A DNA stretch of 64,000 bases from contig NZ_CP019609.1 in the NCBI RefSeq assembly GCF_001998885.1, forward strand, positions 558,001-622,000, written 5' to 3'. The stretch's first letter is position 1; the number at the start of each line of letters is the position of its first letter. The DNA comes from Vagococcus penaei (lineage in GTDB: Bacteria > Bacillota > Bacilli > Lactobacillales > Vagococcaceae). The notes below the pieces were generated by a model. The model saw only the letters and a list, made by a program, of their open reading frames with translations. It was not told where the DNA came from and did no database searches. This document shows, piece by piece, positions 1 through 64,000 of the stretch. Made by a program: the position numbers and the translations under genes.

Positions 1-25
1 TCACAAATTGCCAAAATCGTTTCAT
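1..25 (-). CDS. Start of an unidentified gene downstream of pyc (partial)
   Basis: An ATG at 25 reading leftward gives MKRFWQFV before the window ends. A good ribosome binding site (GAGGAG, 34-39) sits 8 bases upstream, which is the main reason to believe it. It follows pyc closely, so it is probably co-transcribed with it. Too little protein is visible to name a family. Confidence 0.5.
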
Positions 26-54
26 ACTTCTCACTCCTCGCTATATATTATTTT

Positions 55-3000
55 TTAAAGACTTAATTCGATTAATAAATCACCAGATTGAATTGGTTCG
101 CCAGCCACAACATGAATGCGTTGGACCTTACCAGTTCGACTAGCGTTAATCGTTGTTTCCATCTTCATCGCTTCAGTAATTAATAATGGTTGGCCTTCAA
201 CAACATCATCACCAACTTCAACTAAAACATCTAACACTGAACCAGGCATAGTAGCACCAATATGATTTTTATTTGTTGGTTCAGCTTTTTGTTTTAATAT
301 CACTTGTGTTTTAACTTGCTGATCTTTAACTGAGACTTCCCGACGTTGCCCATTTAAATTAAAGAATAAAATCCGATTGCCTTCGATATCTGCTCGACCA
401 ATCTCATCTAATGTAATAATCAACGTCTTGCCTTTTTCAATCTGTACCTCAATTGTTTCACCTTCACGCATACCATGGAAAAAAGTTGGGGTATCCAATA
501 ATTCGACATCACCAAATTTATCATGTGTCTTAACATAATCTAGGAATACTTGTGGATACATTAAGTAACTAATGACATCAAGTTCTGTTGCTGAATAACC
601 AATTTTTTCACTCAACTCTTTTTGAACTTCTGCAAAATCAGCCGGCTCAGCTAAACTACCAGGTCTGACTTCAATCGATGGTCGACCATTTAAAATAATT
701 TCTTTTAACTTAGGTGGAAAACCTCCAGTCGGTTGACCTAGATTTCCTTCAAAGAAATTAATTACTGACTCAGGATAATTCAAAGTACGTCCGGTTTCAT
801 AAATATCTGTTTCACTTAGTTCATTTTGAACCATAAATAAGGCCATATCACCTACTACTTTAGAAGATGGTGTGACTTTCACAATATCACCAAACATCTG
901 ATTAACCGTTGCGTACATCCCTTTAATCTCATCCCATTGATCCTCTAATCCAACAGCTTTTGCCTGTTGCTGTAAATTAGAATACTGACCACCTGGCATT
1001 TCGTGTGAATAAACTTCTGTTTGAGCAGCACTGATACCATTTTCAAAAGGCGCATAAAATTTTCTAACATCTTCCCAATAATGGTTTAACTCTTGAACGT
1101 TATCGCTATTAAGGTGTGGCTTGCGGTCATCGTTACCTAAAGCAAAATATAAACTACTCATACTTGGTTGACTTGTTGCACCACTCATTGCACTCATCGC
1201 AACGTCAACAATATCGACTCCCGCATTAATAGCTGCTGAATAAGTCATAATGCCATTACCTGCAGTATCATGAGTGTGTAAATGAATTGGTACATTGACA
1301 GTTTCTTTTAATGCCGTAATTAATTGATAAGCAGCTTGTGGCCGTAATAAACCAGCCATATCTTTGATTGCAATAATATGAGAACCCATATTTTCTAGCT
1401 CTTTTGCCATATTTTGATAATAAGCCATATTATATTTTGAGCGATTTGGATCTAAAACGTCACCAGTATAACAAATCGTTCCCTCTGCAATTTTTCCAGC
1501 ATCACGCACATATTGAATACTTTTTTCCATTTGTGGTAACCAGTTTAAACTATCAAAAATTCTGAAAACATCCACACCTTCTTGAGCAGCTAAATGAATG
1601 AATTCTTTTAAAACATTGTCCGGATAGTTTTGGTACCCAACTGCATTAGAACCTCTAAACAACATCTGGAAAAGTGTGTTCGGCATTAACTTGCGTAACT
1701 GGCGCAACCTTAACCATGGATCCTCATTTAAAAAGCGATAAGCCACATCAAACGTTGCTCCACCCCAAACTTCAGCTGAAAATAATTCAGGAATACCAGA
1801 GCCAGTTTGTTCAGCAATATGCGCTAAGTCAGTCGTTCGTACTCTTGTTGCTAGTAAGCTTTGATGCGCGTCTCTAAATGTTGTATCTGTTAAAAGGACC
1901 TCATTTGTTTGCTTAACAAAATCGACCACAGCATCTGGTCCTTTTTGATCCAAAATCATTTTAGGTGTCACAGCACTGTCTAACCGTACTAATTTTTTAG
2001 GCAATCGGGCAGGTTTCACATATTTTTTTTCTACTTTTTCAATTCCTGGGAATCCATTGACCGTAATCTCAGAAATATAACGCATAGTTTTATTGCCACG
2101 GTCACGGACTCTTGGAAAATTAAATAGTTCAGGTGAATTATCAATAAAAGTTGTAATCGCCTGACCTGAGGTAAACTCAGAATGTGAAATTACATTAACT
2201 AAAAAAGGTATATTGGTTTTAACCCCACGAATTCGGAATTCTTTTAATGCTCGTAACATTTTTTGAATGGTATGCTCAAAGGTTAAAGCATGTGTACAAA
2301 CCTTAACTAACAAGGAATCAAAGTAAGGAGTTACAACGGCACCTGAAAAAGCATTCCCTACGTCTAGACGAATACCATAACCACCGGGTGAACGATATGT
2401 ATCAATTTTTCCGATATCTGGTAAAAAATTATTCAATGGATCTTCTGTGGTAATACGGCATTGTATGGCGTAACCATGAATACTCAATTCTTCTTGCTTT
2501 GGAATGCCAATTTCTTGATGTAAATCCATTCCCATTGCAATTTTTAATTGTGATGTCACAATATCAACATCGGTAATTAATTCAGTAATTGTGTGTTCCA
2601 CTTGAACACGTGGATTTACTTCAATAAAATAAAACTGACCGTCTTCCACTAAAAATTCGACCGTTCCTGCATTAACATAATTAACATGTGACATTAACTG
2701 TACAGCGGCCTGACAAATAGCCTGACGTTGCTCATCAGTCAATGAGACACAAGGAGCTACCTCAACTACTTTCTGATGACGACGTTGCACGGAACAGTCA
2801 CGTTCAAACAAGTGCACCACATTACCATGTGTATCCCCTAAAATTTGAACTTCGATATGTTTTGGATTAGAAATATATTTTTCAACATACACCTCATCAC
2901 TACCAAAAGCCGCTTTAGCCTCACTCTTAGCACGCTTGTATCCTTCAACAGCTTCTTGTTCATTGTGAGCAACACGCATACCACGACCACCACCACCTAA

Positions 3001-3486
3001 AGCGGCTTTAATCATCACTGGATAGCCATGAACTGATCCAAAATCTAAGACTTCATCAATAGACTCTACTGGGCCATCTGTTCCAGGAATTGATTGGACA
3101 CCAGCTGAAACTGCGGCTGCTTTAGCTTTAATTTTATCCCCAAAAATATCTAAATGATGTAGTGTCGGCCCGATAAAAATAATTCCTTCTTCTTGGCAGC
3201 GACGAGCAAAATCGATATTTTCAGATAAAAAACCATATCCTGGATGAATTGCATCCACGTGACTTTCTTTCGCGATACGAATAATATCTTCAATATCTAG
3301 ATAGGCATCAATTGGTTTCTTACCAGAACCAACTAGATAAGCTTCATCAGCTTTGAAACGATGAACGGAACGATCATCCTCAGCAGCATAGATAGCCACC
3401 GTTTTTATATTTAATTCAGTACATGCGCGAAACACCCGAATCGCGATTTCTCCCCGATTTGCAACTAGGACTTTTTTCATACCCAA
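55..3486 (-). CDS. pyc: Pyruvate carboxylase
   Basis: Biotin-dependent carboxylation of pyruvate to oxaloacetate, the anaplerotic entry to aspartate synthesis; a cytoplasmic multidomain enzyme. At 1143 aa it is full length for the single-chain family. An N-terminal biotin carboxylase/ATP-grasp domain spans about 1-450 (HPGYGFLSEN near 80, GGGGRGMR near 165). The carboxyltransferase TIM barrel starts near 530 with TFRDAHQSLLATR. The C-terminal biotinyl domain has EAMKMET with the biotin-accepting Lys at 1108. It lies downstream of ftsW and ylaN on the same strand, with only 18 bases to ftsW. Nothing is missing, and I am confident of the identity. Confidence 0.97.
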   Translation of the reverse strand: MGMKKVLVANRGEIAIRVFRACTELNIKTVAIYAAEDDRSVHRFKADEAYLVGSGKKPIDAYLDIEDIIRIAKESHVDAIHPGYGFLSENIDFARRCQEEGIIFIGPTLHHLDIFGDKIKAKAAAVSAGVQSIPGTDGPVESIDEVLDFGSVHGYPVMIKAALGGGGRGMRVAHNEQEAVEGYKRAKSEAKAAFGSDEVYVEKYISNPKHIEVQILGDTHGNVVHLFERDCSVQRRHQKVVEVAPCVSLTDEQRQAICQAAVQLMSHVNYVNAGTVEFLVEDGQFYFIEVNPRVQVEHTITELITDVDIVTSQLKIAMGMDLHQEIGIPKQEELSIHGYAIQCRITTEDPLNNFLPDIGKIDTYRSPGGYGIRLDVGNAFSGAVVTPYFDSLLVKVCTHALTFEHTIQKMLRALKEFRIRGVKTNIPFLVNVISHSEFTSGQAITTFIDNSPELFNFPRVRDRGNKTMRYISEITVNGFPGIEKVEKKYVKPARLPKKLVRLDSAVTPKMILDQKGPDAVVDFVKQTNEVLLTDTTFRDAHQSLLATRVRTTDLAHIAEQTGSGIPELFSAEVWGGATFDVAYRFLNEDPWLRLRQLRKLMPNTLFQMLFRGSNAVGYQNYPDNVLKEFIHLAAQEGVDVFRIFDSLNWLPQMEKSIQYVRDAGKIAEGTICYTGDVLDPNRSKYNMAYYQNMAKELENMGSHIIAIKDMAGLLRPQAAYQLITALKETVNVPIHLHTHDTAGNGIMTYSAAINAGVDIVDVAMSAMSGATSQPSMSSLYFALGNDDRKPHLNSDNVQELNHYWEDVRKFYAPFENGISAAQTEVYSHEMPGGQYSNLQQQAKAVGLEDQWDEIKGMYATVNQMFGDIVKVTPSSKVVGDMALFMVQNELSETDIYETGRTLNYPESVINFFEGNLGQPTGGFPPKLKEIILNGRPSIEVRPGSLAEPADFAEVQKELSEKIGYSATELDVISYLMYPQVFLDYVKTHDKFGDVELLDTPTFFHGMREGETIEVQIEKGKTLIITLDEIGRADIEGNRILFFNLNGQRREVSVKDQQVKTQVILKQKAEPTNKNHIGATMPGSVLDVLVEVGDDVVEGQPLLITEAMKMETTINASRTGKVQRIHVVAGEPIQSGDLLIELSL

Positions 3487-3504
3487 CTTCCCCCAATAAC
3501 CTAT

Positions 3505-4749
3505 TTATTTTTTATCTTCTTCTTGTTGAACTAATTGAAGTGCATAATGTTCTTGGTAAGCTATTTCGCGCTTTTTCTCAAATTGCTTACGCTTTTCATC
3601 TGCACTAATATTTAATGCAATACCAATACTGACCGATAAAGTAATCAAACTAGAACCACCTTGACTTAAGAAGGGGAATGTTACACCAGTTAATGGAATA
3701 ATCCCAGTAATTCCACCAACATTGACAAACGTTTGAATTAATAGCATACCGCCTATTCCAATACACATTAATGAATTAAAGGTATCGTTTGAACGAATTC
3801 CCACAAGTAAAATTCGTATAATTAAAAATAATAAAACAGCTAAAATAAAAATTGAAATAATTAGGCCCAATTCTTCTAGTACGATTGAAAACATAAAATC
3901 AGTTTGGGCTGCACTTAGAAAGCCTTTTTTCTGAATACTATTCCCAATGCCACGGCCAAACCAACCACCGTTGCTCATGGCATAATATGAATTGACCATT
4001 TGATGACCATCACCAAGCGGATCAATAAAGGGATTAGAAAACGTTCTGAATCGCTGATAGACATAACCAAAGCGTTTTGGAAAAATAAAACCACCAGTTA
4101 ACGTAATTAACTGAATGGCTAGGAAAGAAAATGTTACTCCCCCAATTAAACAGACCGTCGTATACATATAATTGATTCCACTAGCTAAAATAATAACTAA
4201 CGCAATTAATAATAGGATTGCTGCTCCACCATTATCCGGTTGAATAATAACAAGAGTAATTAATCCGCCAATTAAAATCATCGGCTTTTTAATCGCTTGT
4301 TTAAAATCACGAGCTATCAGATTTTGACGTCGTGATAAAATATAAGATAGATACCAAATAATAATAACTTTTAAAAATTCAATTGGTTGTAAAGTAATTG
4401 GTCCTAACCTAAGCCAACCATCTGCACCACCACCAGATGTTCCTAAGTTACTGAACTTTGTCAAGACCAGCATGGCACTAATAAGAAAAATGCCAGTCAT
4501 AATCAGCTTTTTATCACGAAAATTAGCTGTTTTCATTTTGTAAATAAAAACAACACCAATTAAACCAACAATAAAAAATCCTGCCTGCTTAATCGCATCT
4601 TGAGCTGGATTTAATCCCTTTGATGCTAAAGTGGCAGAACTCGCGCTATACACCATAACAATCCCTAAAATAGATAAAAATAAATAAGGAATTAGGATAC
4701 TATAATCTAGATAGAAGCGTTTCTTTACACGCTGATGCAAAGGGATCAC
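3505..4749 (-). CDS. ftsW: FtsW-type SEDS peptidoglycan glycosyltransferase
   Basis: A polytopic membrane protein of the SEDS family that polymerises lipid II during septal wall synthesis with a partner class B PBP. About ten hydrophobic segments are visible, and the family hallmark LTGVTFPFLSQGGSS lies near residue 350. FtsW rather than RodA is chosen from the neighbours (pyc, ylaN), as in other Lactobacillales. The first possible start is a GTG overlapping the ylaN stop (GTGA), but AAAGGAAG then sits almost on top of it. A TTG at 4740 has better spacing and may be the true start. The charged tail (about 30 residues) is cytoplasmic. Confidence 0.9.
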   Translation of the reverse strand: MIPLHQRVKKRFYLDYSILIPYLFLSILGIVMVYSASSATLASKGLNPAQDAIKQAGFFIVGLIGVVFIYKMKTANFRDKKLIMTGIFLISAMLVLTKFSNLGTSGGGADGWLRLGPITLQPIEFLKVIIIWYLSYILSRRQNLIARDFKQAIKKPMILIGGLITLVIIQPDNGGAAILLLIALVIILASGINYMYTTVCLIGGVTFSFLAIQLITLTGGFIFPKRFGYVYQRFRTFSNPFIDPLGDGHQMVNSYYAMSNGGWFGRGIGNSIQKKGFLSAAQTDFMFSIVLEELGLIISIFILAVLLFLIIRILLVGIRSNDTFNSLMCIGIGGMLLIQTFVNVGGITGIIPLTGVTFPFLSQGGSSLITLSVSIGIALNISADEKRKQFEKKREIAYQEHYALQLVQQEEDKK

Positions 4750-5039
4750 TTCCTTTCATTTACCTCTTTTTGTCCATCATAAATTTTATTATAAACATCA
4801 TTTAATTCAGCTTCTAAATCTTTAATTAACTGGTAGCCAGTTTCTTTTGTAATCACACCTATTTTTTGCGCATAATCTAATTGTTTTGAGTAGCCATACA
4901 TTTGTGTATCAATGACTTCTTCAAAGGCTCGACACTGTGCGATACATTCGTAATTATGTTGTTTTTTAATCAATCGCTTAATTTTTTCGGCTTCTTCTTG
5001 CAAAACAATTAATCCGGCTTCTTTAGAACTATCTAACAT
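4746..5039 (-). CDS. ylaN: YlaN family protein (DUF1507)
   Basis: A small cytoplasmic protein of 97 aa, matching the usual YlaN length. In Bacillus and Staphylococcus YlaN is tied to iron homeostasis (it interacts with Fur) and is essential under some conditions; that is family knowledge and is not visible here. The sequence is mostly helical and charged, with GYQLIKDLEAELNDVY near residue 75. The start has an ideal ribosome binding site (GGAGG, 9 bases upstream). It overlaps ftsW by 4 bases, so the two are translationally coupled. Confidence 0.88.
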   Translation of the reverse strand: MLDSSKEAGLIVLQEEAEKIKRLIKKQHNYECIAQCRAFEEVIDTQMYGYSKQLDYAQKIGVITKETGYQLIKDLEAELNDVYNKIYDGQKEVNERK

Positions 5040-5066
5040 GATGATAAGCCTCCTTCATTGTGTTTC

Positions 5067-5072
5067 ATTATA
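5067..5072 (-). promoter_or_regulatory. Extended -10 promoter element upstream of ylaN-ftsW-pyc
   Basis: The minus strand reads TGATATAAT, an extended -10 (TG-N-TATAAT), about 28 bases before the ylaN start codon. No good -35 is seen at 16-18 bases, which is usual for extended -10 promoters. It probably drives ylaN-ftsW and perhaps pyc. Confidence 0.5.
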
Positions 5073-5102
5073 TCATAAAAAAGCAAATGGACTCCACCGA
5101 AT

Positions 5103-5131
5103 TTCACGGATATCGCTAAAAATTCACGGAT
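5103..5131. repeat. Two direct repeats TTCACGGAT, 20 bases apart
   Basis: TTCACGGAT occurs at 5103-5111 and again at 5123-5131, a 20-base period, or about two helical turns. They lie between the divergent ylaN and PdxK-like genes. They could be an operator for one or both genes, or chance; the repeat is seen and the function is inferred. Confidence 0.4.
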
Positions 5132-5238
5132 GAAAAACGTTTTCTTATCTTCCTTCGTATTAGTTGCGTTATAAAACATCTAAACGCACCATAAAGGCTA
5201 TGGTATACTTAACTTATTCTTTCATTAGGAGGTCAGTT

Positions 5239-5973
5239 ATGATAGAGAAAGCTTTAACTATTTCTTACTCTAATGCATCTAGTCAAAGTGGTATCCAAGC
5301 TGATTTAACAATATTTCAGGCTTTCCATGTTTTTGGTTTTACCACCATAACAAATTTACTTTTACCAAACAAATCTTCAAATTATCCGATACAAAAATAT
5401 CCGATACAACCAACTATTATTAATCAACAACTTACAACCGTTTTATTAGGCGGCCCAATTAATGCCGTTAAAATTGATATATTAGACGTATCTGATTTAC
5501 ACATTCTTACTTTAATTTCTGACTATCATGAACAATTCAAACATATTGTAATTGATTTATTTCCTTTAATTCACCAAAATGAAACCGATGCCCTCACTAT
5601 TAATCCATTTAATATGCTACGTCCGTTATTTTTATCTACAACTTGTATCATTTTAACACCTGACATAGTCTCCTTAATGATTAATCAAATGAATGTCAGT
5701 TTGGAGAAACACTTATTAGTCGCTATTCATAAATTAATTGAGGCCGGTTTGACAAACATTATTATTTTGGACCAGTCACTTTCTGAACTAAATTTTCAAT
5801 TACACCGCTCTAATTCGCAAATCCTTAGTCGTTCCCTCAAAAAAAGTGATGTACCATCCGAAATGTCAATTCGAGCTTGTTTTTCAGCAGCTCTAACAGC
5901 TAACTTAGCAAAAGAATTACCGATTGAAAAGGCCTTTAAACAAGCCATAGATTATATTGAAAATGACTTGTGA
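5239..5973 (+). CDS. PdxK/ThiD-like kinase with altered active-site loop
   Basis: A ribokinase-fold protein (244 aa) resembling pyridoxal or hydroxymethylpyrimidine kinases, which phosphorylate vitamin B6 or thiamine precursors. The start at 5239 is chosen because AGGAGG precedes it by 8 bases; an upstream in-frame ATG at 5164 has none. The N-terminus (SYSNASSQSGIQADLTIFQ) matches the substrate-binding SD.SGGAGIQADL region, but GGAG is replaced. The C-terminal FSAALTANLAKELPIEKAF matches the family helix after the catalytic loop. The usual GTG preceding the catalytic Cys is replaced by SIR (SIRACFSAA). It may be a specialised or inactive paralogue. It stands alone on the plus strand with its own terminator. 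Confidence 0.65.
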   Translation: MIEKALTISYSNASSQSGIQADLTIFQAFHVFGFTTITNLLLPNKSSNYPIQKYPIQPTIINQQLTTVLLGGPINAVKIDILDVSDLHILTLISDYHEQFKHIVIDLFPLIHQNETDALTINPFNMLRPLFLSTTCIILTPDIVSLMINQMNVSLEKHLLVAIHKLIEAGLTNIIILDQSLSELNFQLHRSNSQILSRSLKKSDVPSEMSIRACFSAALTANLAKELPIEKAFKQAIDYIENDL

Positions 5974-6007
5974 ATTTATCCTCTCATTGCACTCGATCAA
6001 CTTTAAA

Positions 6008-6053
6008 AAATAAGCAACCCGTCATTTTTAATGAATGACGGGCTGCTTATTTA
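6008..6053. terminator. Bidirectional hairpin terminator
   Basis: A long stem (AAATAAGCA-ACCCGTCATT with AATGACGGG-CTGCTTATTT, one small mismatch) is flanked by A/T tracts on both sides. It ends the PdxK-like gene on the plus strand and can also stop minus-strand transcription coming from the tRNA. Confidence 0.85.
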
Positions 6054-6078
6054 AACTGATTATTTTCGAAATTAGCAA

Positions 6079-6149
6079 TGCCCTCTACCAGGATTGAACT
6101 GGTGTTCCCGGGTTACGAATCCGATGTTCTACCACTGAACTAAAAGGGC
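6079..6149 (-). tRNA. tRNA-Thr (anticodon CGT)
   Basis: A cloverleaf can be drawn: acceptor GCCCTTT with AGAGGGC, D arm GTTC-AGTGGTA-GAAC, anticodon loop TTCGTAA with CGT at 6115-6117, T arm ACCAG-TTCAATC-CTGGT, discriminator A. No CCA is encoded. The anticodon stem has a G-U pair at its outer end and an A/C mismatch next to the loop, and the variable loop is short (4 bases). It reads ACG threonine codons. Confidence 0.85.
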
Positions 6150-6208
6150 AAAAGATTATATAACTAGTGTAATCCTTTTTTGAAATTTTTCAAGCCCTTC
6201 TAGCTAAT

Positions 6209-6703
6209 TTACATTATTTCAGGTAATTTTTTATAAGCTAATTTTTTAATAATAGACTCATGTTCTGGATAATCCGTTAACAACTCACTTTGTGTAAATA
6301 ATTCAAAATCTTGAAAATCAAATCCTGGAATCACAGCACAGCTGACTAGTGCATAATCATTAACGACAGTCGAACCAAAAATTGTTCCTGCTGGTACCAC
6401 AAAATGTAAACGGTCACCTGGTTGTTTTCCTAAAGAAACAGCTGCATATTCTCCATTAGGATAAATACAATGAACGGTCAAAGTCTCACCTTCATGAAAA
6501 TACCACACTTCATCTGCAATTAAACGATGAAAATGTGAGGGGCTGTCAGGCGTTAATAAAAAATAAATACTTGTATACAATGCTCTGTTTTTTTGATTAG
6601 CTAATTGATACCGATTTTGACTTTCTTCCGTACGGCGGTAATAACCACCCTCTGGATGTGGTTCTAAGTCTAATTGTTTAATCCATTCATCTTTAGATTT
6701 CAT
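6209..6703 (-). CDS. DUF985 cupin-fold protein
   Basis: A protein of 164 aa, the usual length of the DUF985 (YML079w-like) cupin family; these are small beta-barrel proteins with no firmly assigned reaction. Typical features are LEPHPEGGYYRRT at the N-terminus, SIYFLLTPD, the cupin core HRLIADEVWYFHEGETL, and GTIFGSTVV later. The start is the second of two overlapping ATGs; the first is out of frame. The ribosome binding site AAAGGAAG overlaps the end of the displaced tmcAL tail, so the two genes form one transcription unit. Confidence 0.85.
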   Translation of the reverse strand: MKSKDEWIKQLDLEPHPEGGYYRRTEESQNRYQLANQKNRALYTSIYFLLTPDSPSHFHRLIADEVWYFHEGETLTVHCIYPNGEYAAVSLGKQPGDRLHFVVPAGTIFGSTVVNDYALVSCAVIPGFDFQDFELFTQSELLTDYPEHESIIKKLAYKKLPEIM

Positions 6704-6717
6704 TCATTAACTTCCTT

Positions 6718-6866
6718 TCATTGATAGACAACTGGTCGACGGTAATAATCTTGTGGTTGACCAGAAAGTAATTCATATATTTGACCACCTTTGATATCGA
6801 GCGATAACCAAGCTTGATTTTTTTGATTAACATTCGTAATTATTGGACAAGTCACTTGTTTTTTTG
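6718..6866 (-). other. tmcAL: Displaced C-terminal tail of TmcAL (-1 frame)
   Basis: After the tmcAL stop at 6852 the -1 frame stays open for about 46 more codons to a TGA at 6718-6720. It encodes a stretch containing TCPIITNVNQKNQAW, LDIKGGQIYELLSG and QDYYRRPVVYQ. This matches what the TmcAL family carries after its helical region (a short strand, then an (L/H)DI..A..Y element). Adding it gives about 390 aa, a normal family length. The junction is the minus-strand heptamer A-AAA-AAC at 6858-6864. Confidence 0.75.
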
Positions 6867-7886
6867 TTGTTTTAAGAAACGTTGGCCTAGTTTATCAAAA
6901 CCTAATACACGTAGATAAGGATGTTGTTTGGTTTCTTCAATTTCTTTAGTGGTAACTTGTAAGAGGATATAGACACATAATCGCTGTAACCTTGCCCATG
7001 TATAACGTTTTGATTTGACCAATTCAATTAATTCAGCAAACGTTTGAGCATGATTCACTGCTTCTTTTAATCGATATTCTAGACCTTCAGACATCTGATA
7101 CACTGTGCGTAATTGCTCAATATCAGTTACTTGGATCTGGTATTTTAAAAATGGCCATAGCTTTTGCCAAGTCACTTGGTGTTTCATTATTAAATCTTGA
7201 TAAGTAATCTCAGGAACAACTGATTCTAGCTGAGTCACTTGACCATTTGCAAATGCTTGACGAATAGCAGTTGCACTAGCAAATCCCTCAGTTCCTAGTT
7301 TAGTATCATGATATCCACCACCTTGTCGATTAATCGGTAACAATGACATAGGACTAGGTAAACTAGCATTGGCTTTTGCATAGGCCATTCCTAAAATATG
7401 ATTAGGTGACGAAAAATCAAGAGTCCATTCTGGAAATAAGTGGCGATAAATGGTTGTCATTTGTTGTGGATAACTCTGCCCATTATTTTTTAATGATTGG
7501 TACAATGCATCAATTTGCACTTGATTCTCTTGATGAGAACGACCAAATGCCTCATAATCCAACTGGTCTGATGTATCAGTACCAAAACAAAGTGTATTAA
7601 CACCAAGTAATTGGAGTAAATTGACAGCACCTTTAGCAAAATAATCAGCAGACTGAACAGCGTGTGCAAAAGGTAATTCAATAACTAAATTTACCCCATT
7701 AGCCAAAGCTTGGTTTGCGCGAGTCCACTTATCATAACAAGCAGGTTCACCACGTTGTAAAAAATTTCCACTCATCACTGCGACAATCACATCATCGCCA
7801 CTAAGCTTTTTAGCTTGTTCAACATGATACTGATGCCCATTGTGAAAAGGATTATACTCAACAATGACCCCGCAACTACTTAACAT
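6852..7886 (-). CDS. tmcAL: tRNA(Met) cytidine acetate ligase TmcAL (C-terminus out of frame)
   Basis: TmcAL uses acetate and ATP to acetylate C34 of elongator tRNA-Met in Bacillus-type bacteria, keeping AUG decoding accurate. The nucleotidyltransferase-like N-terminus is clear: GVIVEYNPFHNGHQYH at residues 6-21 with the HxGH-type motif, then VMSGNFLQRGEPA and KWTRANQAL. This frame gives 344 aa, short for the family. The missing C-terminal 46 residues follow in the -1 frame after a run of seven A, two codons before the stop. It is either a one-base deletion, an assembly error or -1 frameshifting. The start has AAGGAGG upstream. Confidence 0.88.
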   Translation of the reverse strand: MLSSCGVIVEYNPFHNGHQYHVEQAKKLSGDDVIVAVMSGNFLQRGEPACYDKWTRANQALANGVNLVIELPFAHAVQSADYFAKGAVNLLQLLGVNTLCFGTDTSDQLDYEAFGRSHQENQVQIDALYQSLKNNGQSYPQQMTTIYRHLFPEWTLDFSSPNHILGMAYAKANASLPSPMSLLPINRQGGGYHDTKLGTEGFASATAIRQAFANGQVTQLESVVPEITYQDLIMKHQVTWQKLWPFLKYQIQVTDIEQLRTVYQMSEGLEYRLKEAVNHAQTFAELIELVKSKRYTWARLQRLCVYILLQVTTKEIEETKQHPYLRVLGFDKLGQRFLKQQKNK

Positions 7887-7906
7887 AACAAATCCTCCTT
7901 TAAAAA

Positions 7907-7952
7907 ATAATAGACTGGTTCAAAACCGATTAGTTTCGTTCCAGTCTATTAT
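7907..7952 (-). terminator. Rho-independent terminator after yqeM
   Basis: On the minus strand AATAGACTGG pairs with CCAGTCTATT, with a partly paired inner stem, followed by ATTTTTT. It ends the yqeG-to-yqeM unit. It sits just before the tmcAL ribosome binding site, so tmcAL depends on read-through or an unseen promoter. Confidence 0.8.
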
Positions 7953-7969
7953 CATGATGTCGTTGTAAC

Positions 7970-8704
7970 TTACTTATAGCACACAAAAAACCAGCGAGTC
8001 GATTGATCAGTTGGTGCATCATTTGTAAAATCAGCACATACGTCAACTGCTGAAAAACCAGCCTCTTGTAGTAAACCAATGTAGGTATCAATCTCATATG
8101 TTCGCTCTTCATGTAATTCATCAAAACGAGAAAATTTCCCATCTTCTTCTTGGATAAAGAACGTTAAAAAATGCTCTACACTAAATGGATGCTCACCTGG
8201 ATATGATTCCCATAAAAAGGCGAATTCTTCCGTTTGATAGTGATAACTATATTCTTTAAATAATTCTTCTACTTGATAGATAGAATGAACGTCAAAAATA
8301 AATTTCCCTTGATCTTTTAGGCCTTGATGAACGCCTTGAAAGACTTTTAGAACCGCGTCTTCATTAGGCATGTAACACAGTGAATCTGAATAACAGGTGA
8401 CTAAGTCATACGTATCCTGTTCCTCTAAAGCCAACATATCGCCCTCACTAAATTGTGCAGTTGACTGACAGGCAATACCACGTTTTTTAGCTAACTCAAT
8501 CATCTCTTTTGATAAATCAACGCCAGTAACTTGGTAACCTGTATCCGCCAATTTAGTCGATAGAATACCTGAGCCACAAGCTAACTCTAAAATAGACTCA
8601 CACTTTTTTGGTACATGAGCTAACGTAAATTCTAGCCATTTGTCATATAGCGTGTCATCCATGACTTCATCGTAGATTCTAGTAAATGTTTCATAACTTG
8701 CCAT
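7970..8704 (-). CDS. yqeM: YqeM-like class I SAM-dependent methyltransferase
   Basis: A methyltransferase of the Rossmann class; substrate unknown. About 244 aa when started at the ATG at 8704 (MASYETFTRIYDEVMDD), which suits the family better than an upstream in-frame ATG at 8734 that would overlap rsfS. The SAM-binding motif I is ILELACGSGILS (near residue 40), followed by GVDLSKEM (motif II) and FIFDVHS later. It begins 4 bases after rsfS and is conserved in this order in Bacilli. Confidence 0.88.
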   Translation of the reverse strand: MASYETFTRIYDEVMDDTLYDKWLEFTLAHVPKKCESILELACGSGILSTKLADTGYQVTGVDLSKEMIELAKKRGIACQSTAQFSEGDMLALEEQDTYDLVTCYSDSLCYMPNEDAVLKVFQGVHQGLKDQGKFIFDVHSIYQVEELFKEYSYHYQTEEFAFLWESYPGEHPFSVEHFLTFFIQEEDGKFSRFDELHEERTYEIDTYIGLLQEAGFSAVDVCADFTNDAPTDQSTRWFFVCYK

Positions 8705-8708
8705 AATA

Positions 8709-9062
8709 TTATTCAACCATTGCTGAAATATCAACTAATGGTGCATCACGCCATAATTTTTCTAAATTATAGAATGAACGTTCTTCCCCATAAAAGACAT
8801 GGACAATGACATCATTTAAATCAATTAATACCCATTTTGCTGAGTCTTTTCCTTCAATTCGGCTAATCTTGTAACCAGCTTTTTCTGCCTTTTCTTCAAT
8901 TTCATTGGCAATTGCCAAGACTTGACGGTCATTGTTTCCATGACAAATAACAAAATAATCTGCCAATAATGAGACTTTAGATACATCCATTGCTATAATT
9001 TCTTCTGCACGTTTATCATCAGCTGCTTTCACAACTAATTCAACTAATTTTTTACTATCGAT
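8709..9062 (-). CDS. rsfS: Ribosomal silencing factor RsfS (probable ATC start)
   Basis: RsfS binds uL14 on the 50S subunit and blocks subunit joining during starvation. Conserved core: KAADDKRAEEIIAMDVS, DYFVICHGNNDRQV, KDSAKWVLIDLNDVIVHVF. The first standard start is a GTG at 9032, but it has no ribosome binding site and would remove the conserved strand LVELVV. The frame is open back to GGAGG at 9071-9075, and the only codons correctly spaced from it are ATC triplets (9060-9068). Starting at the ATC at 9062 gives 117 aa, the normal length. An ATC (or ATT-type) start is inferred. Confidence 0.85.
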   Translation of the reverse strand: MDSKKLVELVVKAADDKRAEEIIAMDVSKVSLLADYFVICHGNNDRQVLAIANEIEEKAEKAGYKISRIEGKDSAKWVLIDLNDVIVHVFYGEERSFYNLEKLWRDAPLVDISAMVE

Positions 9063-9080
9063 GATGATTCCCTCCTAAAT

Positions 9081-9683
9081 TTACTTTGCCACCCAACGAT
9101 TATAAGTGTCAATCGTCTTTGGGTATATTTTATGATTATTTTCGATTAAATACAACAGCGTTTGTTGCGTTTCAAATGCAACAGCTAAATCTAATGACTG
9201 TTTAGCCAACTCTCGGGCTTGATTTACGACCGGAAAATCACGACCATCTTCCACATAATCTGCGACATAAATTATTTTATCTAGTGTCGACATTTCTTCA
9301 GAACCCGTGGTATGAACACGAATCGCTTGTAAAATGCTAGAATCGGTTATCCCTAGCTCATCACGGACAATCTCTGCTCCAACGAGACCATGCCAAATTT
9401 GATTACCGTAACTAATTAATGATAAATCAAATCCACGTGTTTCAATATAGTGAATCATCTCTGAATCTGGGCGCTCTTTGGCGTAATCATGCGTTAAAGC
9501 AGTAATACTCACACGTTCTAAGTCAGAATAATCAAATCGTTGCGCTAATTCAAGTGCTTTTTTCTCCACACGACAAATATGAGCAAAACGCGATGCTGAT
9601 AGTTGATTAGATACGCGTTCCAATAATTCTGTACGACTGCCAATAAAATAATTACCAGTATAAATTACTTCAGTCATCATGAC
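9081..9683 (-). CDS. yqeK: YqeK HD-domain Ap4A hydrolase (symmetrical)
   Basis: An HD-domain metallohydrolase that splits diadenosine tetraphosphate into two ADP in Bacilli. The metal-binding signature is present: HICRVEKKALELAQRF and the HD pair in ALTHDYAKE, then WHGLVGAEI, HTTGSEEMSTLDKIIYVADYVED. The ATG at 9683 (or 9680) is chosen, about 10 bases after AGAAGGA; it overlaps the end of nadD by 14 bases, so translation is coupled. About 200 aa, as expected. Confidence 0.9.
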   Translation of the reverse strand, partial: VMMTEVIYTGNYFIGSRTELLERVSNQLSASRFAHICRVEKKALELAQRFDYSDLERVSITALTHDYAKERPDSEMIHYIETRGFDLSLISYGNQIWHGLVGAEIVRDELGITDSSILQAIRVHTTGSEEMSTLDKIIYVADYVEDGRDFPVVNQARELAKQSLDLAVAFETQQTLLYLIENNHKIYPKTIDTYNRWVAK

Positions 9684-10317
9684 GATATAATCCTTCTTTC
9701 TCAATGTAGTCAATTACTGCGTCAGGTGTGTAATATCTAACCGAGCATCCTTGTCTAATTTTTTGTCGAATCATACTTGAACTAATGTCGAGCAATGGCA
9801 CATCGACCCATATTAATGGATAAGGACTTTCCACTGCATAACCCGGTCGATTAACACCAACAAATTGGACTAATTGCACTAACTCATCAATTCGGTGCCA
9901 CTTTGGTAGATACTCAACCATGTCACCACCGATGACGAAATAATAGCGCGTGTCAGGATTTTCGTCAACTAATTGCTTAATTGTCTCATAAGTAAAACTT
10001 TTTCCTTGACGCGTAATTTCACAGGTTTCAATTGCGAGTGTTGGATTATCTTTAATCGCACACTCCAACATTTTCAAACGATGTTGGGCTGAAATTACTT
10101 TTTTTTCATCAATATGCGGGGATAGATAAGATGGCATTAAATAAAATTCATCCAAACCTAATTGCTCACGAACTTGGTCAGCTATAATCAAATGACCATG
10201 ATGAACAGGATTAAAGCCCCCACCTAGAATACCAACAGCTTTTTGATAAGCGGCTGTTAGCTCTTGATTTTGTTGTTCTTGTTCAACTTGGCAGCGGGAT
10301 AAATGTTGCTGATACAC
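9670..10317 (-). CDS. nadD: Nicotinate-nucleotide adenylyltransferase
   Basis: Joins ATP and nicotinate mononucleotide to make deamido-NAD in NAD synthesis. The nucleotidyltransferase signature GILGGGFNPVHHGHLI is at residues 30-45, and the C-terminal ISSSMIRQKIRQG motif matches the ISSTxIR signature. A leader of about 27 residues precedes the catalytic domain, as in enterococcal homologues. It is followed by yqeK with overlap and preceded by yhbY, a conserved Firmicutes order. Confidence 0.94.
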   Translation of the reverse strand: MYQQHLSRCQVEQEQQNQELTAAYQKAVGILGGGFNPVHHGHLIIADQVREQLGLDEFYLMPSYLSPHIDEKKVISAQHRLKMLECAIKDNPTLAIETCEITRQGKSFTYETIKQLVDENPDTRYYFVIGGDMVEYLPKWHRIDELVQLVQFVGVNRPGYAVESPYPLIWVDVPLLDISSSMIRQKIRQGCSVRYYTPDAVIDYIEKEGLYRHDD

Positions 10318-10332
10318 TGGATATCACCTCGA

Positions 10333-10644
10333 TTAAATTTTTGCCACTTGCTGAGAAATCTTTTGAAATTTTTCTTTTGATGATGGACGATAGACCACAA
10401 GTACACGACCAATAATTTGAACAACCTGACAATGTAGTGTTGTTTCAAAAACTTCTGCTACTTCAGTTGCTTCTTCATCTGTATTTTGTAACAAAGTAAC
10501 TTTAATTAGTTCACGTCTTTCTAAAAGTTCATTGACTTGTTCTAATAAAGTTTCACTAAGACCACCTTTTCCAATTTGTACTAATGGATCTAAGTGATGC
10601 GCTTCACTTCTTAAGAAGCGTTTTTGTTTTCCTCTAAGTTTCAT
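10333..10644 (-). CDS. yhbY: YhbY RNA-binding protein (CRM domain)
   Basis: A CRM-domain protein of 103 aa associated with pre-50S ribosomal particles. The sequence starts MKLRGKQKRFLRSEAHHLD, with the GKGGLSE loop (GxxG RNA-binding motif) near residue 27 and a C-terminal VVYRPSSKE. It lies between yqeH and nadD, consistent with a cluster that serves ribosome assembly. Confidence 0.93.
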   Translation of the reverse strand: MKLRGKQKRFLRSEAHHLDPLVQIGKGGLSETLLEQVNELLERRELIKVTLLQNTDEEATEVAEVFETTLHCQVVQIIGRVLVVYRPSSKEKFQKISQQVAKI

Positions 10645-10671
10645 CTATTTATTCCGACCTCTCTTGTCTCT

Positions 10672-11781
10672 TTAAATTAATGCTTTACGAATCACAACAT
10701 CGACACCTTTAGGCGCCCAACCAGCAACTACACATGGTGACTTCACAGTAATCCAACCCAGTCCAGCAAAGACTAAATCAGTTGGTTCTTTAATTGAAAA
10801 TTCAAAACGAACCAATTTTGGAAAATCTCCTAATTCATTTGGACGAGGTGGTTGTAATAATCCGCCCGCATGTTTAGCATAAAACTCATCTGCGGTTGCC
10901 GTCTTCGTACGATGGATATCTAAATCATTTGATACATAAGCAATAAATGCTGTTTTATCACCTTGTAGATAATCAAACCGCGCAACTCCACCTAAAAATA
11001 GGGTTTGCTCAGCATTTAATTGATAGACTTTTGGTTTAATTTCTTTTGTAGGTGAGGTTAATTTTAAATCTTTATTACCTAGATAATGTGCCATTTGATG
11101 ACGATGGATAATTCCTGGTGTGTCGATAATAAAATGACCATCTTCTAATGGAATCTCAATTTTATCTAATGTTGTACCAGGAAATTGTGAGGTCGTAATG
11201 ACGTTATCAACACCAGCTGTCGTACTAATAATAGCATTAATCAATGTTGATTTACCAACATTGGTCACGCCAACGACATAGACATCGCGACCCTCACGAT
11301 ACGTTTCAATTAAGTCTAATAAATCTGACATCTCATTTTTTTTCTTTGCACTAGTTAATGCAATATCGATAGGGCGTAATCCAGCCTCGTGCGCCCGTTC
11401 ACGCATCCACTGAATTAATTTACCTCTTTTCAATGATTTCGGCAAAATATCCACTTTATTTCCGACCATTAAGACAGGATTATTCCCTACAAAACGATGT
11501 AATCCAGGAATTAAGCTTCCATTAAAGTCAAAAATATCGACCACATTAACAATAAGTGCATCTTGCATACCAATGCCATTTAGTAATCTTAAAAATTCAT
11601 CATCTGTCATATTCACATCTTGGATGTCATTATAGTGGCGCAAACGGAAACAACGTTGGCAATAAACTTCATTTGTTTCTAAACCCTTTTCTAAAGCTGA
11701 TTTTGGTGTATATCCAATCGTTTCCGGTTCCTCAGTTTGAATATGGGCACCGCACCCAATACATTGTAAATCTTCAGTCAT
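10672..11781 (-). CDS. yqeH: YqeH ribosome biogenesis GTPase
   Basis: A circularly permuted GTPase needed for 30S assembly. The N-terminal zinc finger is CIGCGAHIQ...CQRCFRLRHY (residues 7-47). The G motifs come in permuted order: NKVDI (G4), TSAKKK (G5), GVTNVGKSTLINAI (G1), then DTPGI (G3). At 369 aa it is full length. The start overlaps the yqeG stop by 8 bases, so the two are coupled. Confidence 0.95.
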   Translation of the reverse strand: MTEDLQCIGCGAHIQTEEPETIGYTPKSALEKGLETNEVYCQRCFRLRHYNDIQDVNMTDDEFLRLLNGIGMQDALIVNVVDIFDFNGSLIPGLHRFVGNNPVLMVGNKVDILPKSLKRGKLIQWMRERAHEAGLRPIDIALTSAKKKNEMSDLLDLIETYREGRDVYVVGVTNVGKSTLINAIISTTAGVDNVITTSQFPGTTLDKIEIPLEDGHFIIDTPGIIHRHQMAHYLGNKDLKLTSPTKEIKPKVYQLNAEQTLFLGGVARFDYLQGDKTAFIAYVSNDLDIHRTKTATADEFYAKHAGGLLQPPRPNELGDFPKLVRFEFSIKEPTDLVFAGLGWITVKSPCVVAGWAPKGVDVVIRKALI

Positions 11782-12307
11782 TCAACGATTTCCTCCATTT
11801 CATTTCTTCTGGATATAATTCAATTAATCGGCGCATCACACGTCGTTCACGTGCACGATTAAACTTAGTATTCCAGGCATCACTTGTTACAATTGGTTTA
11901 ACTAAAACGGTACGGATCCCCGCCCGATTAGCACCTTTAATATCTGTCATTAGTTGATCACCGACCATAATTAATGATTCTTTGGGTAAGTTATACCGTC
12001 GTTCGACAATTTTAAAACCACGTTGAAACGGCTTCATCGCACGCGATACAAAGTCTAGCTGTAAATGTTGAACAGCACGTGCAACCCTTGTAGCTTTGTT
12101 ATTTGATACAACAATAACAGGGATTTCTGCTTGTTTCATTGCGTCAATCCACTTTAGTAATTCTTCTGTGCCATCAGGATTGTTCCATGCAATTAAGGTA
12201 TTATCTAAATCTGTTAAGACAGCCTTAATGCCTAACTTTTTTAATTGGTCTGGCGTGATATCATAAATGGCATCAATCATCCAAGTTGGTTTATAAATCT
12301 GATACAT
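11774..12307 (-). CDS. yqeG: YqeG HAD-superfamily phosphatase
   Basis: A HAD-IIIA family phosphatase of 177 aa, physiological substrate unknown. The nucleophile motif is AVLTDLDNTLIAWN (DxDxT), followed by VVSNN (motif II) and MVGDQLMTDIKGANRAG (motif IV). It is the first gene of the yqeGH-yhbY-nadD-yqeK-rsfS-yqeM unit, with AAAGGAA ahead of the ATG. Confidence 0.93.
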   Translation of the reverse strand: MYQIYKPTWMIDAIYDITPDQLKKLGIKAVLTDLDNTLIAWNNPDGTEELLKWIDAMKQAEIPVIVVSNNKATRVARAVQHLQLDFVSRAMKPFQRGFKIVERRYNLPKESLIMVGDQLMTDIKGANRAGIRTVLVKPIVTSDAWNTKFNRARERRVMRRLIELYPEEMKWRKSLND

Positions 12308-12329
12308 GGCTAATTCCTTTCATAAAAAA

Positions 12330-12353
12330 AGGAGTAACTTAGTCAGTCCTCCT
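12330..12353 (-). promoter_or_regulatory. Terminator-like hairpin in the yqeG leader
   Basis: On the minus strand AGGAG-GACT pairs with AGT-TA-CTCCT around GACTA and is followed by seven T. A TATAAT lies only about 15 bases upstream, so the hairpin would form at the very 5' end of the yqeG transcript. It could be an attenuator or simply a terminator protecting the operon from read-through. Confidence 0.5.
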
Positions 12354-12366
12354 CGGTCTTTTCTTC

Positions 12367-12372
12367 ATTATA
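12367..12372 (-). promoter_or_regulatory. Possible -10 element for the yqeG operon
   Basis: TATAAT on the minus strand, 60 bases before the yqeG start codon. The -35 region is weak. It lies in the 73 bases between the yqeG leader hairpin and the duplicated buk terminator, so it is the only room for a promoter for the yqeG unit. Confidence 0.45.
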
Positions 12373-12426
12373 CGTTAAAACGCCATAAAATTCACCTAAA
12401 ATATCTGTAGAATGCGAAATAAAAAA

Positions 12427-12456
12427 AGGCAGAGACTAGCATACTAGTCTCTGCCT
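12427..12456. repeat. Left 30-bp copy of the duplicated buk terminator hairpin
   Basis: A perfect 13-bp stem (AGGCAGAGACTAG, loop CATA, CTAGTCTCTGCCT). The identical 30 bases stand in the same orientation at 13992-14021, directly flanking the insertion sequence. This left copy still carries the T tract (seven T on the minus strand) of the original terminator. Confidence 0.92.
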
Positions 12457-13914
12457 CAGATTGAAGACAAACCAGTTGCTCATAAAGGGTAATTGGTTTG
12501 TTTTTTTGTATCTTATCATTATTTTTGATAAAATTCCCAAAATAGATAAAAAAATAGAGCCCTTCAGGTCTCTTAATTTAAGCATTTTTGCTAATTTTTT
12601 AATGTTAAGGCATGCGAAAGTGAGCCCAATTTTCATGTGCATTTTTTCTTTCCCAATTAAATTAGTGTAACGTAAGCCATGAAATTCTTTTGCCGTTCCA
12701 AATAATCGCTCAATTGTTTGTTTTCGATTATTATATATAGCTTTCATTCCAAGGGAATGACGTATGTCTTCACAACGTTCCATATCATTTTCCCATAAAT
12801 GTCGTTGAATTAATTTCCTCTTTTCTTTTGACTCAGTACAATAGGCAATCAAAGGGCATTGACTACAATCAGACGTATTACTTTTGTATTCACGATATCC
12901 GTCTCTGTTAGTTGTTGTATAGCTTAAAATTTTCACATTAGGGCAGATATATTGATCGTAGTATTCATCGTAAACATAATCATGTTTTTTATAAAATCCT
13001 TTTTTGGTCATAGGTCTTTTATATGGAAAAATAGGTGTTAAATTATTTTGAAATAATAAATGGGCTATACCAGGTGTTTTGTATCCAGCGTCCATTACTA
13101 ATTTATCTAAGGTAAAGTGACTTTGTAATTTATTATAGATATCGATGAATGTCCGACTATCATGTTGATTACCAGGATGAGTTGTATATCCTAAAACCCA
13201 ACCATTCTTGTCACATGCTACTTGTGCAGCATAAGCAAAAACCTGTTTATGCTCTCCTTTATGGAACCAACCACTCTCATCATCTGTTTTACTAATTTTT
13301 TTATGTTTTACCTGATTTTCACTTTCCTCTCTTCTTTTTAAGGGCTTTTTTAATCTTTTTTCTCTATCTATTTCAACTTCTTTTTGTAGTGATTCCACAT
13401 AAAAAAGAGTTTCTTCAGTAACTTCGTTACTTTCATATTTTTTATTATTTGCATGTGCTTTTATATGAGTACCATCAATAAATACTTCAGAAGTATCCAC
13501 TAATTCAGCTTCAATACACTGTTCTAATATGCCGTAAAATATTTGTTCAAAGATATCTGTACCACGAAATCTTCTAGAATAATTTTTGCCAAAGGTTGAG
13601 AAGTGAGGAACAGCATCTTCGATATCCAAACCTAAAAACCAGCGATAAGCCATGTTAACCTCAACATCTTTAATAGTTTGTCTCATACTTTTTATACCAT
13701 AAAGATACTGAATCAACGGAAGTTTAATTAATAGAACCGGATCTATACTAGGGCGGCCATTTGATTCATCGTATTTATCTTCAACTAACTTATAAATAAA
13801 ATTAAAATCTACATATTTATCAATATCTCTTAATAGATGTTCCTTGGGAACTAAATCTTCTAGAGAATAAAAACCAATTTGATTACGTTTGCTCATATCT
13901 TGTTTTTTTAGCAT
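12436..13914 (-). CDS. IS1182 family transposase
   Basis: A DDE transposase of 492 aa. The N-terminal DUF772-like region is visible (NQIGFYSLEDLVPKEHLLRDI, GRPSIDPVLLIKLPLIQYLYG, PHFSTFGKNYSRRF). It is followed by the catalytic part (EVFIDGTHIKAHANNKK, DAGYKTPGIAHLL) and a C-terminal RKQTIERLFGTAKEFHGLRYT with the usual catalytic Glu. The ATG has AAGGAG upstream. The frame runs out of the element: the last six residues and the TAG stop come from the flanking hairpin at 12436-12455. The gene looks intact, so the element may be active. Confidence 0.93.
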   Translation of the reverse strand: MLKKQDMSKRNQIGFYSLEDLVPKEHLLRDIDKYVDFNFIYKLVEDKYDESNGRPSIDPVLLIKLPLIQYLYGIKSMRQTIKDVEVNMAYRWFLGLDIEDAVPHFSTFGKNYSRRFRGTDIFEQIFYGILEQCIEAELVDTSEVFIDGTHIKAHANNKKYESNEVTEETLFYVESLQKEVEIDREKRLKKPLKRREESENQVKHKKISKTDDESGWFHKGEHKQVFAYAAQVACDKNGWVLGYTTHPGNQHDSRTFIDIYNKLQSHFTLDKLVMDAGYKTPGIAHLLFQNNLTPIFPYKRPMTKKGFYKKHDYVYDEYYDQYICPNVKILSYTTTNRDGYREYKSNTSDCSQCPLIAYCTESKEKRKLIQRHLWENDMERCEDIRHSLGMKAIYNNRKQTIERLFGTAKEFHGLRYTNLIGKEKMHMKIGLTFACLNIKKLAKMLKLRDLKGSIFLSILGILSKIMIRYKKTNQLPFMSNWFVFNLRQRLVC

Positions 13915-13991
13915 GGAAGCAACTCCTTTTCTCTATTTTACCAAGAAAAAAAGACAAAGTATCAAATTTTTGATACTTTGTCTACAGTCTG
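12457..13991 (-). mobile_element. IS1182-type insertion sequence, 1535 bp
   Basis: The ends form imperfect inverted repeats: CAGATTGAAGACAAA on the left against CAGACTGTAGACAAA on the right (13 of 15 match). It carries one transposase gene and is flanked by a 30-bp direct repeat that is itself a perfect hairpin, so the target was the buk terminator. Inside, each end has its own hairpin with a T run: 13952-13983 faces the transposase, and 12467-12501 reads plus-ward. Both would block read-through in or out. IS1182 members are known for variable target duplications; choice of a terminator as target is inferred from this one case. Confidence 0.88.
13952..13983 (-). terminator. Hairpin at the right end of the insertion sequence
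   Basis: A 15-bp perfect stem (AGACAAAGTATCAAA, 2-base centre, TTTGATACTTTGTCT) is followed on the minus strand by a run of eight T. It stands between the element's end and the transposase start, so transcripts entering from buk would stop before the transposase. Part of it coincides with the terminal inverted repeat. Confidence 0.8.
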
Positions 13992-14021
13992 AGGCAGAGA
14001 CTAGCATACTAGTCTCTGCCT
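13992..14021 (-). terminator. Right copy of the duplicated buk terminator hairpin
   Basis: The same 30 bases as 12427-12456. It lies 23 bases after the buk stop. In this copy the T run has been replaced by the end of the insertion sequence, so only the hairpin remains. The full terminator, hairpin plus T tract, survives on the far side of the element. Confidence 0.85.
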
Positions 14022-14044
14022 TTCAAATTTGCCTCTTTAATTCA

Positions 14045-15109
14045 TCATAGTGAAAAATCATGAGGGACTTCTTCACCAGACAATACTCTTAACGCGCCAT
14101 TTCTTAAAGCTTCCATTTCAAATTCACCTGGATGAGTCGTCACTGGTGCGATAAAAGATACACGTTCTGTAATCCAATCTGTTAATAAATTAGAATATGC
14201 TAAACCACCAGTAATAACAATCTGATCAACATTTCCCTTTAAAACAGTTGCTAATTCTCCAATTCCTTTAGCTACTTGATAGGCCATCGCTTCAAAAATA
14301 AGCTTAGCCTCCTCATCACCTGCTGCAATACGTTGCTCTACCTCGATACCACTATTTGTACCTAAATAAGAAATCATGCCACCTTTTTTACGTAACCAAG
14401 TCATCATTTCTGCTTGTGACATCGTATAGCATAACGGAATAATTTCTTTTAATGATAAACTGCCCGTACGTTCCACTGAAAATGGACCTTCGTCATCCAA
14501 CGATAAATCGATCATTCGGCCATGTTCATGTGCACTAATTGTTGACCCGCTACCTAAATGTGCCACAATTAAATTCAAATCATTATAATCTTTATTTAAA
14601 TCTTGTGCTGTTTTCATTGCAATTGCCCGCATATTTAACATGTGGCCAATACTACGGCGTTTTACACCTTTTAGACCTGAAACACGAGATAATTCATGGT
14701 ATTGATCGACTGTAATTGGATCATAAATCATTGCAATACAATCCTCTTTGCTTTGTTCTTGAAAACCTTTAGCTAACATTGCACCTAAATTAGATGCATG
14801 ATGAACATCTGTTTTATTAACCAACCAATCAATCATTGTATCATTTACTAAGAATGCTCCTGCTTCAACAGGTGGTAAAGACCCCCCACGTCCAACAACT
14901 GCATCAAAATCGGTTCGATCAATTTTTTTATCATCTAAAAATGATTGAATCAATGCTAAACGATATTCGTACTGATCAGCAATTGTGTCAAATTTTTCTA
15001 GTTCCGTCGTTTCATGATGCACGCTCTCGTTTAAACACTCTTGCTTATCTTCATAATAGGCTACTTTTGTTGAAGTTGACCCTGGATTAATTACTAATAC
15101 TTTTTTCAT
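14045..15109 (-). CDS. buk: Butyrate (branched-chain carboxylate) kinase
   Basis: Makes ATP from ADP and butyryl- or branched-chain acyl-phosphate, the last step of this operon's pathway. It belongs to the ASKHA acetate/butyrate kinase family; at 354 aa it is nearer to Buk than to AckA (about 400). Motifs: VLVINPGSTSTKVA at the N-terminus, VGRGGSLPPVEAG, NLIVAHLGSGSTIS, and QIVITGGLAYS. The second of two adjacent ATGs (15109) is chosen, since the AGGGAGG ribosome binding site is too close to the first. It begins 10 bases after ptb. Confidence 0.92.
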   Translation of the reverse strand: MKKVLVINPGSTSTKVAYYEDKQECLNESVHHETTELEKFDTIADQYEYRLALIQSFLDDKKIDRTDFDAVVGRGGSLPPVEAGAFLVNDTMIDWLVNKTDVHHASNLGAMLAKGFQEQSKEDCIAMIYDPITVDQYHELSRVSGLKGVKRRSIGHMLNMRAIAMKTAQDLNKDYNDLNLIVAHLGSGSTISAHEHGRMIDLSLDDEGPFSVERTGSLSLKEIIPLCYTMSQAEMMTWLRKKGGMISYLGTNSGIEVEQRIAAGDEEAKLIFEAMAYQVAKGIGELATVLKGNVDQIVITGGLAYSNLLTDWITERVSFIAPVTTHPGEFEMEALRNGALRVLSGEEVPHDFSL

Positions 15110-15119
15110 CATAGCCTCC

Positions 15120-16031
15120 CTACATTGCACACGCAATCATTAATGAATTAATTTTTTCTTCAGTTGTTGATCCTCGTGACGTGATAATAATAGGTACAGT
15201 AGCTCCCAATACCAAACCAGCCATTTTACCTTGACCAAACGTAATCATACTTTTTCCTAAAAGATTGCCAGAAACAATATCTGGCACTAATAAAATATCC
15301 ACTTCACCAGCTACTGGACTGTCATACTCTTTTTCCACAGCTATTTCTTTACTAAGAGATAGATCTAACGAGATAGGCCCTTCAACAGTTGCATTCACAA
15401 ATTCCCCTGCTTCATTAGCTTCTTTTAATGCTCTAGCATCAAGTGAAGCTTGTAATTTAGGATTGACACTCTCGCTAGCATCTAATACAGCGACATTAGT
15501 GTGTGTGTAACCTAGTTTATTAGTTAAATTTAATGCATTTTGTAGAATGGCTTTTTTCATATCTAAATCCGGAGTTAACATCATCCCCCCATCAGTTAAA
15601 AATAATAATTTATGATAATAGGGGATTTCATTGATTGCTACATGTGATAAAGCCTCTTGTTCTCTAATCCCGTGTTCTTTATTAACAACTGCCTTTAATA
15701 AATCTCTAGTTTGTATATGACCCTTCATTAATACATCACCATATCCACTACGGATCAAAGAAACAGCTTTTCTAGCTGTTTCTTCATCTCCTTTAACATC
15801 AACTATCTCTAATTTTTCTAAAACATCAACCGAAATAGCTAATTTATCAAGTAGTGGTAAAATAAGCTCTTTGTCACCAACAAATATCGGTGTCAAAATG
15901 TTGTCTGCAAATAAAGTTAAAACTGCCATTACTGTTTGTTCATCTGTTGGATTTGCGACAACGACTTTTTTTGGTTCTTGTGTATTAGTTGAAAGGTGAC
16001 TCTTTAATTGTGCAAATGATGTGACAACCAT
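15120..16031 (-). CDS. ptb: Phosphate butyryltransferase
   Basis: Swaps CoA for phosphate on butyryl- or branched-chain acyl-CoA, feeding Buk. Length 303 aa, typical for the family; related to phosphate acetyltransferase. Visible motifs: ADNILTPIFVGDKE, GYGDVLMKGHIQTRDLLKAVV, LLFLTDGGMMLTPDLD, and the C-terminal KMAGLVLGATVPIIITSRG. GGAGGTG lies ahead of the ATG. It stands between the E2 gene and buk. Confidence 0.93.
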   Translation of the reverse strand: MVVTSFAQLKSHLSTNTQEPKKVVVANPTDEQTVMAVLTLFADNILTPIFVGDKELILPLLDKLAISVDVLEKLEIVDVKGDEETARKAVSLIRSGYGDVLMKGHIQTRDLLKAVVNKEHGIREQEALSHVAINEIPYYHKLLFLTDGGMMLTPDLDMKKAILQNALNLTNKLGYTHTNVAVLDASESVNPKLQASLDARALKEANEAGEFVNATVEGPISLDLSLSKEIAVEKEYDSPVAGEVDILLVPDIVSGNLLGKSMITFGQGKMAGLVLGATVPIIITSRGSTTEEKINSLMIACAM

Positions 16032-16055
16032 TTGAGCACCTCCATAACTATTTAT

Positions 16056-17654
16056 TTAGTTTTTTAATAACATTAAGTTTGGATCGCCTAATGCTTGTTT
16101 AAAGACTGCCAAAGCATTTTGTGCTTCAACTCCGTCAACTAAGCGGTGATCAAAAGCAAATGATAGACGCATAATTGATGCCACTTCAACTTCTCGCTCA
16201 GCGTTAACTACTGCTTCATCAGAAATTCTTGAGATTCCCATAATCATTGATTCAGGATAGTTAATGATTGGTGTTGACCAAATACCACCTGCATCTGGCA
16301 TACCACCAATATTTGTAATCGTTGCTGAGCTATGACTCATATCAGCTTTTGTTAGTTTGTTATTCAATGCTTTTTCTGATAGTTCAGAGATTTCTTGAGC
16401 AATTTCAAACACACTCTTGCGATCAGCATGTTTAATAACTGGAACAAACAAACCATGCTCAGTATTCGTAGCAATTCCAATATTGATGCTACCACGGTGA
16501 ATAATTGTCGAATTCTTCATATCAACTGATGCATTCAATGAAGGATAAGCTTTTAACATTGCCACCATTGCTTTCACAACATATGGTAAATAAGTTAAAC
16601 GAACATTTTCAGCTTTTGCAATTTCTTTGTACATAGTCCGGTGCTCTACTAATTTCTCAGTACGTAATTTATCGAACACGGTTACATGTGGAATTTCAGT
16701 ACGACTAGTTACCATTGCTTTAGCAATTGCACGACGAAGTGGTGACATTTTTTCTACCCAGTCGCCATTGTCATTTTCTAATGCCGGAGCAGGTTTTGGT
16801 GCTGTAACTGTCTCAGATTTCACTTCATGAGTAGCCTCAACTGTCTCTAGTACTGGTTTTGGTGCGACAGTCTGTCCTCCACTTAAGTAAGCATCGATAT
16901 CTGATTTTAAAATTTTATGATTTGGTCCAGTTGGTGTAACACCTGTTAAATCTACACCATGTTGTCTAGCATACCGTCTAACCGATGGTAATGCGCGGAC
17001 ATTCGTAGTTCTAGTCGCATTAATTGGTGTTGATGCCACAGTTTGAGTTCCAACTGAGACAGTATCATTTGCAAAGTCTTGTGTAGTCACTTGACCATCA
17101 GTTGTTTTAATTTCTACAATTCCTTCTTCAACTTTAGCCACACCATCTGGTACTAAAATCTTAACAATCGTTCCTGAAACTGGTGATGGAATTTCCATTG
17201 TCGATTTATCATTTTGAATTTCTACTAATGAATCATCTGCTTTAACGACATCGCCTTCTTTAACAAACCATTGCAAAATATCTGCTTCAACTAATCCTTC
17301 ACCTACGTCTGGTAGTTTAAAGATATAGTTAGCACTACTTACAGTTTGTGGTGCTACTTGAGGCGCTACTTGAGGCGCTGCTTCATCAACTGGTGTCTGT
17401 GTTGCTTCACTCGCAACTTCATCTGTTTCAATTTCGACAATTCCTTCTTCAACTTTCGCTACCCCGTCTGGCACTAAAATTCTGATAACTTTTCCAGAAA
17501 CTGGTGATGGGATTTCCATCGTTGATTTATCATTTTGAATTTCTACTAATGAATCATCTGCTTTAACAAAGTCGCCCTCTTTAACAAACCATTGCAAAAT
17601 ATCTGCTTCGACTAATCCTTCACCCACATCAGGTAATTTAAATATATAAGCCAT
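16056..17654 (-). CDS. bkdC: 2-Oxoacid dehydrogenase E2 (dihydrolipoamide acyltransferase), two lipoyl domains
   Basis: The E2 core of a pyruvate or branched-chain 2-oxoacid dehydrogenase complex, moving acyl groups from E1 to CoA. Two nearly identical N-terminal lipoyl domains (residues 1-80 and 110-188) each carry VEIQNDKST with the lipoyl Lys. An Ala/Pro/Gln-rich linker with the repeat APQV follows each other, then a peripheral subunit-binding domain (VRALPSVRRYARQHGVDLTG) and the catalytic domain ending in AFDHRLVDG (HxxxDG). At 532 aa it is complete. Ptb and Buk downstream favour a branched-chain or butyrate role; sequence alone cannot exclude pyruvate. Confidence 0.9.
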   Translation of the reverse strand: MAYIFKLPDVGEGLVEADILQWFVKEGDFVKADDSLVEIQNDKSTMEIPSPVSGKVIRILVPDGVAKVEEGIVEIETDEVASEATQTPVDEAAPQVAPQVAPQTVSSANYIFKLPDVGEGLVEADILQWFVKEGDVVKADDSLVEIQNDKSTMEIPSPVSGTIVKILVPDGVAKVEEGIVEIKTTDGQVTTQDFANDTVSVGTQTVASTPINATRTTNVRALPSVRRYARQHGVDLTGVTPTGPNHKILKSDIDAYLSGGQTVAPKPVLETVEATHEVKSETVTAPKPAPALENDNGDWVEKMSPLRRAIAKAMVTSRTEIPHVTVFDKLRTEKLVEHRTMYKEIAKAENVRLTYLPYVVKAMVAMLKAYPSLNASVDMKNSTIIHRGSINIGIATNTEHGLFVPVIKHADRKSVFEIAQEISELSEKALNNKLTKADMSHSSATITNIGGMPDAGGIWSTPIINYPESMIMGISRISDEAVVNAEREVEVASIMRLSFAFDHRLVDGVEAQNALAVFKQALGDPNLMLLKN

Positions 17655-17681
17655 AAGTCCATTCTCCTCCTAATTTGATTA

Positions 17682-18659
17682 TTACTCTGCTATTATTTTT
17701 CTTACTTCATCTTCAATCAATTTAGCATTTGGTAACCAAATAGATTCTGCCTGACCAAATGGGAAATGACTATCTGGTGCTGCAACACGTCCAATAGATG
17801 CTTCTAAATCATACATTGCACCCTCAGCAATTTCAGCCATAATTTGATTACCCACACCTGTTAAACGTTGTGCTTCTTGAACCACTACCACTCGACCTGT
17901 TTTCTTCACAGAAGCAAGGATTGTATCAATATCAAATGGTGCAACTGTTCGTAGATCGATTAACTCTACAGAAATACCATCTTTGGTCAAAACTTCCATT
18001 GCTTTTTTCGATTCATGTACCATCGCACCGTACGTAACGATTGTAATATCTGTTCCTTCTTGAACGATGTTAGCTTTATCCAACTCAATGACATATTGTT
18101 CTTCAGGAACTTCTTCTTTCACTGAACGATATAACTTCAAATGTTCTAAGAAATAAACTGGATCGTTATTACGAATTGATGCTGTTAATAAGCCCTTCGC
18201 ATCATAAGGTCCACTTGGAATAACTACACGTAAACCAGGCGATTGACTAAATAGTCCTTCTAAGTTATCTGAGTGAAGTTCTGGTGTTCCAACGCCACCA
18301 CCAAAAGTTGAACGAACTGTTACTGGAACGCCTTCAGTTCCACCCATGCGGTAACGGTGACGGGCTAATTGTCCTAATAACCCATCAATTGCTTCCATTG
18401 TAAACCCTGAGAATTGGATTTCTGGAATTGGACGATAACCACCTAAAGCAAGACCCATTGCTAAGCCCATAATACCTGATTCTGCTAACGGTGTATCAAA
18501 GACACGGTCTGCGCCTAGTTCAGCACTCATACCGTCTGTTACACGGAATACGCCACCATTTGTTCCAACGTCTTCTCCAAAAACTAAAATTCTTTCATCG
18601 TTTTTCATTTCTTGTGTTAAGGCTTCATTAATCGCCTGTACCATATTTTTAACTGCCAT
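17682..18659 (-). CDS. bkdB: 2-Oxoacid dehydrogenase E1 beta subunit
   Basis: The beta chain of the thiamine-diphosphate E1 heterotetramer that decarboxylates 2-oxoacids. Length 325 aa, standard. Features: [55 protein letters not shown], and the C-terminal [10 protein letters not shown]-type segment ([17 protein letters not shown]). It sits 2 bases from the E1 alpha stop and 27 from E2, a tight operon. Confidence 0.92.
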
Positions 18660-18661
18660 TA

Positions 18662-19765
18662 TTATTTCTCCTCCTTAGCGCGATACATTTCAATCTCTTT
18701 TTGGATTCTTGGTGTTGGTACTTCAAAGACATTTGCTAATAATTGAGAGACTTTTTGTGCCGGTTCAGCATCTGCAGCGTCTAGTGCATCGTTCATCTCA
18801 ACAATTGTTGCATCGATGACTTCTTGCTCTAACTCTTCTGACCACAATCCTTTTTCACCTAAATATTTTTTCATGCGGATCATGTAATCTTTCGCTAACC
18901 ATGACTCTAATTCTTCTTGAGTACGATAGCGTGTCGGATCATCTGATAATGTATGTGGACCAAAACGATAAGTTAATGTCTCAATCAAGACAGGGCCATT
19001 GCCTGCCATTGTATAATCACGAGCCATTTTTGTTACTTCATACAATGCTAACGGGTCCATTCCATCTACTTGAATACCTGGAATCCCTGCTGCTGCTGCT
19101 TTTTGAGCTAATGTTTTAGCTTTTGTTTGCATTTCTCGAGGTACTGAAATACCATACTGATTATTTTGGACAATAAAGACTGCTTGAGATTCAAATACAC
19201 CAGCAAAGTTGATACCTTCGTAGAAGTCACCTTGAGATGAACCACCATCACCGATATAAGTCATAACAACTTGATCTTTTTTATCACGTTTATAAGCCAT
19301 GCCTAGTCCAGCTGCTTGCACATATTGTGAACCAATAATAACTTGTGCTGGTAACCCATTCACATTTTCTGGTAGGATATTAGCTGCAACGTGTCCACGA
19401 TACCATAACACTGCATTTTTCATTGGCATACCATGGCTAACCAATGGAATAACGTCACGATAAGTTGGCATTAAGAAATCTTCTTTTTTCATTGCAAACA
19501 ATGTTGCTAATTGTGACGCTTCTTGCCCTTCAGATGGAGGCAAGTTACCAATACGTCCTTGACGACCAGCTAAAATTAATCGTTCGTTGACTGTACGTCC
19601 CCAAACAAGATTTTTCATTAAAGCAACTAATTCTTCATCCGTTAAAGAACTTTTAGCCCCTTTGTTAACTAATTTACCTTCTTCGTTTAAAATTTGGACA
19701 AAAGGAACCGCTTCTGCACTTTTCGTTACCATATCATCAAATAACTTAAATTCTTTCTTACTCAT
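18662..19765 (-). CDS. bkdA: 2-Oxoacid dehydrogenase E1 alpha subunit
   Basis: The alpha chain of E1, binding thiamine diphosphate. The motif is [20 protein letters not shown] to NNQYG (GDG...NN). Other landmarks are [24 protein letters not shown] and [15 protein letters not shown] with the regulatory-loop region. Length 367 aa. By eye it is closer to Gram-positive PdhA than to short BkdA proteins, so a second pyruvate dehydrogenase remains possible. The ptb-buk context argues for branched-chain 2-oxoacids. Confidence 0.9.
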
Positions 19766-19783
19766 GTTTTGTCTCTTCCTCTC

Positions 19784-20827
19784 TTAGTTGAAATCTAATT
19801 TATAATCTTCTGGTGATGCAATACCAATTTTTCTATTAAATAAATAATTAAAGACAAAGCCTAAAATAATTGGAACAATAGCAAATGCTATGACTACTTT
19901 AAGAATATTCCCAAAATTCCAACCACCATCTGCTAAAGCTAGTGCATTGATTGGGCCAATTAGACCACTAAAGCCAAAGCCGGCACTAAATGGCGTCCCT
20001 TGTAAATCTAAGAATGAGGCTAATGAACCAGTGATTGCCGCATTACAAATAATAGGAAGCATGATTTTGGGTCTCTCCATCACGTTGGCCATTTGCATTT
20101 TTGGTGAACCAATGAAGTGAGCAAGGGATGTTGGAATAGCGTTCACTTTCCAACCTGCAATACATAAACCAAATCCAGCTGCACAAATACCTAAGTTAGC
20201 TGCACCAGATGCAATTCCTGATAATGATATGGCAGTCGCAATCCCGACTGTCGCAATCGGCGATACAATCATCATTGAGAACATAACTGCAATTGCAATC
20301 GCCATTGGTACTGGTTGTAAATCCGTTAAAGTTGCAATAAATTGACCTAATAACATCGTAATATATTTAACATATGGTAAAAGAAGTAAACCCAATCCTC
20401 CACCAATCACCGTCACAATTGTCGGAATAACTAAAATCGTAAATGCTTGTAATTTTTCACCTAATAATAAAATAATAAGTACAGCAATGGCTGCAGTTAA
20501 TCCCGTGTTAATAACGTCACCAGTTCCTTGAAAGATGAACCCACCTTCTGGATTGACACGAGCAACACCCGAACCGACCACACAGGCCATTCCTAGCGAA
20601 CCAATTTGAATCGGTGTAAATTTAAAATTAATTGCCACAGCTACTCCAACGACAATTGGCATTAACGTTTGAGCAATACCTGTCGCTGTTAAACCGAATG
20701 ACCAGCCTAACGCTTTTGATAACTCGCTTAGTAAAGCACCTGGAATTAGTGATACAACAACTCCCAACGCTACACCATTTAATACATTCATGGTAAAATC
20801 TTTTGGCTTAATCGTTTTTATTGACAT
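19784..20827 (-). CDS. PTS-EIIC-like (PTS_EIIC_2 family) membrane protein inside the dehydrogenase operon
   Basis: A very hydrophobic protein of 347 aa with about eight to ten membrane segments. Many are Gly/Ala-rich, as in the PTS_EIIC_2 family, whose members usually lack linked EIIA/EIIB partners and have no settled substrate. Recognisable pieces: GVALGVVVSLIPGALLSEL, VGSGVARVNPEGGFIFQGTGD, AGWKVNAIPTSLAHFIGSPK. It sits between E3 and E1 alpha, with 18 and 25 bases to its neighbours. A transport role for a 2-oxoacid, amino acid or product is likely from context, but the substrate is unknown. Confidence 0.75.
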   Translation of the reverse strand: MSIKTIKPKDFTMNVLNGVALGVVVSLIPGALLSELSKALGWSFGLTATGIAQTLMPIVVGVAVAINFKFTPIQIGSLGMACVVGSGVARVNPEGGFIFQGTGDVINTGLTAAIAVLIILLLGEKLQAFTILVIPTIVTVIGGGLGLLLLPYVKYITMLLGQFIATLTDLQPVPMAIAIAVMFSMMIVSPIATVGIATAISLSGIASGAANLGICAAGFGLCIAGWKVNAIPTSLAHFIGSPKMQMANVMERPKIMLPIICNAAITGSLASFLDLQGTPFSAGFGFSGLIGPINALALADGGWNFGNILKVVIAFAIVPIILGFVFNYLFNRKIGIASPEDYKLDFN

Positions 20828-20852
20828 TTAATCATCTCCTATGATGAATTTT

Positions 20853-22258
20853 TTAAATATGAATCGGTAACCCTAAACCAACTTCTGCAGCTTCCATAAT
20901 CGCTTCACTAATGGTTGGGTGTGGGTGAACAGTCAATGCTAAATCTTCTAATGTCGAACCAGTTTCAATTGCTAACGTAATCTCAGTAATGATATCGCTT
21001 GCATTTACTCCAGCAATTTGTCCGCCTAATATCATTCCTGTTTCTTTGTCGCTAATCAATTGGATTAGGCCTTCTGTTTTACCCATTGATAACGCTCGAC
21101 CATTTCCTAAATAAGGAAATTCTGATACTTTAGTATCATGTCCTAATTCCACAGCTTCATCTTTTGTTAAACCCGTTGCTGCTAATTCTGGTGTTGTAAA
21201 ACAAACAGCTGGCATTGCTCTATAATCAACTGTTACATCAAGACCTGCAATTGATTCTGCTGCTACTTTTGCTTCATAAGTTGCCTTATGTGCAAGTGCT
21301 AAACCTGGAACAATATCACCAATCGCATAAACATTTTCCAACGATGTTTGACACTTATCGTCAACTTTAATTAGACCGTTCTCATATGTATCAATCCCAA
21401 TTCGTTCCAAACCTAATTCAGATGTATTTGGCTTGCGTCCAACTGATACTAAAACATAATCACATTCGATAGTCTTCTCTTGATTGTCAACACTATAAGT
21501 AACAACAACACCATCATCTGTTGCTATGGCACTGTTGGCTTTGGCATTTGCTTCAATAGTGACATGATGCTTTTTAAAGTTTGCTTCAACTAGTGACACA
21601 AGTTTCTTATCGAAATTTGGAAGAATGCGTGATTGTCCTTCAATAATCGTAACTTCTGTGCCTAAGTTAGCAAAGACTCCCGCTAATTCGCTACCTATAT
21701 AGCCACCACCAATAACTACTAATTTTTTGGGCAGTTCTGAAATATTCAGTAAACCTGTTGAATCTAAGACACGTTTTCCAAATTTAAATCCTGGAATTTC
21801 AATAGGTGTACTACCTGTCGCAATGATAACTTCATCAAATGTATATGTTTCCCCACCAAATTCGTGCATCACACGGATTCGTGATTCATCCATAAAATAG
21901 CCAGTACCTTCAATGACGTCGACTTTATTTTTTTCAATAAGAAACGAACGCCGTCAGTCAATTTAGTCACAACTTCTTCATTTTTCCATTTCTGAATTTC
22001 TGAAAAATCGAGGTTGACATTTGCTGCTTGAACCCCTCGGAATTTAGGTTGTAACATCTCTTGGTAAGCATGACTTGCTTCAATCAATGCTTTAGAAGGA
22101 ATACATCCAACATTTAAACATGTGCCGCCTACATACTCTTTTTCAATTAGTGTTACTTTTTTACCTAACTGGGCTGCTCGGATTGCTGCAACATATCCTC
22201 CTGGGCCGGCACCGATGACAACTGTGCCTAATGAGCTCTCAAAATCACCAACAACCAT
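20853..22258 (-). pseudogene. lpdA: Dihydrolipoyl dehydrogenase (E3), frameshifted
   Basis: A FAD/NAD flavoprotein that reoxidises the E2 lipoyl groups. The first part (from 22258) has the FAD motif [20 protein letters not shown] and the redox-active CLNVGC disulphide. The second part has GGGYIGSELAGVFA (NAD), ENVYAIGDI and the C-terminal HPHPTISEA with the catalytic His. Between them the frame breaks at a run of seven A (21928-21934). One more A joins FLLKK to [16 protein letters not shown] and restores a normal protein of about 468 aa. All catalytic motifs are intact, so the damage is one base. First gene of the operon; AAGGAAG precedes the ATG. Confidence 0.88.
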
Positions 22259-22340
22259 TAAAAAACACTTCCTTTCTTTTTTCCCCTTTATAAAGAGTTA
22301 GCCATGCGTTATACTAGATTTGTTATGGCCATTTACTCTT

Positions 22341-22357
22341 TTGGTAAGCGCTTTATC
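22341..22357. promoter_or_regulatory. Possible CcpA (cre) site
   Basis: TTGGTAAGCGCTTTATC has the cre-like centre AAGCGCTT between the divergent E3 operon and lysR. The outer bases fit the consensus only partly. Catabolite repression of the 2-oxoacid dehydrogenase operon would make sense but is inferred. Confidence 0.4.
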
Positions 22358-22384
22358 CGCGCTGCACCTTTAGTATAGAGGTTA

Positions 22385-22402
22385 ATTTCACAAATTTGAA
22401 AT
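22385..22402. promoter_or_regulatory. LysR-type operator dyad
   Basis: ATTTCA-CAAATT-TGAAAT is a perfect interrupted palindrome containing T-N11-A, the usual LysR-type box. It lies 51 bases before lysR and about 127 bases from the E3 start, the expected place for a regulator controlling itself and the divergent operon. Confidence 0.6.
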
Positions 22403-22452
22403 CAATTAATTCTATAGCCACATAAAATAAATTGTATAGCGAGGAATCATCC

Positions 22453-23372
22453 ATGGAATTGAGACAATTAAGATACTTTATTGAAATTATTAAATCTCAA
22501 AATTATTCTCACGCGGCAAAAAATTTATTCGTCACTCAACCAACACTTTCTTGGAATATGACAAAACTGCAAGAAGAATTAGGTGTTAAATTGTTATATC
22601 AGGTCGGAAACAAGGTAATGCCCACAACGTCTGGAAGTGCTTTGTTTGAAAAAGCCGTTACAATTATTAATGAACTCGACCAATTTTCAGAAACGATAAA
22701 AACTGACTATAGCTTAGAAAAAAAAGAAATCAAGATTGGTTCAAATGCTGTTATTTCACCAGTATTTATGCCACTTATTCAAAAATTTATGGAAGTCTAT
22801 CCTAATTTCCAAATTACTATTGAAGAAAATGGATCGGTAAAAACTCAAAAAAAGTGGTTAATGAGGAACTTGAAATTGGTATTGTTTCTTATCCAATTGT
22901 CGAATCAAATTTAGAAATTGAACGTAATATATTCCATGTCTTCCATTATGATGCTTACGTTCTAATGCATAAAGACCACCCCTTAGCAACAAAAGAGATT
23001 ATTTCAATAAAAGATTTAAAAAATGAAACTTTCTCTTCGATGAGTAAAGATTATGTGCTTTGGCATGTATTGAAAAATATTGCACGTGAGAACGGATTTA
23101 ACTGTAAAATTAACTTTATGAGTAATAACCATGATGTTTTAATTAATAATGTCTTAACTGATAAATCAGTAGCTTTATTACCTATTCAATTGAGGGAAAT
23201 GTACAATCACTTACCACTAGTTTGGATACCAATTAAAGATAAAATTAAACCATTTGATATTGTTGTTGTTCATAAGAAAAACAAACCTCTCAGTCCCGCT
23301 GCCGCCTTATGTTTAGAATTTATTACCAATCACAAAATTTCAGAACCATCAACAAAATCTATAAGCCTATAG
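22453..23372 (+). pseudogene. LysR-family transcriptional regulator, frameshifted
   Basis: An N-terminal winged helix-turn-helix is clear (MELRQLRYFIEIIKSQNYSHAAKNL, then FVTQPTLSWNMTKLQEELG). The effector-binding domain continues after a break at seven A (22847-22853). One more A changes TQKKWLM to TQKKVVNEELEIGIVSY and links the halves into about 306 aa, the usual LysR length. The start is the ATG at 22453 with GAGG upstream. Its position, divergent from the dehydrogenase operon and just before a D-2-hydroxyacid dehydrogenase, suggests it senses a 2-oxoacid or hydroxyacid. Confidence 0.85.
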
Positions 23373-23453
23373 AAAAAAACTATTAGTTGAATTTATACCC
23401 GACGTCTATACTCAAAGTAGGAACTTAATAAATTTAAAAGGAGATAGTGGGCT

Positions 23454-24452
23454 ATGACTAAAATTTTAATGATGGGTGCTAGAGAAGATGAACGTAGATT
23501 TGCCGAGAAATGGGCTAAAGATCATAATGTAACAATCGAGGTATCAACTGATATTTTAAGCGATGATACCTATCACTTATTAAATGGATATGATGGACTT
23601 AGCTTACAGCAAACAATGGGCATTCCAGCCGAAATGTATGAAAAATTAAGTCAAGATGGTTTTAGACAAATTGCTCAACGTTCAGCTGGTGTAGATATGT
23701 ATGATTTAAAAGAAGCAAAAAAACACGGTATCTCGATTACAAACGTACCTGCTTACTCACCAAATGCTATTGCTGAATTTACTGTTGCTAGTGCACTAAA
23801 TTGTTTGCGACATATGCAAGCGATTCAGAAAAGAGTTAAAAATCATAATTTTAGTTGGGACAAATCAATTTTAGCAAGAGAAGTACGATCATTAACAATT
23901 GGTGTTATGGGGACTGGGAGAATTGGACAAATTACAGCACAACTATTTGCTGCTTTTGGTGCAAAAGTTATCGGTTACGATGTATATCAAAATCCAAATG
24001 CTGAAAACTATTTAACTTATATTGATTCATTTGATGAGTTTTTAGCACAATCAGATTTATTAACCATTCATATGCCATTAACAGATGATAACTACCATCA
24101 ATTCAATACCGAAACTTTTAATAAGATGAAACCTGGCGCTATTCTATTAAACCCAGCACGTGGAGCAATTATTGATACAAAAGACTTAATTGCTGCATTA
24201 GATTCTGGACAAATTAGCTGTTGTGCATTAGATACTTATGAAAATGAGATGCCATATGTTACAAAAGATTGGTCTGGGAAAACGTTAAACGATCCTATTT
24301 TAGAAGAATTAATCAATCGTGAAGATGTTTTATATACACCTCACATAGCCTTTTATACAGAAACAGCTGTAGAAAACCTTGTATTTGGTGGTCTTGATGC
24401 GTGCCTCTCTATTTTAACTAACGGAACCGCAGATACTATTGTTAATCCATAA
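23454..24452 (+). CDS. D-2-hydroxyacid dehydrogenase (D-lactate / D-hydroxyisocaproate type)
   Basis: An NAD-dependent enzyme that reduces 2-oxoacids to D-2-hydroxyacids. Length 332 aa, as for D-LDH/D-HicDH of lactic acid bacteria. The NAD motif is GVMGTGRIGQ; catalytic residues lie in NPARGAIID (Arg), DTYENE (Glu) and TPHIAFYT (His). AAAGGAGAT precedes the ATG. It follows lysR by 81 bases. The next operon uses 2-oxoacids too, so branched-chain 2-oxoacids (2-oxoisocaproate) are a plausible substrate, though pyruvate fits the family equally well. Confidence 0.88.
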   Translation: MTKILMMGAREDERRFAEKWAKDHNVTIEVSTDILSDDTYHLLNGYDGLSLQQTMGIPAEMYEKLSQDGFRQIAQRSAGVDMYDLKEAKKHGISITNVPAYSPNAIAEFTVASALNCLRHMQAIQKRVKNHNFSWDKSILAREVRSLTIGVMGTGRIGQITAQLFAAFGAKVIGYDVYQNPNAENYLTYIDSFDEFLAQSDLLTIHMPLTDDNYHQFNTETFNKMKPGAILLNPARGAIIDTKDLIAALDSGQISCCALDTYENEMPYVTKDWSGKTLNDPILEELINREDVLYTPHIAFYTETAVENLVFGGLDACLSILTNGTADTIVNP

Positions 24453-24458
24453 AACAAA

Positions 24459-24502
24459 AAAACTCTTACCTTTGTCGTTTTTGACTGAGGTAAGAGTTTT
24501 TA
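24459..24502. terminator. Bidirectional terminator between the D-hydroxyacid dehydrogenase and purD
   Basis: AAACTCTTACCT pairs with AGGTAAGAGTTT around a loop of about 16 bases, with A and T runs on both sides. It serves both convergent genes, and its end overlaps the purD stop region. Confidence 0.85.
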
Positions 24503-25738
24503 TTAGTTAGAGCCAATATCACTACGATAATAAAAGTGACTAAAATCCATCGTTTCTAGCCAATCGTATAATCGTTTCCGTGCAAGTTCTTTTGTCTGAC
24601 TAGTAGTAGTTACAAGCAGGACCCGACCACCGGCAGAAACTAATTGCTGATTATTTTCTGCCACTCCTGCATAATAAACTTGAATATCATGAGGCAAATT
24701 GGTTAAGTCAGGTAAAGGCACTCCTTGATGAAATTTACCTGGATAACCAATAGATGCAATAACTACACCTACACTAGCTGTTTGCTTCCATGTTAGTTTA
24801 GGCATTTGATTATGCAATAAATCATAAAAAACTTGTGCTAAATCACTATCTAATTGTTGAAGTAAGACTTGCGTTTCGGGGTCACCAAAACGAGCATTAA
24901 ATTCAATTACTTTAGGCCCTTCTTCAGTTAGCATTAATCCTGTATATAAAATACCTGTAAAAGGTCGCTTTTCATCTTTCATGGCTTCAACTGTTGGAAG
25001 TACAATTGTCTCAAGAATGAGTTGTTCGAGAGCTGTTGTGACTTCTGGTACTGGACTAAAAACACCCATACCACCTGTATTTGGTCCACGATTACCATCG
25101 AAAATGGCTTTATGGTCACGTGATGTAATCATTGGAAAGATACCATTTTCTGAAACAAACGTTAAATAAGAACATTCCTGACCTACCAAACATTCTTCAA
25201 TAACCACTTTAGCTGTTACTTCAGAAAAAATGGCTTTTAAGGCTTTGATAGCTTCTTCCACTGTTTGCGCCACAGTTACACCTTTACCTGCTGCTAAACC
25301 ATCGGCTTTAATGACAATTGGTGCACCCTCAACTTTGACATACTCGATAGCTTTGGATAAATCAGTAAATGTTTGATGTTTTGCTGTAGGTATCTGATAT
25401 TTATTCATTAAACGTTTAGCAAAGTCTTTTGATCCTTCGATTTGTGCCGCTGCCTGAGTTGGCCCCAAAATGGCTAAGCCTGCAGCCCTAAAAACGTCAA
25501 CAATTCCAGCAGCTAAGGGAGCTTCTGGTCCAACTACTGTATAAGTAACTTCTTTCTCTTTAACAAATTGAAGTAAAGCCTCAAAATCTAGTGCTTCAAT
25601 ACCAATTAATTCAATACCATCATGTATCATACCAACATTTCCAGGAGCACAATAAACATGCTTTGTTAACGGACTATCAACTAATTTTTGGCAGATCGAG
25701 TGTTCACGACCGCCTTGACCAATCACTAAAATATTCAT
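24503..25738 (-). CDS. purD: Phosphoribosylamine-glycine ligase
   Basis: ATP-grasp ligase joining glycine to phosphoribosylamine (GAR synthetase, step 2 of purine synthesis). N-terminal MNILVIGQGGREHSI, GPEAPLAAGIVDVF, the ATP-binding loop VIKADGLAAGKGVTVA, and FNARFGDPETQ for metal binding. Length 411 aa, complete. It is the last gene of the purC-to-purD unit and starts 18 bases after purH. Confidence 0.96.
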   Translation of the reverse strand: MNILVIGQGGREHSICQKLVDSPLTKHVYCAPGNVGMIHDGIELIGIEALDFEALLQFVKEKEVTYTVVGPEAPLAAGIVDVFRAAGLAILGPTQAAAQIEGSKDFAKRLMNKYQIPTAKHQTFTDLSKAIEYVKVEGAPIVIKADGLAAGKGVTVAQTVEEAIKALKAIFSEVTAKVVIEECLVGQECSYLTFVSENGIFPMITSRDHKAIFDGNRGPNTGGMGVFSPVPEVTTALEQLILETIVLPTVEAMKDEKRPFTGILYTGLMLTEEGPKVIEFNARFGDPETQVLLQQLDSDLAQVFYDLLHNQMPKLTWKQTASVGVVIASIGYPGKFHQGVPLPDLTNLPHDIQVYYAGVAENNQQLVSAGGRVLLVTTTSQTKELARKRLYDWLETMDFSHFYYRSDIGSN

Positions 25739-25756
25739 GATTAGATAAGCCCCCCT

Positions 25757-27298
25757 TTAATGTTTGAAATGACGTGTTTTTGTAAAAATCATCGTCATGT
25801 CGTATCGATTAGCCATATCAATTGAGTCTTGGTCTTTGATGCTTCCACCAGGTTGAATCACAGCTTTAATCCCTGATTTCCCAGCTAATTCGATACTATC
25901 AGACATTGGGAAAAATGCATCACTACCAATTACAGCATTCTCTAAACGATGACTTGCTTGCTCTAAAGCAATTTTCAACGCACCAACACGGTTCATTTGT
26001 CCAGCACCAACACCCAATGTTTGATGGGCATTCGTAATAACAATAGCATTACTTTTAATATGTTTAACCGCTGCCCAGGCAAATTTTAGTGCAGCAATCT
26101 CTTCGGCCGTTGGTTTTCTATCTGTAACTACCTCCCAATTTTCAACTTGATCAAAACCATGATCGAGTTCTTGAACAAGTAATCCACCTAAAACTGAGGT
26201 ATATTCTTTTTCATGCGCACTAATCTCTTGGTCTGTCTCTAATTGTAGCAAACGAATATTTTTCTTTTGACTTAAAATTTCCAATGCTTCGGTCGTAAAA
26301 CTTGGTGCAATAACGATTTCAAGGAAAATACGATGAAGGATCTCCGCTAACTCTAAATCAACTGGCCGATTGACAGCCACAATGCCACCGAATATCGATA
26401 TAGTGTCACTATCGTAACAAGCTCTAAATGCTTGTTGTATCGTATTACCGGTGCCAATACCACATGGATTCATGTGTTTTACAGCGACAGCTGTTGGTGT
26501 GTCAAATTCACTTAATAAACGAATAGCTGCATCAGCATCTCGAATATTATTATAAGAAAGTTCCTTACCATGTAATTGTTGTGCTTGACCAATCGAATAC
26601 GCTGTTGGTAATTTTGCCTCATAGTAAGTTGCCGATTGATGACTATTTTCACCATACCGAAGGGATTGCTTTAAATCATAGGAAATCGTTAGCGACTCCG
26701 GTAGCTCTTCTGAAACAACTGCTGTTAAATAATTTGCAATAACCGCATCATAACTTGCCGTATGTCGAAATGCTTTGGCTGCTAAACGTTGACGCGTTTG
26801 ATTACTAACATCACCAGTTAGTGTCATCTCTTCTAAGACAAGTGAATAATCACTTGCATCAACTAGAACAGTCACACTGTCATGATTTTTAGCAGCACTA
26901 CGCAGCATACTTGGACCACCAATATCGATATTTTCAATAGCTTCGGTAAAAGTAACATCTGCTTTTTGAATAGTTTCCTTAAAAGGATATAAATTAACAC
27001 AAACCAAATCAATTGGTCGAATACCATGTATTTCCAGTGCTTCGAGATGGTTAGAATCACCGCGTCTAGCCAATAACCCCCCATGAATCATCGGATGAAG
27101 TGTCTTTACACGTCCATCCATCATTTCAGGAAATTGCGTTAACTCTTCGACAGACAATGTCGTGATTCCTGCATTAGTTAATACTTGCTGTGTTCCACCA
27201 GTTGATACAATATCAAAACCGATAATTTGTAGCGATGTCGCAAACTCAACAATTCCTGTTTTATCTGACACACTTAATAGGGCTAACTTTTTCGACAT
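25757..27298 (-). CDS. purH: Bifunctional AICAR formyltransferase / IMP cyclohydrolase
   Basis: Catalyses the last two steps to IMP. The N-terminal MGS-like cyclohydrolase domain begins [16 protein letters not shown] and has STGGT; the transformylase domain has AVKHMNPCG (catalytic Lys-His) and [14 protein letters not shown]. Length 513 aa, standard. Its first 38 bases overlap the end of purN, implying coupled translation. Confidence 0.96.
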
Positions 27299-27872
27299 TT
27301 TTGTGTTCTCCTTTTATCATATAACTTTGAATAATTTGAGGATAAATTTGATGTTCTAATTGATGAATCCGTCTTTCTAAAGACTCCAATGATTCATTTT
27401 TTTTAATAGTAAGAGCTTCTTGATAAATAATTGGGCCTGTATCAACACCATCATCAACAACATGAATAGTGATTCCTGTTTCTGATACTCGGGCATTAAA
27501 AGCATCAAGAATAGCTTGTTTACCGGGAAATAGTGGCAATAATGATGGGTGTAAATTAATAATTCTATTTGGGTAGGCTTCAAGTAGTATTGTTCCAATA
27601 ATCTTCATATAACCTGCTAACACAATTAACTCGATATCTTCTTGCTTTAAAATAGCTAAAATTTGGCTTTCATATTCACTTTTAGTGTGTTGCGTTGTTT
27701 TTTCTAACACATAATAAGGAATGCCTAACTGTTTGGCACGTTCGACAACGTACGCCGTCGCTTGATCACAAAATAAACAAGCTAACTCACCAGTAATCAT
27801 TTGTTGTTGGACGCTTTCTACGATAGCTTGAAAATTCGATCCATTACCGGATGCAAAAATTGCAAATCTCAT
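27261..27872 (-). CDS. purN: Phosphoribosylglycinamide formyltransferase
   Basis: Transfers formyl from 10-formyl-THF to GAR. N-terminal [15 protein letters not shown], the [13 protein letters not shown] motif with the catalytic His, and the downstream [13 protein letters not shown] carry the active-site Asp. Length 203 aa, slightly longer than usual; the last dozen residues lie within the start of purH and may not be conserved. It overlaps purM by 4 bases (ATGA). Confidence 0.95.
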
Positions 27873-28915
27873 AGTGCTTCTCCATCAAAAGTAATTGCGT
27901 CCGTCATACGTTTTGTTACAACACCAATATCATAGAAAGACTCATTTTGCGCCTCTAATATTTGTTTAACTGCTGATAATCTATCAGGAGATACTGCGAG
28001 TACCATTCCAATTCCCATGTTAAAGACCCCAAATAACTCCTCTTCAGACAACTGGCCCAGTCTAGCTAATTCCTTAAAAATAGGCAAAATAGGCCACGAA
28101 CCTAGTGTTATCTGTGCAGCTAATTCTTTAGGTAACATCCGTGGAATATTTTCAATGAATCCACCACCTGTAATATGCGCCATTCCATTAATTAATTGCT
28201 TTTTAACTAAAGGTAAAACACTTGATACATAAATCCGAGTAGGAGTTAACAACAGCTCGCCTAGATTTTCTGTCGTGATTGTTGGTAAGTAATCTATTAA
28301 TTGAAACTGATGTTGCTTGAATAAAATCTGACGAACGAGTGAATAGCCGTTAGAATGAATCCCACTTGATGGTAAACCAATTAAGCGATCACCTACTTGA
28401 ATATTACTCGGATGCAACAATTGACTTTTTTCTGCAACACCAACTGCAAAACCGGCTAAATCATAGTCATTTTCCTGATACATACCAGGCATTTCAGCCG
28501 TTTCCCCACCAATCAGAGCCATCTGACTTTGAGCGCAACCTTCTGCTACGCCAGCAACAATTTGTTCAATCTTTTCAGGATAATTTTTCCCAGTCGCTAG
28601 ATAATCTAAAAAATAAAGTGGTGCCGCCCCTTGAGCAATAATGTCATTCACACACATCGCCACACAATCGATACCTATTGTATCGTGCTTATCCGCTTGA
28701 ATTGCTAGCATCAATTTGGTTCCCACACCATCAGTTCCCGAAACTAACACAGGTTCCTTTACGCCTAATTGACTTAAGTCAAAACAACCACCAAAACTAC
28801 CAATTGCCCCCATTACGCCTAAGCGTTCCGTTCGTTTGACATGCTTTTTAATTCGTTCCACTACTTCATAGCCAGCCTCAACATCGACTCCAGCCGCTTG
28901 GTATGCATTCGTCAT
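27869..28915 (-). CDS. purM: Phosphoribosylformylglycinamidine cyclo-ligase
   Basis: Closes the imidazole ring (AIR synthetase). The ATG at 28915 ([17 protein letters not shown]) is chosen, with AAGGAG upstream; an ORF extending further into purF is not needed. Motifs: [57 protein letters not shown]. Length 348 aa. Confidence 0.96.
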
Positions 28916-28937
28916 GATAATCTCCTTAATCTTTCGT

Positions 28938-30353
28938 TTAGTCACAATCAACCGTTGCTTGATAATCATATAAATCAGTTGGGTAGTCGCCATTAAAATA
29001 GGCCATACATAACCCAGAGTAAGGTGCCTCTAAATCTAAACCAATCGCTTCAATTAATCCCGATTCACTTAAAAATTCTAATGAATCTGCTTCAATTATC
29101 TGACAAATTTCTTCAAGGCTATGATTTGCCGCAATTAATTCACGTTTGGTTTGAATATCAATACCATAAAAACAAGGGAATTTTAAAGGCGGTGATGAGA
29201 TACGGACATGAACTTCCTTGGCACCCGCATCTTTTAATAATCGGACAATCCGTTTACATGTCGTCCCACGAACAATCGAATCATCTACGAGAATAACGCG
29301 TTGTCCCTCGACAATACCCCGAACAGCTGATAATTTCATGCGAACGCCTTGTTCTCTCAATTCTTGTGTTGGTTGAATAAAAGTTCGACCAATATACTGA
29401 TTTTTAACTAATCCCATTTCATAAGGAATTCCACTAGCTTCAGCGTACCCACTGGCAGCTGATAAGGAGGAATTAGGTACCCCAATCACCATGTCTGCCT
29501 CGATTTTTGCTTCTTTGGCTAATGCAATCCCCATATTTTTACGTGCCCGGTGAACATTAATTCCTTTGATATTACTATCTGGACGAGCAAAATAGATATA
29601 TTCCATCGCACAAATCGAATACGTTGTATCTAATGTAAAGGAATCAATCATCAACCCTGAATCATCAATTTTAATTAATTCCCCAGGTTCAACGTCGCGA
29701 ATGAATCGGGCATTAATACTGTCTAACGCACACGTTTCACTCGAAATAACATAGGCCCCGTTAGCCATTTGACCAATGGCTAACGGACGAAAAGCATTAG
29801 GATCAAGCGCTGCATACATCGCTGTATCCGTTAATAATAAATAGGCAAAACCGCCTTTAACCTGGGTCAGCGCTTCTTTTAAACGTCGATCAAAAGTCTC
29901 TTCTGTACTTTTACGAATTAAGTGCATCAAAATTTCTGTATCAGAATTCGAATGAAAAATACCACCCTCATTCTCAATTTGATAGCGCAAAGATTTTGCA
30001 TTAATCAAGTTCCCATTGTGTGCCAGTGCAAAGTCTCCATCATAAAATTTAAATAAAAACGGTTGAATATTATTTACTTCACCGCTACCTGATGTTGCGT
30101 AACGAACATGACCAATAGCAGCCTCACCAGTTAATGTGTCCAAAGTATCAGGGTTAGCAAAAACCTCTGATAACAAACCTAAATTACGATAACCTTTTAA
30201 ATTTCCGTGATCATTAGACACAATACCTGCCCCTTCTTGTCCACGATGCTGTAAACTATGTAACCCTAGATACGTCACACGCGATGCTTCCTGATGTCCC
30301 CAAATACCAAAAATTCCGCATTCTTCATTTAAACTTCTGACTTCATAAGACAT
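28938..30353 (-). CDS. purF: Amidophosphoribosyltransferase
   Basis: First committed step: PRPP plus glutamine to phosphoribosylamine. It starts at the ATG at 30353, giving the propeptide [11 protein letters not shown] followed by the catalytic Cys (CGIFG). Further motifs: [23 protein letters not shown], and the PRPP loop [13 protein letters not shown]. The four Fe-S cluster Cys include those in [18 protein letters not shown] and the C-terminal region. Length 471 aa. Overlaps the purL end. Confidence 0.96.
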
Positions 30354-32560
30354 GGAATAGCTTCCTCCCAATTTTTCTTAGCGGTTGCAACAGGTACTTC
30401 CATTCGTTGATCTTTCGTCTGAATAATCATGACTGGTTCTGCAGTTACTTTACCAATTAACGTTGCTGATTCTCCCATCAATGAATCAAATTCAACTTGG
30501 TTATCTGGTGAAATTGATACCACAAAACGTGATTGAGTCTCTGAAAATAGATACGCTGCTGGTAAATCAACCGTGACTTCCATACCTAATTGATTCTCAA
30601 AACATGATTCTGCTAGAGCAACTCCCAGTCCACCTTCTGAACAATCATGCGCACTTGACACCAAACCATTGTGAATACTTGCTAAGACTTTCTCTTGATT
30701 AATTTTCTCTACAGATAAGTCAATTGGATTTAGTCGTCCTTCAATCCGTCCTAATAACATTTTTTGCAATTCCGTACCATTAAAATCTGCTAATGTGTCG
30801 CCAATAACATAAATCAAATCATCTACTTGCTTAAATGATTGAGTGGTGATATGTGATAAGTCATTAATTAATCCAATCATACCAATCACTGGAGTCGGAT
30901 AAATTGATTGACCGTTCGTTTCATTATAAAGTGACACGTTGCCCGAAATAACAGGCGTCTTTAAAACATTACACGCTTCACTAATGCCGTCAGCTGATGT
31001 CCATAATTCAAAAAAGCCTTCTGGTTTATCCGGTGATCCATAGTTTAAGCAATCTGTAATAGCTAATGGTGTCGCACCACTGGCAACAATATTTCGCGCT
31101 GCTTCTGCAACAGCAATTTTTCCACCAATTTCTGGATTCAAATAAAGATAACGAGCATTACAATCAGTCGTCATAGCTAATGCCTTAGTCGTTCCTTTGA
31201 TCCGTAAAACAGCAGCATCACTCCCAGGCCCAACCACAGTGTTCGTTCTCACTTGAGAATCATATGTTTTAAAGAATGAACGTTTAGATGCAATCGTTGG
31301 TTGACAAAGTAAAGCTAGTAGCGTGTCGCCTACATCAACAATTAATGGGGAAAAATCTGGTAATGCTGCAAATTCAGCTAAACGTTTTGGTTCAGAATAA
31401 GGCTTATGGTATACAGGTCCATCTTCAGCCAAAGCATCAACCGGAACGTTAGCGACTTCTTTTCCCTCATGAAATAAACGGTACTGTTTATCTCGTGTTA
31501 CTTTTCCAATCACTACAGCTTCTAATCCATATCCTTCAAATAACTCTTTAATGCTTGTTTCATGACCTTTTTTGACACATAAAAGCATCCGTTCTTGCGA
31601 CTCAGATAGCATCATCTCATACGGTGTCATCTCAGTTTCACGTTGTGGAACATCATCAAGATAGAGTTCAAGACCAGCTCCCGCTTTAGAGGCCATCTCA
31701 GAACTTGATGACACAAGTCCAGCAGCGCCCATATCTTGGATACCAATTAAACTATCTGAATGATGATGAATAACATCAAGACATGCTTCCATCAATAATT
31801 TTTCCATGAAAGGATCGCCAACTTGAACAGCAGAACGTTGTTGTTCTTCGCCTTCTTCAAATTCTTCTGATGCAAAAGTTGCCCCATGAATACCATCACG
31901 TCCTGTTTTAGCACCAACATACATAATCGAATTATCTACGCCCTTTGCTTGACCCTTTTGAATATCTTCATGCTTAATTAAGCCGACACACATAGCGTTA
32001 ACTAAAGGATTCCCTTCATAACAGTCATCAAAATGAATTTCGCCACCAACAGTTGGAATACCAATACAATTGCCATAATCACCAATCCCAGCAACAACCT
32101 GTTCAACTAGATGTTTCGTTCTTTCAGACGTTAACTCACCAAAACGCAATGAATCAAGTAGAGCAATTGGACGAGCACCCATACTAAAAATGTCACGAAT
32201 AATACCACCAACACCTGTAGCGGCTCCTTCGTAAGGTTCAACAGCAGAAGGATGATTATGGCTTTCAGCTTTAAAAACTACTGCCAACCCATCCCCAATG
32301 TCAACAATACCCGCTCCTTCACCTGGCCCTTGCAGTACTTGCGGTCCAGTTGTCGGAAATTTTCGTAAGACTGGTTTAGAGTTTTTATAAGAACAATGTT
32401 CACTCCACATCACAGAAAATAAACCTGTTTCTGTATAGTTTGGTAAACGTCCTAATAATTCTTCACTGATATGATGATATTCATCATCCGTTAGTCCCCA
32501 CTCAGAATAAATTCGTTGCTCTTTTATTTCTTGTGGCGTTGGCTCTTTAACAAGCGTCAT
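30329..32560 (-). CDS. purL: FGAM synthase, large subunit
   Basis: The short (743 aa) form of PurL, which needs PurS and PurQ, and both lie just upstream. It makes formylglycinamidine ribonucleotide. Motifs: [13 protein letters not shown] (catalytic His region), [45 protein letters not shown], and [14 protein letters not shown]. It starts at the purQ stop with 1-base overlap. Confidence 0.96.
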
Positions 32561-33240
32561 TAGTTGTCTCCTCCTTCTGTGACCGATGCAATCATAGATT
32601 CAAATAACTTTTTACCATCTTCAGAACCAAGCAAAGCTTCCATCGCTCGTTCTGGGTGGGGCATCATTCCTAAAACATTGCCTCGCTCATTCGTAATTCC
32701 TGCTATATTTTCCAAACTACCATTTGGATTTTCTGTCGTGTAAGTAAACAAAATTTGGTTATTTGCTTTTAACTTTTCTAATGTATCAGCATCACAATAA
32801 TAATTTCCCTCGCCATGAGCAATCGGTAAACGTAGTGTTTGGCCTTGTTTATACTTTCTAGTAAACTGATTTTGTGTCTGTTCAACTGTTACATCGACTG
32901 TTTGACAAACAAAATGTAACGACTCATTTTTTAGTAACACACCAGGTAATAATCCCGCCTCAGTTAAAATCTGAAAGCCATTACATGTTCCAAATACTGG
33001 CTTACCTTCTTCTGCGAAACGCCTAACTTCTGACATGATTGGTGAAAAACGAGCAATCGCACCACAACGTAAATAATCACCATATGAAAAACCGCCTGGA
33101 ATTAATACTCCATCAAAACCATCAAGACTATCAGCTGTATGTGGGACATAACTAGCATCAACTTCAAGAACGCCATTGAACGCATGATGTAAATCAACAT
33201 CACAATTTGATCCGGGAAAAACAATAATTGCAAACTTCAT
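32560..33240 (-). CDS. purQ: FGAM synthase, glutaminase subunit
   Basis: Class I glutamine amidotransferase that supplies ammonia to PurL. The start is placed at the ATG at 33240 ([20 protein letters not shown]), one base past purS. Nucleophile Cys in [11 protein letters not shown], His/Glu in [10 protein letters not shown]. Length 226 aa. Confidence 0.96.
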
Positions 33241-33241
33241 G

Positions 33242-33493
33242 TTAGTTGACCTCCGTAATATGAATCCGGTAACTTTCCATGTTGATATTTGCCAATAACT
33301 GATCACATAGCTGATTCGCTGCGATTTCAACTTCTTCTATCGATGTTCCAGCCAACTCAAAATCAAATTGTTTACCAAGTTTCAACTTTTCAATTTGACC
33401 GAAACCTAAACGATTCATAGCTTTTGTGATAACCTCAACTTGTGGATCTAAGATTGACTCTTTATAACTAACATAGACATTAACATGATACAT
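33242..33493 (-). CDS. purS: FGAM synthase subunit PurS
   Basis: A small (83 aa) helper that bridges PurL and PurQ in Gram-positive bacteria. Typical sequence: [15 protein letters not shown] near the N-terminus and [27 protein letters not shown] lies ahead of the start. Confidence 0.95.
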
Positions 33494-33532
33494 ATTTATC
33501 GCTCCTTTATTAGTGGTTATAATTTTTATATT

Positions 33533-34243
33533 TTATCGATTAGTTAAACGTTCTAAAACAGTGGTATAGACTGGTACTAATTCCCCTAAGTCCTTACGAA
33601 AAATATCTTTATCGAGAGAATGACCTGTTTCATTATCCCAAAGTCGACAAGTATCAGGAGAAATTTCATCTGATAAAAGAATATCTCCGGTTATTGTTCG
33701 ACCAAATTCGATTTTAAAATCAACTAGTGTAATACCAATAGATTGAAAAAGAGTAATTAAAGCAGTATTAATTTTTAAAGCCTCTGCTTTAATTCGGTCT
33801 AGTTCACTTGCAGTTGCGAGTTCTAAGAAATAAATATGCTCATCATTAATGAAGGGGTCATCTAATTCATCATTTTTATAATAAAATTCGATAATCGGTG
33901 TCGGTAATTTTGTCCCTTCTTGGATTCCTAAACGCTTTGTAAAACTACCTGTCGCATTATTACGAACAACAACTTCTAATGGAATGATTGTAACTTTCTC
34001 AACAAGTTGTTCACTATCTGAAATTTTTTTAATAAAATGATGTGTAATGCCAGCCTCAGTTAAATAATCAAAAATCTCTGATGTGATTAAATTATTTAAC
34101 CGTCCTTTACCAAGAATATTTGTCTTTTTTTTGCCATTTAACGCAGTCGCTTGATCTAAATATTCTAACCTTAAAACATTCGGTTCATTTGTTAAATGTA
34201 CACGTTTTGCTTTTCCTTCATATAAAATAATTGAATCCAACAT
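33533..34243 (-). CDS. purC: SAICAR synthase
   Basis: Adds aspartate to CAIR. Motifs: LYEGKAKRVHLT, IPLEVVVRNNATGSF, LVDFKIEFGRT, LLSDEISPDTCRLWD. Length 236 aa. First gene of the purCSQLFMNHD unit, with its own promoter and PurBox-like site in the 211 bases before it. Confidence 0.96.
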   Translation of the reverse strand: MLDSIILYEGKAKRVHLTNEPNVLRLEYLDQATALNGKKKTNILGKGRLNNLITSEIFDYLTEAGITHHFIKKISDSEQLVEKVTIIPLEVVVRNNATGSFTKRLGIQEGTKLPTPIIEFYYKNDELDDPFINDEHIYFLELATASELDRIKAEALKINTALITLFQSIGITLVDFKIEFGRTITGDILLSDEISPDTCRLWDNETGHSLDKDIFRKDLGELVPVYTTVLERLTNR

Positions 34244-34284
34244 TTTTTCCTCCTAAATATCACACTTTTTTTAACATAAAACAA

Positions 34285-34384
34285 AAATAGTTCGTATCTG
34301 TTGCATTCATATTATTATGATTAAATGGGCAAGTCAACCATTTATTGATTAATTAATAATTTCTAATCTAAAATGTTCGTTTTT
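34285..34384 (-). promoter_or_regulatory. purC promoter and PurBox-like sites
   Basis: On the minus strand TTGACT (34332-34337) and TAATAT (34309-34314) are separated by 17 bases. Upstream is AAACGAACATTTT (34371-34384), a good PurBox core; downstream of the -10 is a second core, GATACGAACTATTTT (34285-34297). This suggests PurR control independent of purEKB. The spacing of the second site differs from the usual inverted pair. Confidence 0.7.
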
Positions 34385-34413
34385 TAACGCAAACAAAGCG
34401 ATTTAAACACAAA

Positions 34414-34450
34414 AAAATAGTTCTTGATATAAAATATCACGAACTATTTT
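34414..34450 (-). terminator. purB terminator
   Basis: AAAATAGTTC pairs with GAACTATTTT, with an inner ATATCA/TGATAT extension, and a T7 tract follows on the minus strand. It separates purEKB from the purC unit. Confidence 0.88.
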
Positions 34451-34454
34451 CAGA

Positions 34455-35750
34455 TTATTTTAAACCGACACGATTAAAAATTGTATCAACTTCTTTTAAA
34501 TGATAGTTATAGTCAAATGCATCATCTAAATCTTCTAAACTTAGAACAGACATAATCTTTTCATCTGCTTCTAATAATGGGCGGAAAGCTGTTTGATGAT
34601 CCCAAGCATACGCTGTTTTTGGTTGAACTAAGTCATAAGCTTCTTCGCGACTCATTCCTTGGTCAATCAATTTCAATAAAACACGTTGACTATAAATTAA
34701 GCCGAACGTTGCATTCATATTTCGCTTCATATTTTCAGGGAACACTGTCAACTGTTTCACGATTGTTGAAAAACGATTTAACATATAATTTAATAAAATT
34801 GTTGCATCAGGAATGATAATCCGTTCAGCAGATGAGTGCGAAATATCCCGTTCATGCCATAAACTAACATTCTCATAAGCAGTAACCATATAACCTCTTA
34901 GAACACGAGCTAGTCCCGACATATTTTCTGAACCAATCGGGTTACGTTTATGAGGCATTGCGGATGATCCTTTTTGACCTTTTGCAAAAAATTCTTCCAC
35001 TTCACGCGTTTCAGATTTTTGTAATCCACGAATTTCAGTCGCAAACTTTTCAATACTGGTTCCAATTAAAGCAATTGTCGCTAAATACTCTGCATGTAAG
35101 TCACGTGGTAACACTTGCGTCGAAATTTCTTGCGCACGTATTCCTAATTTTTCACAAACAAAAGCTTCAACTGCGGGTGGTGTATTGGCAAATGTCCCTA
35201 CAGCCCCACTAATTTTCCCAGCTTCAACACCCTTTGCTGCTGCATCAAAGCGCTCAATATTGCGTTTCATTTCGGAGTACCATAGTGCTAATTTCAAGCC
35301 AAAAGTCGTTGGCTCTGCATGAACTCCATGCGTACGTCCCATCATAACTGTATATTTATGCTCTTCTGCTTTTTCACCAATAATCGTTAAGAAATTTTGT
35401 AAATCGTGTCTTAAAATGTCATTAGCTTGTTTTAATAAGTAGCCATATGCAGTATCAACAACATCGGTACTTGTTAACCCATAATGAACCCACTTCCGCT
35501 CATCACCTAAACTTTCGGAAACGGCTCGAGTAAACGCCACGACATCATGCCGCGTTTCTTGCTCAATTTCTAAAATACGTGCTACATCAAATGATGCATT
35601 TTCACGAATTTTTTGTGCATCTTCTTGCGGTATTTCGCCTAGAGATGCCCAAGCTTCATCAGCTAGAATTTCGACTTCCAACCACGCTTGGTAACGATTT
35701 TCATCTGTCCAAATATGTCCCATCTCTGGGCGAGTGTAACGTTCAATCAT
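34455..35750 (-). CDS. purB: Adenylosuccinate lyase
   Basis: Acts twice in purine synthesis, releasing fumarate from SAICAR and from adenylosuccinate. Motifs: [28 protein letters not shown] (catalytic His), and the fumarase-superfamily signature [16 protein letters not shown]. Length 431 aa, the short Gram-positive form. Confidence 0.96.
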
Positions 35751-35767
35751 GTTTTAAGATTCCTTTC

Positions 35768-36886
35768 TTATTTCCAAATAGTCGTCCCATTTACGTCATT
35801 TATCATATCATGAATTGTTCCTGATATCACGGTTATATGACCCATTTTTCGACCTTTTTTTTCTGTATCTTTTCCGTAAAAATGAAATGACCAGTCTGGC
35901 TTTTCAGTCACATATTGATAGGTCTTAGTTTGTTGATTGCCAATCAAATTAACCATAACTGCCTCACTTAACAAGCGAACCATTGGCAATGACCAGCCAC
36001 AAATACCTCGAATATGCAAATCAAATTGACTCATATTACACGCTTCTATGGAATAATGACCAGAATTATGTGGTCGCGGAGCTAATTCATTAATTAAAAT
36101 ATCACCTGTTTCAGTTAAAAATAATTCAATCGCCATTGTGCCAACTAATTGAACTTTTTTGGCTAAATCTAAAGCTAAAATCTGGCACGTTTCACTAATA
36201 TCAACTGATACCTGAGCTGGTGCCGTCGTTAAGTGTAAAATATTTTGTTGATGTTGATTTTCCACAACAGGAAAAACACGGTATTCACCTTGTATATTAC
36301 CCGATACAATTACTGATAGTTCTTTGGAAAAACTAATCCATTTTTCTAAAACACACGGTCCATGAGCGAGTAATTTTTGCGCAGCTTCCTGATCTAAGTC
36401 CGAACATAAAACGACTTGTCCTTTGCCATCATAGCCACCCGTTGTAGTCTTTAATACGCAAGGATACGTTAAACGATTACACGCTAATCTTAAAGTCTCA
36501 GGACTTGTCACAACTTGATATGGTGCAATTGGAAAATGATGCGCCGTTAAAAATTTTTTCTCTAACAAACGATTTTGACAAATTTTTAGTAAATCAGTGC
36601 CTTGAGGTAAATAAATCTCAGCTAACTGGGATAAACTTGCTGCATCAATATTTTCAAATTCATAAGTAACAACGTCACATTGTTTAGCTAATTTTCTCAA
36701 ACTGTCTAAATCATTGTATTCCGCTTGAATAAAATCATCAGCTACTTGACTGGCCGGGCAATTAGTAACAGGATCGAGAATACAGACTTTAAATCCCATT
36801 TTTTTAGCACTTTGCGCCATCATCTGACCTAATTGACCTCCACCAATAATGCCAATCACTTGACCAGGTAAAATTGTTTTAATCAA
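35768..36886 (-). CDS. purK: N5-CAIR synthetase
   Basis: ATP-grasp enzyme carboxylating AIR with bicarbonate. N-terminus [24 protein letters not shown] loop [14 protein letters not shown], and [17 protein letters not shown]. The likely start is a TTG at 36886, overlapping the purE stop by 8 bases, with GAGG 7 bases upstream; longer starts at GTG or TTG further up have no comparable site. About 372 aa. Confidence 0.93.
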
Positions 36887-37361
36887 AATAAGCCTCACTT
36901 TCGGCAACTTTTTGAGCCATTTTTTCGCGATATGCCGTTAGTAATGAAACTAAATTTGGTTGAACTAGGCTTAATATTTGGATGGCTAATAACCCAGCAT
37001 TTTTAGCACCTGCTTCACCAATAGCTGTAGTTGCAACTGGAATTCCTCCTGGCATTTGGACAATTGATAATAAAGAATCCATACCATTTAACTGGCGACT
37101 ACTAACCGGTACACCAATGACAGGTAGCGTTGTTTTCGATGCGACCATACCTGGTAAATGGGCCGCTCCACCCGCACCAGCAATAATGACTTTTATCCCT
37201 TTAACTCGGGCTTCTTCTGAAAACTTAAACATATCATCAGGTGTCCGATGAGCTGAAATTATTTTTCGTTCGTATGTTACGTTAAATTCCTCCAGAATTT
37301 CACAGGCATTTTTCATTGTTTCCCAATCTGATATACTACCCATAATGACTGATACATCCAT
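36879..37361 (-). CDS. purE: N5-CAIR mutase (class I PurE)
   Basis: Moves the carboxyl group to C4 of the imidazole. Motifs: [66 protein letters not shown]. Length 160 aa from the ATG at 37361, the first gene after the promoter and operator. A longer ORF to 37418 would run into the promoter. Confidence 0.96.
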
Positions 37362-37389
37362 AAAAAGAAACATCCTCTCGTTTTTGTTA

Positions 37390-37418
37390 ATTTTAACAAT
37401 CAAACGACAGGATGTCAA
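37390..37418 (-). promoter_or_regulatory. purE promoter
   Basis: On the minus strand a consensus -35 TTGACA (37413-37418) and -10 TAAAAT (37390-37395) are 17 bases apart, ending 28 bases before the purE ATG. Confidence 0.8.
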
Positions 37419-37421
37419 AGG

Positions 37422-37464
37422 TTATACGAATAAACACATATTATATGCTGTTAATGTTCGCTTT
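37422..37464 (-). promoter_or_regulatory. Paired PurBox operator upstream of purE
   Basis: Two PurBox-like sites face each other just upstream of the purE -35: AAAGCGAACATTAA at 37464-37451 and, inverted, TTATACGAATAAAC at 37422-37435. The CGAA cores are about 30 bases apart. This matches the tandem inverted PurBoxes bound by PurR in Bacilli. The distal box touches the stop codon of the kinase gene. Confidence 0.75.
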
Positions 37465-38858
37465 TAATAATAATCGTGTAGCGCTTTTTTATAATTATCA
37501 TAGTAACCCATATAACGTTGGTGATTATCTTCATTATAAAAAATGCGTTTTTGATTAGTAAATAAGTGAGTTACAGGTGGATCAATTAAACTAATTGCAC
37601 CAAAACTAGGCTCTGAATAAAGAGACTGAATACATGTTTTACCAAAAATATCTGCTGCCATTGTCGCTAAAATATCATGATTAAAAAAACCACCATTAAT
37701 CGATAAATCTCTCGGTTCTAACTGGATTAACTCTGAAATAAAGTAGGCATTGAATAGAATCCCTTCCATAACACTACGAGCTAAATCGACTTTTTCATGT
37801 TGATTAGTTAAACCTTTAAATGAAGCCGTTACGGTTGAATCCCATAATGGTGCTCGCTCACCACATAAAAATGGAAAGAAAAGAACACCCCGACTACCTA
37901 ACGGCGATTCAGTCACAATATGATTTAACTCTTTAAACAATTGTTGTTTTCCGTAAAAAACCCGATCTGCCCACTCTAGGACATGGCCACCATTATTCGT
38001 CGCCCCGCCAATGACCCAATAATCTTTAGTTAAATAATAACAAAATGTTTGACCATTATCATCTAGTTCAATTTGTCTTGAAAGTTTTCGAACGGCACCA
38101 CTTGTTCCAAGCGTTAGTGTATTTGCTGTCCCATTTGCTAAATAACTTGCATAACTAGCTAAACAGCCATCACTAGCACCAACATAAACTTTGACATCTT
38201 GAGAAATGAATAACTCATCAGCTAAACTTGGTTTAATGCGGTACCAACGATCAGTATCAACTGGTTTGGCTAATTCTTTACTGGTAATATCTAGATAATC
38301 TAAAATATCCTGATCCCATTCTTTTTTATGAATATTAAATAAACCTGTGGCAGAGGCAACTGAATAATCAATGACACACTGACCAGTAAAAGCTTCCATT
38401 AAATATTCTTTGATGCCAAGCCATTTAGTGACATCTTTAAACCACGGCTTACTTTTGAAATGCGCAATTTTGGCAAATGGTGACATTTCGTGAATCGGTG
38501 TTCCGGTTGCTTGATAAAAAGTTTCGGCTAGTTTTTCCTGTTTAAATTGGTTAACAAAAGCAGTACTTTGATAATCTTGCCAAATTAATAATTCTTGATC
38601 AGTTTGCGTGTCATAAATTGGCATGATACTGTGCATAGCTGTACTAAAAACAATCGCACTAATATCATAACCTTTTTGCGTCACGGAACGAATTAAACGC
38701 TGACATTGAACTAAAATACGTTCCGGATTTTGATAAATTTTACCCAAAGAACCGTAATGAGTCTCGATTGGTACTGATAAGTTATCAACTAGTTGATGCC
38801 CTTCAAATATGTGGCATTTCAAATTAGTTGTTCCTACATCAATTGCTAATGTATACAT
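37464..38858 (-). CDS. FGGY-family carbohydrate kinase (gluconokinase-like)
   Basis: Phosphorylates a sugar or sugar acid with ATP. FGGY N-domain opens TLAIDVGTTNLKCHIF; C-domain contains LTLGTSGAVRKLS, GGATNNGGHVLEWAD, LCGERAPLWDS and GFFNHDILATMAADI. Length about 464 aa from the ATG at 38858. It resembles gluconate kinases of lactic acid bacteria, but the substrate cannot be fixed by eye. It has its own promoter and follows the YjbQ gene after a terminator; no gluconate permease is adjacent. Its stop lies within the purE operator. Confidence 0.82.
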   Translation of the reverse strand: MYTLAIDVGTTNLKCHIFEGHQLVDNLSVPIETHYGSLGKIYQNPERILVQCQRLIRSVTQKGYDISAIVFSTAMHSIMPIYDTQTDQELLIWQDYQSTAFVNQFKQEKLAETFYQATGTPIHEMSPFAKIAHFKSKPWFKDVTKWLGIKEYLMEAFTGQCVIDYSVASATGLFNIHKKEWDQDILDYLDITSKELAKPVDTDRWYRIKPSLADELFISQDVKVYVGASDGCLASYASYLANGTANTLTLGTSGAVRKLSRQIELDDNGQTFCYYLTKDYWVIGGATNNGGHVLEWADRVFYGKQQLFKELNHIVTESPLGSRGVLFFPFLCGERAPLWDSTVTASFKGLTNQHEKVDLARSVMEGILFNAYFISELIQLEPRDLSINGGFFNHDILATMAADIFGKTCIQSLYSEPSFGAISLIDPPVTHLFTNQKRIFYNEDNHQRYMGYYDNYKKALHDYY

Positions 38859-38896
38859 ATGACACCATCTTTCTTTCACACTTGACTACTGTTTAA

Positions 38897-38924
38897 ATTA
38901 TATCAATTTCATTGATAAGAGCAA
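38897..38924 (-). promoter_or_regulatory. Promoter of the FGGY kinase gene
   Basis: Minus-strand TATAAT (38897-38902) and TTGCTC (38919-38924) with a 16-base spacer, about 40 bases before the kinase start. Confidence 0.5.
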
Positions 38925-39005
38925 GAACTTAGTCACACTTTTAAGTGTTCATTTAGTCTACTGGTGACTAGAGGGATAAAAGGATCTCTAATTAAGTATA
39001 TCAAA

Positions 39006-39048
39006 AAAGTTGATTTAAGTTCGACTAACCTGAACTTAAATCAACTTT
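39006..39048 (-). terminator. Terminator of the PTS/aldolase/YjbQ operon
   Basis: A 17-bp perfect stem (AAAGTTGATTTAAGTTC with GAACTTAAATCAACTTT) and a 9-base loop, followed by T-rich sequence on the minus strand. It ends the operon after the YjbQ gene. Confidence 0.88.
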
Positions 39049-39083
39049 GTAAAGAAATAAACTAATGTAATTCTTTATTTAAC

Positions 39084-39599
39084 CTAATCACCCATAACAA
39101 CAACATGACATTTTCGATTTCTTGAACGATTTTGATCAAAATCAACGAAATAAATGTACCCAACACTTCCCGTTTGAATTGAAGACTCTTTCACTGCAAA
39201 ACTTTCACTTGCACCAAAGAATGATGCTCTAATATGTGCATCGCCATTAAGAATTGTACCTGGATCACAAGGATAATTCGGATCATTTAAAGACATTAAA
39301 AAGTCTAAATGCTTTTCTCCTGGATAACGATAATTAGTATTTTCAGATAATTCACGTGGTACAATATTGTCTAAAATGCGATTTAAATCTACTTGTAAAA
39401 ATTCATCGCCATTAAAATCTAAATCATGAACAAATTCTTCAAAAATAACTGAACATGTTGTATGAGGTGATTGCACTAGACAAATTCCATCTTTAATTCC
39501 ACTATCTTTAACAATTTTTTTAACTTCATCTGTAATATTAAGATAACTAACACGTCCCCCATGACTAGTTACATTAAGTTCTTGAGTGTAAACGGCCAC
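39084..39599 (-). CDS. YjbQ family protein (UPF0047)
   Basis: A beta-sandwich protein of the YjbQ/UPF0047 family; the E. coli member has weak thiamine-phosphate synthase activity in vitro, but its real job is unknown. Motifs: CLVQSPHTTCSVIFEE, NTNYRYPGEKHLDFLMS, GDAHIRASFFGAS and GSVGYIYFVDFDQNR. Length 171 aa, longer than the usual about 135-140. It is the last gene of a PTS-aldolase-TIM operon, with no gap to the isomerase gene, suggesting a role in that sugar pathway. Confidence 0.85.
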   Translation of the reverse strand: MAVYTQELNVTSHGGRVSYLNITDEVKKIVKDSGIKDGICLVQSPHTTCSVIFEEFVHDLDFNGDEFLQVDLNRILDNIVPRELSENTNYRYPGEKHLDFLMSLNDPNYPCDPGTILNGDAHIRASFFGASESFAVKESSIQTGSVGYIYFVDFDQNRSRNRKCHVVVMGD

Positions 39600-40292
39600 T
39601 TAAATCCCTCCATTTTTAAATAGTGCAGTCTTTTCAATCATCTCAGTCAAAATTTGTTGTGGATTTTCAGCACAAACAATGCCACTCGTTCCACCAGTAC
39701 CTTCAGCTCCAAGTTTAAAAGCCCTCTCAACATCGGCAACTGTACTAATTCCTGCTGCTTGCAATACTTGCGTTTGTGGTGAAATCTCTTTAATCAATTT
39801 TTGCGTATCAATCATGTAGTTATCGTCACTAGTCTGACCTGTTCCAATTAACTCATTTGGCTCACAAACCATTACATCAGGTTTTAGTGAAGCGATAGCT
39901 TTCACCTCTTCATACGAATTAGCACAAACGATTGTTAAGATATTATAATTCCTAGCAAATTCCATTGCCTTAACTAGTTCACTTAGCGTCATGGCATGTT
40001 CTGCATGATTTAAGAATGTTGCTTGAACACCAACAGAGGCTAATGCTTCAGGTAAAATATGCCCCATTCCCCTGCCTAGACTAAATCCATCCAAATGCTG
40101 TGCCGTTACAAATAATTTGGGACATTGTTGCTTAATCATTGCTAAATCAATATGCTGTGCTGTAAATAAAATATCTAGATCATACCTCGTAGCGAGGTCA
40201 TTAGCAACTTTAGCTAAATCGAGTAATTTATCTCCATACAAATACGCTTTAGGATTGACCACGAAAAATGGTGCTCGTAATGTTTGTTTCAT
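39600..40292 (-). CDS. Triosephosphate isomerase-like protein (short, archaeal-like form)
   Basis: A TIM-barrel protein of 230 aa with catalytic residues in place: Asn/Lys in VVNPKAY, His in LNHAEH, Glu in VCEPNELIGTG, and a phosphate loop GTGGTSG. It is shorter than the housekeeping TpiA (about 250 aa) and closer to the archaeal/TpiA2-like group, some of which isomerise tetrulose phosphates. Within a PTS operon it probably handles a triose- or tetrose-phosphate from the adjacent aldolase. Confidence 0.8.
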   Translation of the reverse strand: MKQTLRAPFFVVNPKAYLYGDKLLDLAKVANDLATRYDLDILFTAQHIDLAMIKQQCPKLFVTAQHLDGFSLGRGMGHILPEALASVGVQATFLNHAEHAMTLSELVKAMEFARNYNILTIVCANSYEEVKAIASLKPDVMVCEPNELIGTGQTSDDNYMIDTQKLIKEISPQTQVLQAAGISTVADVERAFKLGAEGTGGTSGIVCAENPQQILTEMIEKTALFKNGGI

Positions 40293-40294
40293 CT

Positions 40295-41131
40295 TTACAC
40301 CTCTTTTGTTTCAAATACTTGATAATAATGACTTAATGTTTTTTCAATTGCCTGATTAGCAACAGCCTTAACTTGTAAATAATCAGTTGGTTGCTCACTA
40401 GTAATTGCCTCAAACGCACTGTTAATAAAATCAGTAAAGATATTAATTTTTTCAATTCCCGTAACAGCACAACGCTTAAGATTCTCATCACCTGATGATG
40501 ATCCCCCATGTAATACAAGTGGAATATCAACTTGTTTTGCGATGTCAATTAAACGGTCAAAATTAATTTTTGGCTCACCTTTATAAGCACCATGAGCAGT
40601 TCCAATCGAGATTGCTAAAGAATCAACCTGTGTTTCCTCAACAAAAGTAACTGCATCTGACACTTCTGTATAAATAGAATCTTTAACTTCATGATTTTCA
40701 TAATTCACACCTGATCCAACATGACCAATTTCTGCTTCGACCGCAACATTTTTTCCTTTCGCCATTGCGACTACTTTTTTTGTTAATGCAACGTTCTCAG
40801 CAAAAGTACTTTCTGATTTATCAATCATGACGGACGTAAAATCTAGATCAATTGCTCGTTCAATGACTGATAATGTTTGGCCATGGTCCAAATGTAAAAC
40901 GACAGGAACAGTAGCTTTTTCAGCTAAATATTTTCCAATTAAAGCGCCTTCTTCTAAACTAATCATATCTAAATGTGCTTCCGCTAAAGCTAAAATTAAT
41001 GGTTTATTTTCACGTTCAGCTACAGCAACGTAACTTCTTGCAGAATCTAAATCAAAGAAATTACATGCTGGAATCGCATATTGCTCTTCACGAGCTTTTT
41101 TAAATAATTCTTTTGAGTTAACTAATACCAT
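40295..41131 (-). CDS. Class II (zinc) ketose-bisphosphate aldolase
   Basis: Zn-dependent aldolase of the FBA/tagatose-bisphosphate family (278 aa). Zinc ligands are the His in LHLDHGQ, IGTAHGAYKG and VLHGGSSSG; the catalytic Asp is in the HLDHG motif. The C-terminal INIFTDF binds substrate phosphate. It lies between the PTS EIIB gene and the TIM-like gene, so it should cleave the product of the PTS-imported sugar. Fructose-, tagatose- or other bisphosphate cannot be distinguished by eye. Confidence 0.88.
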   Translation of the reverse strand: MVLVNSKELFKKAREEQYAIPACNFFDLDSARSYVAVAERENKPLILALAEAHLDMISLEEGALIGKYLAEKATVPVVLHLDHGQTLSVIERAIDLDFTSVMIDKSESTFAENVALTKKVVAMAKGKNVAVEAEIGHVGSGVNYENHEVKDSIYTEVSDAVTFVEETQVDSLAISIGTAHGAYKGEPKINFDRLIDIAKQVDIPLVLHGGSSSGDENLKRCAVTGIEKINIFTDFINSAFEAITSEQPTDYLQVKAVANQAIEKTLSHYYQVFETKEV

Positions 41132-41143
41132 TGGTAAACGCCC

Positions 41144-41428
41144 CTATCCCTTGATTTTCTTAGCGACTTCTTTCCACATATCATCTACGCCAACGTTAGT
41201 TAGCAATGGTACTCCCATGATCACTTTATCTTTAATTTTATCTGGTACAATCGTTGTACTAATCACCACATCGTAGTTATCAATTTTATTCATTTCATCA
41301 GCAACTTTTGATTGAAATAGCTGAACATCATTTTCCAAACCATTTTCTTTCAACCACGTTTTGACTTTTCCAGTCACAATTGTTGATGTTGCAACACCAG
41401 TTCCACACATAATTAGCATTTTTTTCAT
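41144..41428 (-). CDS. PTS EIIB component, galactitol family
   Basis: A 94-aa EIIB with the phospho-acceptor Cys in LIMCGTGVATST at residues 5-16, typical of the galactitol (GatB) family. It accepts phosphate from the EIIA and passes it to the substrate at EIIC. Between the EIIC and the aldolase. Confidence 0.93.
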   Translation of the reverse strand: MKKMLIMCGTGVATSTIVTGKVKTWLKENGLENDVQLFQSKVADEMNKIDNYDVVISTTIVPDKIKDKVIMGVPLLTNVGVDDMWKEVAKKIKG

Positions 41429-41456
41429 TATAATCTCTCCAATATTCGTTATTTTT

Positions 41457-42794
41457 TTAGTTATTTTTTACTTTCTTAGGTAATACTTTATTAACGTAAA
41501 TCATGCCTGCTAAAACAATTACTGCAATAATGAGTAAACCACCCCAACTAAAGAGTTTAGTCAAGCCTACATAGGCTAACGTGGTCCACAATCCACCTTC
41601 TGCTAAAGCTGTAATACTTGAATTACCATTTAAATCAAAGTTTGCCGCTTTGGCAGCAATCGTTACAAGTGGAGCTACCCATGAAGTCACATACAAAATT
41701 GTTGTCATATAAATTGTTCCTGCAATTACTGTTCGAACAATATTACCATTAAAAACAGCAGCCATTAAACAAACTAAAAATGGAATAGTTGCTAAATCAC
41801 CAAACGGTAAAGTCGTATTTCCAGGAAGAATAACGGCTAATAAAATAGTGATTGGTACTAATAATAATGATGATGAAAGAACTGCTGGATGCCCTACTGA
41901 TAATGCTGCGTCCATACCTATATATAACTCTCGACCAGGAAAACGCTTTTGAACAAAGGCATTAGCCGCTTCTGATATTGGTGTTAGGCCTTCCATTAAT
42001 AATGCAACCATTCTTGGCATCAATACCATAACTGCACCAGTTTTAACAGCTAATTGACCCACACCTGCAACATCATAACCAGCTAAAATACCAATAACTA
42101 AACCAATTAAAAAGCCCATAACTGTTGAATCGCCAAAAACCCCAAATTTCTTTTGAATTGTTTCTGGATCAGCTTTCCAATTTTTTATTCCAGGTAAACG
42201 ATCAAATAACCAATTGAATGGTAAAGCAAAAATAAAACCAGGAATAGCTGTTCCATGTGGAAATGTGATATTTGGGAAACCATAGAATTTTTTAATGATT
42301 GGACCTAAAATATCTGCGAATAATAACATCATCATTAAATAAATGACTGCTGCAAATAGTCCCATACCAAAATTACCAGTTAAAGCATAAATTAATGAAG
42401 CAACAAACGCTGCATGCCAGAAATTCCAAACATCTATATTCAATGTTTTAGTTAAACCTAAAATAATTAAAATGATATTCAAAATCACTCCAATCGGAAT
42501 CGTCAACGTACCTAATATTGTTCCGTAAGAAATTGCTGCAGCTGCTGGCCAACCGACATCAATTGTCGTTAAACTCAGGCCAAATCGTTCAACCATCGCC
42601 TGTGCAGCTGTTCCTAAACTTGTACTTAATAAATCAATGACTAAATTTAAACCTACAAAACCAACACCAACTGTTAATGCTGACTGAAAAGCTTTAGCTG
42701 GTTTAGCACCTAATACCATACCAAAAATAAAAATTAAAATAGGTAAAACAACGATTGATCCCAAATCAACAAACTTTTGTAATAAATCTAACAT
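41457..42794 (-). CDS. PTS EIIC component, galactitol family (GatC)
   Basis: The membrane permease of the system, 445 aa with about ten membrane segments. Recognisable GatC pieces: GWPAAAAISYGTILGTLTIP, FPNITFPHGTAIPGFIFALP, LYIGMDAALSVGHPAVLSSS. GatC proteins carry galactitol, but relatives move other polyols and sugars, so the substrate is open. Confidence 0.93.
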   Translation of the reverse strand: MLDLLQKFVDLGSIVVLPILIFIFGMVLGAKPAKAFQSALTVGVGFVGLNLVIDLLSTSLGTAAQAMVERFGLSLTTIDVGWPAAAAISYGTILGTLTIPIGVILNIILIILGLTKTLNIDVWNFWHAAFVASLIYALTGNFGMGLFAAVIYLMMMLLFADILGPIIKKFYGFPNITFPHGTAIPGFIFALPFNWLFDRLPGIKNWKADPETIQKKFGVFGDSTVMGFLIGLVIGILAGYDVAGVGQLAVKTGAVMVLMPRMVALLMEGLTPISEAANAFVQKRFPGRELYIGMDAALSVGHPAVLSSSLLLVPITILLAVILPGNTTLPFGDLATIPFLVCLMAAVFNGNIVRTVIAGTIYMTTILYVTSWVAPLVTIAAKAANFDLNGNSSITALAEGGLWTTLAYVGLTKLFSWGGLLIIAVIVLAGMIYVNKVLPKKVKNN

Positions 42795-42806
42795 TATTAA
42801 ATCCTC

Positions 42807-43271
42807 CTATTTAATTATTAAGCCCGATTCCATAAGAACGCTTTCAACTTCTTGACTTGACGTAGCTGTAACTAAACTCGTCATATGCATTTCATTTTGA
42901 AACATTTCAATTAGTTTTTGCAGAATATCAAGTTGCTCATGAGCTTCTTTCAATGCCAGCATAAAAACTTGATTCACTTTTATTTCTGTTGTACTATTCC
43001 CCATTTCTTTAAAAATAACAGGTTCTTTTAATGAAACATAAGCAATTTGTGACTTATTAACGAAAATGGAATCTGTATGCGGAATTGCAACACCAAAACC
43101 GTTAATTGATAACCCTGTAGGAAATTGACGTTCTCTTTCAACAATTTTTTGAAAAAATTCAGGTTTAACTAAATTTTTATTAAATAATTTATCAGTTAAA
43201 AATTTAAATACATCTTCTTGTGACACTAAATTTTCACCCAAAAAAATTAATTTTTCATTAAACACTTGCAT
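42807..43271 (-). CDS. PTS EIIA component (mannitol/fructose/galactitol type)
   Basis: A 154-aa EIIA of the PTS_EIIA_2 fold; the phospho-His is in GFGVAIPHTDSIFV. It overlaps the end of the regulator gene by 14 bases, so regulator and EIIA are translated together. Confidence 0.92.
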   Translation of the reverse strand: MQVFNEKLIFLGENLVSQEDVFKFLTDKLFNKNLVKPEFFQKIVERERQFPTGLSINGFGVAIPHTDSIFVNKSQIAYVSLKEPVIFKEMGNSTTEIKVNQVFMLALKEAHEQLDILQKLIEMFQNEMHMTSLVTATSSQEVESVLMESGLIIK

Positions 43272-45245
43272 TCTTCCTTTCTCTCAATAGCTTTTTTTTA
43301 AATTCTTCAAAACTTGAACTAGCACTAATTGTTTCGATTTGTTTAGAAGATTCAATCACTTCTTGAATCTCTTCAATAATATTCTTTGCGTAAAAAACAT
43401 CCTCTTCTTTAATAGCTAAAAATAAAATCAATGAGACCTTGTTATATCCCCAAGATATCGGTTTTTTTAAAGTAATAAACATTACCGTACTAACTTTTAC
43501 TAAATATGGTGGCACGTGAGGTATTGCAATTCCAGTATTTAAACTAGTATATCCTAATAACTCACGTTTATTTAATTCACTACTAATATCACTATAACTT
43601 AATTCCTTTTGACTAAACGTCGTCGCAAGGAACTTGAAGACTTCCTCTTTGGTTTTTAAATTTTGTTTTAGAAAAACATGATCTTGATTCACAAACCGTG
43701 ATAAAATACTCTCTTTTAGCGTATTCATTTGAGTAAACTTCATACGCTTAACCTCAATATCAAATAACGTCTGAACAACATGTTTGATTTCAGTGTCTGA
43801 CGGTAAAATCGAGACATAACAAATCGGATAATTACTGTTCTCAATTTTCACTGACGAAACAACTAAATCAATTTTTTCATGCTCTAAATGATTAAGTTGG
43901 TCTGCAGTTATTAACTCAATAATAGTATGTTTAGGTAGTACTTGATTTAATTTATTGTAAATCAATTCAGAAGTTAAAAGCCCTTGCTTACAGACAATAT
44001 AAACGTGTTTAGCATCAATTTCAGATTCAATCGCTGCTTCAAAATGAATTGTCAAAAATGCATTCTCATCTTCATTAAGTATAATGCCAAATGCTTTTTC
44101 CAAATGACTAACTGCTATACTAACTAATTGAAACACAGAAGAATATTGTTTTTTTATCTGATTAACAATAGGATTTTTAATGTAAACATTGTTTTGTAAA
44201 CGCTTAACCATCGGCGTAATATGCTTTATCAATGATTTTTTCAACTTATCATGTTTTCTTAAATCAATATCAAGATAAGTTGACATATTCGCAATTAACT
44301 CCTCTACAAGTAGTTCAATTTGTTGGTTAGTGGTTTCTAAAAAAGTGTTTGTAAATTCAAAACCATGCATAACTAATAAATGACATATTTTTTGCACATC
44401 TTGTTGACTAGTTTCTAAATCATACTTATTTTTTAGTAATCTAGAAAATTCTAAAACATATACATACCACTCAATCTGCTCTAATTGTGTTGCAGAAAAA
44501 TTTAAAATACATTTACTATTAAAATATTCTAAACGACTTTGACTTAATAAATAAAAATAAATAGATAATATCAATGAGTTTAAGTGATGATTTTGTAATG
44601 TTGCAGCATGATTAATATAATTTTTTTCACAAAACTCTTGAATACTTAAAAATAAACTATAATAATAATTTTCATTTTTCACTTCTGAATATAGTTTAAA
44701 ATAATTATCAAAAACCAGAACATTTTTTTCTGCCCGATCTAAAATAATTTTTTTAACCACCATAGCCAATTTATCTTGTCCATCAATCTTGTCTGCAAAA
44801 TCAATATGACCCTGCTTAGACATATGAATACCATTTTTTTCTAAAAGTCTAACAACCCGAGCATTATCTTTTTGAATAGTTATTTCAGTGACATAAAAAA
44901 TATCTGCATAATCACTAATTTTAGCTATTTTACCGTTAATTAATAATTCCAATAATAAATAAATTTCTCTAAATTCTTTTGAATACTTTGTTTCTTCGCT
45001 AATAACATCTTTTAAATGATCAACTAAATGATTATTAGGATCATTTAATTTAATTCCATGTCGAGGATATCGAACAATTAATTCTTCTTGATAGACAGTT
45101 ACAAGTTTCTTAGCTAATGAATCACATATTTGATAAATTGTTTTTGAAGAATACCCCATTTCCTGAGAAAAAAATTTTGCAGGTTGATAAGAATTTTGTC
45201 TCGATAGTAACCAAAGCAACTTTTTTCATTTTCTGTCAAATTCAA
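43258..45245 (-). pseudogene. PRD/EIIA transcriptional regulator (BglG/MtlR type), frameshifted near the start
   Basis: A multidomain PTS-responsive regulator: N-terminal HTH (SSKTIYQICDSLAKKL), two PRD domains (conserved His in the middle section), an EIIB-like stretch (HVYIVCKQGLLTSELI) and a C-terminal EIIA domain with NTGIAIPHVPP. The frame visible as 653 aa begins at a TTG in the middle of the first helix. One extra A in the run of six (45221-45226) joins it to LTENEKK and a TTG at 45245 with AAGGGG 5 bases upstream, giving about 662 aa. Thus either one base is missing or a shorter protein is made. It controls the operon that follows. Confidence 0.8.
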
Positions 45246-45325
45246 TTGAACCCCTTCCCCTCATAAGTCATTCATCTGACACCCATAGTATACTGTATGT
45301 TTTATAACTTATCCGATATGATTTT

Positions 45326-45343
45326 TCCACATTAATGTGGAAC
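45326..45343. promoter_or_regulatory. 18-bp perfect palindrome upstream of the PTS operon
   Basis: TTCCACATTAATGTGGAA is a perfect inverted repeat, about 80 bases upstream of the regulator. No good -35 is seen near the TATACT at about 45290, in line with an activator-dependent promoter. It is a candidate operator for the PRD regulator. The rest of 45246-45631 is AT-rich with no gene. Confidence 0.55.
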
Positions 45344-45581
45344 CACTTACATAAAACATATAGAATAAGCTTTACTCAACAAAATTTCTAAAAATTATAA
45401 GTTTTATTCCAGCCTAAATAAAAATAAACATATTCAAACTGAAATTTAATTTAAAAATTAAAACATTTAATATAAATCAACTAATATAATATACTCATGA
45501 GTATATTGCAACCTGAACTATAAGTTTTTACTGAATTCTAGTTAGAATCATTTGCTCTGATATTACTACCCTATGACAAAA

Positions 45582-45624
45582 AAATATAAGACATACAATT
45601 CACCGTATCGTATGTCTTATATTT
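45582..45624 (-). terminator. Terminator of the LPXTG adhesin gene
   Basis: AAATATAAGACATAC pairs with GTATGTCTTATATTT around a 13-base loop, with T runs on both sides. It lies directly after the adhesin stop. Confidence 0.85.
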
Positions 45625-45631
45625 TTAATAT

Positions 45632-47734
45632 TTATGCTTTTTTAATCCGAATATAAACTAAACTACTTATCGATATGACTACAATAAATGCACCCACATC
45701 AATCACTTTTTGTCGCAGTATACCACCTGTATCTGGTAGCAAACCTTCCATCTCTTGATAAGTATTGATAATAATCGTACCACCTACCTCTGTCTCATAC
45801 TCATCAACTGGCAATTCTTTAACTGTATATTTATACTCGTTATTGTTTTCATCATAAGTCAGTAACGAATCAAATTCATATGTCCATTTATTTTGAATCT
45901 GGTTTAATAGTTGTTTGTTTCAACTCTTCACCATTTTGCTCTAAAATTACCGTAATTGAATCCGGTCTCGTGTTATTAGCGTTATCAGAATCAATATATT
46001 TTTTCACCACTATTTTCCTTAATTCTATATTAACAATACTCGTTCCATCATACCTTGTAGTATAGCTCTGGAACAGAGTCTTCTTTCACAGTATACTGAT
46101 ATTTATTACCATTATTATCATAAACTGGTAATTTATCAAAACGATTTTCCAGTTAGATGACTCGGTGACTACTTGTTTTTGATAAAATTGACCATTTCGT
46201 AATAAATTAATAACGATACTAGTTGGTCGATCGCGTCCAGGCATCGTAAATAAAGCTTTATATTAGCTATTACCAACTGAAACTCCCGTAAAACCAACAT
46301 CAGTATTCCAAAAGTCACTAGATAATTTATAAAAAACTAGTTAAACCTTTTGCTCAGCAGGCAAATTTTTAGAAAGTCCTAAACGTAGTTGTTTAAAAGG
46401 TTTATTTCGTCCTGCTAACCCACTTTGATCAAGATAAGCAATATTTCGAGATTGATTGTAATCAATGTAAACGTTAAAAACATTCTGCTGATCAGGTAAA
46501 TCATAAGTAATCGTGTCAGTTGTCGTTAATAGTTATTGTGACAAATCATCTAAAAAAGACTAATCGTTAAATGCCTGACGCATACTTTCCAAATCGTTAA
46601 TATACTCCATTAAATTAATATTCGTGTAATTTTCATTAGTATTTCGTCTCATAACTGCTTGCATATCAGATAAGGTAAAATTTTTTAAAATATAGCTAGC
46701 ATTTAAATTATTAGTTGCCTCCACTTGCCAAGCAACAATTTGTTCTGAAAACATAAAGAGTTGCTTATAACCCTTACTTGTAGTCCTATCTCCAAAAAAG
46801 ATTGGTCGCTGAGTGCTTGGTTTTGACAAAACACGCATTCCATTCTGTTGTACTCGAATTGCCCCCATATGCATGATATCAATAATATGTTTTGCAGTAT
46901 CTGTGTTGACTTAGTCTTCTAAGTTTGACTTATAACCGTTTCCCGTAACTAGGGAGTGAAAAATATCAATACAAATCGCAATTAAGTTGGGATCGTAATT
47001 ACCATAACGTGATTCACGTCCATAAAAATAATAGGGTGAACCTATACTAAGTATATCACCACGATAATGAGGATTTTTAGATTTAATATTATTAGAGTTC
47101 AGCCTAATAATAAAATTTAATGCCATCGTTGTAATATCATATTCCCAATAGTTTGCAGCTTTTATCTCTTTAGTGTAATCAAGTCCCTCTGTTTTCCACC
47201 AAAAAAGCCTGGTGTTGAGGGTTTTACAGTAAACAAGTAATTAACCTGATACCCAAATGTTAGTTCTTTTTTACCAATCTCTTGTTCACGATTTAATTTG
47301 ACTAACGCAAAAAAAGATAGCTCCTGTTTTTTGTTGGATCATCTAAATGAATTCTAGCCGTTATTTTTTAATCACCAGTCGTTGTCGTTTCTAACCGACC
47401 AACTTCTTCATTATCTTGATTAACAATTGGCATCGGATCATTTGTCATACTAACCAGTTCAGTTGGGTAACTGATACTCATACTGATTTTCATCAGAACT
47501 CAGTGCATTACTCGGTATACTAAGGATTATAGTCATTTGAATGGGTAACCCAATTTGATACGTATCAATTTTTATTCTAGGCAAGTCGGCTAACTCTACT
47601 CGCTTGGTTAAGTCATTAAAAGACTGTTCTTCTGCTAATACAATCGTTAATTGTTTTAAAAATAGTACCTCAATCACACAAAATAAAATAAACAACTAAC
47701 AACTTGTTATATAATAGTCGGATTTACTCTTCAT
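45632..47734 (-). pseudogene. LPXTG surface adhesin with CnaB repeats (decayed)
   Basis: A pilus-tip-type wall protein, broken in many places. It starts at an ATG at 47734 (GGAG upstream) and hits a TAG at codon 13 (47696-47698). Further stops and shifts leave only pieces (to 47459; 47126-46911; 46874-46560; 45814-45632). Read across frames, the C-terminal third shows at least two CnaB domains (KKYIDSDNANNTRPDSITV, YKYTVKELPVDEYETEV). It ends with LPDTGG, a membrane helix and RIKKA, a standard sortase signal. The original length was about 700 aa. The middle matches no family I recognise. Confidence 0.8.
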
Positions 47735-47759
47735 AGAATATCTCCTTTACTTAGACTAA

Positions 47760-48664
47760 TTAATCTTTACGATTTTTTGTACGTTTTATGCGTGATGTTT
47801 GATTTCTTTTTGATTGACGAATTAAATGAAGCATCACCATCAAAATCATAAGAACACCCACAATCAAACTACCAATAATAAAGAGTTGCTTAACAGTCAT
47901 TCCTTGATCACTCATAGCTACCTTTTTAGCGACACTATCAGTATAAGGAACTCGATGACCAGTCACGAGTAAACGATGACTGTTGACCATATAAGGTGTA
48001 GACGTTAATAGAGTCACTAAATCACGACTAGGTTGAATAGCAATTTTAGCTAAGTCTTTTGGTTTAACGACCTGAATTTTTTCAACTTTATAGGCCAAAT
48101 TATCAGTCAAAATATTAACCACAAAAACATCTCCAACTTCCACTTGATCTAAGTCTGTAAATAATTTTCTGCTAGCTAGCCCTCGACGTCCTGAAATAAT
48201 CGCATGTGTGCTAGCCCCACCTATTGGCATAGAGTGATTATCTAAAACAGTGACACCATTTTGTAATAAAAAATCAGTCGTTGTATCAAACATTGGTACA
48301 GTGATATTAATTTTTGGAATACTCACCGAACCAATCAGATGTTCTTTTCTAGTCCCATCAGATATGATTTCATCTTCATTAACATCCAAAAATGAATCCA
48401 AATTAACAACTACGTTATTTTTATTTTTTTTTGATTTTTTTCATTTAATGTTTTTTCTTGCAAAGCTATTGTTTCAGCATTTTTTTGTGCCATTTCTTGA
48501 CCGAATTTCTTAATCTGATAATTATCCATATAACCATTGATTGCATCAACATAAAAAGGATAGCACATAATGAGTAGACCAATCAAAAGAAGTCCAAGCA
48601 TAACTAAATGACTAATTAAACGATTATTAGGAACTGGTCGCAGCTTACGATTTTTACGTCTCAT
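47760..48664 (-). pseudogene. srtC: Class C sortase, frameshifted and with lost catalytic residues
   Basis: A pilus-polymerising sortase remnant. An N-terminal membrane helix (LVMLGLLLIGLLIMCYPFY) and a C-terminal one (LFIIGSLIVGVLMILMVML) mark class C. The frame breaks at a run of nine A (about 48423-48431). In the catalytic core the His of the usual GHRG is Arg (SGRRG, codon at 48186-48188) and the Cys of TLLTCTPY is Ser (TLLTSTPY, codon at 48000-48002). The Arg of HRLLV remains. It cannot be an active transpeptidase. It lies between the pilin and adhesin remnants. Confidence 0.88.
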
Positions 48665-48709
48665 TTTGTCCCTCCTTCTTGATTAGTTATGTTAATTAAC
48701 TCGACTTGT

Positions 48710-49935
48710 TTATGAGTGTTGACGAGATCTATTAGACCAAATACCTACCCCACCTACAACTAATTGTGGTGCTTTTGAGACTTTATCTTGTACCGCTTCA
48801 CCTTGTTTTTTAAATGAATATGTCGCCTCATTTTGGATATAAACATCCAGTACTGCAAATTTATTAATGGTAATTGTATAATAGATTCTCAAAGTTTCTC
48901 CCGAATAAGAGCTTGATGCTTTTGCCGCTTCAATTGATTTTTGATCATCGACATTATCTGTAAGATTAAATTCAAGCATAAAACTAGATGGCGCTTTTTG
49001 TGTTAATTGACCATCAATTGTTTCAGGACCTTTGACATCAACAACTTGATAGTGATTTAATAAATAATTTTCTGTATTAAGATCAACTGTCTCATCTTTT
49101 TGTGTCACAATTCGATCAATTTGGTTAAATGTCGTTCCAATTGTATTCATTAAATCTTTTACTTGTAAGTTACTATATAATGTTCGAAGACCTTCATCTG
49201 TAGAATTAGTTTCACCAATACCATTTGGTACAGTAATTCAACATAATATTGGATTTGATCACCAACATTATGCGCATAACCGGTATCTACGCTAACATCA
49301 TAAAGAATGTTTATTTCATTAACAGCTAATCAGTTTTCTTCTTTACTTTTTTTACCAACCATTTACTTATTAAATTCCTCTTTAATTGAATTCTTTGGAT
49401 ACAGCTGAATATCTGTTAATAATGTATTCGTTTCTGGGTTTTGGATAGGTAAGACAACAATCATCAGATCTGCCTTTTCATTAATATTAGAAGGTACTGA
49501 CGTTTCAAGGAATAAATAGACCTGATATTGCTTATTAAGTTTAAATGGAACAGTAAAACTTACTTGACCATTAATATCTGTGTTTCTTTCCTGATCAATC
49601 AACCCAGTTCTTGGAACCTGACCATTTTGATATTTGCGTTCAATACTATTGCTAGCAGTTTTTATAGCCGTTTTTGGTTCTTCTGTAGTTGGTGTCTTAT
49701 TAGTTCCTAATGCTTCATCGTAAGCTTGCCAAAATTTAGCTGAAACATTATATATCTCAAAACCAATACCAGTTAACGATTTGGCGTGATCAAATTGCTC
49801 CATTAGTAATCCTGTATTTTGGATTTCTCCAGGTAAATCATCATAAGCTTTTTATTTAAAGTAATCTTTACATTCTCTCGTTCATCCACTGCCATTGGTG
49901 AAGCATCTACTCCAATCCAAGGTACAGTGATTTCA
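48710..49935 (-). pseudogene. Major pilin (SpaA/EbpC-like) remnant
   Basis: Read across frames it gives a backbone-pilin pattern: VKITLNKK-AYDDLPGEIQNTG, SLTGIGFEIYNV, VPFKLNKQYQVYLFLETSVP, IQLYPKNS, then YDVSVDTGYAHNVGDQIQYYVEI and later LRIYYTITINKFA. It contains at least two internal stops (TAA at 49363-49365 and a TGA about 24-27 bases later) plus single-base shifts near 49855 and 49238. The C-terminal part with an LPXTG signal is missing; the frame ends at 48710 before the sortase. It may be fused to the preceding pilin by a deletion. Confidence 0.75.
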
Positions 49936-50557
49936 ATTCTTTTGTACTTGGTAAACGATCTTGCGTTGGCTTTGTTTTAACAATATTTGAAACATGTGTA
50001 GATTGCTCTTCAGTAGGCGCAGTTGGCTTTACCGGCTTTGACCCATCCTTATGTTTTAAATAGATATCGATAGTTTTTAAAGGGCTCTGACTATCAGATG
50101 AATAAATAGGTAATACTAGAACTATAGGAACAAAGCGCAAAGTATCAGCAGAGACTGGAGCGGATTGAACTTCTTGAATTAAATAAACTGCATCATGTGA
50201 ATTTTGCTGCATCGGAAGTGTAATAACCCCAACATCATCGACCGTAGCTAAATCAATTAACTCTATTGGTTTAGCTAATTTTAATGTATTGTTCCAAGCT
50301 TTACCAGACCATTTTTCACTAAATTCTTTGGGACTCAGAGCTTCTATTTTTTGTTCGCTGACATAAACTTCTGTTAAATCATAAATCCCTAATTCTTTAT
50401 CTAATCGTCCAGTCAACTGATGTGTAGGATCATTCGCATGAATATTTAATGTGACTTGATGACTCAAAGTGACAGCTGTCATCGTCTCACTTCCAACTAC
50501 TAAATAAACCAAACCTAAACTAACTAGCACAGGTATAAGAAAAAAAAGTTTTTTCAT
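49907..50557 (-). pseudogene. Minor pilin (EbpB-like) remnant with signal peptide
   Basis: An N-terminal signal peptide (MKKLFFLIPVLVSLGLVYLV) is followed by a SpaA-like domain (VTLNIHANDP, GIYDLTEVYV, VDDVGVITLPMQQ, AVYLIQEV, IDIYLKHKDG). It reaches RLPST, which looks like the first half of a sortase signal, but Lys replaces Gly and no membrane helix follows. The frame then shifts at four A (about 49934-49937) into the next pilin. AGGAGG lies upstream of the ATG at 50557. Either a truncated minor pilin or the head of one long broken pilin; I cannot decide. Confidence 0.7.
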
Positions 50558-50590
50558 CCTGATATGCCACCTCCTTTTTAAACTTGTCAT

Positions 50591-50880
50591 TTCTTTTATA
50601 CCGTAGAATTAAAAGTTAAATAAAGTACTTTTAAAAAACTTTGTGTATCAAAAAGACTTGAAAGAACCCTACTTATTCATTATATAATAGTAAAGTATTT
50701 TTTTATAGCTAAATCAATCATTTAGAAGTCAATTTAGTTGTAAAAAGTCAATAAAATATTTTTGTACGCTATTTTAGCTAAGTATTTTCTATAATATACC
50801 AAAAGTTGCTAATTTATCATTCAGTAGATCATACTTTTTTATCACAAATACTATTTATTGTATTTTAAATAGTTAATATA
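50591..50880. other. AT-rich intergenic stretch, no gene seen
   Basis: About 290 bases between the pilin remnant and the PcsB-like gene's terminator. No open frame, tRNA or repeat is seen. It should have held the pilus promoter, but no clear -35/-10 pair stands out. Confidence 0.5.
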
Positions 50881-50882
50881 AA

Positions 50883-50915
50883 AAAGCATCAAAACCAAAT
50901 TGGTTTTGATGCTTT
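50883..50915 (-). terminator. Terminator of the M23 hydrolase gene
   Basis: AAAGCATCAAAACC pairs with GGTTTTGATGCTTT, a near-perfect stem with a tiny loop, followed on the minus strand by T6. It lies about 75 bases after the stop at 50992. Confidence 0.85.
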
Positions 50916-50991
50916 ATCTTATGATTTTTTATTAGAAAAATTTATTACTCAAATAGTCATCATAATTTAAGAATGACTCCTACCTTTAATT

Positions 50992-52317
50992 TTACAGACC
51001 AATGAAAGAACTTGGATCCATAAAGCCACTCCATAATCCTGTACTGATACCAAAATGTAAATGGACACCCGTAGAATTACCAGTTGTTCCCATACCACCG
51101 ATCACATCTCCAGCTTGAACTTGAGAGCCACTTGCAATACCAGGTGCATTTAAATGCATATAGTATGTAAAGTAGCCATTATCATGTTGAATAATCACAT
51201 GATTACCAGCACTTGGATGAAAACTAGACTCTACAACAGTTCCCGCACGAGATGCCATAATTGGTTGACCAGAAGATCCTGCCATATCAATTCCATCATG
51301 CCATGTTCCCGCAAAACCGTTAGGATCAGGACGTCCTCCAAAACCACTTGTAATTGTGATATTTGGAATCGGTCTTTGGAAACCACTACTACTTGAAGGC
51401 AATGGCCGAGATTCAGTTGATGTAGAAGCATCACTACTTGTATTTGTATTGTTACTTGTTCCAGGGTTACTTGACGGTTTAGATAGTGAAACTGTCTCAC
51501 TTGATTCTACTGACTTAGCAGTTTGTTGAACTGTTTTTTGCGCTGCTTGTTGCTTAGCTAAAGCTTTGGCCTGAACTGCTTTTGCTTCTTTTTCACGAGC
51601 AGCTTGTTCTTTTTGTAATCTAGCATTTTCAGCAGCTATTTTTTCAGCTTGAGCTTTTTGCGCAACTAATTCTGATTTTTTGCCTTTAGCAGAATCTAAA
51701 GATTTTAAGATATCCTGTGCTAGTTTTAATTGTGCATCTTTTTCTGATTCCAATTCTGTTTGTTTAGATTTTAAATCATTCGCTTTTTGCGTTATTTCTT
51801 CCACTTTAATTTGTAACTGCTCTTGTTTTGCAGCTAATTCTTCTTGATCTTTTTTCTGTTCTTGAACAATATCATTATTAGCAGTCATCAATTTTGTATA
51901 AGCAACAGTTCGACTGATTGCATCTGATACAGATGAAGAATCCAAAATAACATTTACAAGATCTTGATCATTTTGATTAACCTGTGTAGAACGTGCCTGT
52001 TCTTCAATTTTTTCAGTACGTTTTTCAATTGCTTTTTCTAAGTTTGCAATATCAATCGTCAATTGGTTAGCTTCTTTTTCTAGAGTAACCTTTTCAGATA
52101 ATAACTGATCAGATTCTTGTGTTAAAGCGCTAATATTGGCATCAATATCAGATAATTTACGATCAGCTGAATTTTTATCTGCAGCTAATTTATTAATAAC
52201 TTTATTTTCATTGTCAATTTTTTTATCTATTGATTCAGCTTCAACTGTTCCAGCATGTGTCATAGCTACCAAACACGTTGCGGCAAAGGTGAAGATTAAC
52301 GATTTTTTTGCTTTCAT
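50992..52317 (-). CDS. Secreted M23 peptidoglycan hydrolase with coiled coil (PcsB-like)
   Basis: A cell-wall endopeptidase likely acting at division. The start is the ATG at 52317 (AGGGG upstream), giving 441 aa. Signal peptide KSLIFTFAATCLVAMTHAG cleaved near THAGTVEA; then a long coiled coil (about 30-250, with repeated Lys/Glu/Gln heptads), a Ser/Thr-rich linker (about 260-310) and a C-terminal M23 domain (HDGIDMAG with the zinc His and Asp, HLHFG with HxH). PcsB and related proteins in enterococci and streptococci share the coiled coil and work with FtsEX, which is also in this window, though PcsB itself has a CHAP domain. Confidence 0.88.
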   Translation of the reverse strand: MKAKKSLIFTFAATCLVAMTHAGTVEAESIDKKIDNENKVINKLAADKNSADRKLSDIDANISALTQESDQLLSEKVTLEKEANQLTIDIANLEKAIEKRTEKIEEQARSTQVNQNDQDLVNVILDSSSVSDAISRTVAYTKLMTANNDIVQEQKKDQEELAAKQEQLQIKVEEITQKANDLKSKQTELESEKDAQLKLAQDILKSLDSAKGKKSELVAQKAQAEKIAAENARLQKEQAAREKEAKAVQAKALAKQQAAQKTVQQTAKSVESSETVSLSKPSSNPGTSNNTNTSSDASTSTESRPLPSSSSGFQRPIPNITITSGFGGRPDPNGFAGTWHDGIDMAGSSGQPIMASRAGTVVESSFHPSAGNHVIIQHDNGYFTYYMHLNAPGIASGSQVQAGDVIGGMGTTGNSTGVHLHFGISTGLWSGFMDPSSFIGL

Positions 52318-52430
52318 TGATTTACCCCTATACACATTCTTTTTTTTGTACTTATGCTCTTAATAGACTATACCATAGATTAGCATTATATTTAGTTACA
52401 ATTTTATTACAAAAGTAAAACAATAAAAAA

Positions 52431-52452
52431 CCTAGAATTAAATAACTCTAGG
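52431..52452 (-). terminator. pst-phoU operon terminator
   Basis: CCTAGAGTTA pairs partly with TAATTCTAGG on the minus strand, followed by six T. It lies 16 bases after the phoU stop. Confidence 0.82.
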
Positions 52453-52467
52453 CTTTTATTACATTTA

Positions 52468-53142
52468 TCACTCAGGCTTCAATTTAACTTCTAACTCAGA
52501 TATTTTTCCAGTCTTTAAATACACAATCCACTCACAAACATTCGTCACGTAGTCGCCAATTCTTTCTAAGAATCCTGCAACATGCATATAATCTGCTCCG
52601 ACGACTACAGTTTCTGGATCTTCTTGCATCGCTTGAATTGAATGGTGGTAAATATCTTTAAAGTATTGATTAATTATTTCGTCGTGTTGGGCAATTTGCA
52701 TTGCGCGTTCGACATCAGTATTGACATATGCTACTAGAACCTCGTCAACCATTTTTGTCACATTCGCAGCCATTTGAGAAATTTCTTGTTCAATTTCAAG
52801 AACACGCTTATTTCCCTTAACACGAATTGTCGATTTAGCAATTGCTACAGCATGGTCAGCCATTCTTTCTAAATCACTACTAGCCTTCATGATGGTAACA
52901 ATTGTCCGTAAATCAGTCGTAACAGGTTGTTGTAAAGCAATCATTTCAAAACTTCTTTTTTCTAAATCTTGTTCCTGTTGGTTGATTGCTGCATCTTCAA
53001 CAATTACTTCTTTTGCTAAACTCTTGTCGTGATCAATAAAAGACTTAACTGATTTATTGATAGCGTGACTGACATCGTTACCCATATTATGAAACTTCGT
53101 GTGCAACTTATTTAGTTCTTCTTCAAATTGTGTTCTTAACAT
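52468..53142 (-). CDS. phoU: Phosphate transport regulator PhoU
   Basis: A six-helix metal-binding protein (224 aa) that links Pst transport to PhoR/PhoP signalling. Two PhoU repeats with the family's E/DxxxD metal motifs (ERMADHAVAIAK, ERIGDYVTNVCEW). Last gene of the pstSCAB1B2-phoU operon. Confidence 0.94.
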   Translation of the reverse strand: MLRTQFEEELNKLHTKFHNMGNDVSHAINKSVKSFIDHDKSLAKEVIVEDAAINQQEQDLEKRSFEMIALQQPVTTDLRTIVTIMKASSDLERMADHAVAIAKSTIRVKGNKRVLEIEQEISQMAANVTKMVDEVLVAYVNTDVERAMQIAQHDEIINQYFKDIYHHSIQAMQEDPETVVVGADYMHVAGFLERIGDYVTNVCEWIVYLKTGKISELEVKLKPE

Positions 53143-53185
53143 TATTTCTCATCCCCCTATAATCAATTGGTTGCTCCTTAATCCT

Positions 53186-53938
53186 TTAACCAAACTTACC
53201 AGAAACATAGTCATCCGTCTCTTGCTTACTTGGATTCAAGAATATTTTCTTTGTTTTATCGTATTCGATTAAGTGACCATTCAAGAAGAATGCTGTTTTA
53301 TCCGAAATACGTGACGCTTGTTGCATATTATGTGTCACCATAATCATTGTGTACTGATTTTTTAATTCTAGTAGCATATTTTCTATTTTACCACTAGATA
53401 CCGGATCTAGTGCACTAGTTGGCTCATCCAATAGAATAACTTTTGGTTTAACTGCTAAAACCCTTGCAATACAGACACGTTGCTGTTGTCCACCAGATAG
53501 AGATAACGCGCTTTTATTCAATTTATCTTTCACATCATCCCAAACAGCTGCAGCTTGTAAACTTTCTTCAACAATTTGGTCTAACTCTTCTTTTGAATGT
53601 TTTCCTTCTAATCTTAAGCCATAAATAACATTATCATAGATTGAAAAAGGAAATGGATTAGGCTGTTGAAAGACCATTCCAATTTGTTTACGTAATGACA
53701 CAATATCCATTTTCGGACTATAAATATCATCATCACGATAAGTTACTTTACCTGTGATTGTAACATTAGGAATTAAGTCATTCATGCGATTTAACGTTCT
53801 CAAATAGGTTGACTTACCACAACCAGACGGACCAATTAGAGCCGTTATTCCACCCTCATCAAAATTCATTGTAATACCTTTAAGTGCTTCGTTTTTACCA
53901 TAATATAGATGCAGATCATTCGATTCAATAATTGACAT
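53186..53938 (-). CDS. pstB1: Phosphate ABC transporter ATPase
   Basis: ATPase subunit of the high-affinity phosphate importer: Walker [10 protein letters not shown], signature [14 protein letters not shown], Walker [14 protein letters not shown]. Length 250 aa. It lies downstream of a second pstB copy with which it shares most of its sequence; paired pstB genes are usual in Lactobacillales. Confidence 0.95.
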
Positions 53939-53949
53939 AAGGCTCCTCC

Positions 53950-54756
53950 TTAACCAAAGTGACCTGATACATAGTCATCAGTCGCTTGAATTTTTGGTCT
54001 TGTAAATATTTTTCTTGTCTTGTCATATTCCATCACTTTACCCATATAGAAAAATGCCGTATAATCACTAATTCTCGAAGCCTGTTGCATATTATGTGTC
54101 ACGATGACAATCGTATAGTTTTCCTTCAAGTTAACTAACGTTTCTTCTACCTTACTTGTTGAGATTGGATCTAAAGCACTTGCTGGCTCATCGAGCAACA
54201 ATATATCAGGTTTCATTGCAATAGCTCGCGCAATACATAAACGCTGCTGTTGACCACCAGATAATGCTAACGCACTTTTATTTAATTGATCTTTTACCTG
54301 TTCCCATAACGCTGCTTGTTTTAAACTAGTTTCAACAATTTCATCTAATTGTTTTTTGTCCTTCAAACCATGACGCCTTAAGGCAAAAGTAATATTATCA
54401 TAAATAGATTTACTAAACGGATTGGGTCGTTGAAAAACCATACCTATATGTTTACGCATTTCAAAAACATCAATCGCTGGTGAGTTAACATCGGTGTCAG
54501 CATAAATGATTTTACCGGTAACCTTTGTATTGGCTATCTCATCATTCATACGATTCAATGACCTTAAATAGGTTGATTTTCCACAGCCTGATGGCCCAAT
54601 TAATGAAGTGATTTTATTCTTTTCAAACTCTAAGGATACACCTTTAATTGCTTCATTATCACCATACCAGACATGAACATCTTCTGTTTCTAAAGCTATT
54701 TCCTGATGCGAGTCAAATCGGGTGATATGTGTCTCATCTAAATTATATTTTGTCAT
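53950..54756 (-). CDS. pstB2: Phosphate ABC transporter ATPase, second copy
   Basis: A paralogue of the next gene (268 aa, with an N-terminal extension of about 20 residues). Walker [10 protein letters not shown], signature [14 protein letters not shown], Walker [14 protein letters not shown]. It may form homo- or heterodimers with the other ATPase. Confidence 0.95.
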
Positions 54757-54769
54757 TTTCCTTACCTAC

Positions 54770-55654
54770 CTAAGCTGATGTAATTTTCTTATGAAGTTTC
54801 TTACCAATAAAACGTGCTAAGAAATTAAATAGCAATACAGCAATAATTAATACCGCAGACGCGCCTGCAGATACTTGGGCACCGTCTGGCATATTACCTT
54901 CACTATTAACTTTCCAAATATGGACTGCTAGTGTTTCAGCCTGCCTAAAGATATTTAATGGACTAGAAATACTTAACGGATTCCAATTAGAGAAATCGAG
55001 TGCTGGAGCACTTTGACCGGCTGTATAAATTAAGGCTGCTGCTTCACCAAAAATACGTCCAGCACCTAAAATAACACCGGTTAAAATACCAGGTAATGCT
55101 TCAGGAATGACAACACGTGTCACAGTTTCCCAACGTGATAATCCTAGTGCTAAACCGGCTTCACGTTGTGTAAAATGGACTGCTTTCAACGATTCTTCTA
55201 CATTACGTGTCAATAGTGGTAAATTGAAGAAAGTTAGTGCTAATGCACCGGAAATAATTGAAAACCCAAATCCAGCCTGAATAACAAAAATCAAGAAACC
55301 AAAGAGACCTACTACAACTGAGGGTAATGAACTCAACACTTCAATCGCAGTTCGAACGACATCTGTTAACCAGTTTTTTCGCGCGTATTCGGATAAATAA
55401 ATACCCGCACCCAACGAAATTGGAACACTAATTAACATCGTAATAATTAATAAATAAAATGAGTTAAATAATTGAATTCCTATTCCACCACCAGCTTGAA
55501 AACTTTTTGATGGCTTAGTTAAAAAATTCCAAGAAATATGTGGTACTCCACGAACTAAAATATATAAAATTAAACTAGCTAAAATTGCAATGATAATTCC
55601 CGCAATCGTGTACAGTACACCTGTTGCTAACTTGTCAGCTTTTTTGGCATTCAT
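54770..55654 (-). CDS. pstA: Phosphate ABC transporter permease PstA
   Basis: Membrane subunit with about six helices. The EAA-loop (REAGLALGLSRWETVTRVVIPEALPGILTG, shown here only as its core ALGLSRWETV) contacts the ATPase. Length 294 aa. It begins at the base after the pstC stop codon. Confidence 0.94.
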   Translation of the reverse strand: MNAKKADKLATGVLYTIAGIIIAILASLILYILVRGVPHISWNFLTKPSKSFQAGGGIGIQLFNSFYLLIITMLISVPISLGAGIYLSEYARKNWLTDVVRTAIEVLSSLPSVVVGLFGFLIFVIQAGFGFSIISGALALTFFNLPLLTRNVEESLKAVHFTQREAGLALGLSRWETVTRVVIPEALPGILTGVILGAGRIFGEAAALIYTAGQSAPALDFSNWNPLSISSPLNIFRQAETLAVHIWKVNSEGNMPDGAQVSAGASAVLIIAVLLFNFLARFIGKKLHKKITSA

Positions 55655-56575
55655 TTATTTTAGTGCCCCCTTTTTCCCAATTAAGCGTGTAATAACATTA
55701 AAGAATAGTGACATCAATAATAACAATAGTGCAAGTGACCATAACACATTATTTTCAAGTGTCCCCATAATAGTATTACCAATTCCCATCGTTAGAACAC
55801 TTGTTAAAGTTGACGCTGGGGTAATCAGGTTATGTGGCATTAATGATGCATTACCAATAACCATTTGAATAGCTAAGGCTTCACCAAATGCACGTGCCAT
55901 TCCGAAAACAACTGCGGTTAAAATACCAGGAACAGCTGCTCTTAAAACAACCTTATAAATTGTTTGCCATCTTGTAGCACCTAAAGCCAATGAGGCCTCA
56001 CGATAATGTCTTGGAACGGATTTTAATGCATCAACTGTCATTGACGTTACTGTTGGTAAAATCATAACGAAAAGAACAAATGTTCCGGCTAGGATACCAA
56101 AACCAGATCCGCCAAATACATTTCGAACAGCAGGTACAATTACTGAAAGTCCAATAAATCCATAAACAACAGATGGGATACCAACTAATAATTCAATAAC
56201 TGGTTGTAAAATTTTAGTCCCTAATTTAGGTGAAATTTCTGTCATAAAGACTGCTGCCCCAATAGCAAATGGTGTAGCAATCAAAGCTGATAAGAGAGTA
56301 ACGACAAAAGATCCAGTTAACATCGGTAATGCCCCAACTAGTGGTTGACCATTTTCACCTGTTGAACTAGGATTCCATTCTTTACCGAAAATAAAATCAA
56401 AAACATTTACTTTATCTGTAAAGAAAGTCGCTAGACCCTTACTAGCAACAAAATAGAAGATTGCGACTACGACTGCAACAATTAATAGAATAGCAAGAAA
56501 ACTAATTGTTTTACCAAATTGTTCTAGTTTCGCTTTCTTTGATTTTTTTAACAACTTTTTCTGAATTTCTTCCAA
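55655..56575 (-). CDS. pstC: Phosphate ABC transporter permease PstC
   Basis: Second membrane subunit (306 aa, about six helices). EAA-loop core REASLALGATRWQT, and LVGIPSVVYGFIGLSV typical of PstC. Follows pstS by 31 bases. Confidence 0.94.
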   Translation of the reverse strand: MEEIQKKLLKKSKKAKLEQFGKTISFLAILLIVAVVVAIFYFVASKGLATFFTDKVNVFDFIFGKEWNPSSTGENGQPLVGALPMLTGSFVVTLLSALIATPFAIGAAVFMTEISPKLGTKILQPVIELLVGIPSVVYGFIGLSVIVPAVRNVFGGSGFGILAGTFVLFVMILPTVTSMTVDALKSVPRHYREASLALGATRWQTIYKVVLRAAVPGILTAVVFGMARAFGEALAIQMVIGNASLMPHNLITPASTLTSVLTMGIGNTIMGTLENNVLWSLALLLLLMSLFFNVITRLIGKKGALK

Positions 56576-56606
56576 CTGTATTGCCCCCTATAAATGTTAG
56601 GATAGT

Positions 56607-57461
56607 TTAATTTTTGATAATATTACCTTGTGCATCTCTTGCAACTTGCATCTTAGAAACTGGAATATAGCCTAGCTGAGGAACAATATCATTTTGAACC
56701 TCGTCAGATACCATATAGGCTAAGAAATCTTTTGTTAAGCCTTTGGGTTCCCCTTTAGTATACATGTGTTCATATGACCAAATAATCCATTGATTAGTCA
56801 TAACATTCTCTTCGGTTGGTTTTACTCCATCAATTGTTAAGATTGCAACGTCTTTTGTCACGTAAGAGAATGCCACGTAACTAATTGCACCAGGTGTAGT
56901 GCTAACAATTTGTCTTACCATACCTGTCGACTCTTGATCTTGTGACCGTTTAGCATCTGCTCCTTTAAGTACCCATTGCTCAAAGGTATAACGACTACCA
57001 CTTCCAGCAGCACGATTGATTAGAACAACTGGTAAGTCCTTCCCACCAACTTCTTTCCAATTAGTAATTTCTCCAGTAAAAATTTTTTTCAAATTATCCA
57101 TTGAAATATCTTTAACGCCAACTTCTTTATTAACAATAGGTGTTAAGCCGACAACTGCTACCTGATGGTCAACTAATTCTTTACTGTCAATACCAGATTT
57201 TTCTTCAGCAAATAAATCAGAATTACCAATTTCAACAGCTCCAGATTGAACTTGACTTAATCCAGTACCGCTACCACCACCTTGGACATTAATAAATTTA
57301 CCCAAATGTTGACTACTGTATTGTTCGCCAGCCGCCTCGACTAATGGTTGCATAGCTGATGAACCAACCGCATTGATTGACTCCCCATTATCTACTTTAC
57401 CACAACCAACAAAAAGTACTGACATCCCTAATAGCGTTAAACTTTTTACTACATTTTTCAC
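56607..57461 (-). CDS. pstS: Phosphate-binding lipoprotein PstS
   Basis: Substrate-binding protein of the importer (284 aa). Lipoprotein signal with lipobox LFVGC, Cys at residue 20. Phosphate-binding segments: VGSSAMQPLVE, GGGSGTGLSQVQSG, and RAAGSGSRYTFEQWV. It starts with a GTG that has GGGGG 7 bases upstream; the nearby ATG is out of frame. Confidence 0.94.
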   Translation of the reverse strand: MKNVVKSLTLLGMSVLFVGCGKVDNGESINAVGSSAMQPLVEAAGEQYSSQHLGKFINVQGGGSGTGLSQVQSGAVEIGNSDLFAEEKSGIDSKELVDHQVAVVGLTPIVNKEVGVKDISMDNLKKIFTGEITNWKEVGGKDLPVVLINRAAGSGSRYTFEQWVLKGADAKRSQDQESTGMVRQIVSTTPGAISYVAFSYVTKDVAILTIDGVKPTEENVMTNQWIIWSYEHMYTKGEPKGLTKDFLAYMVSDEVQNDIVPQLGYIPVSKMQVARDAQGNIIKN

Positions 57462-57481
57462 AGGTGTACCCCCTAGTTATT

Positions 57482-57581
57482 TTTACATATAATTTACAAA
57501 TATTCACTATCAGCTAAAGTTCCCAAACTAAACATATAGTTTAAGAAAGAAAAAATCAAGTATTTTTACAATCATTTTACA
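57482..57581. promoter_or_regulatory. Pho-box-like direct repeats upstream of pstS
   Basis: TTTACA occurs at 57482-57487 and 57493-57498, and again at 57565-57570 and 57576-57581, each pair with an 11-base period (TTTACA-N5-TTTACA). This fits tandem PhoP half-sites TT(A/T/C)ACA. They lie on the strand opposite the gene. A minus-strand TTGATT and TATGTT about 17 bases apart could be the promoter between the two pairs. Confidence 0.55.
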
Positions 57582-57644
57582 ATAGTTTCCCATTTTTAAT
57601 CATAAACTAACGAAATTATTGAAAAAGACAATTTTATATAGCAA

Positions 57645-57685
57645 AAGCTCTGAACAAAACTGATTATCAGCTTTGCTCAGAGCTT
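57645..57685 (-). terminator. Hairpin terminator after ftsX
   Basis: AAGCTCTGA and TCAGAGCTT pair with an inner CTGA/TCAG extension; the T tract is short (TTTTG). It lies 100 bases after ftsX and before the pst operon. Confidence 0.7.
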
Positions 57686-57784
57686 AGTATCTGACACAAC
57701 AATCACCATATAAAGCTAATGTTTGTTACGCATATTTTATTAGTGTCTTTAGAGGTTTGCTTAATTTATTATTTTTTACAAAAG

Positions 57785-58663
57785 TTAAATTCTTAAAAAT
57801 CGTCTCATCGAGAACACAGAACCAACTGAACCAATAACTACCCCAACGACTAAAATAATCGCATTAACTTGCAGGACTAGTTGTGTTGGACTGATTAACT
57901 GATAGGTAACCATATTTTTGACAAACATGATATAGACTTGAGAATAACCAAATGAAATAAGTAAAATTGGAACAATTGAACCTAAAACACCTATGAAGGC
58001 TCCTTCAAGGAAAAATGGCCAACGAATATAGCCATTTCTAGCACCAACTAAACGCATAATTTGAATTTCACGTTTTCGAGAAATAATGGTCATTCGAATG
58101 GTATTAGAAATTAAGAAAATCGCAACGATTAACAAGAATCCTGCAGCAATACCACCCCACAGTTTAACATTCTTAGATAAATTAAAGATTTTTTCTGAAT
58201 TTTTTCCACCGTAGTCGGCTTTATCAACATTTGGTAATTCTGCTGCTGCTTTTTGAATTTTTTGGATTGACTCCGTATTTTTAGGTGTTAGGACATATAC
58301 ATCATATAATGGATTATCGTCACCATCAAACAATTTAAATGTGTCACCTAATCGATCAGTTAATTTTTTGTACTCATTGTGTTTACTTGAAAAAGTCACT
58401 TTATCCACGTCTGATATCTGACTTAGTTCTTCACCTAATTTTTTAGTATCTTCTTCATTTGTTCCAATCTCAACAAAAACTGAAACATCCACATTATCTT
58501 TAATGTCATCAGCAATTTTGCTAATATTCATAATTACACCTAAGAAAATGCCCAATAATGTTAATGTGACAGTAACCGCACTAACGGATGCAATTGTCAT
58601 CCAACCATTACGTTTTAAGTTTTTTAACGCGCTACCGATGTGTCTAAAGAAATTTCTAATCAT
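57785..58663 (-). CDS. ftsX: Cell division protein FtsX
   Basis: Membrane partner of FtsE in the ABC-like complex that activates peptidoglycan hydrolases at the septum. N-terminal cytoplasmic segment FFRHIGSALKNLKRNGWMT, first helix near 20-45, an extracellular domain (about 50-165, the hydrolase-contact domain), then three helices. The ATG at 58663 overlaps the ftsE stop by 8 bases; a longer start inside ftsE is not needed. 292 aa. Confidence 0.94.
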   Translation of the reverse strand: MIRNFFRHIGSALKNLKRNGWMTIASVSAVTVTLTLLGIFLGVIMNISKIADDIKDNVDVSVFVEIGTNEEDTKKLGEELSQISDVDKVTFSSKHNEYKKLTDRLGDTFKLFDGDDNPLYDVYVLTPKNTESIQKIQKAAAELPNVDKADYGGKNSEKIFNLSKNVKLWGGIAAGFLLIVAIFLISNTIRMTIISRKREIQIMRLVGARNGYIRWPFFLEGAFIGVLGSIVPILLISFGYSQVYIMFVKNMVTYQLISPTQLVLQVNAIILVVGVVIGSVGSVFSMRRFLRI

Positions 58664-59342
58664 CGTACCCGTAATCCCCCTCATCTTGGTCTCGTGTAAT
58701 GCGACCATTTTCAATCGCTAAAACACGGTGACGAATCGTATTTACAATCATACTATTATGAGTTGCCATAACAATAGTTGTCCCTTGAGCATTAATACGA
58801 TCTAACAACTCCATAATTTCCCAAGAATTTTCTGGGTCTAAGTTACCGGTTGGTTCATCAGCAATTAAAACTTTTGGTGTGTTCACAATGGCACGCGCAA
58901 TAGCAACCCGTTGTTGCTCACCACCAGATAACTCGCTTGGAAACACACGAACTTTATGTTTTAGACCGACTAAATCCAAGACTTCCATGACACGTTTTTT
59001 TACCTCACGTGGTTTCTTACCAATAACTTGCATCGCATAAGCCACATTTTCATAGACCGTTTTATGTGTCAATAATTTATAATCCTGGAAAACAATTCCA
59101 ATTTCACGGCGTAAATAAGGTATATTGCGATTCTTAATTGTTAATAAATCATATCCACAAACATTCAATGTACCTTTTGTCGCCCTTTCTTCACGATACA
59201 TCAGTTTGATAAATGTTGATTTACCAGCACCACTAGGACCTACAACATAAACAAATTCGCCCTGATTAATATTAATTGATACATTTCTTAAAGCAGTCGT
59301 ACCATTTGAATATTTTTTGGTTACTCTTTGCATTTCAATCAT
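58656..59342 (-). CDS. ftsE: Cell division ATPase FtsE
   Basis: ABC-type ATPase (228 aa): Walker A GPSGAGKST, signature LSGGEQQRVAIARA, Walker B VLIADEPTGNLDP. Drives conformational change in FtsX. Between prfB and ftsX, the common Bacilli order. Confidence 0.95.
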   Translation of the reverse strand: MIEMQRVTKKYSNGTTALRNVSININQGEFVYVVGPSGAGKSTFIKLMYREERATKGTLNVCGYDLLTIKNRNIPYLRREIGIVFQDYKLLTHKTVYENVAYAMQVIGKKPREVKKRVMEVLDLVGLKHKVRVFPSELSGGEQQRVAIARAIVNTPKVLIADEPTGNLDPENSWEIMELLDRINAQGTTIVMATHNSMIVNTIRHRVLAIENGRITRDQDEGDYGYDD

Positions 59343-59457
59343 GTATATATTCTCCCCGACTAGTTTATTCCAGCTTTTGGCTGTATTCAGTATAACATGA
59401 GTTTATCATGATTTTGCTAATTCTGCGTTACATTTTGATGTCAAAATAAGACTAATT

Positions 59458-60556
59458 TTACAGTTTCAAACGAAGATAAGCGTCAATGAAGCCATCAATA
59501 TCTCCATCCATGACTGGCTGAGTATTACCGACTTCATAATTTGTTCGGTGGTCTTTAACCATTGAATAAGGGTGGAAGACATACGACCTAATTTGTGAGC
59601 CCCAGCCAATTTCTAATTGCTCGCCACGAATTTCAGCTGCTTCTTGTTCTTTTTTTTCAATTTCTAATTGATAGAGTTTAGCTTTTAGCATCCCCATGGC
59701 TTGCTCTCTATTTTTTAGTTGTGAACGTTGTGCTTGACTCGCAACAACAACACCAGTTGGTATATGTGTAATTCTAACTGCAGATTCTGTTTTATTGATA
59801 TGTTGGCCACCTGCACCACTGGCACGATACGTATCAATTTTTAAATCGTCTGACTTAATCTCAACATCAATATTATCTGTTAACTCCGGCATCACATCAA
59901 CTGAACAAAATGACGTGTGACGACGACTATTTGAGTCAAAAGGTGAAATTCTGACAAGACGATGAACACCTTTTTCTGATTTCAAGTAACCATAAGCATT
60001 GAACCCTTTAATTAATAGCGTCACACTTTTAATTCCAGCCTCATCACCAGCTAAATAATCAAGCATTTCGACACTAAAACCTTTATTTTCTGCCCATCGT
60101 GTATACATTCTAAGTAACATACTACCCCAGTCTTGAGACTCCGTTCCACCGGCACCAGGATGTAGCTCAATAATCGCATTATTCTTATCGTAGGGTTCAC
60201 TTAAAAGTTGACTTAACTCATATTGATCTAACGTTAATTGAAAGGCCTTAACCTCTTGAACTAGCTCAGAAAACATCTCAGAATCATTTTCTTCTGCGAC
60301 AAGTTCATATAAAACGACTAAGTCATCATAAGTTGATTCAATTTTTTTAAATGTCTCATACTGTGCTTTAATCTGATTGGTTTCATCAATAAAGGCTTGT
60401 GCTTTTTCAGAATCATCCCAAAATCCAGGTTCCCCCATATGATAATCTGCTTCTGCAACTTGTTCTTCTAGATTCTCTAAGTCAAAGAGACCCCCTGAAG
60501 TTAATAATTTTTTCAGAAAAATTTTCTAGGCTACTTTTAATTTCATGTAATTCCAT
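59458..60556 (-). CDS. prfB: Peptide chain release factor 2 with programmed +1 frameshift
   Basis: RF2 ends translation at UGA/UAA. The start is an ATG at 60556 (GGAGG 9 bases upstream). After 24 codons the frame meets CTT-TGA-C at 60487-60481, preceded by the internal ribosome-binding-like AGGGGG (60491-60496). This is the classic autoregulatory +1 slip, and translation then continues to 59458. The whole protein is 365 aa. The GGQ motif sits in [17 protein letters not shown], and the stop-codon-recognising tripeptide region follows RRHTSFCSV. All elements are intact. Confidence 0.97.
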
Positions 60557-60588
60557 GACAAATTATCCTCCTTATAAAAAAATGAAAA

Positions 60589-60612
60589 GCGACTTAGACA
60601 AGCCCAAGTCGC
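60589..60612 (-). terminator. secA terminator
   Basis: GCGACTT pairs with AAGTCGC around a 10-base loop, followed on the minus strand by TTTTCATTTTTTT. It lies just after the secA stop at 60621. Confidence 0.85.
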
Positions 60613-60620
60613 ATGACATT

Positions 60621-63146
60621 TTATACTGGTTTACCATGACAATTTTTATATTTTTTCCCGCTACCACATGGACATAAATCATTTCGTCCAACAGGCTTAT
60701 CAACGTGAATCGGTTGTTGTTTTTCACTACTAGATACATGATCTTGCTCATTAGGTTGAACAGGCTCACCTTTGGCAACTTGCTCACGTTGAACATTTTG
60801 ACGCATTTCAGCTTTCATAAAGAGACGAGTCACTTCGTATTCAATTGAGCCAACCATATCAATAAACATTTGGTAACCTTCTGTTTGGTAATCAACTAAT
60901 GGATTATTTTGACCATAGGCACGCAAACCAATTGATTCTCTCAATTGATCCATTGCATCAATGTGATCTGTCCATTTCATATCCACAACTCGTAAAATAA
61001 CGACTTTTTGGAATTCAAGTAATTGCTCTGGACTATCAATTACTGCAACTTTTTCCTCATAGATTTCTTTTGCTTTTGTAAAGATGAAAGCTTTTAATTC
61101 ATCGGCAGTCCGATTTTCTAAATCATCCTTAGAAATAGCATCTTCATGTGTAATAGCTGATCCAACAAAATCGACTAACCCTTCAAGGTTCCAATCTTTT
61201 TTCTCACCTTGTGTATGACTTTCAACGTAGCGTTCAATCGTCCGCTCAACCATACCAAGCAATACAGATGTTAAATCTTCTTCCGCTGTAATCACTTGAT
61301 AACGTTGGCGATAAATAACTTCACGTTGCTCACGCATCACGTCATCATATTGTAAGACATTTTTACGTGTATCATAGTTATTTCCCTCAACACGTTTTTG
61401 TGCGCCTTCAACTTGTTTGGTCAACATTTTACTTTGAATAACTGCATCTTCTTCTTCTAAATTCATACGTTCTAAAAAGACTTTGATTCGTTCAGAACCA
61501 AAACGTTTCATTAAGTCATCTTCCAATGATAGATAAAATTGTGTTTCACCTGGGTCACCTTGACGACCAGCACGACCTCGCAACTGATTATCAATACGAC
61601 GTGACTCATGGCGCTCAGTACCAATAACGCATAAACCACCTACTTCTTTAACTCCGTAGCCTAGACGAATATCCGTCCCACGACCAGCCATGTTGGTTGC
61701 AATTGTTACTGAACCCATTTGACCAGCATTCATAATGATTTCCGCTTCTTTAAAGTGGTTTTTCGCATTTAATACTTCATGTGGTACGTTTGCTTCATTT
61801 AACATCTGAGATAATAATTCAGAAGTTTCAACAGCAACTGTCCCCACTAGAATTGGTTGACCCAACTCATGGCGAGCTTTAATATCTTTAACTACTGCTT
61901 TAAATTTACTTGTTAATGTTGGGTACAACAAATCTTGATTATCAATACGAGCAATCTCACGGTTTGTCGGAATTTGAATAACTTGCATATTGTAAATTTC
62001 TCTAAATTCTTCTTCTTCCGTTTTTGCAGTACCAGTCATACCAGATAATTTTTTATACATTCTGAAGTAGTTTTGGAACGTAATATTCGCTAGGGTTTTT
62101 GTTTCATCTTCAATCTCAACGCCTTCTTTAGCTTCAATTGCTTGGTGCAAACCATCAGAATAGCGACGACCATCCATAATACGTCCAGTAAATTGGTCGA
62201 CGATTAGGACTTTTCCTTCTTGAACCACATAGTCAATATCTTTAATCATAATATAATTAGCACGCAATGATTGATCTAAATAGTGAGTTAATGATGTATT
62301 AGTAATATCATATAAATTATCTAAATTAAAATGTTTTTCAGCTTTGGTAATACCGGCTTCAGTTAATGAGATTGTTTTGGATTGCACATCAATCTTATAA
62401 TCTTCATCTGCAATTAATGTTTTAATGAAGTTATCCGCACGGTTATACATCGCTGTTGATTTTTCAGCTTGTCCAGAAATAATTAATGGAGTTCTTGCTT
62501 CATCAATTAAAATTGAATCGACTTCATCGACTACTGCAAAATTCAGTGGACGTTGGACCATTTGGTTACGATAAACAACCATGTTATCACGTAAATAGTC
62601 AAAACCAAGTTCATTATTTGTCGAATAAGTAATATCACATGCGTATGCTTCACGTTTTTCTTCAGCTGTTTTTGAATTTAAATTCAGACCAACTGTCAGA
62701 CCAAGAAAATTATACAATTCACCCATCTCGCTTGCATCACGTGTTGATAAGTACTCATTAACTGTTACAACGTGTACGCCTTCACCAGATAAAGCATTTA
62801 AATAAACGGGCATTGTCGCTGTTAAGGTCTTCCCCTCACCAGTTTTCATCTCTGGAATGTTTCCATCATGTAAAACAATCCCACCCATTAATTGGACTTT
62901 GTAAGGGAATAAACCAAGAACGCGTTTTGCTGCTTCACGTACCACAGCAAAAGCTTCTGGTAACAACTCGTCTAAAGTTTCTCCTTTTTTATAACGTCCG
63001 CGAAACTCATCTGTCTTTGCTTGTAATTCCTCATCGCTAAGTGTCGACATCTTTTCAGCAAAAGTGTCAATTTTATCCGCAATATGTCCAAGTCTTTTTA
63101 ACTCTTTTTTATCATTCTCAATTAAATTCTTTAAAAAATTAGCCAT
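60621..63146 (-). CDS. secA: Protein translocase ATPase SecA
   Basis: Motor of the Sec export pathway (841 aa). Walker [13 protein letters not shown] near residue 103, DEAD-type [23 protein letters not shown] region, [13 protein letters not shown], and a C-terminal zinc motif [14 protein letters not shown] for SecB or ribosome contact. A flexible Gln/Glu-rich linker precedes it. Preceded by hpf, followed by prfB, as in other Bacilli. Confidence 0.97.
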
Positions 63147-63274
63147 TGAATTAAATCCTACCCTCTCATAAGTAATCTTGTATTTTTTGTATAGTTTGAG
63201 GTCATCCTACATATTTTAGCATTAGTCGCTCGAAATTTAAACCTCATATTAAAAAAAGTTATTTTTTCAAAAAA

Positions 63275-63300
63275 AACCTCATGATTATACTCATGAGGTT
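63275..63300 (-). terminator. hpf terminator
   Basis: AACCTCATGA and TCATGAGGTT form a 10-bp stem with a 6-base loop, followed by eight T on the minus strand. Confidence 0.88.
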
Positions 63301-63317
63301 AGACTAATGCTAAATCA

Positions 63318-63869
63318 TTAATTAGTTTCGATTAAGCCATATTTACCGTCTTTACGACGATAAACAATACTTGTACCATTTGTTTCCGCATCTTCAAAGA
63401 TGAAGAAATTATGACCTAACATATTCATTTGTAATACTGCTTCTTCACTGTCCATAGGTTTTAATGACAAACGTTTTGTACGAACAATTTCTAAATCTGG
63501 CTCTTCAGTTGTTGTTTCAACTTCTGTGCTAAAAACTGTCGTCGGTGCAATAGTTTCAGATTTTTGTCTAGATTTTCGATTGATTTTAGTTTTATATTTT
63601 CTAATTTGACGTTCTAATTTATCTACAACCAAATCAATACTTGCATATAAATCTGGTGACGTTTCCTCAGCACGTAATACAATATATGGTAAAGGAATTG
63701 TGACCTCTACTTTGGCTGTTTTATCAGAGTAAACCTTTAAGTTAACATGAGCTGTTGCATCTGGAACATTTGTAAAATATTTTTCAATTTTACCGATTTT
63801 CTTTTCAACATACTCTCTGATTGCTTGAGTAACCTCAATGTTTTCTCCGCGCACATTATATCTAAACAT
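63318..63869 (-). CDS. hpf: Ribosome hibernation promoting factor, long form
   Basis: Dimerises 70S ribosomes into 100S particles in stationary phase. N-terminal S30AE domain (about 1-100: [24 protein letters not shown]), an acidic linker, and a C-terminal dimerisation domain (about 125-183: [20 protein letters not shown]...[10 protein letters not shown]). At 183 aa it is the long Gram-positive form. Confidence 0.95.
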
Positions 63870-63954
63870 ACTAATTGCCCCTTTCGTCGAACCAATATAC
63901 TTATGAAAGAGAGTAGAAGAAGGACCACTCTTTCCTCCATCTCTTCTTACTTAT

Positions 63955-63983
63955 ATTATACCTAATTAATGAACAAATGACAA
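63955..63983 (-). promoter_or_regulatory. hpf promoter
   Basis: On the minus strand TTGTCA (63978-63983) and TATAAT (63955-63960) with a 17-base spacer, about 85 bases before the hpf start. A clean vegetative promoter. Confidence 0.75.
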
Positions 63984-64000
63984 ACAACTTCTAAATAAAA

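Follow-up and report, generated by a model that had tools for sequence, protein, structure and literature searches.

TmcAL (COG1323) is the tRNA-Met ac4C34 synthetase of the Firmicutes, and in Bacillus subtilis it forms ac4C34 of elongator tRNA-Met from acetate and ATP (PMC7408541); its solved structures are those of Bacillus and Thermotoga proteins. A tmcAL reading frame that ends at an A run can be compared with several described systems. In dnaX-type programmed -1 frameshifting, an A run acts as a tandem-slippage heptamer with a zero-frame stop nearby; in E. coli, A-AAA-AAG shifts far more readily than A-AAA-AAC (PMC5009743). In mismatch-repair-deficient mutS lines, as described for P. aeruginosa, V. 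fischeri and V. cholerae, single-base gains and losses accumulate at homopolymers: indel rates rise 102- to 142-fold, mostly as single bases in homopolymers and with no strong bias towards losses (PMC5854121), and in mutation-accumulation lines 108 of 108 indels were located in homopolymers, gains being commoner than losses (PMC4702332). Loss of MutS is thus marked by transitions and by single-base homopolymer indels, with gains about equal to or above losses (PMC5854121, PMC4702332). Long-read assembly errors likewise break many conserved genes by single-base homopolymer changes, and comprise homopolymer deletions and insertions that are not tied to homopolymers (PMC12007338).

The tmcAL locus

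The genome of this Vagococcus-like bacterium (Enterococcaceae) consists of a single contig of 2.37 Mb, of which a stretch of 64,000 nucleotides (the window) contains tmcAL. The zero-frame tmcAL ORF (positions 6852 to 7886, minus strand) encodes 344 aa and is clearly TmcAL according to profile NF010191 (438.5 bits versus a cutoff of 360); the match covers positions 3-343 of 392 and ends about 49 profile positions early, so that the zero-frame product lacks the C-terminal ~46 residues and does not reach a full-length match, the remainder being encoded in the -1 frame. In the tmcAL frame, the minus strand from 6866 to 6852 is CAA-AAA-AAC-AAG-TGA, in agreement with the initial annotation. By sequence reading, the frame is lost at a run of exactly seven A's (6865-6859, minus strand), and the heptamer A-AAA-AAC (6864-6858), whose first A is at codon position 3, has the phase that permits tandem -1 slippage; the zero-frame stop TGA (6854-6852) comes two codons later. 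The -1 frame (6858 to 6718, minus strand) continues for 46 codons plus a stop at 6720-6718, its translation being QVTCPIITNVNQKNQAWLSLDIKGGQIYELLSGQPQDYYRRPVVYQ, and the ribosome binding site of the next gene lies just past this stop. The assembled tmcAL would need one more A for the run to be in frame, and both main explanations considered below share this core.

The neighbouring genes are on the same strand. Upstream lies a SAM methyltransferase gene (7970 to 8734), and downstream a gene of 164 aa (6209 to 6703), which has no NCBIfam match and which we take to be a DUF985/cupin_5 protein. This small gene is followed by a tRNA gene (window positions 6079-6149, minus strand), the only element found by an Rfam scan near tmcAL.

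The -1 frame peptide aligns with the C-terminus of TmcAL from all congeners at a mean identity of 49%, compared with 51% between the congeners themselves. It is therefore the real homologous C-terminus, as the initial annotation had proposed from its position and appearance, and a frame change that leaves it as similar to the congeners as they are to one another must be recent, maintained or not real. Decay of the -1 frame, as a sign of an old pseudogene, was looked for in this alignment and none was found. The missing end, which all 28 other family genomes have, includes the conserved LDIRA...Y block, whose tyrosine is nearly invariant; judged from the loss of this block, the short TmcAL is probably inactive or impaired.

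The search covered 28 other genomes of the family, all representing other species, and tmcAL is uninterrupted in all 28, including 13 of the 13 congeners, for which the gene was examined at the DNA level. The region of the run is in frame in every one of them, and the overlapping -1 arrangement was found in none. Outside the family, the tmcAL frame is also lost in the draft genome of Bacillus coahuilensis, after 33 codons.

A genome-wide census of frameshifts

Conserved proteins that change frame were sought by tblastn in about 1.14 Mb of the genome (about half, sampled in stretches) and in 1.5 Mb of three congeners, with a reciprocal test; the DNA covered by orthologues amounted to 471 kb and 545 kb, respectively. 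One stretch of the contig (G000:C1:848001-856000) consists of N. Twelve frameshifts were found in the 471 kb, all of them at homopolymers of 7 or more and none elsewhere. Counted per coding A/T run of at least 7 bases, a frameshift was present at 12 of 451 runs in this genome and at 1 of 536 in the congeners (Fisher p=0.0009), the denominator being slightly unequal because one of the twelve frameshifts is at a G run. The affected genes (named by their NCBIfam match where listed, otherwise by sequence reading) are tmcAL, comEB, exoA, potA, a ribosomal protein S1 homologue, an adcA-like gene, and genes for an rlmI-like methyltransferase, a histidine kinase, an HDIG-domain protein, a LacI-type regulator, a polysaccharide deacetylase and a membrane protein. 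A thirteenth candidate was discarded, since we read it as an ORF artefact in which the end of menB adjoins menE.

Alignment scores indicated six one-base losses, five one-base gains and one probable two-base gain (n=12), with the run lengths before the change deduced from protein alignment to other species. Frameshifts were present at 4 of 104 runs in genes with at least 75% identity and at 8 of 326 runs below this value. Runs of 9 or more bases are scarce: this genome has 30 in 1.13 Mb, while one congener (G011) has 65 per Mb and the two others have 49-52 (p=3e-5). Internal nonsense sites, counted in order to distinguish decay from homopolymer errors, are few: about two were found in non-transposase genes, and similarly few in the congeners. 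By our own estimate, this number fits the ratio of substitutions to indels in mismatch-repair mutants (ratios from PMC5854121).

mutS and mutL

In the mutS gene of this genome (contig G000:C1, near position 1456406, outside the window), the profile match stops at position 776 of 840 and the reading frame at 794 aa. Comparison with congener DNA revealed the lesion to be a 4-bp tandem duplication of AAGT; the rest of mutS, including a QLNLF sliding-clamp motif, continues in another frame up to mutL, which is intact over its profile. The QLNLF motif resembles the QLSFF sliding-clamp motif of B. subtilis, and in Caulobacter the clamp motif by itself is not needed for MutS activity (PMC8034640). 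We infer from the lost C-terminus that the truncated MutS is inactive. A single mutS frame reaches the end of the profile in 12 of the 13 congeners; the remaining congener (G006:C1:794201-796764) has the gene split elsewhere, apparently at a short G run, and this strain may be a second mutator or carry an assembly error of its own.

Origin of the tmcAL frameshift

At face value the locus invites a reading by programmed -1 ribosomal frameshifting, in which two TmcAL forms are made by design: the heptamer satisfies X-XXY-YYZ in the zero-frame phase (A-AAA-AAC at 6864-6858), the stop is two codons on and a homologous C-terminus lies in the -1 frame. We consider this extremely unlikely. The site is not conserved, since the gene is one uninterrupted frame in all other genomes of the family, and the heptamer is A-AAA-AAC, a weak shift site in E. 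coli (PMC5009743), and not the A-AAA-AAG of dnaX. No stimulator was found: the downstream RNA, which the initial annotation had singled out for a possible stimulatory structure, folds no better than shuffled sequences (z of -1.1 for 79 nt and +0.26 for 142 nt), and a Shine-Dalgarno-like element upstream of the heptamer is not evident by eye. Moreover, truncation here cuts off a conserved end, while dnaX-type frameshifting produces a conserved short form.

The heptamer itself has to be weighed against its genome-wide background. In about 1.0 Mb of ORFs of this genome, in-phase A-AAA-AAC occurs 52 times, A-AAA-AAG 74 times and A-AAA-AAA 357 times, and the broken adcA-like gene (G000:C1:318976-319542) shows the same in-phase A-AAA-AAC, its ORF ending within 19 bases. 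Any one-base loss places the remainder of a gene in the -1 frame, and the phase has a chance of one in three, which makes the tmcAL heptamer less special. A textbook slippery site can thus be the by-product of a one-base slip in a run, and the initial suggestion of two protein forms finds no support in a signature that recurs at another broken gene. Its other suggestion, the loss of an A during evolution or assembly, is supported, and tmcAL is one of about a dozen genes with a homopolymer frameshift in the half of the genome that was sampled. A related reading, in which transcriptional or low-level ribosomal slippage on the A run of a truly mutated gene restores useful amounts of full-length TmcAL, is very doubtful. 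The run and heptamer could permit a degree of slippage, the -1 frame is unbroken and shows no decay, and rescue of disrupted genes with slippage-prone runs is on record; selection against slippage-prone A/T runs, however, is evident mostly at nine bases (PMC1088944), while the tmcAL run has seven, and an undecayed sequence would equally be left by a recent mutation or by an assembly error.

Two explanations account for the loss of the A itself, and we lean towards real replication slippage in a lineage deficient in mismatch repair. The AAGT duplication, by ending MutS at 794 aa and removing the C-terminus with its sliding-clamp-binding motif, would leave mismatch repair deficient; unrepaired slips would then pile up in the homopolymers (about 6 bases or longer) of many genes, tmcAL among them, which would have lost one A from a coding A run. 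The excess of homopolymer single-base indels over the congeners, made up of both gains and losses, is what such a mutator is expected to leave, and this explanation covers both the balanced directions and the mutS lesion. The likeness to described lines extends to the manner in which mutS was broken, namely by a small frameshifting indel (an 11-bp deletion in the P. aeruginosa founder; PMC4702332). The present indels differ in being deduced from one genome compared with other species, not measured, and in occurring mainly in the A/T runs of an AT-rich genome; their existence in the living strain is what we infer from the pattern. Several observations argue against a mutator. Frameshifts are no rarer in highly conserved genes, contrary to purifying selection; the number extrapolated to the whole genome (~50) would need thousands of mutator generations; the scarcity of runs of at least 9 also fits undercalling; and the dispensability of the clamp motif alone in Caulobacter (PMC8034640) weakens the reading of the truncated MutS as inactive.

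The competing explanation, that a long-read assembly miscounted homopolymers, that tmcAL is intact in the organism and that the broken mutS is an unrelated real mutation, is quite possible, although we hold it to be the less probable. It is favoured by the confinement of all 12 frameshifts to homopolymers in the surveyed genes, by the single-contig genome, by long runs scarcer than in the congeners, by the involvement of conserved genes, including the ribosomal protein S1 homologue, as often as others, and by a tmcAL that is intact in all 28 other family genomes and whose C-terminus here is undecayed. Against it, gains are as common as losses (n=12), whereas long reads are expected to give mainly losses (PMC12007338), and the mutS tandem duplication is left as a coincidence; a 4-bp duplication is a lesion of another kind, not made by homopolymer miscalling.

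The finding at tmcAL is for the most part ordinary; its interest lies in the apparent natural mutator. Real indels would make the strain a natural mismatch-repair mutator in which tRNA modification, DNA repair and transport have already been lost in part; false ones would mean that roughly 2% of its conserved genes are misread as broken. Since the run still has seven A's and repair would be absent, reversion or low-level leakage of the tmcAL change could occur. It is highly improbable that homopolymers such as the tmcAL A run serve as reversible on/off switches in a long-standing natural mutator, by which wobble acetylation of tRNA-Met, and decoding fidelity with it, would vary between cells, with slippage in the off state giving low amounts of full-length enzyme; no evidence for a selected use of tmcAL reversion or leakage was found.

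Insertion sequences

Copies of IS elements in this genome were compared with one another to distinguish sequencing error from mutation. They agree at 79 of 80 runs of at least 7 bases, and the 8 copies of one element differ by three substitutions, all three of them transitions (n=3); such differences are too few to favour either. The genome also displays a recent IS expansion: a 1.35-kb element is present genome-wide in 13 full-length, nearly identical copies, and a 1.54-kb element in at least 10 within the sampled half.
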